Source: a virus. From it: 34,341 bases of DNA. Location of the stretch: the IMG/VR virus record IMGVR_UViG_3300029951_000078, positions 1-34,341 of that record; one strand, written 5' to 3'. The position numbers were made by a program, and so were the translations under genes. Below the pieces are notes generated by a model. It was given only the letters and a program-made list of their open reading frames with translations. It was not told the origin of the DNA and made no database searches. Of this stretch, positions 1-34,341 are shown piece after piece. Position 1 is the stretch's first letter, and each line of letters opens with the position of its first letter.

Positions 1-378
1 GAAGATCTTGCCGTCGATCGCGTAGTGGTCCGTCTTGGGCCACAGCTTGTCCTTGAGCTCGCCCGTGACGTAGCTGGCGACCTGGCTGACGCTCATGCGG
101 GGGAACTGCGGGTTCGCCCTCAGGAACTCAACATAGTCCGCCCCGAACAACACGTCAAGATCGCCGTTGCCCCGGTCACCCTCCCACTGGTACGACACAC
201 CCGAGCCCGCGAGCCACGCATGCACCCACGTGTGGGGCATGCGCAGCCCGAGGATGCTCTCCAGCGCGGAGCACAGAGAATCCAGGAGTTCGCGCCTCAC
301 ATATTCCTTGAGGTGGTCGCCCTCGAACAGCGCCGGATCGAGATGGTCAGACGGCTTCGAGAAGAAACCGCTAGTCAT
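1..378 (-). CDS. Nucleotidyltransferase-fold protein, C-terminus outside window
   Basis: The frame reads from the ATG at 378 to the left edge without a stop, so 126 codons are visible and the C-terminus is missing. The stretch GSGVSYQWEGDRGNGDLDVL (about residues 57-76) has the G-S then D-x-D pattern of the minimal nucleotidyltransferase fold, where two acidic residues bind metal and a nucleotide. The family is known from tRNA and antibiotic nucleotidyltransferases and from many phage proteins of unknown role; the substrate cannot be read here. The gene overlaps the end of the upstream gene by 8 bases (ATGACTAG), which suggests translational coupling. The fold is fairly likely; the function is open. 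Confidence 0.6.
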   Translation of the reverse strand, partial: MTSGFFSKPSDHLDPALFEGDHLKEYVRRELLDSLCSALESILGLRMPHTWVHAWLAGSGVSYQWEGDRGNGDLDVLFGADYVEFLRANPQFPRMSVSQVASYVTGELKDKLWPKTDHYAIDGKIF

Positions 379-922
379 TTCGAGACCTGTCGACAGTCTG
401 GGCGACAGCGGATGCCTGCCGGGCTGCCTCCGCATCTGCGCTGACACGGCCGACCGTCGCGAGCGCCTGGTTAGTCGCGACCAGACCGGCGAGACGGGCC
501 GCGTGCTTGGCCATGATCTGGGCCTGAGCGGCAACGACCGCCTGCCTGATCTGGAGCGGGTAAAGGTACCCCATGACTGAGATGTCCTCGAACACGTTCG
601 GGGACAGCCCGATGTTGCCGTCAACCGAGAACACCAGGAACGAGCACACGAAGGGCACTGAGTCCTCGATGTACTCCCGGGGTGCCACATTATCCAGATC
701 CTTGATCGCGGCCATGAGGATCTCGTTGAGAGCCCCGTACATGTCGTCCAGGGTGGCGGCGCGCTTGGCCTCGACTAGATGGGCGAGATCGTGGTCGAGG
801 ATGACCGTTCCGCCATCGGAAGCGACCCCGACGATGAAAGCCCACGCGACGGACATGGGGCCTGACGCCCCGGATGGCTTGGGGGCTGCGAGAGCCCTGC
901 CGTTAGTCCCTATCAGTGCCAC
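371..922 (-). CDS. Hypothetical protein, 183 aa
   Basis: I do not recognise this protein. It starts at a GTG at 922 preceded by GGAAGG, and overlaps the stop of the upstream gene by 20 bases and the next gene by 8. The first 60 residues contain hydrophobic stretches (SVAWAFIVGVAS; DGGTVILDHDLAHLVEAKRA), the middle a hydrophobic segment (SVPFVCSFLVFSVDGNIGL), and the last 60 residues are Ala/Gln-rich and helical, likely coiled coil. No signal peptide or catalytic motif is evident. Codon use and spacing match the neighbours, so it is probably a real gene of the left operon. Confidence 0.6.
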   Translation of the reverse strand: MALIGTNGRALAAPKPSGASGPMSVAWAFIVGVASDGGTVILDHDLAHLVEAKRAATLDDMYGALNEILMAAIKDLDNVAPREYIEDSVPFVCSFLVFSVDGNIGLSPNVFEDISVMGYLYPLQIRQAVVAAQAQIMAKHAARLAGLVATNQALATVGRVSADAEAARQASAVAQTVDRSRND

Positions 923-1316
923 CGTAGAGTCCTTCCGAGACAGTCTCGGGCTGGGGCGCGTTAGCCTTGGCGATTTCCGCCTGCTCGGCCAGCAGCAGCT
1001 TGGCCGGGCTGAGCACCGACGTGGCCTTCTGGAACAACGCGCGAAGTGCGCCGCCTGTCCTCATGTCGAATGTGCTCTCCATGAAGATGTTGTACGTCGC
1101 ATCGCGAGCCCAGGCCCGGAGCTGGCCACGGCACAGGGTCACAGCGCGCTGGTACTCTTCGTCCACCTTGACCTGCGCGTAGCTGAGAGCCTCCTCATAG
1201 TTCTTGAGTGACGAGTTGTAGGCCCCGGCGAGCTCAATGTACTGGCCCTCGTAGTTGTTCTGGACGCGGGCTACTTCCACATTGTGGGTTGACCTCAGCA
1301 TGAATGGTGACTTCAT
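903..1316 (-). CDS. Hypothetical helical protein, 137 aa
   Basis: I do not recognise this protein. The start is the ATG at 1316, chosen because GGAGGGGTA lies directly upstream; the open frame continues further upstream without a comparable ribosome binding site. The stop of the previous gene and this start share one base (TAATG). The protein is predicted largely helical: residues 10-60 alternate charged and hydrophobic positions (VEVARVQNNYEGQYIELAGA), and the tail is acidic. It may be a structural or assembly-linked helical protein, but nothing shows this directly. Confidence 0.6.
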   Translation of the reverse strand: MKSPFMLRSTHNVEVARVQNNYEGQYIELAGAYNSSLKNYEEALSYAQVKVDEEYQRAVTLCRGQLRAWARDATYNIFMESTFDMRTGGALRALFQKATSVLSPAKLLLAEQAEIAKANAPQPETVSEGLYGGTDRD

Positions 1317-1492
1317 TACCCCTCCTCTGGCTTGAGTTCCGTGAGTGCAGCTTCGAGTTCCCTGATCCGGGCATTCAGGGTGTCGATGACATCCGTGTGC
1401 CGGAAGTAGGCTTCCCAGTACGTAGTAGAGCACGACGCAAAGTGGTTGTCAACCCAGCGATCGTAAGTGCTGACCTTCATGAGCCCGAGCAT
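1316..1492 (-). CDS. Small coiled-coil protein, 58 aa
   Basis: A short gene joined by one-base overlaps to both neighbours (TGATG at its start, TAATG at its end), the usual sign of coupled translation. The C-terminal third (VIDTLNARIRELEAALTELK) has a heptad pattern typical of a short coiled coil; the N-terminal half contains the aromatic-rich stretch YDRWVDNHF. An alternative in-frame ATG lies 15 bases further in, but the overlap favours 1492. Function unknown; an oligomerising or scaffold role would be a guess. Confidence 0.5.
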   Translation of the reverse strand: MLGLMKVSTYDRWVDNHFASCSTTYWEAYFRHTDVIDTLNARIRELEAALTELKPEEG

Positions 1493-2055
1493 CAGTAGAA
1501 GCCCCGCTCCTTGTTGGCCCGCTGCATCACGATCGAGTGGTAAGGGCAGAACGCGCACAACGACGTGCCCGGACGCTGGGAATGACGCGTCGTCAGGCCG
1601 AGCTCCTTGCGGATGTCAACGGAATCAGGCACTAGCTTCTTGCGAGGGCTGCGGTAATCCTGGCAGTTCGTCGTCCTGTTGTGCTGACGCCAGCATGTCA
1701 GGGCGTCGTCCTTGAAGTTGTCCCGGGCGTGGTAAAGCTGGTCGCCCAGTCCCAGCTCGGTCGAGTTCTGCGCCTTGCTGAGCTGCGCGATGATCTCGCG
1801 GCGACGTGACGGGTCTTCCCACGACTGCTGGTTGACCGTGGCGATGCCGCCCATGGACGGCATGAAGTGAGGGTTGCCGTCAGGGTACTTGTGCTGGAGA
1901 AGACGTGAGTTGAGCGTGTCGTCGTACTCGGGAGGCCCGTCAAACCAGGGCAGCTCGTCAATCGACTGGCACGTCTTGCATAGAAGCAGACGAAGACGAG
2001 GGCCGTCAGCGTCAACGACCTTCTCGTCTTCCTTCGTCTGAGGTAGTGCTACCAA
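1492..2055 (-). CDS. Cys/His-rich hypothetical protein, 187 aa
   Basis: I do not recognise a named family. The start is a TTG at 2055, chosen because GGAG lies six bases upstream and the promoter at 2094-2122 is just beyond. Cysteine pairs sit at both ends: LLCKTCQS near residue 26 and LCAFCPYHS near residue 170, with further cysteines in TCWRQHNRTTNC near residue 120. The spacing suggests one or two zinc sites or an iron-sulphur cluster. First gene behind its promoter and apparently the head of the operon running down to gene 1-378. Confidence 0.6.
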   Translation of the reverse strand: MVALPQTKEDEKVVDADGPRLRLLLCKTCQSIDELPWFDGPPEYDDTLNSRLLQHKYPDGNPHFMPSMGGIATVNQQSWEDPSRRREIIAQLSKAQNSTELGLGDQLYHARDNFKDDALTCWRQHNRTTNCQDYRSPRKKLVPDSVDIRKELGLTTRHSQRPGTSLCAFCPYHSIVMQRANKERGFY

Positions 2056-2093
2056 GTTAGGCTCCGAATATAGTTGTTTAAGCCGTTACAGAC

Positions 2094-2122
2094 ATCCTAG
2101 CAGACGCCGGTCAGGTTGGCAA
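2094..2122 (-). promoter_or_regulatory. Promoter, TTGCCA-17-TAGGAT
   Basis: On the minus strand TTGCCA (2122-2117) is followed by exactly 17 bases and TAGGAT (2099-2094). It drives the gene starting at 2055. The -35 box begins directly after the TAG stop of the endolysin-like gene, as at several other promoters in this window. Confidence 0.6.
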
Positions 2123-3115
2123 CTACGCGGTAACACTCATTCGAGCAGAAGCCGCCACACCCTGTCCACCTTCGGCGGTCACGGAGATCTCGTACACCTT
2201 GTTGCGCGTCAGGCCCGACACGGTTGTCGCCGTGCCCGACACAGTCAGGGTCTTGAACACAGCGCCCGCGTCGGTGATCTCGACCTTGTAGCTGGCTGGC
2301 TTAGCGCCGTCCACGGCGGCTACCTCATCCCACGCGATCGAGATGTCGGCTGCCACACGGAGACCTGTCGGTGCCCCGAAGGGCTGCACGGTCGGTGCCT
2401 TGACGAGCAGCCCCCATGTCGCCGGGCCTACGACGCCATCGACGGTCAGCTTGTGGTCCGCCTGGAAGGCGGTCACAGCGGCGAACGTAGACGTTCCGAA
2501 CGATCCGTCGACAACCAGCTTGGGGTTGGCGTGCCAGTCATTCAGGCGCGTCTGGAGGGCCTCTACGTTGGTGCCCGTGTCGCCCTTGGTCAGGGTCGGG
2601 TACGGGTTGGGGCTGGGGGGCGTGTTGCGGGTGAAGAAGTTGGCCTCGCACACCGACTCGTCAAGGCTGCGGCCATCGGCGGTCTGGGTGAACTGGGTAG
2701 CGTCGGCCGAAGTCTCGCATTCCTTGCAAGTCGTGGGACCGCACAGGTGGGACTCGTTTGTGAAGTGGGCGGTCCAGACTCGGACTGCGGTCCTGGGGAT
2801 TCCCGCGTTGGCCAGAGTCCTCAACGCCCCGTCCATGTTGCTGACAGCCGCGTACACGGTCGGCTTGGTCACACCAGCGCTCAGGGACTTCTTGTACCAC
2901 GCGACGAGCTGCGCGTCGGTGGCAGCGCCCTTCTCGATGTCGAGCGCGTCAGCGACGTCGTTCGCGTTGACGGCGATCGACAGGATGTCCGCGTTGGGAT
3001 GCGCTGCCCTGATCTGGGCGAGGTTGTTGTAGAAGCCGTCATCGTAGGCGGCGTAAGCGTCAGCGTCGGGCAGGAGCGCGACGTTGGCGTCATCGAACAT
3101 GAAGATAGTGGCCAT
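2123..3115 (-). CDS. Endolysin-like protein: GH25-like barrel, peptidoglycan-binding and FN3 domains
   Basis: A 330-residue modular protein likely to cleave or bind host peptidoglycan. Residues 1-150 resemble the TIM-barrel GH25-like/DUF1906 lysin group (IFMFDDANV at the start, DIEKGAATDAQLVAWYKKS, and the closing QFTQTADGRSLDESV). Residues 173-237 are a peptidoglycan-binding type 1 domain (LTKGDTGTNVEALQTRL, VDGSFGTSTFAAVTAFQ, VDGVVGPATWGLL). Residues 247-330 look like a fibronectin type III domain. Residues 125-133 hold a CGPTTCKEC cluster. The start is the ATG at 3115 with GGGGAG upstream and a TAATG overlap. No signal peptide is seen, so release would need a holin or equivalent. Catalytic residues are not certain; a virion-borne wall hydrolase is the alternative. 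Confidence 0.75.
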   Translation of the reverse strand: MATIFMFDDANVALLPDADAYAAYDDGFYNNLAQIRAAHPNADILSIAVNANDVADALDIEKGAATDAQLVAWYKKSLSAGVTKPTVYAAVSNMDGALRTLANAGIPRTAVRVWTAHFTNESHLCGPTTCKECETSADATQFTQTADGRSLDESVCEANFFTRNTPPSPNPYPTLTKGDTGTNVEALQTRLNDWHANPKLVVDGSFGTSTFAAVTAFQADHKLTVDGVVGPATWGLLVKAPTVQPFGAPTGLRVAADISIAWDEVAAVDGAKPASYKVEITDAGAVFKTLTVSGTATTVSGLTRNKVYEISVTAEGGQGVAASARMSVTA

Positions 3116-3360
3116 TAGTGGCACTCCCCTGGCTGGCGTGTGTCGGTTGGGTACAGAGGAGTCATGGTCAGCCCGTCAGGCGTCGGCATGGTGCGCGCCT
3201 CGGTGATGCCGTAGTACTTCCACGACAGGTCGAGCAGGTTATCGGGTGTGATGTACTCTACGACGCCGCCACGGTCCTTGATGACCTGCTTGTACGTGCC
3301 GTCGACACTGCCCTGCTCAAGCTCGCGGTTCACGGAGCGGTTGCGTGTGGGGTAAGCCAT
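3115..3360 (-). CDS. Hypothetical protein, 81 aa
   Basis: A small soluble protein I do not recognise. It starts at the ATG at 3360 with GAGAGGA upstream and ends in a TAATG overlap with the endolysin-like gene, so the two are probably translated together. The sequence has a basic N-terminus (MAYPTRNRSVNREL) and a tryptophan/tyrosine-containing centre (LLDLSWKYYGITEA). The coupling suggests a link with lysis or wall binding, but that is inference only. Confidence 0.55.
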   Translation of the reverse strand: MAYPTRNRSVNRELEQGSVDGTYKQVIKDRGGVVEYITPDNLLDLSWKYYGITEARTMPTPDGLTMTPLYPTDTRQPGECH

Positions 3361-3400
3361 GTTGATCCTCTCATACGCTTACCCCCCAGTATACGCGGAA

Positions 3401-3433
3401 AGGCCCGAGTCCCCTGGTGAAGGGCTCGGGCCT
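3401..3433 (-). terminator. Hairpin after the RNA ligase gene, probable terminator
   Basis: AGGCCCGAG (3401-3409) pairs perfectly with CTCGGGCCT (3425-3433), and the loop can add a few more pairs. On the minus strand the stem follows the ligase stop at 3439 by five bases and is followed by TTTCC, a weak T-run. It separates the ligase from the lysis pair. A TATACT box just downstream (near 3390) lacks a -35 box. Confidence 0.6.
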
Positions 3434-3438
3434 GATCG

Positions 3439-4137
3439 CTATGCGCCGTCGAGCGTTGGCTTCGGTGGAAGCTGGTCGACATCGACGTACTTCATCTTGC
3501 ACATGACCGGGGTCATGCGAACCGCCTCGCGCAGGTAGAAAGGCTGCTCGGGCCGACCGACGATGCCTTCGAGCTCGTGGCCCGGGTAGGTCGACTCGTA
3601 GAACCGGTTCTCCATCTTGTCCCATGCGTCCAGGACGGTCGTGCAGTCCAGGGTCTTGACGACATCGAAGCCGAGGCGATGAGCGACCGCCGACATGCTG
3701 CCGTGCCCGATGAACGGGCATGACAGGTTGATTCCCCAGTGCCCTCCCATCTGGATGTCGAAGGTGATGAATCCCGGGGTGTCCCGGTACCCGCCGCCCT
3801 TCTGGATGCCCGCTCCGTAGCCCTCACCGAACACGATGACATGGGTGTCACCGAACTCGGCACGCCACGCGTCGATGTCGATCAGCGCCATGAGCGAGTT
3901 CCGGATGTGGTCGGTGAACTGCGCGTTGTCGGTCCTGCCCCCGAGATGCACCTTCACGCCATCCCAGTAAAATCGGATGTTCGTGCCGTCGATCTTCTCG
4001 GTCCAGTACCACACCGCGTCCTTAAGGTCGCGGATGGCCTGGGAAGCGAACTGACCGGGCAGCACGAGGTTGCCCTTGGGGTTGCGCTTCCACAAGCTCT
4101 GAATCTTCGGGTACGTTGGAAATGTAATGTCCGTCAC
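3439..4137 (-). CDS. RNA ligase (nucleotidyltransferase superfamily)
   Basis: A 232-residue single-domain polynucleotide ligase. All core motifs are visible in order: motif I EKIDGTN with the likely adenylated lysine K48, then GGRTDNA, motif III VFGEGYGAGIQ, motif IV ELEGIVGRP and motif V MCKMKY. Such ligases charge themselves with AMP and seal 5'-phosphate to 3'-OH RNA ends, as in tRNA repair. The length and motif spacing fit a small Rnl2-like or phage-type ligase rather than an NAD-dependent DNA ligase. Start is a GTG at 4137 with GGAGGG seven bases upstream. It has its own promoter (4167-4195) and a hairpin after it, so it seems to be a single-gene unit. It is separate from the second, split ligase at 10.9-12.4 kb. 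Confidence 0.85.
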   Translation of the reverse strand: MTDITFPTYPKIQSLWKRNPKGNLVLPGQFASQAIRDLKDAVWYWTEKIDGTNIRFYWDGVKVHLGGRTDNAQFTDHIRNSLMALIDIDAWRAEFGDTHVIVFGEGYGAGIQKGGGYRDTPGFITFDIQMGGHWGINLSCPFIGHGSMSAVAHRLGFDVVKTLDCTTVLDAWDKMENRFYESTYPGHELEGIVGRPEQPFYLREAVRMTPVMCKMKYVDVDQLPPKPTLDGA

Positions 4138-4166
4138 CAGTCGCCCTCCTCGTTGTTGATATGAGA

Positions 4167-4195
4167 AGACTACATGCCCGGGTCTAGCTTGTCAA
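4167..4195 (-). promoter_or_regulatory. Promoter, TTGACA-17-TAGTCT
   Basis: On the minus strand TTGACA (4195-4190), 17 bases, TAGTCT (4172-4167), about 30 bases before the GTG of the RNA ligase. The -35 box overlaps the TGA stop of the Cys-rich peptide gene. Confidence 0.7.
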
Positions 4196-4341
4196 CCCTT
4201 GCCGCAGCAGCAACGGCAGAAGCAGTACCGTGTGATGCACGTGCAGCAAGAGCACATCGCGGGCAGACCGCGCCTCTTCGTCTCGTGACCGCATGAGTGC
4301 TGAACGCGTGATGCCCTGAGAGCTTCCAGTAGAGCGTACAT
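4192..4341 (-). CDS. Cysteine-rich peptide, 49 aa, 10 Cys
   Basis: A 49-residue peptide with ten cysteines, eight of them in the last 20 residues (CSCCTC, then CFCRCCC near the end) and an earlier CGH. The start is the ATG at 4341 with GGGAGG five bases upstream; a longer in-frame start exists but has no ribosome binding site. It has its own promoter at 4361-4389. Dense CxC and CC pairs suggest binding of several metal ions in a metallothionein-like way, or a zinc-ribbon-like fold; no family is recognised. Small size, own promoter and good ribosome site argue for a real gene. Confidence 0.6.
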   Translation of the reverse strand: MYALLEALRASRVQHSCGHETKRRGLPAMCSCCTCITRYCFCRCCCGKG

Positions 4342-4360
4342 GTCGCCTCCCTTCAACAGA

Positions 4361-4389
4361 AGGCTAACACTTGGGTCTACCGGTGTCAA
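4361..4389 (-). promoter_or_regulatory. Promoter, TTGACA-17-TAGCCT
   Basis: On the minus strand TTGACA (4389-4384), 17 bases, TAGCCT (4366-4361). It lies just before the Cys-rich peptide gene. A small CCTTC-TGTT-GAAGG hairpin follows the -10 box and abuts the ribosome binding site. Confidence 0.7.
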
Positions 4390-4396
4390 TGCGTGA

Positions 4397-4732
4397 CTAG
4401 GACCCGAGGGAGATGGAAGGAGCGGTGCTCGCCATGCCGCCCCCGGAAGCCGATCCTGAGTAGTCGAAGATGCTCATCTGGGGCGCGTTGCCCGCAGCCT
4501 GCCCGAGAACGTCGTCAAGGGTCGGCTGAGCCGGTGTAGGCCCGGTTGCGATCACTCCGGTAGGAGCGTACACGCGCAGATCCTCAGACGGGGTATCGGG
4601 GCTCGCAGCCCACACAGCCTGGTTCATCTTCATGATCTGGGTAGGGTCCTGGCGGGTAGGCCCGGTAGGAGTGCCCATGCTCGACCACGGCTGCTGGCCG
4701 CGATCGTAAACGGTGTCGACGGTTAGCGGCAT
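4397..4732 (-). CDS. Hypothetical Pro/Gly/Ser-rich protein, 111 aa
   Basis: Start taken as the ATG at 4732, preceded by GGAG; an in-frame GTG at 4750 is less well placed. The protein is low in complexity, rich in Thr, Pro, Gly and Ser (TGPTRQDPTQIMKMNQ, and the tail SGSASGGGMASTAPS) with no obvious domain. It is the last of a run of small, Gly-rich proteins from 6.7 to 4.4 kb that may be minor virion components. The role is unknown. Confidence 0.5.
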   Translation of the reverse strand: MPLTVDTVYDRGQQPWSSMGTPTGPTRQDPTQIMKMNQAVWAASPDTPSEDLRVYAPTGVIATGPTPAQPTLDDVLGQAAGNAPQMSIFDYSGSASGGGMASTAPSISLGS

Positions 4733-4791
4733 TACAGCGCTCCTGGGCACATGGTGTCAAACTGACCGCCAAGGTTCGGATTAGCTTCCAT
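4732..4791 (-). CDS. Possible 19-aa bridging ORF
   Basis: ATG at 4791 reads 19 codons (begins MEANPNLGGQ) and stops in a TAATG overlap with the gene at 4397-4732. Its start overlaps the end of the Arr-like gene. It could couple translation across the 48-base gap, or be chance. No strong ribosome binding site is visible. Confidence 0.25.
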   Translation of the reverse strand: MEANPNLGGQFDTMCPGAL

Positions 4792-5098
4792 AGATCTCAG
4801 CATCCCGCTTCTTCTTGTGCTCCCTGACTGCCGCCTTAACTTCGTCAGGATGTACCTTGCCCTCGACGCGCAGGCTAGTTCGTGTCAGGTATTCACTGGA
4901 GGTGCCAAAATCCCTGCGCCTGTCTTCACCGGGTGAAGATGGGGTCACCCTGTACACATTCGACCCGTAACGATCGGCAGCAGGAAGACTGTCGGTGTAG
5001 AAGACGTGAGACCTTCTAGCTCCTTCTGGGGTTAGCTCCTTGCCCGGACTGAAGTCGTGGTTCGACGCGTGGTAGAACTGCTGCTGGCTAAGCTCCAT
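4781..5098 (-). CDS. Arr-like ADP-ribosyltransferase
   Basis: A 105-residue protein that I align by eye with the rifampin ADP-ribosyltransferase (Arr) family. FYHASNHDFSPGKELTP matches the Arr start (HGT then PGD), HVFYTDSLPAADRYGSN matches the Y-x-T-x-x-L-D-A-A block, NVYRVTPSSPGEDRRRD matches the V-E-P-x-G-x-x-E-D-D block, and the protein ends IYGS where Arr ends IYD. The candidate His-Tyr-Asp triad is H10, Y34 and D59 (or E58). Arr enzymes move ADP-ribose from NAD onto a rifamycin hydroxyl; a phage member could instead modify a host protein or nucleic acid. It lacks some of the usual Arr middle region. The start shares a TGATG overlap with the upstream gene. Fold likely, target unknown. 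Confidence 0.6.
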   Translation of the reverse strand: MELSQQQFYHASNHDFSPGKELTPEGARRSHVFYTDSLPAADRYGSNVYRVTPSSPGEDRRRDFGTSSEYLTRTSLRVEGKVHPDEVKAAVREHKKKRDAEIYGS

Positions 5099-5700
5099 CA
5101 GATAGCCCCTGAGCTGACGCCGCTCCAGCGGGGCAGCATGGTGCTCATCTTGGCTGCACGCGACGGGTCGATGACTGTGGTCGGGTTCTTGGCGGGATCG
5201 CCGCCAGCCTGGGTCAGGGCGCGCTCGACCTCGCGTGATGTAGCGCCTGCGAGCTTGCCGTCGTTGGCGATCATCTCCACGGGGTCTCCGGTCGGTGCCA
5301 TCTTCGGGGTCATGAACAAGACAGCGCCCTCGGAGTCGACGGGCACCGCCTGCATCTGGCGCTCAAGGCCCGAGTTCGGGTTGAAGCCCGCTTCCCAGTA
5401 ATAAGCCGACTTGGGCTGGAGTGACCCGGCGTGAACACCGCGCTGGTAGCTGGTAGACGTCAGACGTGATCCCAGGGCCGCCTGCATCTTGTCAGACTGC
5501 CTGTCGGTGATCGCGCCCAAATAGCCGTCTGGATACGACGCGCCCGGGGCGAAGCCCGCAGCCTGCCTCTTAGCATCCAGCGGCGACCTGGCTGCGAGCA
5601 TGTCTGTGCCACCACCGGCTCCGTACGCGGGAGCTGACGGGTTGCCTACCCCGCCGGGGTAGTTGTTGAAGTACCAGTTCGCGCCAGTGTTGCCGGTCAT
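5098..5700 (-). CDS. Hypothetical protein of the small Gly-rich cluster, 200 aa
   Basis: Start ATG at 5700 with AGGAG four bases upstream. The N-terminal 40 residues are Gly/Asn/Tyr-rich and probably disordered (WYFNNYPGGVGNPSAPAYGA); the rest is more ordered. The stretch GFNPNSGLERQM near residue 106 recurs as GFTPNSVLESVM in the gene at 6377-6685, so the two share a short motif. It ends in a TGATG overlap with the Arr-like gene, which may mean they act together. A virion-associated role is possible but unproven. Confidence 0.5.
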   Translation of the reverse strand: MTGNTGANWYFNNYPGGVGNPSAPAYGAGGGTDMLAARSPLDAKRQAAGFAPGASYPDGYLGAITDRQSDKMQAALGSRLTSTSYQRGVHAGSLQPKSAYYWEAGFNPNSGLERQMQAVPVDSEGAVLFMTPKMAPTGDPVEMIANDGKLAGATSREVERALTQAGGDPAKNPTTVIDPSRAAKMSTMLPRWSGVSSGAI

Positions 5701-5707
5701 GCGTCTC

Positions 5708-5980
5708 CTAGGAGTGCTTTACGATCCCGCCGACTACGCCGTGAGCGAACGCCTCGTTGCGACCGCTGCCCACGTTCTGCTGCTTGCGCCCGCCGTCGAT
5801 CTTGAGAGGTGCCCGGCCCTTGGCCAGGATGTCGGAGTCGTTCTCTGACGCTCCCTCGTCGGTGTACCCGAAGCGACGACGGTGACGCGCCCCGAGGGCT
5901 TCCGAGTCGGTAAGCTTGTCGGGGTCGTCAGACTTGCCTGCTTCGACCTTGGCGAGGACGTCATCCGCCTCGTTCGCCAT
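5708..5980 (-). CDS. Hypothetical charged protein, 90 aa
   Basis: A small hydrophilic protein with no recognised domain: acidic in the first 30 residues (ADDVLAKVEAGKSDDPDKL), then basic (ARHRRRFGYTDEG). Near the end it carries GSGRNEAFAHG, close to VGRNEAFSQG in the gene at 6377-6685. The ATG at 5980 lies directly after the upstream TAG (TAGATG) without a clear ribosome binding site, so translation probably depends on the preceding gene. Confidence 0.5.
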   Translation of the reverse strand: MANEADDVLAKVEAGKSDDPDKLTDSEALGARHRRRFGYTDEGASENDSDILAKGRAPLKIDGGRKQQNVGSGRNEAFAHGVVGGIVKHS

Positions 5981-6337
5981 CTAGATCACTGACCCCGACT
6001 CGTAGCGCTTGTCCCAGAAGTCCTGGTTGCCGACGCGTGACGGCATGACGCGCAGTCCGCGTCCGGTCTGGGAAGCCTCGGGGGCGTTCGGGTAGCTGAT
6101 CGTGGTCATCGGGGTGAAGCAAGGCCCGGAGTGCTCCCCGGTAGCGTCAGACCCGACACCGCGAGCGGCAGTCCCGCCTGCGAGAGGGCCGCCTGACGCG
6201 TTGCCCTTCGGGCGCATGGTTGTGTACGGGCTGCGGTCACCGGACACGTTGACGAGGCTCGTCGTCATCGGCTCCTCCCCCATCTTGGGGAAGTGCGTCG
6301 TGGTGGTGTCTCCGTATGCACGGGTTACTTCGGCCAT
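5981..6337 (-). CDS. Hypothetical protein, 118 aa
   Basis: Start ATG at 6337, with AGGAG six bases upstream. The protein is Thr/Ser/Gly-rich (AYGDTTTTHFPKMGEEP; GGPLAGGTAARGVGS) and looks mostly unstructured apart from the C-terminal 30 residues (MPSRVGNQDFWDKRYES). No catalytic motif or membrane segment. First gene after a 39-base gap that contains an isolated TATACT box. Its place in the run of small proteins is the only hint of function. Confidence 0.5.
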   Translation of the reverse strand: MAEVTRAYGDTTTTHFPKMGEEPMTTSLVNVSGDRSPYTTMRPKGNASGGPLAGGTAARGVGSDATGEHSGPCFTPMTTISYPNAPEASQTGRGLRVMPSRVGNQDFWDKRYESGSVI

Positions 6338-6376
6338 TGTGTACTCCTAGCTAGGGCTAGTTACAGTATAGCCGAG

Positions 6377-6685
6377 CTAATAAGGACGGCCGATCATGTT
6401 AAGCAGCTTCTCGGCGTTGTAAGTGTTCGTGTCCGAGCCGTCGTTACTGCCGACGAATCCCACGCCCGGAAGCGTCTCAGCCTGGTCGACCGATGACTGC
6501 CCGTTCCCTGTCGGCATGACCGACTCAAGCACCGAGTTCGGGGTGAACCCCATCTGCGATGTCGGGGATGACTGATCGCCCTGTAGCGATGACGCCACGT
6601 GGTAGGGGTTGCCCGTGCTTCCCTGGCTGAACGCCTCGTTGCGCCCGACCTGGTCAGCGCCGCCGCCTGCGGAGTTGAGATCCAT
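6377..6685 (-). CDS. Hypothetical Gly/Ser/Asn-rich protein, 102 aa
   Basis: Start ATG at 6685 with AGGGG four bases upstream. Composition is Gly, Ser, Asn and Gln with few charges, as in flexible virion or decoration proteins. It shares VGRNEAFSQG with the gene at 5708-5980 and GFTPNSVLESVM with the gene at 5098-5700, which points to a common building block or partner. Function unknown. Confidence 0.5.
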   Translation of the reverse strand: MDLNSAGGGADQVGRNEAFSQGSTGNPYHVASSLQGDQSSPTSQMGFTPNSVLESVMPTGNGQSSVDQAETLPGVGFVGSNDGSDTNTYNAEKLLNMIGRPY

Positions 6686-6692
6686 GCTGCCC

Positions 6693-6968
6693 CTAGAAGA
6701 TTAGGTCGAACGTGATGGCCGTGACCACCTTGTCCGGAAGTGTCACGTCTGTGAATCCGATCCTCGCCAGCAGGTCCACGCCCTGAGGTGCCACGTAACC
6801 GCGTCCCACGGCAATCGCCTTGACCGCCTGGCTGATAGCGCCCGCCCCGATGGCCCTGAGCTCAACGGGGTCTCCCGCGTACACGGCGTGCGCTGTAGCG
6901 CTGCCTAGCTTGCCGACCGGTGTGCTTGACGATACGAAGAGGATCTTCTTGCCCGAGTCCTGTCCCAT
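6693..6968 (-). CDS. SpoVS-like (stage V sporulation protein S family) protein
   Basis: A 91-residue protein clearly related to SpoVS. The central AIGAGAISQAVKAIAVGRG (residues 39-57) followed by YVAPQGVDLL and GFTDVTLPDKVVTAI corresponds block by block to the SpoVS core, including the closing T-A-I strand. SpoVS is a small Alba-like nucleic-acid-binding protein that affects sporulation and septation in Bacillus. In a phage it may bind DNA or RNA, or interfere with host development. Start ATG at 6968 with GGAG five bases upstream. It is an odd neighbour to the small Gly-rich proteins, but spacing indicates the same transcript. Confidence 0.8.
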   Translation of the reverse strand: MGQDSGKKILFVSSSTPVGKLGSATAHAVYAGDPVELRAIGAGAISQAVKAIAVGRGYVAPQGVDLLARIGFTDVTLPDKVVTAITFDLIF

Positions 6969-6981
6969 GTGTGCTCCATTC

Positions 6982-7003
6982 GTTAGACCAAGGATAGCCT
7001 AAC
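6982..7003 (-). terminator. Weak hairpin at the end of the endonuclease VII gene
   Basis: In the minus-strand RNA GTTAGGC and GTCTAAC form a seven-pair stem with one G-U pair and an eight-base loop, overlapping the TAG stop at 6999. There is no T-run, so attenuation or RNA protection is as likely as termination. Confidence 0.35.
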
Positions 7004-7358
7004 GCGAGCGCGAAGTCGGACGTCGCTTCCGGGGCGTCTTCTTGGGAACCTTCCGCTCCCCGAGAACACGCACCGCAGGCGGCGTGCGAAGGTAGTCTGC
7101 CATGCGCTGGGCGACCTCCCAGTCCCTCAGCCTGCCCAGCACGTACCTATTGCAATACGAGCACAGCACGCCCCGGACGACGCCCGTCTTATGATCGTGG
7201 TCGACCGAGTTGGAGATTCCGGTCAGCTCCTTGAGGCAAACGCAGCAGCGAAATCCCTGGGAGGCCAGGATATCCAGGTACTCTCCCAGGGAGATGCTGT
7301 AAGTGCGGCGCAGTGAGCTATCCCTGCGCTTCTCCTGCTCGGTCAATAGGTGTGGCAA
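6999..7358 (-). CDS. Recombination endonuclease VII family HNH nuclease
   Basis: A 119-residue HNH-fold nuclease. The core is CCVCLKELTGI, then SVDHDHKTG, RGVLC and SYCNR: two Cys pairs binding a structural zinc around the D-H-D-H catalytic strand, as in T4 endonuclease VII relatives. Such enzymes cut branched DNA or act as free-standing homing nucleases. The last 25 residues are very basic (KVPKKTPRKRRPTSRSR), suitable for DNA binding. The best start is a TTG at 7358 with GAGGA eight bases upstream; it overlaps the end of the phosphatase gene by 41 bases. Resolution or packaging use versus mobility cannot be told apart here. Confidence 0.75.
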   Translation of the reverse strand: MPHLLTEQEKRRDSSLRRTYSISLGEYLDILASQGFRCCVCLKELTGISNSVDHDHKTGVVRGVLCSYCNRYVLGRLRDWEVAQRMADYLRTPPAVRVLGERKVPKKTPRKRRPTSRSR

Positions 7359-7830
7359 GGGTCCAGTCCTCGAAGTGCTTGTTGATCAGGCAGTACGGTG
7401 ACCGCTTCTCCCTGATCATAGCAACACTCTCCTCGGCCGTCAAACCCGACATCTGGAGGACCCGGCTCATGACGAGCCCGGACCTGTTCAGACCGGCCTG
7501 ACAGTGGATGAGGACATGGCCTAGCTTCCCGTACTCGTACGCCTTGCGGGCGATCTCGTCAACCTGGGTCAGCGGCTGGCCGAGCGAGTCGAGCATCGAG
7601 TACGTCTTGTGCGCCTTGAGCTGGTGCTTGATGCGGTACTTCTCAGACCTGTACAGCCCGATCACGTACTCGATGTGCAACGGGAGGACAACTCCGTCTT
7701 CGACGCCGCCCTGGTAGAAGTTTCCGTGGATGTGCGAGATGAACGGCATGTCAACGCTGATGTACCCCGTCTGGGTCTCCCCGGAGAACACGATGCGGTC
7801 AGTTGACTCCGCATCGAGCGCGCCGTTCAT
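7318..7830 (-). CDS. Dual-specificity / tyrosine-type protein phosphatase
   Basis: The signature HCQAGLNRSG (C110 and R116 counted from the ATG at 7830) is the HCX5R phosphate-binding loop of cysteine-dependent phosphatases; C110 would form the phosphocysteine intermediate. About 170 residues matches a minimal dual-specificity phosphatase. It probably removes phosphate from proteins or from RNA 5' ends. The ATG at 7830 has AGAAGG five bases upstream. An in-frame GTG at 7863 touches GGGGAG with no spacing, so I did not choose it. The gene follows the DUF3310 gene in the metabolic and RNA-repair cassette, and overlaps the endonuclease VII gene at its end. Confidence 0.8.
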   Translation of the reverse strand: MNGALDAESTDRIVFSGETQTGYISVDMPFISHIHGNFYQGGVEDGVVLPLHIEYVIGLYRSEKYRIKHQLKAHKTYSMLDSLGQPLTQVDEIARKAYEYGKLGHVLIHCQAGLNRSGLVMSRVLQMSGLTAEESVAMIREKRSPYCLINKHFEDWTLATPIDRAGEAQG

Positions 7831-7849
7831 CCGGGCCTTCTCGATGATG

Positions 7850-8488
7850 CTAATCTTCGACACCTCCCCTGTGCCAGTCGAGGCGGCGGCCTTCCTCAGC
7901 GGCCCGGAGTGACGCCCGCTCCATGATGACCGCCTTTTCCTCGTCGTAGGCGGCCAGGATAGAGCTCTGGGCCGACCCGAGGTAGAGCTGACGCAGGTAG
8001 TCATCCTTGCCGCCCACGCACTCGAACCGTGCGTGGAGCATGCGCATGGCCGCCATCAGCGTGTGCCCCTCCATCCCGAATCCCTCGACCACCATCGTGG
8101 GAGTAAGGTCCGGGCAGCGCTTGAGACGCTTCCACCCCAGGACGCCGTTGTCGTACCGGAGCATCGCCTCGCGAAGGTAGTGCTCGGACTTCTGAAGGTC
8201 GTTGAGGCCGCCCTTCTTCTTCCACCGGGTCAGGTACTTGAATGAGTTGCCCAGGTAGAAGTCCATCTCGTACGCGTCGTAGACGTCGAACGGCTGGATG
8301 CCCTTGCCTCGGTAGTGCTCGGGCGCGTTGGCGAGCCCGATGTCGCCCGCTGTCGTGTTTACATCGGTCACGGTGTCTCCTGTCGTGAAAGGCTCATCGG
8401 GGTGGAACGGGAACGAGTACGGGTTGAAGTAGATCGGGCGAGGCCCGGGATCTAGTATCACCGACTCCCAGGGGTCCGCTACAGCCAT
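7850..8488 (-). CDS. DUF3310 protein (T7 gp1.7-like nucleotide kinase family)
   Basis: Residues about 58-110 match DUF3310: HYRGKGIQPFDVYDAY, then FYLGNSFKYLTRWKKKGG and NDLQKSEHYLREAM. The family includes T7 gp1.7, which phosphorylates dGMP and dTMP. A role in dNTP supply fits the replication genes upstream. The protein is 212 residues, longer than the core, with a proline-rich N-terminus and a C-terminal helical extension of unknown function. Start ATG at 8488 with AGGAGG four bases upstream, about 20 bases after the promoter-hairpin element. Confidence 0.75.
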   Translation of the reverse strand: MAVADPWESVILDPGPRPIYFNPYSFPFHPDEPFTTGDTVTDVNTTAGDIGLANAPEHYRGKGIQPFDVYDAYEMDFYLGNSFKYLTRWKKKGGLNDLQKSEHYLREAMLRYDNGVLGWKRLKRCPDLTPTMVVEGFGMEGHTLMAAMRMLHARFECVGGKDDYLRQLYLGSAQSSILAAYDEEKAVIMERASLRAAEEGRRLDWHRGGVED

Positions 8489-8507
8489 ACTGCCTCCTAA
8501 CGTTGAT

Positions 8508-8543
8508 AGGCCCGAGTCTACGCGAAGACCCGGGCCTTGTCAA
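8508..8543 (-). promoter_or_regulatory. Promoter TTGACA-17-TAGACT interleaved with an RNA hairpin
   Basis: TTGACA (8543-8538), 17 bases, TAGACT (8520-8515) on the minus strand. Between and around them, AGGCCCGGGTC and GACTCGGGCCT (8527-8537 with 8508-8518) form an 11-pair RNA stem with one G-U pair and loop TTCGCGTA. Transcripts from upstream carry the hairpin; those starting here do not, so the element may both end one unit and start the next. Confidence 0.65.
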
Positions 8544-8708
8544 CTACTTGAATCTGGGCCACACCACGTAGGTGTAGCCGACGCGCGGTTCGCCCGTGAC
8601 GATCCAGATTAGCGTGCCTACGAGCAGCAGCCACATGAGCAGGATGAGGACCAGGACGGTCAGGTACAGCGCCCAGAACGGTGACGCAAGAAGTCGGATG
8701 AGTAGCAT
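8544..8708 (-). CDS. Small membrane protein, 54 aa
   Basis: ATG at 8708 with GGAGG five bases upstream; TAG at 8544-8546. Residues 2-38 are strongly hydrophobic (FWALYLTVLVLILLMWLLL in the centre, then VGTLIWIV), giving one long or two short membrane helices, followed by a short tail ending PRFK. It lies between the CCA-adding enzyme gene (two-base gap) and the promoter-hairpin element. It could be a small holin-like or host-membrane-modulating protein; nothing is specific. Confidence 0.65.
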   Translation of the reverse strand: MLLIRLLASPFWALYLTVLVLILLMWLLLVGTLIWIVTGEPRVGYTYVVWPRFK

Positions 8709-8710
8709 TT

Positions 8711-9916
8711 TCACCTCCTAGCGGCTAGATAATGGACGGCCAGCCAGATCAGAGCGCCGTCCTTGTCGCGGAACTCCCCTGCGTCCTGCGCGTCGACAGC
8801 ATCGCGGAGGATGATCTTGAAGTCAGGACCCGGCTTCATCCCGGCGGCGATCAGGTCGTCCCCGGTCAGGATAGGCTTCTCAGGACCGCTGCTCACGCCC
8901 GCGAGCACCGCCTCCCTCATCCAATCGTCAGACGACCGGACGAAGTGCAGCTCGGCAATGCTCGACGGAACCAGGTCCCGGGCGAGCCTGCGCACACCCG
9001 CAAGGGTCTCAGGCTCGTCAAACGCGGGGATGTTCTCGACTAGCGGAACGATCCTCTTGACGATGTGCCCCGGGCACCCGATGCGCTCCAGGAACGAGAC
9101 AACCAGCTCGGTGCCCAGACCGTCCAGCAGGGCGGCAAACACGAGCACGAGCCTGTCCTCGCCCTTGATCTTGCACTGGTCTGCCCTTGACGCGGTAAAG
9201 TCGGCCCGGAAACCAGAGCACAGGACAAGCTCGGGGAACATCCCGGTCCAGCCCGTATCGTCCAGCGCGTACAGCGCCTTGTGGATGTGGACGCCCTTGG
9301 TGCCGATCTTCTCCCACTCAGTCCACACGCGCTCCTTCGACAGCTCCGTGTACCGGTCCTTGAGGGGGAAGCACACATCGACAGTGAACGGGTGAATCCA
9401 GAAGCCCAGGCGGGCGACGAACTGAATAGCCCGCAGTACCCTCAGAGGGTCGTCACCGAACGTCGAGTCATCGACGTGGCGGATGCACCGCCTCGCTATG
9501 TCACCGAGGCCGTCGTGGAAGTCGAAGATGGTCCCCGAGTCGGGGTCGAGCATGAGGGCGTTCATGGTGAAGTCACGGCGCTTGCACGCGCTGCGCAGGT
9601 CAAGGCGAGAGTCAACCTTGACCTCGAAGCCCCGGTGCCCGGGTCCTACCTTGGAGTCGGTGCGGGGCAGCGACACGTCGATGTCAGTGGTTCCTGACCT
9701 TACCTTGAACACCCCGAACGACTTGCCCGCCTCGGTAACGGAGGCGACTCGCTCCAGGGCTCCCTGTAGCTGCGACGGGGACAGGAAGTAGACCTCGATA
9801 TCGACATCCTTGCCGCCCAGCCCCATGACCTGATCGCGGACGCTTCCTCCGACGATCACGGCGTATCCCCCGGCGGCCTTGATGCCGCGCAGGACAACTT
9901 CCACGTCACTGTTCAT
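8711..9916 (-). CDS. cca: tRNA nucleotidyltransferase (CCA-adding enzyme)
   Basis: A 401-residue class II nucleotidyltransferase that adds or repairs the 3' CCA of tRNA. Motifs run in family order: GGSVRD (23-28), the catalytic D-x-D KDVDIEV (D37, D39), DIDVSLPR, RRDFTMNALM (112-121) and DPLRVLRAIQFVARLGF (155-171). Length matches bacterial CCA enzymes without an HD domain. A poly(A) polymerase is the alternative in the same superfamily. It follows polynucleotide kinase and RNA ligase genes, and the two tRNAs of this window have no encoded CCA, so it plausibly finishes phage tRNAs and repairs damaged ones. Start ATG at 9916 with AAGGAGG four bases upstream. Confidence 0.88.
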   Translation of the reverse strand: MNSDVEVVLRGIKAAGGYAVIVGGSVRDQVMGLGGKDVDIEVYFLSPSQLQGALERVASVTEAGKSFGVFKVRSGTTDIDVSLPRTDSKVGPGHRGFEVKVDSRLDLRSACKRRDFTMNALMLDPDSGTIFDFHDGLGDIARRCIRHVDDSTFGDDPLRVLRAIQFVARLGFWIHPFTVDVCFPLKDRYTELSKERVWTEWEKIGTKGVHIHKALYALDDTGWTGMFPELVLCSGFRADFTASRADQCKIKGEDRLVLVFAALLDGLGTELVVSFLERIGCPGHIVKRIVPLVENIPAFDEPETLAGVRRLARDLVPSSIAELHFVRSSDDWMREAVLAGVSSGPEKPILTGDDLIAAGMKPGPDFKIILRDAVDAQDAGEFRDKDGALIWLAVHYLAARR

Positions 9917-9937
9917 TCTGCCTCCTTAAATGGCTAT

Positions 9938-9972
9938 AGGGCGACTCTACCGAAGTAGAGCCGCCCTGTCAA
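9938..9972 (-). promoter_or_regulatory. Promoter TTGACA-17-TAGAGT interleaved with an RNA hairpin
   Basis: TTGACA (9972-9967), 17 bases, TAGAGT (9949-9944), directly after the TAG of the kinase gene. AGGGCGGCTCTAC and GTAGAGTCGCCCT (9955-9967 with 9938-9950) form a 13-pair minus-strand RNA stem with one G-U pair and a UUCG loop. It lies before the CCA-adding enzyme gene. Same architecture as at 8508-8543. Confidence 0.65.
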
Positions 9973-10887
9973 CTAGAAGTCGCCCGGCGCAGCTTGCAGG
10001 CACTTGATGCCGAGCTTGTCCCGCCACATGTCGACAACACGGTTGCGGTCATCGATAGCGCACAACACGTTGTAGTACATCCGAACGCTGTCGTTAAACA
10101 GCTCGAACTTGACGATCGCGTCGTTGCGGTTGTCGCCCTCATTGCGCATGATCAGCTCCGAGAAAGGCCCGGCGTAGTGCTCGTGCAGCCACTCAAGAGT
10201 GTCGCCGTAGCACGTGACGGGTCGGCCCGACATGAACACGATGTGAATGCCCAGCGAGGCGATAGCCCGGACGATCATGATCACAACAGGGTCGGGGATG
10301 TCCTCCTTGACGCGGTGGTAGTCGTGAGGTCCGCGACTGACCATGTGCGCCATCGTGCCGTCGATGTCAACGATGACTGCCTTCGGCAGAGTCTCGTCGG
10401 GGATGTACACGTCCGACTCGAAGTCGGCACTGTTCTCGACGGGGAACGGCAGGGGGTACCCATGTGTCTTGACGAACCGCTCGTACATGCCCTCGATCAC
10501 GGACACAGGGACGGGCAGCTTGTCGCGACGGTTCAGGTTGCGCTCGATGCAGGTAGCCAGGGGCACGTTGGTCATGTCCCAGACCTCGACCTCGCAGTCG
10601 AGCGATCGGGCGATCTTGGCAAGGTCGCGTGCGTGGCGCTGGGGCAGGTTAGTGTCCGAGCACACGACGCTGACGCCTCGCTTGAGAAGGTCCTTGATCG
10701 CGGTGTGCGAGATCACGGTAACCATGGCCTCCTGCTCGTGGGAGCCGATGTAGCCCCCGTGGAGCATGTCCCTGATCGAGTCTCGGTTGACCTCAGCGCG
10801 GTTGCGCGGGTCTTCCAGCACCCAGGCTCGTGCCCGGGTTGACTTACCCGAGCCTGGCAGGCCCCGGGTGATGCACAGTGTCGTCAT
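9973..10887 (-). CDS. pnk: Polynucleotide 5'-kinase / 3'-phosphatase (T4 Pnkp type)
   Basis: A 304-residue two-domain RNA-end healing enzyme, nearly the length of T4 Pnkp (301). The N-terminal kinase has the P-loop GLPGSGKST (9-17, K15) with D36 at the general-base position; NLNRRDK supplies the lid arginines. The C-terminal HAD phosphatase has VDIDGTMAH (D174, D176) and later FMSGRP and IDDRNRVV. It would phosphorylate 5'-OH ends and remove 2',3'-cyclic or 3'-phosphates so that the ligase encoded just upstream can seal them, as in T4 repair of tRNA cut by anticodon nucleases. Start ATG at 10887 with GGAGAAGG upstream; 13 bases after the ligase C-terminal half. Confidence 0.9.
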   Translation of the reverse strand: MTTLCITRGLPGSGKSTRARAWVLEDPRNRAEVNRDSIRDMLHGGYIGSHEQEAMVTVISHTAIKDLLKRGVSVVCSDTNLPQRHARDLAKIARSLDCEVEVWDMTNVPLATCIERNLNRRDKLPVPVSVIEGMYERFVKTHGYPLPFPVENSADFESDVYIPDETLPKAVIVDIDGTMAHMVSRGPHDYHRVKEDIPDPVVIMIVRAIASLGIHIVFMSGRPVTCYGDTLEWLHEHYAGPFSELIMRNEGDNRNDAIVKFELFNDSVRMYYNVLCAIDDRNRVVDMWRDKLGIKCLQAAPGDF

Positions 10888-10900
10888 GCCTTCTCCGTTC

Positions 10901-11440
10901 CTAATCAGATGCTGCCGTCATTGACTTGCCCGCCTCGGGCTTGCACGTCGACAGCACGGCCTTGTAGATGTCCTTGCCGTCTAGCAGCATGAACAGCCAT
11001 CCCTTGTACGGGGAGTCCTTGACAGCCAGAGCGAAGTCCTTCCGCTCCGGACGGCCGATGTGGCCTCCGGGGAGGCTGCTGAGAACACGGTAGTACTCCC
11101 TGTAGGTCTCCGCAAGGTTCGTCGCGACCTCCGAGAGAATCTTGGCGTGAGCCTTGAAAACCCAGTCCCAGAACTCCTCAGGGAGGTCCCTCTGGATATC
11201 CGAGAGGGAGTCGCCCGACTTCATGCGCTCCCACACAGCGCGCTCGTTCATGCCCGTCACGATCCGGTGCAGGGCAACGTACTGCGGGTACTTCAACTTC
11301 GCCCTGTTACCCGAAACCAGGAAGCGCACAACAATGCCCTCTGCGTTGTCTCGCTCGGGGTCAGACAAGGCGTCCCTGAGTGTCTTGTAAGGAAACTTGT
11401 TTACAATCCTGAAGGCTTGCGCCCTGACTTCTTCTCCCAT
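10901..11440 (-). CDS. RNA ligase, C-terminal half (split gene)
   Basis: A 179-residue protein carrying only the last ligase motifs: motif IV AEGIVVRF (E34) and motif V RAKLKYPQYV (K48, K50), then a helical C-terminal domain of the T4 Rnl1 kind. It has no adenylation motif; that is on the separate protein at 11813-12427. The start is the ATG at 11440 with GGAAGGGA six bases upstream, lying inside the end of the HNH gene (40-base overlap). The opening residues (EEVRAQAFRIVNKFPYKTL) continue where the N-terminal half leaves off. Either the halves associate into an active enzyme or the ligase is inactivated. Good codon use and an intact ribosome site argue that it is translated. Confidence 0.75.
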   Translation of the reverse strand: MGEEVRAQAFRIVNKFPYKTLRDALSDPERDNAEGIVVRFLVSGNRAKLKYPQYVALHRIVTGMNERAVWERMKSGDSLSDIQRDLPEEFWDWVFKAHAKILSEVATNLAETYREYYRVLSSLPGGHIGRPERKDFALAVKDSPYKGWLFMLLDGKDIYKAVLSTCKPEAGKSMTAASD

Positions 11441-11895
11441 GGTCGTTCCCTTCCTGATAGCCATGTCCTGATGCGATGACAATTAGAGCATACAACGTCG
11501 CACTTAGCTACCTCATCAGCAAGACCCTTCAGGCTCTTGCACTGACTGACGTTGAACTTCTTCTCACCCCGAACGTGGTCGAAATCCATGCATACTGACG
11601 GAAATTCGCGCCCGCAGTCCGCGCAAGGTGCATCCTTAAACGCTAGTACCGCTTCTTGTATCTTCCTGCGCGCATCCTTGTGATGCGCTGAAACACGCCC
11701 CTTATTGTCTGCGTGCCATGTCCGCGTCTTAGCGTTACGGGCTTCCCTGTTCTTGTCCCTGTCGCGCTTCTGGGCGGCTGATCTGCACGCAACGCAGATC
11801 AGCCAGCCCTTGTCATTGACCTTCGTGTTCTCCGGAGTCATCTCGTGGAGACCTCGCCTGCAATAGCCCGGGGTCTTCTGGTAGATCGACGTCAC
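11401..11895 (-). CDS. HNH homing endonuclease inserted in the RNA ligase gene
   Basis: A 164-residue HNH nuclease. N-terminal CRRGLHEMTPENT plus VACRSAAQKRDRDKN is the zinc-binding region common in phage HNH proteins; the core is CADCGREF, MDFDHVRGEKKF and CSNCHRIRTW. Start GTG at 11895 with AAGGAG six bases upstream; this ribosome site is itself coding sequence of the ligase N-terminal half (83-base overlap). The end overlaps the ligase C-terminal half by 40 bases. There is no room for a group I intron core, so this looks like a free-standing homing nuclease that broke into the ligase gene and evolved shared frames at both borders. Confidence 0.8.
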   Translation of the reverse strand: MTSIYQKTPGYCRRGLHEMTPENTKVNDKGWLICVACRSAAQKRDRDKNREARNAKTRTWHADNKGRVSAHHKDARRKIQEAVLAFKDAPCADCGREFPSVCMDFDHVRGEKKFNVSQCKSLKGLADEVAKCDVVCSNCHRIRTWLSGRERPWEKKSGRKPSGL

Positions 11896-12427
11896 TGCCT
11901 GTCTCCTTATCGATGATTCCTATGAGGACCAGGCCCTCCCAGTCGTAGGATAGCACGATACGGTTCCAGCTAGCAAGTATCTCGAACAGGTAAGTGTACT
12001 TCGGGTTGAAGTATCCGTAATCGGCATACTTCCTGAACCACGCAGTAGCCCATAGGGCCTGGTCAGAAGCGAAAGACCCCCGAGTCGCCACTGCGTAACC
12101 TCCGGATGGAACGGGGTATAGTATCCCCAGTGACCCATCTTCCTTGTTCGTGACCTCTACCTGCGCGTCAAGATCCAAGCTGCCCGGAGGAAGCTGCTCG
12201 TAGTTGAAGAACTTCGCGAACGGCCTGGCTACTACCTCAAGGGTGTCGACGTTGTAGATCAGGCCACGGCACGCCAGGGTCACGTCGTCCCAGTTCGACT
12301 CCCACGCCGTCTTCTCGGTGTAGTTCAGGATCGCCAGCGGCTCGGTCGGGTGACTCTGCCTGCGGACGTAGCCGTCCTCAAGCGCGTTGGCCAGGTCGGT
12401 GATCGAGAACATGTCATGCAGCTTCAT
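11813..12427 (-). CDS. RNA ligase, N-terminal half (split gene, Rnl1-like)
   Basis: A 204-residue protein with the first ligase motifs: motif I VTNKEDGSLGILY with nucleophile K95, ATRGSFASD, and the motif III/IIIa region YLFEILASWNRIVLSYDWEG. This order and the KEDGS form match T4 Rnl1-type tRNA-repair ligases. Homology ends about DKETGSDVDL; the last 25 residues (from PEDPGLLQARSPRDDSG on) are read out of frame from HNH sequence and are not ligase-like. Motifs IV and V are on the product of 10901-11440. Start ATG at 12427 with AGGAGGG four bases upstream, behind its own promoter. Confidence 0.78.
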   Translation of the reverse strand: MKLHDMFSITDLANALEDGYVRRQSHPTEPLAILNYTEKTAWESNWDDVTLACRGLIYNVDTLEVVARPFAKFFNYEQLPPGSLDLDAQVEVTNKEDGSLGILYPVPSGGYAVATRGSFASDQALWATAWFRKYADYGYFNPKYTYLFEILASWNRIVLSYDWEGLVLIGIIDKETGSDVDLPEDPGLLQARSPRDDSGEHEGQ

Positions 12428-12450
12428 GTTGCCCTCCTTCTGTCTCAGTC

Positions 12451-12479
12451 AATTTACTCTCGTCAGCGACCAATGTCAA
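12451..12479 (-). promoter_or_regulatory. Promoter, TTGACA-17-TAAATT
   Basis: TTGACA (12479-12474), 17 bases, TAAATT (12456-12451) on the minus strand. It heads the RNA-repair cassette (split ligase, kinase, CCA enzyme). A perfect GC hairpin (12480-12501) sits directly upstream of the -35 box. Confidence 0.7.
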
Positions 12480-12501
12480 GGGGCGGCCCGAAGGCCGCCC
12501 C
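12480..12501 (-). terminator. GC-rich hairpin with UUCG loop, terminator-like
   Basis: GGGGCGGCC and GGCCGCCCC form a perfect nine-pair stem closed by a UUCG tetraloop in the minus-strand RNA. It follows the gene at 12534-12872 and touches the next promoter. There is no T-run beyond the single T of TTGACA, so it may rely on stem strength alone. Confidence 0.6.
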
Positions 12502-12533
12502 GCACTGCAAACTGCTCGAAGCCTGCTTACGAG

Positions 12534-12872
12534 CTAGATGCTCTCGTAGAAGGTCACGGTGCGCTCGACCGGCTTGACCTCGTACAGGTCGCCGTCCCAG
12601 TCGGTGCCGTAATCGGACTCGTAGTACCCGTCCATGCGGAAAAGCTGGTCACCGATCTTGAGAACGAACCACGTCTCGTCGCCCTGGCCCTCGCCGCCGA
12701 AGCGGGTCACGAGCTCGTACGCGACCTCGGTTCCGTCGATCTTGATCTTGCCCGAGCCGTCTCCGTAGCTGACGTTGCCCCAGCTCTCGTTCTGCCCGTT
12801 CTCACCGTCCTCACCGTCCTCATCGAAGTCGGCCTCGAACGCGTCCTTGATCTGCTGTGCGGTGTAAGTCAC
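12534..12872 (-). CDS. Acidic hypothetical protein, 112 aa
   Basis: A soluble, strongly acidic protein I do not recognise. Residues 12-30 are almost all Asp/Glu/Gly/Asn (FEADFDEDGEDGENGQNES); the rest alternates hydrophobic and polar residues as in a small beta-rich domain (IKIDGTEVAYELVTRFG; ETWFVLKIGDQLFRMDGYY). The low-charge-density body and acidic head could mimic DNA, as several phage anti-host proteins do, but that is speculation. Start GTG at 12872 with GGAG six bases upstream, inside the 3' end of the preceding gene; a candidate promoter lies at 12927-12956. Confidence 0.55.
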   Translation of the reverse strand: MTYTAQQIKDAFEADFDEDGEDGENGQNESWGNVSYGDGSGKIKIDGTEVAYELVTRFGGEGQGDETWFVLKIGDQLFRMDGYYESDYGTDWDGDLYEVKPVERTVTFYESI

Positions 12873-13659
12873 GTGTGTCTCCGTTCAGTCGTAGCTTGTG
12901 GATGTTGTCCTTGTGCCTCCGAACGTAGTCTACATCGGGTCGGAGCAGCTTGTCAACATTGAGCATCAGAAACAACGCCCATTCCCCTTTAAACAGGGAC
13001 GTTGCCGTCTTGCGCAGCGCCTTGGCGTACGCTGCCGTGGGGCTGCCGTGGTAGTTGTTCGGGATGAGCCACCTCTCAAGCGCTGTCGCGTACACCTCCT
13101 CGCGGACCAGGTTGAGCTGGGTTCCGAGATCCATTGCCCGGAACTTGGAGTTATCTACCGCCACCTCGGAGCCTTCCCTGAGGATCGACTCGTACAACGG
13201 GCGGTCCCCGTACGCGATCGTCTCGTGGATCGAGTCGTGGTCGTACTTGCGGGGCACCGCGTCATCGAAGAAGTCCTTGGCCGTCTTGTCAAGCGACACT
13301 GTGTGCCTGCGGTACGAGTCGGCCCATATAGGGCGCAGAATGTCATACAGAGGGCGGATGAACTGCGCCCCGTTCGCCTTGAGGAACACGATGTCACGGG
13401 TGTGCTTGTCCCAGTTCTGCGTCGTGTTGATGACCCAGAACGAGTGCGACACCTTGATCGTGTAGAGCTCGTCGGGGGTGGCTACCGTGCCCCAGTTCCA
13501 GGCAGCGATCCTGTCGTCAGTGAACATGTCGTTATGCTCGAACGGCATCCCCAGATAGGTGCGCACGTCGTCGCCGGTCACGTACCAGTCCCAGTCCTTG
13601 GGTTCCCGAAAGTCGGGGAAGTGCCACCTTATGGCCCGAGAGCCTACGAGTGTGTACAT
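12820..13659 (-). CDS. Nucleotidyltransferase-like phage protein (DUF7275-like)
   Basis: A 279-residue protein starting TLVGSRAIRWHFPDFREPKD then WDWYV: a G-S-R motif and D-W-D about 20 residues on, the layout of a minimal nucleotidyltransferase fold. I recall similar GSRA plus PKDWD openings in uncharacterised phage proteins (DUF7275), but cannot confirm this. Substrate unknown; RNA or tRNA ends would fit nearby genes. Start ATG at 13659 with AAGGAGGCGTA upstream and a TAATG overlap. The last 25 residues are very basic and overlap the next gene by 53 bases in another frame, so they may be a recent extension. Confidence 0.6.
   Translation of the reverse strand: MYTLVGSRAIRWHFPDFREPKDWDWYVTGDDVRTYLGMPFEHNDMFTDDRIAAWNWGTVATPDELYTIKVSHSFWVINTTQNWDKHTRDIVFLKANGAQFIRPLYDILRPIWADSYRRHTVSLDKTAKDFFDDAVPRKYDHDSIHETIAYGDRPLYESILREGSEVAVDNSKFRAMDLGTQLNLVREEVYATALERWLIPNNYHGSPTAAYAKALRKTATSLFKGEWALFLMLNVDKLLRPDVDYVRRHKDNIHKLRLNGDTRDLHRTADQGRVRGRLR
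12927..12956 (-). promoter_or_regulatory. Candidate intragenic promoter, TTGACA-18-TAGACT
   Basis: TTGACA (12956-12951), 18 bases, TAGACT (12932-12927) on the minus strand, inside the end of the nucleotidyltransferase-like gene and about 55 bases before the GTG of the acidic protein gene. Both boxes match the window's promoter family; the spacer is one base longer. Confidence 0.45.
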
Positions 13660-14543
13660 TACGCCTCCTTGTTCGCGCGCCTCTCGTCGTACGGGAGGCA
13701 GTTCTTGCACGTGCCGGGGAACCTGCACCCAGGCTCATCGCCAGACTTGATAGCGTCCTTGATGGCAATCGCCTGGCTGACCAGCTTCATCGATCGTTCC
13801 TCACTGTACCTGATCGTGAAGTTCTTGACAAGCTGGTTCCACTTGCTCTCGTAGATGAACTCGGCTGATGTGAAGGGATATCCCCGGACGTCGCAGATCC
13901 ACAGGTAGATGTCGACCTGGTTCACGTGTGTCTTGAACGGACGGGTGATGTCCTTCCACATCTCCTTGAGGTCGACCTGCTTATCCGAGTAGTACAGATT
14001 GTAGAAGTCGGGGTCCTCCATGCGCACGGTGCCCTCGCCAACCGACTTGATCTCGGCCAGGGTAGTCCACGCGGCACCATCAGCGTGCCCGCACATCAGC
14101 GCTTCGGCCTCGGCGTCCAGGTTGACCTCGGAGTACTCCCAAAGGTGCCCGTACGGGCCGCAGGTACCATCCCACGCACTGCCCGGCTCCTCCGACGCGC
14201 ACACCATGCTCTTGCAGATACGGCACTTCCAGTCGCCCCACAGCGGGGTCGCCTCGCGCATGCGCTGCTGCCACTTGGCGTGGATGCTGTGCCCCTCATC
14301 GAAGATGTTCTGTAGCCCGTAGTCGAACTTGGCAGGCTCGACAGGACCCTCTACGATGCGCAGCCACACAGCGCGAGGGCAGAAGTCCTTCTGGTGGGAC
14401 AGCTCAGACGGGTGGATGATATCCCACCGCCTGTTCTCCCCCTCCATGTGCTTGCCCAGCATGTGCTCGCGGATAGCGGGGACCAGCACGCCCGGGGCGT
14501 TCTTGGCCTTGGCGCGCTCTGCCAAAGCGCTGCTCAGCCTCAC
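13659..14543 (-). CDS. Cas4/RecB-like PD-(D/E)XK exonuclease
   Basis: A 294-residue nuclease of the Cas4-like phage group. It opens with the IIHPSELSHQKDFCPRAVW block (typical H-P-S-x-L with C-P-R), has a zinc-binding insert around CRICKSMVC (107-115) and CGP (about 128), then the active site GHADG (D155) and AEIKS (E164, K166), and QVDIYLWI, the Q-x-x-x-Y motif. The C-terminal CRFPGTCKNC adds cysteines that in Cas4 and AddB relatives bind an Fe-S cluster. It likely resects DNA ends for recombination with the RecA-like protein upstream. Start GTG at 14543 in a GTGA overlap. Confidence 0.8.
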   Translation of the reverse strand: MRLSSALAERAKAKNAPGVLVPAIREHMLGKHMEGENRRWDIIHPSELSHQKDFCPRAVWLRIVEGPVEPAKFDYGLQNIFDEGHSIHAKWQQRMREATPLWGDWKCRICKSMVCASEEPGSAWDGTCGPYGHLWEYSEVNLDAEAEALMCGHADGAAWTTLAEIKSVGEGTVRMEDPDFYNLYYSDKQVDLKEMWKDITRPFKTHVNQVDIYLWICDVRGYPFTSAEFIYESKWNQLVKNFTIRYSEERSMKLVSQAIAIKDAIKSGDEPGCRFPGTCKNCLPYDERRANKEA

Positions 14544-14764
14544 TTGACCAGCTTGACGTCGATGTACTCGGCCTTGGGCACCTTTAGGACGAGCCCGATG
14601 TCGATACCGGCAGGCTGGAACGTCACTGCTACCCGCTCGACATCCTCAGGGGTTATGCCTCCGTTGACGAGCAGGCAGTTGTTGATCGCCTGCTGCACGT
14701 CGAACTCATCGAGCAGACCCAGTGTCTGGGTGCGAATCTCGTCGCCAATCTCTTCGAATGTCAT
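14540..14764 (-). CDS. Hypothetical protein, 74 aa
   Basis: Start ATG at 14764 with GGAGGA upstream and a four-base ATGA overlap with the WhiB gene; it ends in a GTGA overlap with the nuclease gene. A small soluble protein with a helical first half (MTFEEIGDEIRTQTLGLLD) and a second half of alternating hydrophobic residues (VERVAVTFQPAGIDIGLVLK), so an alpha-beta fold is likely. No family recognised; tight coupling suggests a role with its neighbours. Confidence 0.55.
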   Translation of the reverse strand: MTFEEIGDEIRTQTLGLLDEFDVQQAINNCLLVNGGITPEDVERVAVTFQPAGIDIGLVLKVPKAEYIDVKLVK

Positions 14765-15162
14765 TCTTCCTCCAACTCTGGCGGTGCCTTGCCTTCTCGG
14801 ATACGCTCGTCCATCAGAGCCTGTAGCTCTGCTGACGAACGCCACTTCCACTCGGGGTGGGCTGTCTCCATCTTGGAGCTCCACCTCCACAGCCTGCGCA
14901 TAGTTCGCCTGTCCTCCTCGGACATGCCTCCCCACACTCCGTACTTCTCGTTGTTGAATGTCGCAAACTCCAGGCACTTCTGCCTCATCGGGCAGACTAC
15001 ACCGTCTTCGGTGCCATTGCAAATCGCCAGCACAGGAGACGGGTCCTCCTCATCGAACCAAGGGTCGTAGACTTCCGACTCGCCCGGCTCTCGATGCGGG
15101 GCAGTGCCCAGGCACTTGGCATTCGACCAGTCGGGCGCGTCTCCGCGCAATCGGAGAACCAC
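14761..15162 (-). CDS. whiB: WhiB-family transcription factor
   Basis: A 133-residue WhiB-like protein, an actinobacterial iron-sulphur regulator family also carried by actinophages. It has four cysteines (C17, C48, C57, C63), the GVWGGM turn (75-80) and a basic C-terminal helix (EDRRTMRRLWRWSSK). The usual central C-x2-C-x5-C is here C-x8-C-x5-C (CNGTEDGVVCPMRQKC), a wider first spacing. WhiB proteins bind the main sigma factor and change promoter choice. Start taken as the GTG at 15162 (TAGTG overlap); a GTG at 15174 is possible. It is the strongest host-range marker here. Confidence 0.85.
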   Translation of the reverse strand: MVLRLRGDAPDWSNAKCLGTAPHREPGESEVYDPWFDEEDPSPVLAICNGTEDGVVCPMRQKCLEFATFNNEKYGVWGGMSEEDRRTMRRLWRWSSKMETAHPEWKWRSSAELQALMDERIREGKAPPELEEE

Positions 15163-15539
15163 TAGACTGCCCACCGTTCAACTTCATTCTCTAGGCGGAC
15201 AACCTGGTCGCGTAGTTGCATTAGTTCAGTCTCTCGTTCAATGAAGTCATCCTCTGTCGTGACGACGTAGCGCTTGGCTGCCCTGCCAAGGCCGCGATCG
15301 AAAGCGACTAGCAGGGCGGGTCGTCGCGCGTCGGACAGGGCGTGGGTCTCGGCGGTTTCCAATGTGGACAGCGCCATCGGGTAACTCAGGCGCGTAGTAG
15401 TCTTGACCTCGATGGACCACTCATCGTTCCTGACATCGTTCTTGACGTTACCCGACCCGGATGCAGGGGTCACACGGCCGAGCATGTTGCTCGCCGTGAC
15501 GTTCTCCTGCACCCGGGCCTGCCGGTGAGCCCTATCCAC
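15162..15539 (-). CDS. PD-(D/E)XK endonuclease, resolvase-like
   Basis: A 125-residue protein with a probable nuclease core: GRVTPASGSGNVKNDVRN then WSIEVKTTT gives D35 followed by E44-V-K46, the D...E-x-K triad. The G-S-G-x(n)-D layout is like phage Holliday-junction-resolvase-like nucleases. The last 25 residues (ELMQLRDQVVRLENEVER) form a coiled coil, probably for dimerisation. Position between WhiB and small basic proteins in the recombination operon fits resolution of branched DNA. Start GTG at 15539 overlaps the upstream gene by eight bases. Confidence 0.6.
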   Translation of the reverse strand: MDRAHRQARVQENVTASNMLGRVTPASGSGNVKNDVRNDEWSIEVKTTTRLSYPMALSTLETAETHALSDARRPALLVAFDRGLGRAAKRYVVTTEDDFIERETELMQLRDQVVRLENEVERWAV

Positions 15540-15738
15540 TGACGAACTCTGCCGTCACGTCAGTCCAGCCCGAGGTGGCCTCAGCGTTTGCGGCCTCAAT
15601 GATCTTGATGCCGCCTCCCTTGGGCCAGCGAGTCACCTTGGGCTTGGAATACGCGGCGGTCAGGGCCACCATGGCACGGCCTCCGTACTTGACGTCACCC
15701 GACTTGTACGTCAGCTTGAACAGCCGGTCGTCACGCAC
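15532..15738 (-). CDS. Small basic hypothetical protein, 68 aa
   Basis: Start taken as the GTG at 15738, eight bases inside the preceding gene; a longer frame from 15765 has no better ribosome site. The sequence is Lys/Gly-rich (FKLTYKSGDVKYGGRAMV; KVTRWPKGGGIKIIE) with alternating hydrophobic residues, as in a small beta-barrel nucleic-acid binder. No known family. Its coupling to the resolvase-like gene suggests a partner role. Confidence 0.5.
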   Translation of the reverse strand: MRDDRLFKLTYKSGDVKYGGRAMVALTAAYSKPKVTRWPKGGGIKIIEAANAEATSGWTDVTAEFVSG

Positions 15739-15919
15739 CGAACATCGCCTGCCTGTCGAGCTCACGGGCGCGGGCCTCGCGGATCAGCTTGTTCTTGTTC
15801 CTGGCCTTGCGCGCCTTGTTGACAGGCTTGGTCTTGCCGCCACGGTGCTTCGAGATGCGGGTCGCGTTCAGCCTGCGGCCAGGTGCTACAACTTCCTCGA
15901 ACGGGTTCTCGATTTCCAT
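15731..15919 (-). CDS. Small Arg/Lys-rich protein, 62 aa
   Basis: About one third of the residues are Lys or Arg (RISKHRGGKTKPVNKARKAR), so it probably binds DNA or RNA. Start ATG at 15919 with AAGGA six bases upstream and a TGATG overlap. No domain is recognised. It lies between an unknown gene and the resolvase-like pair, all in one run of overlapping genes downstream of the RecA-like gene. Confidence 0.55.
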   Translation of the reverse strand: MEIENPFEEVVAPGRRLNATRISKHRGGKTKPVNKARKARNKNKLIREARARELDRQAMFGA

Positions 15920-16347
15920 CAGAAGTCCTTGAACAGAGCGTCGGAGATGGCCTGCTTGCGAGCCTCGTCGGGGTCGACGGGCGCTGCTTCCTCGCCCGGG
16001 ACCTGCGTCGGTCGAGTATCCTCCATGATCTGCTGTCGCAGCTCGGGATCAGCCGCGATCATGTCGAGGACGCGGTGGTAGTAGTCGTACGCCTGGATGT
16101 GCTCATCACGGGTGACCGGGATGAACGTTCGGTCGATCTCGTTGAGGACGGACTGGATAGCGTACGCCCCAGGGATACTGCGTGAGTCGACGCCCATAGC
16201 CATCAGCGACAGCCTCAGCGACTGCATCATGGCTCGGACGTGGATCTTCATGGCCTGCACGATAAACGTGAGGTCGTTGACGCCCCCTGCGAGGATGCCC
16301 TGCACGTCCTCCCGGGTAAGATGCCCGGTCTGGTCTGGGTCAGTCAT
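15919..16347 (-). CDS. Hypothetical helical protein, 142 aa
   Basis: Start ATG at 16347 with GGAGG four bases upstream and a TAATG overlap with the RecA-like gene. Almost entirely helical by eye (LTFIVQAMKIHVRAMMQSL; HIQAYDYYHRVLDMIAAD) with an acidic tail (EEAAPVDPDEARKQ). I do not recognise it. Coupling to the recombinase makes a mediator or loader role conceivable. A candidate promoter inside the recombinase gene (16423-16451) could also serve it. Confidence 0.55.
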   Translation of the reverse strand: MTDPDQTGHLTREDVQGILAGGVNDLTFIVQAMKIHVRAMMQSLRLSLMAMGVDSRSIPGAYAIQSVLNEIDRTFIPVTRDEHIQAYDYYHRVLDMIAADPELRQQIMEDTRPTQVPGEEAAPVDPDEARKQAISDALFKDF

Positions 16348-17402
16348 TAAACCTCCACTTGTCCTAGCTCCGACGTGTCCGTGCTGGCGGCGAGTACCTC
16401 ACTGCGCAGCACCTCTCGTAGAAGACTATCCGAGCGCAGGGCGTCTGTCAATCCTGCGAGTCCGTTCCACTGCTGTCCCGAGTACCTGTACCAGGCACCG
16501 GCACGCTTGATCAGGCCGAGGCTGATCGCGATCGTCGCGTACTCCTTGGCCACGTCGTAGTCTCCCCGCTTGAACCCGAGGGTCGGGGCGTCAGCGAAGT
16601 AGAAGTCGACGGTCGCGGTCTTCTGGGGGGCGTTCGACTTGTTCTTGATGGTCTTCATCTTGATTGTCTGCCCGACCTTCTCCTCCTCCGACCCGGGGCG
16701 CTTCTCCTTGAGGAAGTCGCCGTCCCTGGTGATCTCGATCCGGGTGTAGAAGAAGTAGTCCTTGCCCTTGCCGCCTGGGCTGATCTTCGGGGTGCCGCGA
16801 GGACTGAAGCCCCCGATCTGGTCACGCCACTGGTTGATGATGAGCCCGAAGAAGGGGCGCTCGGTGCCGTCGAGCGACCTGACGGACGCCAGGTTGGCCT
16901 TGCGCACGAACTTGTTCATGAGCTTGGCCCCGGTCGCGACGGTGAACTCCTCCATCGTCTTCTCGGCCTCCTCGCCCGTCGTCAGGGCCGGGTACGAGTC
17001 AAGGACCAGGCAGTCGAACTCCCTTGACTCGGTGCCGAGCACGAGGGTGTCGAACGCCTGCTCCATGAGACGGGTCGACACCACAGTGACACGGTTCAGG
17101 TCCACGCCGAGCGCAGCCGCCTGATCCTTGTCGAAGTGCTCTCCAGCCACCCACAGGGCCTCGAAGTCGGGGTCCATCCTCTGGTTCGCTGCAATGCACT
17201 TGAACGTGGTCGCGGTCTTGCCCGCTGACGGCAGCCCGATGATCTCGGTCCACTGGTTCGCCGGGTAGCCCCCGCCTAGCGTGCTGTCCCATGTGAGGGA
17301 GCCAGACGTGTACCTCCGGGCGATGATGAGCTCTGATGCCTGGACTACGAAGTCCCCGCCAAGGCGCTTGTTCATCTTGGCTGCGAAGTCTGCTGATGAC
17401 AT
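16347..17402 (-). CDS. recA: RecA/UvsX-like recombinase
   Basis: A 351-residue RecA-fold ATPase. Walker A is GLPSAGKT (56-63), preceded by the classic LGGGYPANQWTEIIG; Walker B is FDCLVLDSYP; the DNA-binding loop region reads INQWRDQIGGFSPRGTPKIS. It should form ATP-dependent filaments on single-stranded DNA for strand exchange and recombination-dependent replication, with the Cas4-like nuclease and resolvase-like protein downstream. Start ATG at 17402. The ribosome site AAGGAGG seven bases upstream is buried in a perfect 10-bp stem (17410-17442), and promoter 17452-17480 would start the message just before that stem. Confidence 0.85.
   Translation of the reverse strand: MSSADFAAKMNKRLGGDFVVQASELIIARRYTSGSLTWDSTLGGGYPANQWTEIIGLPSAGKTATTFKCIAANQRMDPDFEALWVAGEHFDKDQAAALGVDLNRVTVVSTRLMEQAFDTLVLGTESREFDCLVLDSYPALTTGEEAEKTMEEFTVATGAKLMNKFVRKANLASVRSLDGTERPFFGLIINQWRDQIGGFSPRGTPKISPGGKGKDYFFYTRIEITRDGDFLKEKRPGSEEEKVGQTIKMKTIKNKSNAPQKTATVDFYFADAPTLGFKRGDYDVAKEYATIAISLGLIKRAGAWYRYSGQQWNGLAGLTDALRSDSLLREVLRSEVLAASTDTSELGQVEV
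16423..16451 (-). promoter_or_regulatory. Candidate intragenic promoter, TTGACA-17-TAGTCT
   Basis: TTGACA (16451-16446), 17 bases, TAGTCT (16428-16423) on the minus strand, inside the 3' end of the RecA-like gene and about 75 bases before the next gene's start. Both boxes are identical to those of the RNA ligase promoter at 4167-4195. Confidence 0.5.
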
Positions 17403-17409
17403 TGAAAAT

Positions 17410-17442
17410 CCTCCTTACCCATAAGTATCCCAGGTAAGGAGG
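17410..17442 (-). promoter_or_regulatory. Hairpin hiding the ribosome site of the RecA-like gene
   Basis: In the minus-strand RNA CCTCCTTACC (17442-17433) pairs perfectly with GGTAAGGAGG (17419-17410) around a 13-base loop. The second arm is the Shine-Dalgarno sequence of the RecA-like gene. The stem would begin within a few bases of the predicted transcript start, so it can both block initiation and protect the 5' end. Confidence 0.75.
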
Positions 17443-17451
17443 CTGAAGTCA

Positions 17452-17480
17452 AACATAGCATGCAGTTGTAGGTGTGTCAA
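17452..17480 (-). promoter_or_regulatory. Promoter, TTGACA-17-TATGTT
   Basis: TTGACA (17480-17475), 17 bases, TATGTT (17457-17452) on the minus strand. Drives the RecA-like gene; the start point would be near 17445, just before the hairpin. Confidence 0.7.
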
Positions 17481-17528
17481 TGGCGGACGCCTGCCAGTTG
17501 TGCGCCGATCGGCTGGAGGGTCGTCCGG

Positions 17529-17607
17529 TGCTGGACCTAGGGATCGAACCTAGCGTGCCTAAGGCGGCAGGGTTACAGCCTGCCTGGTACTCCAGTACCT
17601 GCCCAGC
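17529..17607 (-). tRNA. tRNA-Tyr (GTA)
   Basis: Minus-strand tRNA: acceptor GCTGGGC pairs with GTCCAGC; anticodon stem GCAGG/CCTGC encloses CTGTAAC, anticodon GTA; T arm CTAGG-TTCGATC-CCTAG. A long variable arm (GCC-TTA-GGC) makes it class II, as expected of bacterial tRNA-Tyr. An extra T-A pair could extend the acceptor to eight pairs (17608). The D arm is short and position 8 is A instead of the usual T. After the discriminator A come CCG, so CCA is not encoded and must be added. Confidence 0.8.
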
Positions 17608-17608
17608 A

Positions 17609-17748
17609 TGGCCCGGTCAAGCTTATTTATACTCGTCCCCGGGCGGACGGGTCCCCGCTTACTACCCAATAGCAGCCAGGAGAGGGTGAACTCGGGCGCT
17701 TATGCGGCTTATCCAGACGACTGGACCTGAGCAGACATCTCTGTCTCG
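17609..17748 (-). other. 140-base spacer between tRNAs, structured but unidentified
   Basis: No ORF with a ribosome site and no tRNA T-arm motif is visible. Several short stems occur (TCCAG-TCGT-CTGGA; CGC-ATAA-GCG; CGTCC with GGACG) and CGGGGAC is repeated. It lies between two tRNA genes under one promoter, so it is probably transcribed; it could be a decayed tRNA, a small RNA or a processing spacer. Confidence 0.35.
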
Positions 17749-17832
17749 GGTGTGCGACGGGCTTCGAACCCGCGAGTGCGTTACCGCCCAGCTTCACAGG
17801 CTGGTACCTAATGCCTACCGGTTTCACACACC
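17749..17832 (-). tRNA. tRNA-His (GTG) with long variable arm
   Basis: Minus-strand tRNA: GGTGTGTG pairs with CGCACACC in eight pairs, including G at -1 opposite C73, the identity mark of tRNA-His. Anticodon stem CCAGC/GCTGG encloses CTGTGAA, anticodon GTG. The T arm is GCGGG-TTCGAAG-CCCGT. The variable region is 14 bases (GCG-GTAA-CGC stem plus ACTC) and the D stem three pairs, a class II layout not expected for tRNA-His. CCA is not encoded (CGA follows C73). First gene after the promoter at 17852-17880. Confidence 0.8.
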
Positions 17833-17851
17833 ATGTGATGTTTCTGACTCC

Positions 17852-17880
17852 AGTGTACCCGAAGCCAGCCTTACTGTCAA
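17852..17880 (-). promoter_or_regulatory. tRNA promoter, TTGACA-17-TACACT
   Basis: TTGACA (17880-17875), 17 bases, TACACT (17857-17852) on the minus strand, 20 bases before tRNA-His. The TGA inside TTGACA is the stop codon of the upstream gene. Confidence 0.7.
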
Positions 17881-18446
17881 ACCCTCGGTACGTACCCGGC
17901 TGGCGTGGTCCTGAACACCATGTACATGCTCTGCCCGTCAGCCCCGCCAGCATCGATCTGCCTGGTCTCAAGGGTGCGAACGGCAGCGCTGGCCCCGTTG
18001 CCCCTGCCCCCGAGCTGGATCTCCGGGCCACGGGCTGACAGCCCGCAGTCGAAGCACTTCTCAGTGGGCATCGTGCCCCTGCCTCCTGGCATCTTACTCC
18101 CGGCGGGAAGGTAGTTGCCCGAACCGCACTCGGGGCACTCAGTGTGGTACTTGTCGATGTTGTCGAGCTCCCACTGGGCAAGCTGCTCGGCTTCCTCCGC
18201 AGTCAGGACGTTCTGGGTCGCCTTGTTGGTCTTCTTCTGCTTGAGTCGCTTGACGTCAGACGCAGACAACCCTCCCTGCTCGTGGTACTCGGCGGGCTCG
18301 TAAGCCTGGCCCGGAGCAGCCTGGTCAGGCCATTCGTCTACCGGGTCCTGCCACCATGCGCGCTGCTGTGCCCGGGGCGCTGACTGCACCGGCCGCTGCT
18401 GTGGCGCTGGCGTTGCCGGGCCTAGCGCCTTATCCCAAAAGCTCAC
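17877..18446 (-). CDS. Zinc-ribbon hypothetical protein, 189 aa
   Basis: A three-part protein: a Pro/Gln/Ala-rich disordered N-terminus (ATPAPQQRPVQSAPRAQQRA), a basic helical middle (DVKRLKQKKTNKATQNVL), and a C-terminal zinc ribbon with CPECGSGN and KCFDCG about 30 residues apart. Such ribbons bind DNA, RNA or RNA polymerase. No exact family is recognised. Start GTG at 18446 in a GTGA overlap with the upstream gene. The last gene before the tRNA pair. Confidence 0.6.
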   Translation of the reverse strand: MSFWDKALGPATPAPQQRPVQSAPRAQQRAWWQDPVDEWPDQAAPGQAYEPAEYHEQGGLSASDVKRLKQKKTNKATQNVLTAEEAEQLAQWELDNIDKYHTECPECGSGNYLPAGSKMPGGRGTMPTEKCFDCGLSARGPEIQLGGRGNGASAAVRTLETRQIDAGGADGQSMYMVFRTTPAGYVPRV

Positions 18447-18844
18447 TTGAACTTAGCTCCGTATTCCAACACGCCCGTCTCGATCAGGTGCGCGATGATC
18501 GTGTGGACCGACGCGCAGACGACCAGGGCATTCTGGTTGACCATGACAGACCTAAGTGTATCGCGGTCGTCGCCCTCGACGTTAGACCTCGCGATGACGT
18601 ACTCGCTGAACGCCCTCGCCGCAAGGACCGACATGCCCGACAGCGGCTCGGACAGGGGGCGCAGGGTCTCAAGCCGGGCCGTGGACTGCGCCCGCTCGAC
18701 TGCCTCGCCGTCAGAGGACACCGGGACCAGACCCAGGGACTGCTGGATCTCCACGACGCTCTCGTGCGTTACCGTCTCGGGGAACACATCGAAGATCATC
18801 TCTCGTAGAATCCTCGGTCCTGCGCTGGTCACGGTGTCTTCCAT
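18443..18844 (-). CDS. Hypothetical helical protein, 133 aa
   Basis: Start ATG at 18844 with AGGAGGAAGC directly upstream; the longer frame from 18871 runs into the HNH gene without a ribosome site. Helical throughout (SVVEIQQSLGLVPVSSDGE; LVVCASVHTIIAHLIETG), no catalytic motif seen. It overlaps the HNH gene by 16 bases at its start and the zinc-ribbon gene by four at its end. Function unknown. Confidence 0.55.
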   Translation of the reverse strand: MEDTVTSAGPRILREMIFDVFPETVTHESVVEIQQSLGLVPVSSDGEAVERAQSTARLETLRPLSEPLSGMSVLAARAFSEYVIARSNVEGDDRDTLRSVMVNQNALVVCASVHTIIAHLIETGVLEYGAKFK

Positions 18845-19305
18845 GCTTCCTCCTGGATATTGTGAGGGCAAGTACCCCCGGCGTCATGACGTCCACAGTT
18901 GCAGTTGTAGCAGAGGATCTGAAGCCTCTCTGACTCAGCGAAGTTTGTTGCCACCAGCCAGCGCCACGTCTTGTCGCCGCCGACCCTGCCTACTCCCATA
19001 CTACGGCGGTGATCTGCTCCGTCGTTGTTAACGTGGTCCAAGGTCAAGAACACCCGCTCTGTTTCCCCGCAGCAGGCACACCTTGCACCGTAGTGCGCAA
19101 GCACCTTGTCCTTGATGTCCTCACGCCACTTCTTGCAGTACTCGCTGCGTGCAAGACGGGCATCGGGATGCGTAGCGTAGTACTCCTTCATCGTTGCAGA
19201 CCAGCACAACTTACACTCGGCCCGATGCCCGTCCTTCGCCCGCCTGTCCTTACTGAACTCTTCTACGTCCTTCGAGAGCTTACAGACCTTGCACGTCTTA
19301 TTCAT
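18829..19305 (-). CDS. HNH endonuclease with N-terminal zinc pair
   Basis: A 158-residue HNH nuclease. The N-terminus has two zinc-binding pairs (CKVCKLS; CKLCWSA); the catalytic part has CACCGETE, LTLDHVNNDG and ILCYNCNCGRHDAG. It is probably a free-standing homing nuclease lying between the DNA polymerase gene and the next gene, a common site for them. No evidence that it splits a gene: the polymerase is complete. The ATG at 19305 has no clear ribosome site; a CGATA-GAAT-TATCG stem lies just before it. Confidence 0.78.
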   Translation of the reverse strand: MNKTCKVCKLSKDVEEFSKDRRAKDGHRAECKLCWSATMKEYYATHPDARLARSEYCKKWREDIKDKVLAHYGARCACCGETERVFLTLDHVNNDGADHRRSMGVGRVGGDKTWRWLVATNFAESERLQILCYNCNCGRHDAGGTCPHNIQEEAWKTP

Positions 19306-19331
19306 ACGATAATTCTATCGCACGAACGATC

Positions 19332-21383
19332 TCACTTGGCGTGTGACCATCGGTCGACTACGTGTACGTCTACCTTGAGAGGCAGGTTGACGTACTTCTG
19401 AATGCCAGGACCCGTCATAGCCTCGATAAGGCATGCCTTAGCCGAATCGATCTTGTCAAGCGGTGCCTGGATGACGAGCTCATCGTGGACCGTGAGCAGG
19501 AGATCCCAGTCGGGCTCCCTCATCTCATGGTACCTGACCATGGCGAGCTTAGTCAAGTCAGCGCTGCTGCCCTGGATCTTGGAGTTGAATGCCTGGCGCT
19601 CCGAGTACATCCTCAGCCCGTCGTCAGCCGACAGCAGCCCCGGAACCCTGCGCACCCTGCCCATGATGGTCGTGGTGTGCGGGGGCATGCCCGTCTTGCG
19701 CATGCTGTGACGCCTTGCCTCCCTGAGAACCTGCGCCCTGAACTCCCCGATCTCCGGGGTGTTCCTGTCGTACGTGGCCTTGAACTTCTTCGCCTGCTCG
19801 TAAGAGCAGCCCATCATCGACGCCAGCTTCTTGATGCCCGCGCCGTACACGGTGGCGAAGTTGATCGACTTGCCGTAGAGCTGGCGCTTCTTCTTAGCCT
19901 CCCTGTCCTCGGCGTTGACGAGCTCTTGCAGTGCCCGGGGGTCAAGGTCGAGAGCCATCGCGGCGGTCAGCGTGTGAGGGTCGATCCCGTTGAGGAACCC
20001 GTCCCACATCGCGCCGTGCCCGATGAAGTGGGCCAGCAGCACGAGCTCGATCTGCCCGTAGTCAGACACGATCATGCCGTAGCCCGGGTCGGGGATGAAC
20101 ATGTCACGAACCATCTTGCCCAGCTCCGTAGCCGGTGACGGCACGTTCTGGAGGTTGGGCTCGCGGCACGAGAACCTACCCGTGGCTGCGCCGTATTGGT
20201 AGAAGTCGGGGTAGACCTTGCCATCGAACACGCGGTTCGGCTTGGGCTTGGACTTGGGCGCGTCAGGATCACCCAGGTACCCGATGACGTACGTGCCGTA
20301 GACCTTGCTCGTCTCACGGTACTCCATGAGAGCGTCGACAATCGGGTTGCCGCGAGACGAGTCAAGAGACTCGTCGTCAGTCGACCAGAACGAGTGGTCC
20401 GGAGTCTCCCCGGCGTCGACCCTCTTGCGGCCCCCGTCAGTCAGCTTCCATCCCGTGATGCCCGCACCGCCCTGCGACTTCGGCTTGTACAGCAGAGCCT
20501 GCATCTGCATGGGCGAGTTGAGGTTGACCTTGCGCCCCGCCGCCGCGTAGAACTTGCGCTCCCTCTCGGCCACCAGGACAGACAGCTCAGCCCGGAGCTG
20601 CTCAAGCCTGTCGGTGTCCATGCGCACCCCACGGCACCTCATGTCAGCCAGCACTGTCGTCAGCGCCGCCTCCATGTGCCACAGCTCCTCAAGCCCGGCC
20701 TCGATGATCCTCGGCTTGTGCTTGAGGTACTCGGACCATCCGTACACCAGGTCGTAGTGCAGGTACTGGGCGACCACGTTCATGCGGTGTATCTCAACCT
20801 GCTTGCCGACCGCAGCGTCGTCGTATGTGAACCCGTAGTCGGCCTTGGTTGTGTACTTGAGGCCGTACCTCCTGCGGTTCTCATCGAGAAGGTGCAGCAT
20901 CTCGATCGTGCATGCCAGGATTCCGTTGGGTACCTGCGGCCTGCCCGTCTCGTCCGGCCTGTACTTGGCCACCGCTGCGCCGTCGAACGTGGCACCGTGA
21001 GATGACTGGGTGATGTCCTTGTCAGCGAACAGCGGGTTCAGGATCTCGAACACGACATCGCGGGGGATCTGCTCGGGCGGCTTCGAGTACACGGGCACCC
21101 GGAAGTTCCTGATCTTGCCGTTGACGTCGGCCCTCGGGTCGAGGGCCTCACCGATGATCTCGTTGCCGATGGGATGGCCCATGGGGATCTTGATGACCCT
21201 CCCGTGGGTGGCCATGCCCATCCATGTGACCTGGTTCCTTGACGGCACTCCCCGGTCGTCCTGGCCCGGGGCTGACGGGATCGTCTCCACGTCGTAGAAC
21301 ATTTCCCCGTTCTCGGCTACCCGCTCGCAGAATTCCTCCAAACTACGAACATCGTCAGCCAGTATGATTCCGGTCTTGATCAT
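19332..21383 (-). CDS. polA: DNA polymerase I family (family A) replicative polymerase
   Basis: A 683-residue family A polymerase with a 3'-5' exonuclease but no 5' nuclease domain. Exo motifs: FYDVETIP (D31, E33), SSHGATFDGAAV, and YLHYD. Polymerase motif A is SDYGQIELVLLAH (D441), motif B KRQLYGKSINFATVYG (R500, K505, Y513), motif C TVHDELV (H633, D634, E635). Motif A departs from the usual D-Y-S-Q-I-E-L-R by S to G and R to V. It should be the main phage replicase with the primase, helicase and SSB-like proteins nearby. Start ATG at 21383 with AAGGAGG upstream, behind the hairpin-promoter element at 21404-21439. Confidence 0.92.
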   Translation of the reverse strand: MIKTGIILADDVRSLEEFCERVAENGEMFYDVETIPSAPGQDDRGVPSRNQVTWMGMATHGRVIKIPMGHPIGNEIIGEALDPRADVNGKIRNFRVPVYSKPPEQIPRDVVFEILNPLFADKDITQSSHGATFDGAAVAKYRPDETGRPQVPNGILACTIEMLHLLDENRRRYGLKYTTKADYGFTYDDAAVGKQVEIHRMNVVAQYLHYDLVYGWSEYLKHKPRIIEAGLEELWHMEAALTTVLADMRCRGVRMDTDRLEQLRAELSVLVAERERKFYAAAGRKVNLNSPMQMQALLYKPKSQGGAGITGWKLTDGGRKRVDAGETPDHSFWSTDDESLDSSRGNPIVDALMEYRETSKVYGTYVIGYLGDPDAPKSKPKPNRVFDGKVYPDFYQYGAATGRFSCREPNLQNVPSPATELGKMVRDMFIPDPGYGMIVSDYGQIELVLLAHFIGHGAMWDGFLNGIDPHTLTAAMALDLDPRALQELVNAEDREAKKKRQLYGKSINFATVYGAGIKKLASMMGCSYEQAKKFKATYDRNTPEIGEFRAQVLREARRHSMRKTGMPPHTTTIMGRVRRVPGLLSADDGLRMYSERQAFNSKIQGSSADLTKLAMVRYHEMREPDWDLLLTVHDELVIQAPLDKIDSAKACLIEAMTGPGIQKYVNLPLKVDVHVVDRWSHAK

Positions 21384-21403
21384 GCGCCCTCCTTAAATGC
21401 GAA

Positions 21404-21439
21404 TAGCCCCAGGCTACAGCCTGGGGCTAGACGTGTCAA
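21404..21439 (-). promoter_or_regulatory. Promoter TTGACA-17-TAGCCT interleaved with an RNA hairpin
   Basis: TTGACA (21439-21434), directly after the TAG of the SSB-like gene, 17 bases, TAGCCT (21416-21411). TAGCCCCAGGC and GCCTGGGGCTA (21419-21429 with 21404-21414) form a perfect 11-pair stem with a four-base loop. Drives the DNA polymerase gene. Confidence 0.6.
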
Positions 21440-22117
21440 CTAGGGGAGGGACTCCACGAACTCCTGGATCTCCGACAGGGTCTTGTACTTGACGTACGAC
21501 TCGTCGTACATCTTGGGCGCGAGGGTCGCACGCTGCGCTGATGTCAGCGGGTGGAGCGACGGCCACACGGCCTCGATCTCGTCGGCAGGCTGGCGGTCGA
21601 CGGAGTAGGAGTAGATGCCGTTGCGGCCCTTCTCCTTGCTGACCACGAAGTACGTGTCCTCGTCGTCCAGGGACCTGCCCCTCTTGACGAGCTTGTTGTA
21701 CTCCTTCTGGATCTTGGACGTGGGATCAGCCGACGCCTCCCAGACCAGAACCTTGCCCGGGGACGCGATGTCCACGACGTTGAAGAAGCAGACCGGCTTC
21801 GCCTTGTCCCCCATGTCGCACATCGGGCAGTAGTCCTCCTGCTCGATCAGGCACCACTCGGCCCGGGTGACCTGGCTCTTGCCGTCTTCGGACGGGTACT
21901 TGATCCAGTGCCGCAGGGCGTAGGTGAAGTTCTCGGGCTCCAGGAAGGCGATGACGAGCGAGTCGTCTTCCACCTTGAGGGTCGTGGTGTTCAGGCCCGC
22001 CGCCGCCTTGTTGTAGCCGCCGAAGCCTCGGCGCTGGGGGCGTCCTGCTGGTGCTGCCTGGGTCTCGCTCACGGTGTTCTCGCTCTCGTTCTCGGTAACG
22101 CGTGTGGTGTTCCTCAT
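21440..22117 (-). CDS. Probable single-stranded DNA-binding protein
   Basis: A 225-residue protein whose centre (EWCLIEQEDYCPMCDMGDKA then KPVCFFNVVD) has three or four cysteines for zinc, followed by KVLVWEASADPTSKIQKEYNK and a beta-rich stretch (TYFVVSKEKGRNGIYSYSV). This resembles zinc-containing phage ssDNA-binding proteins of the T4 gp32 kind, with an OB-fold. The N-terminal 35 residues are disordered and Arg/Gly-rich (GRPQRRGFGGYNK), and the tail is mildly acidic. Its place beside the polymerase supports the call, though similarity is moderate. Start ATG at 22117 with GGAGG seven bases upstream. Confidence 0.6.
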   Translation of the reverse strand: MRNTTRVTENESENTVSETQAAPAGRPQRRGFGGYNKAAAGLNTTTLKVEDDSLVIAFLEPENFTYALRHWIKYPSEDGKSQVTRAEWCLIEQEDYCPMCDMGDKAKPVCFFNVVDIASPGKVLVWEASADPTSKIQKEYNKLVKRGRSLDDEDTYFVVSKEKGRNGIYSYSVDRQPADEIEAVWPSLHPLTSAQRATLAPKMYDESYVKYKTLSEIQEFVESLP

Positions 22118-22137
22118 TCTCTTACCTCCATTGTACT

Positions 22138-22617
22138 CTAGCGGATACTGTGCTCGCGCATGTAGATGAACCTCTCCAGCACCTTGTGCGTGAAACCGGT
22201 CCTCTTAACGCTGTTCCTCGTTGATGGGTAGAGTACACCTTCAGCGCGGGCGATGTCAATCACTGCCTCGCACTGAAGACGTGTGTAATACCTGCGCTTG
22301 CCCCGGGGGTCGCCTCCCTTGCCCGGCACGAAGTACCCGGACTTGGGCAGGATTCCCTCGGCTTCCCAGCCACGGATCGTGACCGCCTTGCGACCGCCGA
22401 GCAGGTAGGCAAGCTGGCCTGTCGTGAAGCACTCTACCTCACGTCCCTGGATTGTCAAGATCCTGCCCTTGGGCCAGATGATGTCAGGCTCTGGCTCGGG
22501 GTCAGGAGTCCTTACCGCGCGCTTCATCTTCGAGCCCGGGTAGGTGTCGCCCGCGTAAGTCGCGAGGAACCCGTCCATGAAGTCCTGGGTGCCCTGGGGC
22601 GATGTGTCCACGGTCAT
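22138..22617 (-). CDS. MerR-like helix-turn-helix DNA-binding protein
   Basis: A 159-residue protein with a MerR-type winged helix: FTTGQLAYLLGGRKAVTIRG then WEAEGILPKSGYF (helix-turn-helix) and GKRRYYTRLQCEAVIDIA (wing and third helix). It has no long dimerisation coil, so it may be an excisionase-like or replication-linked DNA binder rather than a classical MerR activator. The N-terminus is disordered (PDPEPEPDIIWPKGR). ATG at 22617 in an ATGA overlap with the previous gene. Confidence 0.7.
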   Translation of the reverse strand: MTVDTSPQGTQDFMDGFLATYAGDTYPGSKMKRAVRTPDPEPEPDIIWPKGRILTIQGREVECFTTGQLAYLLGGRKAVTIRGWEAEGILPKSGYFVPGKGGDPRGKRRYYTRLQCEAVIDIARAEGVLYPSTRNSVKRTGFTHKVLERFIYMREHSIR

Positions 22618-23060
22618 GACTTGACCGCCACGATCGCGTACGTTACATCCTCGGTGATGAGCGCGTCAAGCTCGTCGTCCGTGATGTACCCGAGCTGGTT
22701 GGCCGCGTACAGCGCGTCCTCATCGAACGACCGTGTCACCACGGCCTTGAACACGTCCTCGTACAGCCCCTTGTCCTTAGCCAGGGTCTCCGTCTTGGCC
22801 AGGTCGATGCGGGACGACAGCCTGCGCTGGGCTGCGACGGCCTTGTACTCTACGCCGTTGATGATCAGGGGCTTGGGGAAGTCGTAGACCAGGTGCCCGT
22901 TCTCATCCTCGCGCACGTCTTCCGCGCCCGACATGAGGTGCTCCTTGATCGTGTCCCTGCCGTTCGTCTTAGCCTTGGCCGCCGTCGTCTCGGCATCCCT
23001 CTGGTACAGGAACATATGCACTGCCTGGGTCAGGTCGCTGACCATGCGTGTGTCTGCCAC
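22614..23060 (-). CDS. Hypothetical protein, 148 aa
   Basis: Start GTG at 23060, with AGAAGGGA five bases upstream. A mixed alpha-beta protein (LTQAVHMFLYQRDAETTAAK; YDFPKPLIINGVEYKAVAAQ; ITDDELDALITEDVTYAIVA). No motif recognised. It lies between the SNF2 helicase and the MerR-like gene and overlaps the latter, so it is part of the replication run. Role unknown. Confidence 0.6.
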   Translation of the reverse strand: MADTRMVSDLTQAVHMFLYQRDAETTAAKAKTNGRDTIKEHLMSGAEDVREDENGHLVYDFPKPLIINGVEYKAVAAQRRLSSRIDLAKTETLAKDKGLYEDVFKAVVTRSFDEDALYAANQLGYITDDELDALITEDVTYAIVAVKS

Positions 23061-23089
23061 GATAATCCCTTCTGCGAATAGTTACTAGT

Positions 23090-24691
23090 CTACTCGTTGT
23101 TCTCCCACGCTTCGATGACGAGCCTGGCGTGCTTGAACAGGGACACCACGTCCTTGTACACCCTGCCGTTGAGGGTCTTGCCGTCGATGGCCGCGAGTGA
23201 GATGGCAGCCTTGAACATGCGGACCTCCATCTTCCGGGCCTCGATCGTGCGACGTGTGATCACATCGACCACATGGACCACGTTGAATGCGGAGCTTGCC
23301 CGGACATGACGCCCGTTGATCTGCGTGGCCAGACCGTCTCCCCACGGAAGGTCGATGTTGATCAGCCAGTTAGCCACCGGGAGGTCGGTGCCGTAAGCGC
23401 CCGCGTGAGACGAGATGAACACGCGCACATCGTCGTCCTCAAGGAAGGAAGCGATAGCGGACTCCTTGGCTGACGGCGTGAGCTCCCCGTGGTACTGGAC
23501 GCAGCCGTGATGTTCAAGGTCCCGGTTCAGGACGTCCAGCATCCCACGGTACCGGCTGAACAGGATGACCTTGGCGTCGGGGTCGCCCCTGAGAATGTCA
23601 TTCACCCGGCCGACAACGTAGTCGATCTTGGGGGTGGCGGCAGGGGGCGCGAAGCCCGACGCGATCAGGTCGACGGCGTACTGCGAGCCCTCCTTGCGCG
23701 CAGACTCAGCGATCATCGGAGGGTAGTCGAGCAGCATCTCCATGCAGGTGTGAATCGACATGATCTGGCCCATGGACCCCGCGTTGCTAGTGCCCGGCGA
23801 TGCGCCGTAGTGGGCCGCTAGGGAGAACGTGCTTGCGCGGGGCGCAGACGCCGCCTGAGCGTCGATCAGGTCCCGGGCCATGTCCACGTACGCCTCAAGG
23901 ATCTCGTCCGTCGTGTCGACCTCCCAGACGTGGTGCTCGACGTCGGGCAGGTAGTCCCTCACGTCAGGGTCGGTTCGCTTGCGGCGGAACATGGCCGTGC
24001 CGAGCCGGTCGAACAGCACGTTGAGGTTCTTGTACCCGAGGACCGCCCCGTCCGTGGAGCGGATGACGTACGCCTTGTCGAACAGATCCCAACGCCCGAG
24101 AACGGTCTTGTCGACCCACTGCATGATGCTGAACACGTCTTCGGGCGCGTTCTCGATGGGAGTCGCGGTAAGCGCCAGACGGTAAGGGGTGCGCAGGCGG
24201 TCCTTGATGGCCCGGGTCCTCTCCGCTCCCGGTGTCTTGATCATCGAGGCTTCATCGAGAATGGAGAACGCGCAGTTCAGGGTCTCGATGTCAGCCCAGT
24301 CTGACACTAGCGTGTCGTAACCCACGATGATGTACTCGGTCTTGAGCTGACGTGCCAGCTCGTACTGCCTCTGCCTGCGCTCCGGGGTGCCGTCGATGAT
24401 GGCGCAGTACTCGGGCAGGGGGATGTCGATCAGCTTGCGCTTGACCTTGACCGGCTTGGACGGCACGTCGGTGAACTTGGTCAGCGACTTGGCCCACTGG
24501 TACTTGAGGTTGGCCGGAACCACGATGAGAACCGAGCGGACCTTGCGCCGGGCGAGGAGGTCTTCCGCGATGGCGATAGACGTGGCCGTCTTGCCCAGCC
24601 CGGTGTCAAGGGCGAGCAGCATGGTGCCCCGGTCCATGAACGCAGAAAAGGCGAGCCCCTGGAACGGGAACAACGGCATCCGCATCGCCAT
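23090..24691 (-). CDS. SNF2/DEAD-like helicase
   Basis: A 533-residue superfamily 2 ATPase. Motif I is ALDTGLGKT (K34, T35), motif II ILDEASM (D146, E147; DEAS rather than DEAH), motif III LALTATPIEN (172-181), and the second RecA-like domain ends with the arginine-finger motif QINGRHVR. It has the compact SNF2 layout seen in phage proteins such as T4 UvsW. It probably remodels DNA branches or R-loops during replication and recombination. Start ATG at 24691 with GGAGGGA three bases upstream. Confidence 0.85.
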   Translation of the reverse strand: MAMRMPLFPFQGLAFSAFMDRGTMLLALDTGLGKTATSIAIAEDLLARRKVRSVLIVVPANLKYQWAKSLTKFTDVPSKPVKVKRKLIDIPLPEYCAIIDGTPERRQRQYELARQLKTEYIIVGYDTLVSDWADIETLNCAFSILDEASMIKTPGAERTRAIKDRLRTPYRLALTATPIENAPEDVFSIMQWVDKTVLGRWDLFDKAYVIRSTDGAVLGYKNLNVLFDRLGTAMFRRKRTDPDVRDYLPDVEHHVWEVDTTDEILEAYVDMARDLIDAQAASAPRASTFSLAAHYGASPGTSNAGSMGQIMSIHTCMEMLLDYPPMIAESARKEGSQYAVDLIASGFAPPAATPKIDYVVGRVNDILRGDPDAKVILFSRYRGMLDVLNRDLEHHGCVQYHGELTPSAKESAIASFLEDDDVRVFISSHAGAYGTDLPVANWLINIDLPWGDGLATQINGRHVRASSAFNVVHVVDVITRRTIEARKMEVRMFKAAISLAAIDGKTLNGRVYKDVVSLFKHARLVIEAWENNE

Positions 24692-24722
24692 TGTTCCCTC
24701 CCAGTCGCTCGCCTAGTAACTC

Positions 24723-25721
24723 CTATGTCCAGTCTACACCCTGGAAGTAGGTGAATGCAGCCGGTGTAGCGCACTCCAGCCCGTGCCTGATCTCCTTCTC
24801 GGTGAGGTGCCCGGGGTCTCGGTCGTCCGCAGTATGCACGTACGCTCCCTTGACGTTGGTCACCGTGCCGTAGTTGAAGATCTTGACCTGGCTCCTGGCG
24901 TACGGGTTCTCGCTGATGAACTTGGACAGCCGCCGGTACGCAGCGATGTCATTGTCGAGAGCGAAGTACACGTCGTCAGCCAGAGGCCACAGCAGCTCGT
25001 TGATCTGGTAGTCGGTGAACGACGCGCCCAGTGTGGACACGACGCGCCCGACCCCGTACCGGTAGAACCTAGCCGCCTTGAGCGGGTTCTCGACTACCAG
25101 GACAGGACCGTCAGTGCCCGTCTTCTTGAGGTGCCGGTACCCGAACACGGTCGAAGCCTTCTTGATCTTGACGGGATGGTTGATGACGAGGTGGGACTCA
25201 TCGCCCCGGCCCTTCGTCTGCCACCCGATCAGCCTGTCCGTGAAGGGATCGCGGAGCACGCAGATCCACCAGTTCTTGTCATGATCGAACGTGATCTCAA
25301 GGTCGTGGCATGCCTGGAGGGACAGGTCACGCTCGATCAGGGCATCCTCCGGGGGCTCTGTGAAGCTCCACATGTCAGCCTCGTGAACTGACGGGGGAGG
25401 CACGTCGATGTCCATGGTGGCCACGCCGAGCCGGACCTTCTGGGTCCTGATCCACGCAGTCGCCTCGCCCGCCCTGGCACCGTTGACAACCTGCACGAGC
25501 CATCGGAAGCTGCCCCCGAAACCGCACGAGAAGCAGTGATGCTTGCCCGTTTCGAGATTGCACGACCAGCTAGGGCTGGAGTCCCGGTGCTGAGGGTTCG
25601 GGCACAGTGCCACCGCCTCGTCATCCTGGACGTGCGCCTCGATCCCGAGGTTGGCCAGCGCCGACTCGATGTCAGCGGGAACCACGTCGGGCAGGTCAGT
25701 AGCCTTCCTCATCGTCCTCAT
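24723..25721 (-). CDS. DnaG-type DNA primase (CHC2 and Toprim)
   Basis: A 332-residue primase. The N-terminal CHC2 zinc finger is CPNPQH (C40, H45) with CFSC (C63, C66); the Toprim domain has VLVVENPLKAARF (E211) and ALDNDIAA (D256, D258). It lacks the long RNA-polymerase linker and C-terminal helicase-binding domain of bacterial DnaG, as many phage primases do. It would make RNA primers for the family A polymerase. ATG at 25721 has GGAGG upstream and overlaps the end of the DnaB-like gene by 26 bases, so primase and helicase are co-translated. Confidence 0.85.
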   Translation of the reverse strand: MRTMRKATDLPDVVPADIESALANLGIEAHVQDDEAVALCPNPQHRDSSPSWSCNLETGKHHCFSCGFGGSFRWLVQVVNGARAGEATAWIRTQKVRLGVATMDIDVPPPSVHEADMWSFTEPPEDALIERDLSLQACHDLEITFDHDKNWWICVLRDPFTDRLIGWQTKGRGDESHLVINHPVKIKKASTVFGYRHLKKTGTDGPVLVVENPLKAARFYRYGVGRVVSTLGASFTDYQINELLWPLADDVYFALDNDIAAYRRLSKFISENPYARSQVKIFNYGTVTNVKGAYVHTADDRDPGHLTEKEIRHGLECATPAAFTYFQGVDWT

Positions 25722-27027
25722 CCGCCTCCGCTACGTACGCCGTGAACGAGAAGGTGTCGTAGTCCCACTCGCCCTTGACTGTGTTGATGAACCCGCGACG
25801 GATCGCTGTGTTCTTGATCGTCAGGATGTTGTCCTCGCCCTTGTCGAGCGTGAACACCATATCAGACGCCATGCGAAGCCCGGTGCCTCCCATCATCGAC
25901 ACGTCATCGATGCCGCCACCGGCCTTGCCGAGCTGCTTCTCCCTCGCCTGGTGGGTGACCACGACCGGGATCTTGAGACGCAGGGCCAGGTTCTTGAGGT
26001 CCCTGGCCAGGTTGTCGTGCGCCTCCCAGGATGAGCCCGGGGTGCGGCCGGTCGACTCGTCGGTCATGAAGTAGAAGCCGTCGATGTAGATGATCTCGGG
26101 CTCCGCGCGCTCGATCTGGTACTCCAACTCGGACATGGTGAACTTGGCGACCGGCTGGACGATGGTCAGCGCCTCGGCGGCCTCTGCCATCTCGCGCTTC
26201 CAGAAGTCCCTGACCTTCTCCTCATCCGACTTGGACAACCGGAAATCCTTGGTGCTGGCGATGTAAGGCCCGGGGTTGACACCCGCGCCGTAGCAGGTCA
26301 GCATGTCGCGAACGTCATCGACGGGGATCTCGGTCGACACGAACAGAGTGCGCCTGGGATCGAGGTCTTCCTTCTTCTGGAAGGAAGTCCTGCCGAACCA
26401 CGCGTGGTACGCCGACTGGATCAGGATCGTCGTCTTGGTTGACTTGGCCCGGCCGATCAGCGAGATGAGCTGACCGTCCTGGAAGCCCGGGAACTGGGTG
26501 TCCAGCGCCTCGATGCCGAATCCGGGGCCGGGCTTGCGCACCATCGCCAGGCGCTCGGCCAGGTCGAAGTCCTTGCGGTCCCACGGCGTGGACAATGCGA
26601 CCTGCGACTGCTTGTACAGAACCTTGCGGGCAGCCGCCATCATGATCTCGGCAGCGCCACGGTGGTCTCCTGCGATGACGGCGCGCTGTGCGTCAGCGAC
26701 ACCGGCCTCGGACTCGTACATGTCGATGGCGTTCTTGGCCAGGTCGGTAAGCTCCCGGTCGTCGTACGAGCTCGACCTGATCCGGTACGACTCGGGCGGG
26801 TACGACCTCTGGAACATCGGCAGGTCCATGACCTTGCCGTACTTCTCGACGTGCCGAAGGATGCTCCGGTAGGCGTCGATGTCCTGGCCCTGGAACACCG
26901 CAGCGTACGCAGGGTCGAGCTCGTTTTCCATGAACGCCAGGGTCAGCCCGGCGTCGATGTACGGCCGGATGTTGGATGTGTGCAGGACACGGGCCACGAT
27001 CTCCCGGCCCAAGATCATCTTAGCCAT
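25696..27027 (-). CDS. DnaB-like replicative helicase with altered Walker A
   Basis: A 443-residue RecA-fold helicase of the DnaB/KaiC type. PGPGFGIEALDTQFPG leads into the P-loop SLIGRAKSTKTTI (192-200), then LFVSTEIPVDD, EIIYIDGFYFMT (Walker B), VVVTHQARE and SDMVFTLDKGEDN. The P-loop reads G-R-A-K-S-T-K-T: the glycine normally before lysine is threonine. N-terminal residues 1-140 are helical, like the DnaB N-terminal domain. It likely unwinds DNA at the fork beside the overlapping primase. Start ATG at 27027 in a TAATG overlap with AGGGA upstream. Confidence 0.8.
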   Translation of the reverse strand: MAKMILGREIVARVLHTSNIRPYIDAGLTLAFMENELDPAYAAVFQGQDIDAYRSILRHVEKYGKVMDLPMFQRSYPPESYRIRSSSYDDRELTDLAKNAIDMYESEAGVADAQRAVIAGDHRGAAEIMMAAARKVLYKQSQVALSTPWDRKDFDLAERLAMVRKPGPGFGIEALDTQFPGFQDGQLISLIGRAKSTKTTILIQSAYHAWFGRTSFQKKEDLDPRRTLFVSTEIPVDDVRDMLTCYGAGVNPGPYIASTKDFRLSKSDEEKVRDFWKREMAEAAEALTIVQPVAKFTMSELEYQIERAEPEIIYIDGFYFMTDESTGRTPGSSWEAHDNLARDLKNLALRLKIPVVVTHQAREKQLGKAGGGIDDVSMMGGTGLRMASDMVFTLDKGEDNILTIKNTAIRRGFINTVKGEWDYDTFSFTAYVAEADEDDEEGY

Positions 27028-27503
27028 TATTCGATTCCCTTCTTGGCACGCCTGTCGGCGTACACCCTCCACAAGCAGCGTGTGATCTCTTCCAGGACGA
27101 CCGCGTTGAAGAACATCCCGATGATGTCCTCGGTCGTGTTGCAGTACGCCCAGGCGTAGTTGGCCCGGAAGTACCTGACCATCATGCGCCCGAACTCTGC
27201 CAGTGTCAACTGCCTGCCGTCTCCGTTCCTGAACCGGTCAGGATGATCCCGGTACATGTTCCGGATGTCTGACTTGTCCAGGGCAGCCTGCCCGGCCTTG
27301 AAGAACCAGGCTGCGTTCTTCGAGCTGGGGATTCGCTCCTTGTACAGGAACAACTCCAGCTCCTCGGCGATACTCCAGGCGACGTCATCAGGCCGGTCAC
27401 GACCCACAGCCTGGGGGGTGGCGTTCCCCGCCCTGACGAAGCCTGGCTTGTCCTCGTCTGCCCCGATGTACCTGCGCCGGGGTTCCTTCTTCTCGAACGT
27501 CAT
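27027..27503 (-). CDS. Hypothetical protein upstream of the helicase, 158 aa
   Basis: Start ATG at 27503 with AGGAGGT four bases upstream; first gene of the leftward replication operon. The N-terminus is basic (KKEPRRRYIGADEDKPG), the rest helical with aromatic residues (AEFGRMMVRYFRANYAWAY; VLEEITRCLWRVYAD). The position just before a DnaB-like gene and the TAATG coupling would suit a helicase loader or accessory factor, but I see no diagnostic motif. Confidence 0.6.
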   Translation of the reverse strand: MTFEKKEPRRRYIGADEDKPGFVRAGNATPQAVGRDRPDDVAWSIAEELELFLYKERIPSSKNAAWFFKAGQAALDKSDIRNMYRDHPDRFRNGDGRQLTLAEFGRMMVRYFRANYAWAYCNTTEDIIGMFFNAVVLEEITRCLWRVYADRRAKKGIE

Positions 27504-27520
27504 GTCTACCTCCTGCCATG

Positions 27521-27549
27521 AAGGTACTTTGCCCGGGGGAACGTGTCAA
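27521..27549 (-). promoter_or_regulatory. Promoter of the replication operon, TTGACA-17-TACCTT
   Basis: TTGACA (27549-27544), 17 bases, TACCTT (27526-27521) on the minus strand, about 20 bases before the first gene's ATG at 27503. It faces the plus-strand promoter at 27714-27742. Confidence 0.65.
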
Positions 27550-27713
27550 CCTCGCGCGTGTTTAAGTAGATTGGGTAGTTTGCTTGGTAAGTTGAGGCGG
27601 GTAACCCTGTGTTGTAGTCAAGTTAAGTAAGTATCAAAGTCAAGTACTGCCCACCCCCCTACCCCCCTCCCAGTATGCACCACACTGCCCGGAGCGCCAA
27701 ACATGGCAGTAGC
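27550..27713. other. Divergent intergenic region with repeats and palindrome
   Basis: No gene in this stretch. It is more AT-rich than its surroundings and contains AGTCAAGT twice (27616-27623 and 27638-27645, 22 bases apart), related AAGTTAAG/TAAGTT words, the palindrome GGGTAACCC near 27600, and a G-quadruplex motif. Candidate operator region controlling both directions, or a replication origin. Confidence 0.5.
27650..27671 (-). other. G-quadruplex motif
   Basis: On the minus strand four G-runs (3, 6, 6 and 3) are separated by one- or two-base loops, a textbook quadruplex-forming pattern. It lies about 45 bases upstream of the plus-strand promoter, inside the divergent control region. Confidence 0.6.
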
Positions 27714-27742
27714 TTGACACATCCGGGCAGGTCCCGTACAGT
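27714..27742 (+). promoter_or_regulatory. Plus-strand promoter, TTGACA-17-TACAGT
   Basis: TTGACA (27714-27719), 17 bases, TACAGT (27737-27742). The ATG at 27750 lies seven bases after the -10 box, so transcription would start at or beside the start codon, giving a leaderless message. Confidence 0.7.
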
Positions 27743-27749
27743 ACTGGTC

Positions 27750-28889
27750 ATGGAGGAATCACTAGAGACATACGCCCTGTGGGGCACGGGGGACATCACC
27801 CCGGTCAACGCCAAGACCCTGCTGGATGAGTACATTCCAGAGCCTGACAAGGTCGGGTCAGTCTACCGTCCGGAATACGTGGGCCGCGAGCTCAAGGGTC
27901 TCCGTATCGTGCAGGACTACTTCGAGGACCCGTCATACGGCGGGGCCGGGGCAACAGAGGCCACCACCGACCCCCTGGCGTCGCTGCTTGAGGCGAGGGA
28001 GCAGGAGGGCGACTCGGTTTACCTGCTCATGCTGTGGCCCGAGAACCCGACCCGGGAGGACTTCGCGTTCGTGAGGTCATTCCAGGACAAGTCGATCCCG
28101 GTCCTAGACCTGTGCCGCGCCATGGACGAGCTCGACCTCACGTTGTACACCGAGCCCGAGCCGCCTAAGGAGCCCGCCGTCAAGAAGGCACGAGCCCGCA
28201 AGACCCCGGTCGAGCCCGCACCCGAGGCACCTGTCGAGGAGCCCAAGTCTGACCTCAAGACCGCCGTCGAGGCAGAGATCAGCCGGGCCGCCGAGATCGA
28301 GCGCACCATGTCCGAGCGTGTCCACGTCGGCAAGCCCGTTGACCTGGGTACGATGCGATGGTCGTGGTCACCGGACATGCCCCTTGCGGCATCCGAGATG
28401 GTGACCACGACCATCGCATCGGACTGCTCTGGCACCGAGTGGGTCTCGGACCAGCTCCCGTTCGATCCCCCGCTACCCGAGGCCGAGTCCCTGGTCACCC
28501 CGACCCTGCGCATGCTCAACATCGAGACCGGGAGCCTTGAGCCCACGGCTATCGAGCTCGGGCTGCTGCGCCTGATCCGTATCATGATCAGGGCCGAGGT
28601 TGCCGAGCAGCTTGCGTTCAATCAGACGACGCTGCCCCGGACCCTGTCTAACAACCTGCTGGACGGGGCGGATAAGGCACGTGTAACGGGCACCGCCCCG
28701 ATCGACACGGGAGATGACACGCCCCCTTTTGACGGTCCCTACGTTGGCATCGACACCACGGCGTGGTACCGTTCCAAGGTAGGGAAGATTCGCCCGGCCG
28801 AGGGAAAGCCCAGGCGGGGTGAGATAGCGCAGAACCTGACGGCCGAAGAGGTCGAAGAAGCCCGGAAGGCAGGACGTATTAGTGATTGA
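27750..28889 (+). CDS. Hypothetical protein, leaderless, 379 aa
   Basis: Start ATG at 27750 (begins MEESLETYALWGTGDITPV), chosen because it sits at the predicted transcription start; the open frame extends upstream into promoter sequence. No known family. Residues 1-130 look folded (YLLMLWPENPTREDFAFVR), residues about 138-170 are a Pro/Glu/Lys linker (PEPPKEPAVKKARARKTPV), and the C-terminal half is mixed, ending in an acidic helical tail. First gene of the opposite-facing transcript at the replication promoter region, a place where phages often keep regulators, but no DNA-binding motif is visible. Confidence 0.65.
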   Translation: MEESLETYALWGTGDITPVNAKTLLDEYIPEPDKVGSVYRPEYVGRELKGLRIVQDYFEDPSYGGAGATEATTDPLASLLEAREQEGDSVYLLMLWPENPTREDFAFVRSFQDKSIPVLDLCRAMDELDLTLYTEPEPPKEPAVKKARARKTPVEPAPEAPVEEPKSDLKTAVEAEISRAAEIERTMSERVHVGKPVDLGTMRWSWSPDMPLAASEMVTTTIASDCSGTEWVSDQLPFDPPLPEAESLVTPTLRMLNIETGSLEPTAIELGLLRLIRIMIRAEVAEQLAFNQTTLPRTLSNNLLDGADKARVTGTAPIDTGDDTPPFDGPYVGIDTTAWYRSKVGKIRPAEGKPRRGEIAQNLTAEEVEEARKAGRISD

Positions 28890-29049
28890 CGGAACAGGGC
28901 AGGACATGATGGACCTGCTCCTCGAACTTGAGGAGCGGGGCTACGATCTTTCAGAGACTCGCATCGAGCTTCAAGGCGGGGACTGCTGGTCTGGCGAGTA
29001 CCAGCTCGCCAGGGTCGGAGCGTACATGAACCTGTACCTGGAGCGTTAA
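28882..29049 (+). CDS. Small hypothetical protein, 55 aa
   Basis: GTG at 28882 with AGGA seven bases upstream, overlapping the end of the previous gene by eight bases; TAA at 29047-29049. The sequence is acidic and helical at first (MMDLLLELEERGYDLSETRI) then has a Gly/Trp/Tyr patch (GDCWSGEYQLARVGAY). No family recognised. The strong terminator follows four bases later, so it is the last gene of the plus-strand unit. Confidence 0.55.
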   Translation: MIDGTGQDMMDLLLELEERGYDLSETRIELQGGDCWSGEYQLARVGAYMNLYLER

Positions 29050-29052
29050 CGA

Positions 29053-29097
29053 AGTAAGGCCCGCCAGGAGCGAATGCTCAGACTGGCGGGCCTTACT
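29053..29097 (+). terminator. Strong hairpin terminator after the plus-strand pair
   Basis: AGTAAGGCCCGCCAG (29053-29067) pairs perfectly with CTGGCGGGCCTTACT (29083-29097), 15 pairs, and the loop contains a second GAGC-GAAT-GCTC stem. No long T-run follows, as is common for actinobacterial terminators. Confidence 0.75.
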
Positions 29098-29182
29098 CTC
29101 ACGGAAAGCAGGAGGGGTACCTTCCGGTGCAGGGGAGGGACCTGCGTTATCACTATATCAAAGTTTTGTCAAGGAGGCAACC

Positions 29183-29212
29183 ATGATGAACTTGATGAGT
29201 GCTGTGTGCTAA
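29183..29212 (+). CDS. Possible 9-aa leader ORF before the HNH gene
   Basis: AAGGAGG (29171-29177) stands five bases before an ATG opening a nine-codon frame (MMNLMSAVC, then TAA). Its first nine bases, ATGATGAAC, are repeated exactly at the HNH start 39 bases on. Either a leader peptide or the remnant of an older gene start displaced by the HNH insertion. The rest of 29098-29182 shows only a GCAGG/CCTGC stem. Confidence 0.3.
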   Translation: MMNLMSAVC

Positions 29213-29221
29213 ACTGACCTC

Positions 29222-29689
29222 ATGATGAACACCGAGAAGCTATGTGAAGCAAGGCGTAGGCTGATGGCACGCAGAATCATTGACGATGCAGGGTGCTGGA
29301 GGTACGTGAACCGCAAGGGCGAGATGCCGAACCGCTATGTCAAGCTACTGATCGATGGAGAGCTAGACGGTGCGCACAGGTGGTCCTATCGTGCGTTCGT
29401 AGGACCGATCCCTGAAGGACAACTAATCCGCCACGCATGCGATACTCCTGGGTGCTGGAACCCTGCACATCTTTCGACTGGAACCCAGGCTCAGAATATT
29501 AACGATGCCGTCCTACGTGGGCGCACGGCAACGAACCGAGGTGGGGCCAAGCTCAGCGCCGACCAACTCCGTGCAATCATAGAGACCCCCAGGTACTTCG
29601 GAATGGTGAACGATCTGGCAGTGGCGTACGGAGTTCACAGAACCACTATTACGAATGTTTTGCACGGTCGAACATGGGGTGGTGTGTGA
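29222..29689 (+). CDS. HNH endonuclease with C-terminal DNA-binding helix-turn-helix
   Basis: A 155-residue HNH_3-type nuclease. The nuclease part runs DDAGCWRYVNRKGEMPNRY, AHRWSYRAF, LIRHACDTPGCWNPAHL and NINDAVLRGR: the Arg-His, Cys-x4-Cys and Asn-Pro-x-His signature. Residues 108-155 (GGAKLSADQLRAI; DLAVAYGVHRTTITNVLHG) form a helix-turn-helix for target recognition. Probably a mobile homing nuclease. The ATG follows a TAAACT -10-like box by six bases with no ribosome site of its own, so it may be leaderless. TGATG overlap with the next gene. Confidence 0.82.
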   Translation: MMNTEKLCEARRRLMARRIIDDAGCWRYVNRKGEMPNRYVKLLIDGELDGAHRWSYRAFVGPIPEGQLIRHACDTPGCWNPAHLSTGTQAQNINDAVLRGRTATNRGGAKLSADQLRAIIETPRYFGMVNDLAVAYGVHRTTITNVLHGRTWGGV

Positions 29690-30144
29690 TGCTCCGGGGA
29701 AATCTGTCTAACGAGGTCAGGCCCAGGGTCCTGCTTGTGTTCGAGGGCGCGCTCGGCTTCCTGTCCGACAAGCGCGTCAAGGAGTTCAACCGCTGCTGCT
29801 CCGAGGGAATGTGGGGCGAGGGCTGGGGTCTATGGGAGCTCAACGACCTCATGATGCGCAAGATCTGGGACGTCGTCCAGCGGCAGATGATCCAGGTCGA
29901 GGTCGCCACCCTGTTCATCCCCGAGGACTTCTGCGACGTAGCGGCGACAGGACTCCAGGAGACTCTGGATGATCACGGACTCCCAGTCTCCCGCGTCTTC
30001 GCGATGGAGGCACCTCGGCTTGCCCGTGAGATCATGTTCATGCCTGACCTGGCATGTGTATACGACGCCAATCCCGAGACTGCGGCCTGCTACGGCACCA
30101 AGGGACGGCTCCTGCGGAATGTACATGACTTCTGCCGTTTCTAA
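29689..30144 (+). CDS. Hypothetical protein, 151 aa
   Basis: ATG at 29689 in a TGATG overlap with the HNH gene; GGGGTGG upstream is a weak ribosome site. It has an alternating alpha-beta pattern (RPRVLLVFEGALGFL; VEVATLFIPEDFCDVAA; VSRVFAMEAPRLAREI; LACVYDANPETAACYGTKG), like a Rossmann or HAD-like fold, but I cannot assign a family. The catalytic aspartates of HAD enzymes are not evident. It ends converging with the membrane protein gene (four-base overlap). Confidence 0.55.
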   Translation: MLRGNLSNEVRPRVLLVFEGALGFLSDKRVKEFNRCCSEGMWGEGWGLWELNDLMMRKIWDVVQRQMIQVEVATLFIPEDFCDVAATGLQETLDDHGLPVSRVFAMEAPRLAREIMFMPDLACVYDANPETAACYGTKGRLLRNVHDFCRF

Positions 30145-30569
30145 AGCGCAGGGATGTGAGACATGACCGGGACGGGCACCATTTCGGGCACGTCATCCGG
30201 GGCATCATCCGGCACTTCGTCCGCCTCGTCCTGCTCGGCAGGGTTAGGGAACCCCCGGGTCAGGATGTCCATGACCTGAGGCGGGTGCTCCCTCAGCCTC
30301 CGGATCGTCGCACTCATCTCCTTGACAGGCAGCTTGAAAGGCTCGTGGCCCTGTAGCCTGATGCCCAGCCACTGGTACAGGAAGCCCATCGGGATGCACA
30401 TAGCGAGCGCGATAACGATCTTCCACGGCAGGCACAGGCCGAGGAGAGCCGCCACGAACATGATGAGGGGATTGAACTTCTTGTCAACGCTGAACGGGAG
30501 CAGGTTGACTACAATTGCCGACGCGCTTACAGCGGCGGGCAAGGCTACGAGTACGCTCACATAGTTCAT
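30141..30569 (-). CDS. Membrane protein with two hydrophobic regions, possible holin
   Basis: A 142-residue protein with hydrophobic segments at residues 2-25 (VSVLVALPAAVSASAIVVNL) and 35-70 (LIMFVAALLGLCLPWKIVIA, ALAMCIPMGFLYQWLGI), i.e. two or three membrane helices, then a charged cytosolic part and an acidic Pro-rich tail (EQDEADEVPDDAPDD). Small membrane proteins next to tail genes are often holins, but there is no dual-start motif and the endolysin-like gene is far away at 2.1-3.1 kb. The start has a poor ribosome site. Last gene of the leftward tail operon. Confidence 0.6.
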   Translation of the reverse strand: MNYVSVLVALPAAVSASAIVVNLLPFSVDKKFNPLIMFVAALLGLCLPWKIVIALAMCIPMGFLYQWLGIRLQGHEPFKLPVKEMSATIRRLREHPPQVMDILTRGFPNPAEQDEADEVPDDAPDDVPEMVPVPVMSHIPAL

Positions 30570-30583
30570 GAACCCATGTTAGC

Positions 30584-31300
30584 CTACGGCGTGTACTGGC
30601 TCGGCTCGGTGTAGTAGACAGGATCGTAAGCGTGCAGCCCGAGGGGCAGGTTGTTGGCCAGCACCTCGTTGACCACGGAGTACGCGATGCTGCCTCGATC
30701 ATAGTAGAACGACGGGGACAGCCCGGGAGTACCCGACCAGGCCCATCCCGGTGAGTACCCGTCCCCGTATTCCGGGGTGGCCTCTCCCGGGAACACGCTC
30801 ACAGCGGTAAGATCGAACACACCTGATGTCTGCCCTGTCACAGGCACCCCCCAGAACCCGAGGACCATGCTCGACTCTGCGGCTGTGAAGATCACAGACG
30901 GCTCGTACCAGTTAGGCACGGTCCCGTTGTACGACTCCATCACGGTCGAGCTGAGGGTGCCCTCGGGCACAGAGCTGCCCATCTCAGCGTAAGTTACCGA
31001 CCCGCCTGACGCCCCGGGGCTGATAACCACCTGGATATCGTTGAGGTTCCCGTTCATCCCCGCTGCGGCGACAGGCCACACGAACCCGGAAGCAGTGTAC
31101 GTCTGGCCTACGATCAGCCCCGACACCGTGGTGTACACCCCGAAGTACGGGGTCGTGCCGGATACTTGCAGGCTGTACGGGGGCGGCCCGAAAGGCGGGG
31201 GAACAGGCGGGGTGGGGGGAATCGACCCAGCCAGGTCTAGGATGAAACCGCCAGCCAGGTCCAGGAGAGGCAGGCCGGTCAGGTCTAGGATCTCTGCCAT
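30584..31300 (-). CDS. Minor tail / tail-fibre associated protein, 238 aa
   Basis: The N-terminus has a repeated Leu/Asp pattern (ILDLTGLPLLDLAGGF) and a Pro-rich hinge (IPPTPPVPPPFGPPP). Residues 43-160 are beta-rich, Thr/Ser/Gly-rich (YTTVSGLIVGQTYTASGFV; GSSVPEGTLSSTVMESYNG) like the jelly-roll carbohydrate-binding modules of tail proteins. It is joined to the GH5 protein gene by a TAATG overlap without its own ribosome site, so the two are made together and may sit together on the tail. Confidence 0.6.
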   Translation of the reverse strand: MAEILDLTGLPLLDLAGGFILDLAGSIPPTPPVPPPFGPPPYSLQVSGTTPYFGVYTTVSGLIVGQTYTASGFVWPVAAAGMNGNLNDIQVVISPGASGGSVTYAEMGSSVPEGTLSSTVMESYNGTVPNWYEPSVIFTAAESSMVLGFWGVPVTGQTSGVFDLTAVSVFPGEATPEYGDGYSPGWAWSGTPGLSPSFYYDRGSIAYSVVNEVLANNLPLGLHAYDPVYYTEPSQYTP

Positions 31301-33228
31301 TAGAACATGAGCCCGTACTTGCGGGTCAGGTAGGCGTTGACTGTGCTGATCTGGCCCTCCGACGCGGCCACGTTGTACTTGATGAACTCCAGCAGGTGCC
31401 CGGAGAAGCCGTTGGTGGCGTCAGCCGCCGCCCCGAACTGCATAGTCGTCGCAGTGTAGGTGGTCGCGCTCGTGCCGGACAGGGGCACCGTGTTGACATC
31501 GATACGGTACGACGTCCCCGATACGAACTGGACCATGACAAGAGCCGGAACCCCGGCGGCGAGAGTTGTCGTGGATGTCGCCACGACCGTGCCTCCCGTG
31601 GCCGCCGAGTACTTCTCCAGCACCACGGCTCCCGTGCTCGTGATGCGGATCGCCGCCGCAGTAGTGTTCGAGGTCGGGCTGACCAGGTAGCCGTACGTGG
31701 TGCCACCGGCTCCGGTCGGAAGCGCAGTCGGGAAGATGACCATGAAGTACGTCGCCGTGCCCGTGTCCTGCCAGCCGCCCGCCATGTACTGGACCGCGCT
31801 GAACTGGAGCGAGGGCCAGTCCTGTCCTCGGATAACCACCGATTCGTGACGGCACACAGGCCCAGCGCCCGATGTCGTCGGGCCGTTGAAGGACCCTGTG
31901 GAAGCCAGGTCGTGTACCTGCTGCTGGAGGGCGTTCGCCCCGGTGTAGATGACCGACCCGTCCGGGTACCTGAACGACTGCGCTGAGTTGATCCAGGACA
32001 GCACGGCACTGTACCCGCCGATGGTCTCGGGCGTGAAGTACGGGTGATCGACTGCCGGGTAGTCGTGGATGACCTTGCGCGCCCTCGCCTGGTTGATCGG
32101 CTCGTACTGCCCCGTCCCGTTGTACGCTCCGTAAGGCCCGGCGTTAGAATCCTGAGCGGTGAGGCTCCACGCGAGGGCAGCGAACGTCGACTCGGATCGG
32201 AACACCGTCTCCAGGTACATCTGGTAGTACCTGGCCTGCGCCTCCCAGCTCATCGCGGGCAGCCCGTTGGTGTCCAGGTCAGCGTCCGTGTACGCGCCGT
32301 AGTGACCCTTCGCCCACGCTCCGTGCTCATCGAGGATCTGCGGCTTGTTGATCGAGTCGAACAGGAACAGGGGGCTGTACCCGGCGGTCGAGTAGTCGTG
32401 GTAGCTCGTAAGGTCGAGGGAGGCGATGACGGTGGCGTACGACGCGATGTTAGCCCACCCCATGAAGTTGCCCGGAGTGGAGATGCCCATGTAGACCAGC
32501 GCGTTCGGGGCCAGCGCCTTGATCCACCCCGCCATCGTGGTGCAGTAGGTAGTCCACGCTGTCACGTTGGTGATGGTGGCGTCCTGAGGCTCGTTCATGA
32601 TGTCGTAGACGGACACCAGGGGGTTCTCTGCGAAGGCAGTGACCACAGCCGTAACCCAGTCCTGAAGGCTGTTGCTTCCGTACACCGAGTGGAGGTACTG
32701 CTGGCTGGTGATCCAGGCCACCGTCTTGGCGTTGCTCGTAATGTCGGGCTGCCCGGTCTGGTTGTACAGCTCGTTGTGGTCACCCCAGGTGCTTAGCACG
32801 AAGATGAACCTGTGCCCGTAGGGAGCCGCTGCTGCCACCAGGCTCTGCAAGGACGCGATAGTGGAAGCCCAGGAGAAGCTGCCCGGGACCGGAGCGTACG
32901 CCCACGTCCTGATCAGGGTGCCCGGGGGGAGCTGGGCGAACAAGTCCTTCGCCGTCTCCAGGGTGTAGGTCGCCCCCTCAGGCGGGTAGTACGAGTAGAT
33001 GTTCCACCCGGCCGACCTGTACTGCGCGCCTCCGCTGCCGATTCGGACGACAGGATAGGTTCCCGTGTCGTCTACCGTGAGCCACTGCTGGTAAGCCGCT
33101 AGCTGACCCACGGGGAACAAGGCGACCGACCCGGCAGACGACTCCCCGAGGTTACTGACATCGACTCCCAGAAGGTAGTCGCCGCTGGCGAGCGGAGACG
33201 CAGCCGGGTACAGGTTAATTTCTGGCAC
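31300..33228 (-). CDS. Virion-type GH5-like glycoside hydrolase with lectin-like C-terminus
   Basis: A 642-residue protein in three parts. Residues 1-65 resemble a tail-fibre anchor (LYPAASPLASGDYLLGVDVS; FPVGQLAAYQQWL). Residues about 70-420 are a GH5/cellulase-type TIM barrel: VYDIMNEPQD supplies the acid/base E213, YHDYS is the active-site His/Tyr strand, and QILDEHGAW the nucleophile E301. Residues about 440-642 look like a concanavalin-A/LamG domain (ends VNAYLTRKYGLMF). It probably digests a beta-glucan-like surface or capsule polymer during adsorption. Start is the GTG at 33228 with AGGA six bases upstream; the upstream extension of the frame overlaps the previous gene. Confidence 0.78.
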   Translation of the reverse strand: MPEINLYPAASPLASGDYLLGVDVSNLGESSAGSVALFPVGQLAAYQQWLTVDDTGTYPVVRIGSGGAQYRSAGWNIYSYYPPEGATYTLETAKDLFAQLPPGTLIRTWAYAPVPGSFSWASTIASLQSLVAAAAPYGHRFIFVLSTWGDHNELYNQTGQPDITSNAKTVAWITSQQYLHSVYGSNSLQDWVTAVVTAFAENPLVSVYDIMNEPQDATITNVTAWTTYCTTMAGWIKALAPNALVYMGISTPGNFMGWANIASYATVIASLDLTSYHDYSTAGYSPLFLFDSINKPQILDEHGAWAKGHYGAYTDADLDTNGLPAMSWEAQARYYQMYLETVFRSESTFAALAWSLTAQDSNAGPYGAYNGTGQYEPINQARARKVIHDYPAVDHPYFTPETIGGYSAVLSWINSAQSFRYPDGSVIYTGANALQQQVHDLASTGSFNGPTTSGAGPVCRHESVVIRGQDWPSLQFSAVQYMAGGWQDTGTATYFMVIFPTALPTGAGGTTYGYLVSPTSNTTAAAIRITSTGAVVLEKYSAATGGTVVATSTTTLAAGVPALVMVQFVSGTSYRIDVNTVPLSGTSATTYTATTMQFGAAADATNGFSGHLLEFIKYNVAASEGQISTVNAYLTRKYGLMF

Positions 33229-33236
33229 GGTATGTC

Positions 33237-34341
33237 CTACAATCCTGGTGGTGTGTCGACAACGGTCATGGTGGTCGTGATCGACGGGGAAGAACTTTCG
33301 ATAGCCGTCCATCCGGTGGAAACCTCGGAGTAGAACGCCGGGTTGGCCACGTAGTTAAGCTCAGTCGGGGCGATCACGGCGGTGAGAGCGCGAGGCCGCG
33401 TGTACGCAGTCGGAACGATCTGATTGCCGCTACTCCACGGTACCAGTTCCGACTGGACGTGGCTGAAGTTGACTGCCTCCCCGGCTGTCATGGACGGAAC
33501 CTGGTAGCCCACGGCGAAGTACGCTGCCGCGTTCCACGTGTTGACGCCCGCGTTGCTGACCCTGTTGCCCGGCGCGGTGAACGTGGCGAACGGGCGGGTG
33601 TAGCCCGCGCTGCCCGACGTGTTGGTTCCTGTTGACACTCCCGCGTTGTTCCACCCTACGAGGCTCTGAGCCGGGTCGACGTCGGTCGGCAGGAACATAG
33701 CGAAGTCATCCAGACCGGCCAGCATGTACACGACGGTGAACGACGGGACGGCCACCGAGCCGCCGGGTCCTGTGTAAGGCCCGTCGATCCACGTCTGGGG
33801 CACGCCTGACAGATCGATCTGCCCGGTGATCTGGGTAGGCCCTGCTGTCGGGTCGGTGAACACGAGCGGGAAGCTCGCCCCGATGACCAGGAACGAGCCC
33901 GCGCCCTGGGTGGTGATGGCCCCCGAGTCACCGATCTGGAACTGGTAGGGCTTGTAGCTGGCTGACGCCTCGGCCGTGCCCACCCAGACTCCGAACATCT
34001 GGTCGCCGTCGATGTAAGGGGTCGGCAGGATGCCGTCGTTGAGCGCGGTCTGGGGCTCGTACTGAACCGAGTCGATGTTGAATGAAGTCGCCTGCGGGAA
34101 CTGGGTCTCGATGTAGACCGCGATCGTGTCCCCGGACACCAGGGCCAGCCCGGTGATTGACACCGTCTGCCATGACGTGGTGTCATCGAAGTACACGGTA
34201 GTCGATCCGATAGATCCCGACGCGGCCACCGAGTACGCGAACACGTTGAGGTACCCTGTGTCCCCGGGCTGGTTGGCCTGGATAGCGAAGCTCACAGCCC
34301 CGTCAGAAGACGCCAGAGCGACACCAGGAGGCAGGATGACT
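33237..34341 (-). CDS. Tail-fibre / minor tail protein, N-terminus outside window
   Basis: The frame is open to the right edge, so the start is missing; 367 residues are visible. They are beta-rich with few charges. The stretch before IDSVQYEPQ (near GSIGSTTVYFDDTTSWQTVS, TIAVYIETQFPQATSFN) resembles a CBM4/9-like jelly roll, with a second part around QIDLSGVPQTWIDGPYTGPG and FTVVYMLAGLDDFAM. Such modules bind host surface sugars. It lies nine bases upstream of the GH5 gene and belongs to the same tail operon. The real N-terminus could carry the tail-attachment domain. Confidence 0.65.
   Translation of the reverse strand, partial: VILPPGVALASSDGAVSFAIQANQPGDTGYLNVFAYSVAASGSIGSTTVYFDDTTSWQTVSITGLALVSGDTIAVYIETQFPQATSFNIDSVQYEPQTALNDGILPTPYIDGDQMFGVWVGTAEASASYKPYQFQIGDSGAITTQGAGSFLVIGASFPLVFTDPTAGPTQITGQIDLSGVPQTWIDGPYTGPGGSVAVPSFTVVYMLAGLDDFAMFLPTDVDPAQSLVGWNNAGVSTGTNTSGSAGYTRPFATFTAPGNRVSNAGVNTWNAAAYFAVGYQVPSMTAGEAVNFSHVQSELVPWSSGNQIVPTAYTRPRALTAVIAPTELNYVANPAFYSEVSTGWTAIESSSPSITTTMTVVDTPPGL

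Follow-up and report, generated by a model that had tools for sequence, protein, structure and literature searches.

We found that, as read from its sequence, the gene for a T4 Rnl1-type RNA ligase is split by a free-standing, putative HNH homing endonuclease gene into two separately translated halves in an uncultured phage of actinobacterial type. The locus lies in the window analysed here, a stretch of 34,341 nucleotides. Phage genes split by homing endonuclease genes (HEGs) are already known, and the RNA ligase is a new example: searches of the open-access literature turned up no RNA ligase split by an HEG, in line with the initial annotation, where a split tRNA-repair ligase was expected to be a new case. 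Our full account, in which the HNH gene occupies the loop region between ligase motifs IIIa and IV, the split allele arrived by homing and the two halves assemble into a tRNA-repair ligase, seems to us to have slightly better than even chances of being correct. The locus comprises the following elements.

12427-11813, minus strand: ligase N-half (204 aa, ATG start), Rnl1-type, with motifs I-IIIa
11896-11908, minus strand: ribosome-binding site of the HNH gene (AAGGAG, 7 nt spacing; duplex energy -8.2)
11895-11401, minus strand: HNH endonuclease gene (164 aa, GTG start), inside the ligase gene
11776-11804, minus strand: perfect hairpin with an 11-12 bp stem, within HNH codons, ~9 nt past the stop of the N-half
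11441-11455, minus strand: ribosome-binding site of the C-half (AGGAAGGG, within HNH codons; duplex energy -7.0)
11440-10901, minus strand: ligase C-half (179 aa, ATG start), with motifs IV and V and the C-terminal domain

Re-computation of the ORFs and frames reproduced the annotated layout exactly to the base. The HNH ORF overlaps the N-half by 83 nt and the C-half by 40 nt and is read in a different frame from the one common to both halves. Beyond the N-half's own stop, the ligase frame contains nine stop codons between the halves. Residues 1-186 of the N-half are ligase-derived, and residues 187-204 are encoded by HNH-derived DNA. Both internal ribosome sites were located where they had been proposed, that of the HNH gene in ligase codons (AAGGAG coincides with K-E of a K-E-T-G stretch) and that of the C-half in HNH codons, and the HNH stop codon falls within codons of the C-half. 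Ranked by anti-SD pairing among all minus-strand start codons, the HNH gene (-8.2) and the C-half (-7.0) are in approximately the best 6% and 9%, respectively; the pairing is strongest for the N-half (-12.7), and the value for PNKP, the next gene downstream (-6.6), is comparable to that of the C-half. No regulatory hairpin was found over the ribosome site of the HNH gene or the C-half, as folding there was no better than in shuffles. Fusion of the halves by ribosomal frameshifting was rejected, because two opposite shifts through the HNH gene would be required, as judged from the frames.

The halves correspond to neighbouring stretches of a single protein family, with no overlap between them, as expected of an HEG-split gene. 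Instead of aligning to an independent full-length family each, both matched a common RNA ligase profile, PHROG 562, the N-half at profile positions 7-194 (E = 8.5e-47) and the C-half at 208-367 (E = 3.8e-18); the N-half also matched Pfam PF09511 (RNA_lig_T4_1, E = 1.8e-13). Motifs I (KEDGSLG), III (FEI) and IIIa (GLVLIG) reside in the N-half, and motifs IV (AEGIVV) and V (KLKY) in the C-half, in agreement with the distribution given in the initial annotation. In the closest relative, a 110-kb IMG/VR contig (L009), residues 1-196 of the intact ligase align to the N-half and residues 201-364 to the C-half. At most ~4 residues were therefore lost at the joint, which bears out the earlier impression of a small loss, and no large segment is missing relative to intact homologues. 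HNH-family homology starts at residue 10 of the HNH protein (~11868) and stops near residue 144-153 (11464-11437); these borders, combined with the L009 alignment, imply that the ligase-derived parts join with essentially zero loss.

The predicted structure of the L009 ligase (mean pLDDT 88) had T4 Rnl1 as its best structural match, and the assignment to the T4 Rnl1 type thus relies on both sequence and fold together with motifs I, III, IIIa, IV and V, the fold being that of the intact sister. In this model, the split site falls in a helix-loop stretch (~184-205) between the strands of motif IIIa (167-175) and motif IV (220-225). Motifs I and III belong to one half and motifs IV and V to the other; from what is known of this enzyme family, neither would be expected to form the entire active site by itself. 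T4 Rnl1 itself (PDB 2C5U, 5TT6, 9DO4), which belongs to the same family by sequence and fold and carries motifs I-V, is a single chain, whereas the ligase in the window is encoded by two ORFs, with the break between motifs IIIa and IV.

The ORF between the halves matched PHROG 3106 (E = 3e-25), PHROG 2255 (E = 1.8e-21) and PHROG 4234, and its HNH core residues aligned intact (MDFDHVRG...CDVVCSNCHRIRT); the Pfam HNH model gave only E = 3.4. The family match with the catalytic core kept identifies the product as a putative HNH homing endonuclease. One could argue that splicing removes the insert as an intron, of group I or another type, with the HNH gene as its ORF, since spliced group I introns exist in actinophages, one of them only 265 bp long (PMC3706429), and joining the halves would preserve the reading frame. 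Nevertheless, an Rfam search of the insert yielded no group I (RF00028) or group II match even at E values up to 10, while the same search detected the proven actinophage group I introns of BAKA (E = 1e-4) and LittleE (E = 2e-5). In addition, HNH homology (~11868-11464) occupies nearly the whole insert. We thus consider a spliced intron highly improbable, and the absence of a conserved group I core agrees with the view, expressed at the outset, that there is no room for one. Splicing had been named as an outcome that would overturn the split: at the level of sequence no intron is detectable with working controls, and a spliced mRNA is a matter for the RNA level. The introns of the Cluster J mycobacteriophages (BAKA, LittleE) resemble the present case in interrupting actinophage genes, one of them with a homing endonuclease gene, but they are of group I, detectable with RF00028 and shown to splice (PMC3706429), whereas the insert in the window is without such a core. 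A split intein was likewise rejected, the tails on the halves (~18 and 4-15 aa) being too short for intein halves. As in other HEG-split genes, then, nothing in the sequence indicates that the insert is removed by an intron or an intein.

Relatives without the HNH gene, named in the initial annotation as a check on the split, do exist. The closest, L009, has one uninterrupted ligase without the HNH gene in a similar gene order (exonuclease, ligase, PNKP, CCA enzyme); in the window, unlike in L009, two additional genes separate the ligase from the exonuclease. An HEG between the halves and relatives lacking it together characterise an HEG-split gene. We surveyed viral and prokaryotic genome collections and four phage records, taking the best matches per scan, by which rarer splits may have been missed. 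Among the matches listed, the ligase is in a single open frame at 321 loci (redundant) and split by an insert in the window only; one locus lacks the C-half by deletion, and another is ended by a contig edge. No second split relative was found among these matches, motif-specific pattern scans were also empty, and persistence of the split is therefore not directly shown. As the junction was found in a single contig and in no second sample, an assembly chimera or sequencing artefact might be suspected in metagenomic data. However, the ORFs overlap and ribosome sites are present on both sides of the HNH gene, the codon signature described below continues into the flanks, and the ligase sequence is continuous across both sides with no duplication or loss; an artefact is, in our view, scarcely credible.

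Codon usage bears on how the split allele arrived. GC3 is ~0.86 in the other phage genes and 0.64 in the HNH gene (codon usage z = -8.7), and the ligase sequence on each side of the insert is also low in GC3.

11870-12202, minus strand: upstream low-GC3 ligase flank (~330 bp; N-half residues 76-186; z = -6.66)
11321-11440, minus strand: downstream low-GC3 ligase flank (~60-120 bp; C-half residues 1-40; z = -3.88)

The upstream value is below all 672 of 672 background windows (minimum -3.62), with a change point at ~12241-12200. The downstream value is borderline relative to the 1st percentile of the background (-3.83; minimum -4.61), with a change point at ~11380 (permutation p = 0.018). Residues 1-75 of the N-half and 41-179 of the C-half have normal GC3. 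The contrast between inner and outer parts (-0.207) exceeds the value in each of 156 intact relatives (mean -0.013, sd 0.048). These observations suggest that the HNH gene came together with its ligase flanks, by homing with co-conversion, from a donor phage of other codon usage; flanks are known to be co-converted when T4 introns and free-standing endonucleases home (PMC2988022). We infer this arrival by homing with moderate support. If the flanks were co-transferred with the HNH gene, the donor ligase was probably split already.

Alternatively, the low-GC3 tract may reflect a relaxation of codon selection or a peculiarity of this ligase region in the lineage, and the HNH gene may have inserted directly here, a reading that competes with the arrival step and not with the split itself. 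GC3 also dips, less strongly, in this region of the sister L009 (contrast -0.114, among the lowest of the intact relatives), so that the dip may be partly a property of the lineage, and local change points comparable to these occur towards the ends of a few background genes. On the other hand, the tract lies on both sides of the HNH gene and shares its codon bias, the upstream flank is beyond the entire background, and none of the 156 intact relatives reaches the contrast. We regard direct insertion as the less probable course, though one to be taken seriously. If co-conversion did occur, it is tempting to speculate that the pre-split gene itself is the mobile unit, in which the HNH gene spreads the split allele of a two-subunit tRNA-repair ligase between phages and matching flanks keep the halves compatible; we put this forward tentatively, as an idea with rather less than an even chance.

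Are the halves under constraint? Positions conserved at 97% or more among 134 non-redundant intact relatives, here called near-invariant, are kept at 26 of 27 in the N-half and 11 of 11 in the C-half, the single exception being a Pro to Ser change just past motif III. At residues 152-153 of the N-half (~11974-11969), in the low-GC3 tract, a near-invariant Tyr-Pro is replaced by Ala-Ser. Root-to-tip and terminal branch lengths and the C/N divergence ratio were unremarkable in a set of 135 sequences, and identities to L009 were 53% for the N-half, 47% for the C-half, 50% for PNKP, 57% for the CCA enzyme and 64% for the exonuclease; neither branch lengths nor these identities revealed faster evolution of either half. 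Ordinary divergence and the kept residues fit a maintained coding function and fit a recent break as well. The foreign codon usage indicates that the arrival was recent, and the kept motifs thus need not result from selection exerted in this genome since the split. A pseudogene betrayed by accelerated evolution was rejected, since no acceleration was found; a recent break would leave none.

The surrounding genes provide the functional context.

9973-10887, minus strand: PNKP, the next gene downstream (PF25109, E = 1.5e-47; PF13671)
8711-9916, minus strand: CCA tRNA nucleotidyltransferase-like gene (PF01743, E = 3.9e-20; PHROG 2244)
3439-4137, minus strand: second RNA ligase gene, uninterrupted, Rnl2-like family (PF09414, E = 3.8e-12; PHROG 548)
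12451-12479, minus strand: promoter-like site before the N-half (TTGACA-17-TAAATT; consensus match only)

Together with tRNA genes, the ligase, PNKP and the CCA enzyme constitute a predicted tRNA-repair set. Genes for tRNA-Tyr and tRNA-His are located at 17527-17831 (minus strand). Six promoter-like sites were detected in the 6.1 kb scanned, versus 1.2 expected in shuffles, and those before the N-half and the CCA gene are consistent with one transcript covering the N-half, the HNH gene, the C-half and PNKP. Strong, repeated sites of this form (TTGACA-17/18-TA(GA/AA)xT) lie on the minus strand at 12956-12927, 9972-9944 and 8543-8515 as well as at 12479-12451, several just before genes.

The second ligase carries nucleotidyltransferase motifs and is apparently intact; a homologue with 50% identity is found in the sister contig G001, and the sister L009 genome also encodes one. 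This gene is a possible backup, and loss of the split enzyme might thus be tolerated. A recent HNH insertion may simply have broken the ligase, leaving the halves as inactive coding remnants. The un-ameliorated codon usage of the HNH gene, the intact Rnl2-like gene in this phage and in G001, and the Tyr-Pro to Ala-Ser replacement in the N-half are in line with such a loss. Against it, (i) the C-half is equipped with a separate start codon and ribosome site and is free of stops and frameshifts, (ii) it retains every near-invariant residue and shows ordinary divergence, and (iii) if the flanks came with the HNH gene, the split allele pre-existed elsewhere. A broken ligase accordingly strikes us as possible and somewhat unlikely, and the halves probably form an active enzyme.

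The functional account would then run as follows. The HNH protein would cleave an uninterrupted ligase gene in a recipient phage, and repair of the break would copy the HNH gene with its flanks (~330 bp upstream and 60-120 bp downstream) from a donor carrying the split allele. The N-half, HNH gene, C-half and PNKP would presumably be co-transcribed. The N-half, with the nucleotidyl lysine and motifs I, III and IIIa, and the C-half, with motifs IV and V and the C-terminal domain, would associate non-covalently into one active site, and the assembled ligase would work with PNKP to mend cleaved tRNAs.

HEG insertions split nrdA of Aeromonas phage Aeh1, T4 gene 60 and gene 43 of Aeromonas phage 25 (PMC2988022). 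The comparison of the present layout with nrdA/mobE of Aeh1, drawn in the initial annotation, is apt (PMC2988022): in both, an HNH gene lies in a critical phage gene and two polypeptides are translated separately. Split nrdA reportedly still yields a functional enzyme (PMC2988022, citing Friedrich 2007). Unlike nrdA, the host gene here is an RNA ligase known from sequence alone; a hairpin over the ribosome site has been reported for mobE, whereas none is evident for the HNH gene in the window. In gene 43 of phage 25 (seg43) and gene 60 of T4 (mobA), a homing endonuclease gene likewise accompanies an enzyme gene in two ORFs (PMC2988022), but the host genes differ and the phage 25 endonuclease is of seg type. 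The gene 43 halves are active, and the split there may predate entry of the HEG (PMC2988022).

Few phage genes are both HEG-split and known or thought to be functional (nrdA, DNA polymerase gene 43 and topoisomerase gene 60). A split RNA ligase would enlarge this group by an enzyme that is small and simple to assay. If the halves function, the nucleotidyltransferase fold would tolerate a break between motifs IIIa and IV, a position that split-ligase tools could exploit. Should co-conversion have taken place, the locus, an unusually readable trace of the possible arrival of an allele, would show how a split allele spreads.

Three minor observations were also made. The hairpin at 11776-11804 (-20.2 kcal/mol, z = -5.0) could stabilise the end of the N-half mRNA or slow ribosomes. 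The surveyed locus L211:2989-3819 is a truncated ligase with its C-terminal half deleted and no insert, while its near relative L208 is intact; the truncation could be genuine or an assembly error. Lastly, an unrelated second endonuclease gene, HNH_3, is present in the window at 29222-29689 on the plus strand, opposite to the ligase locus.
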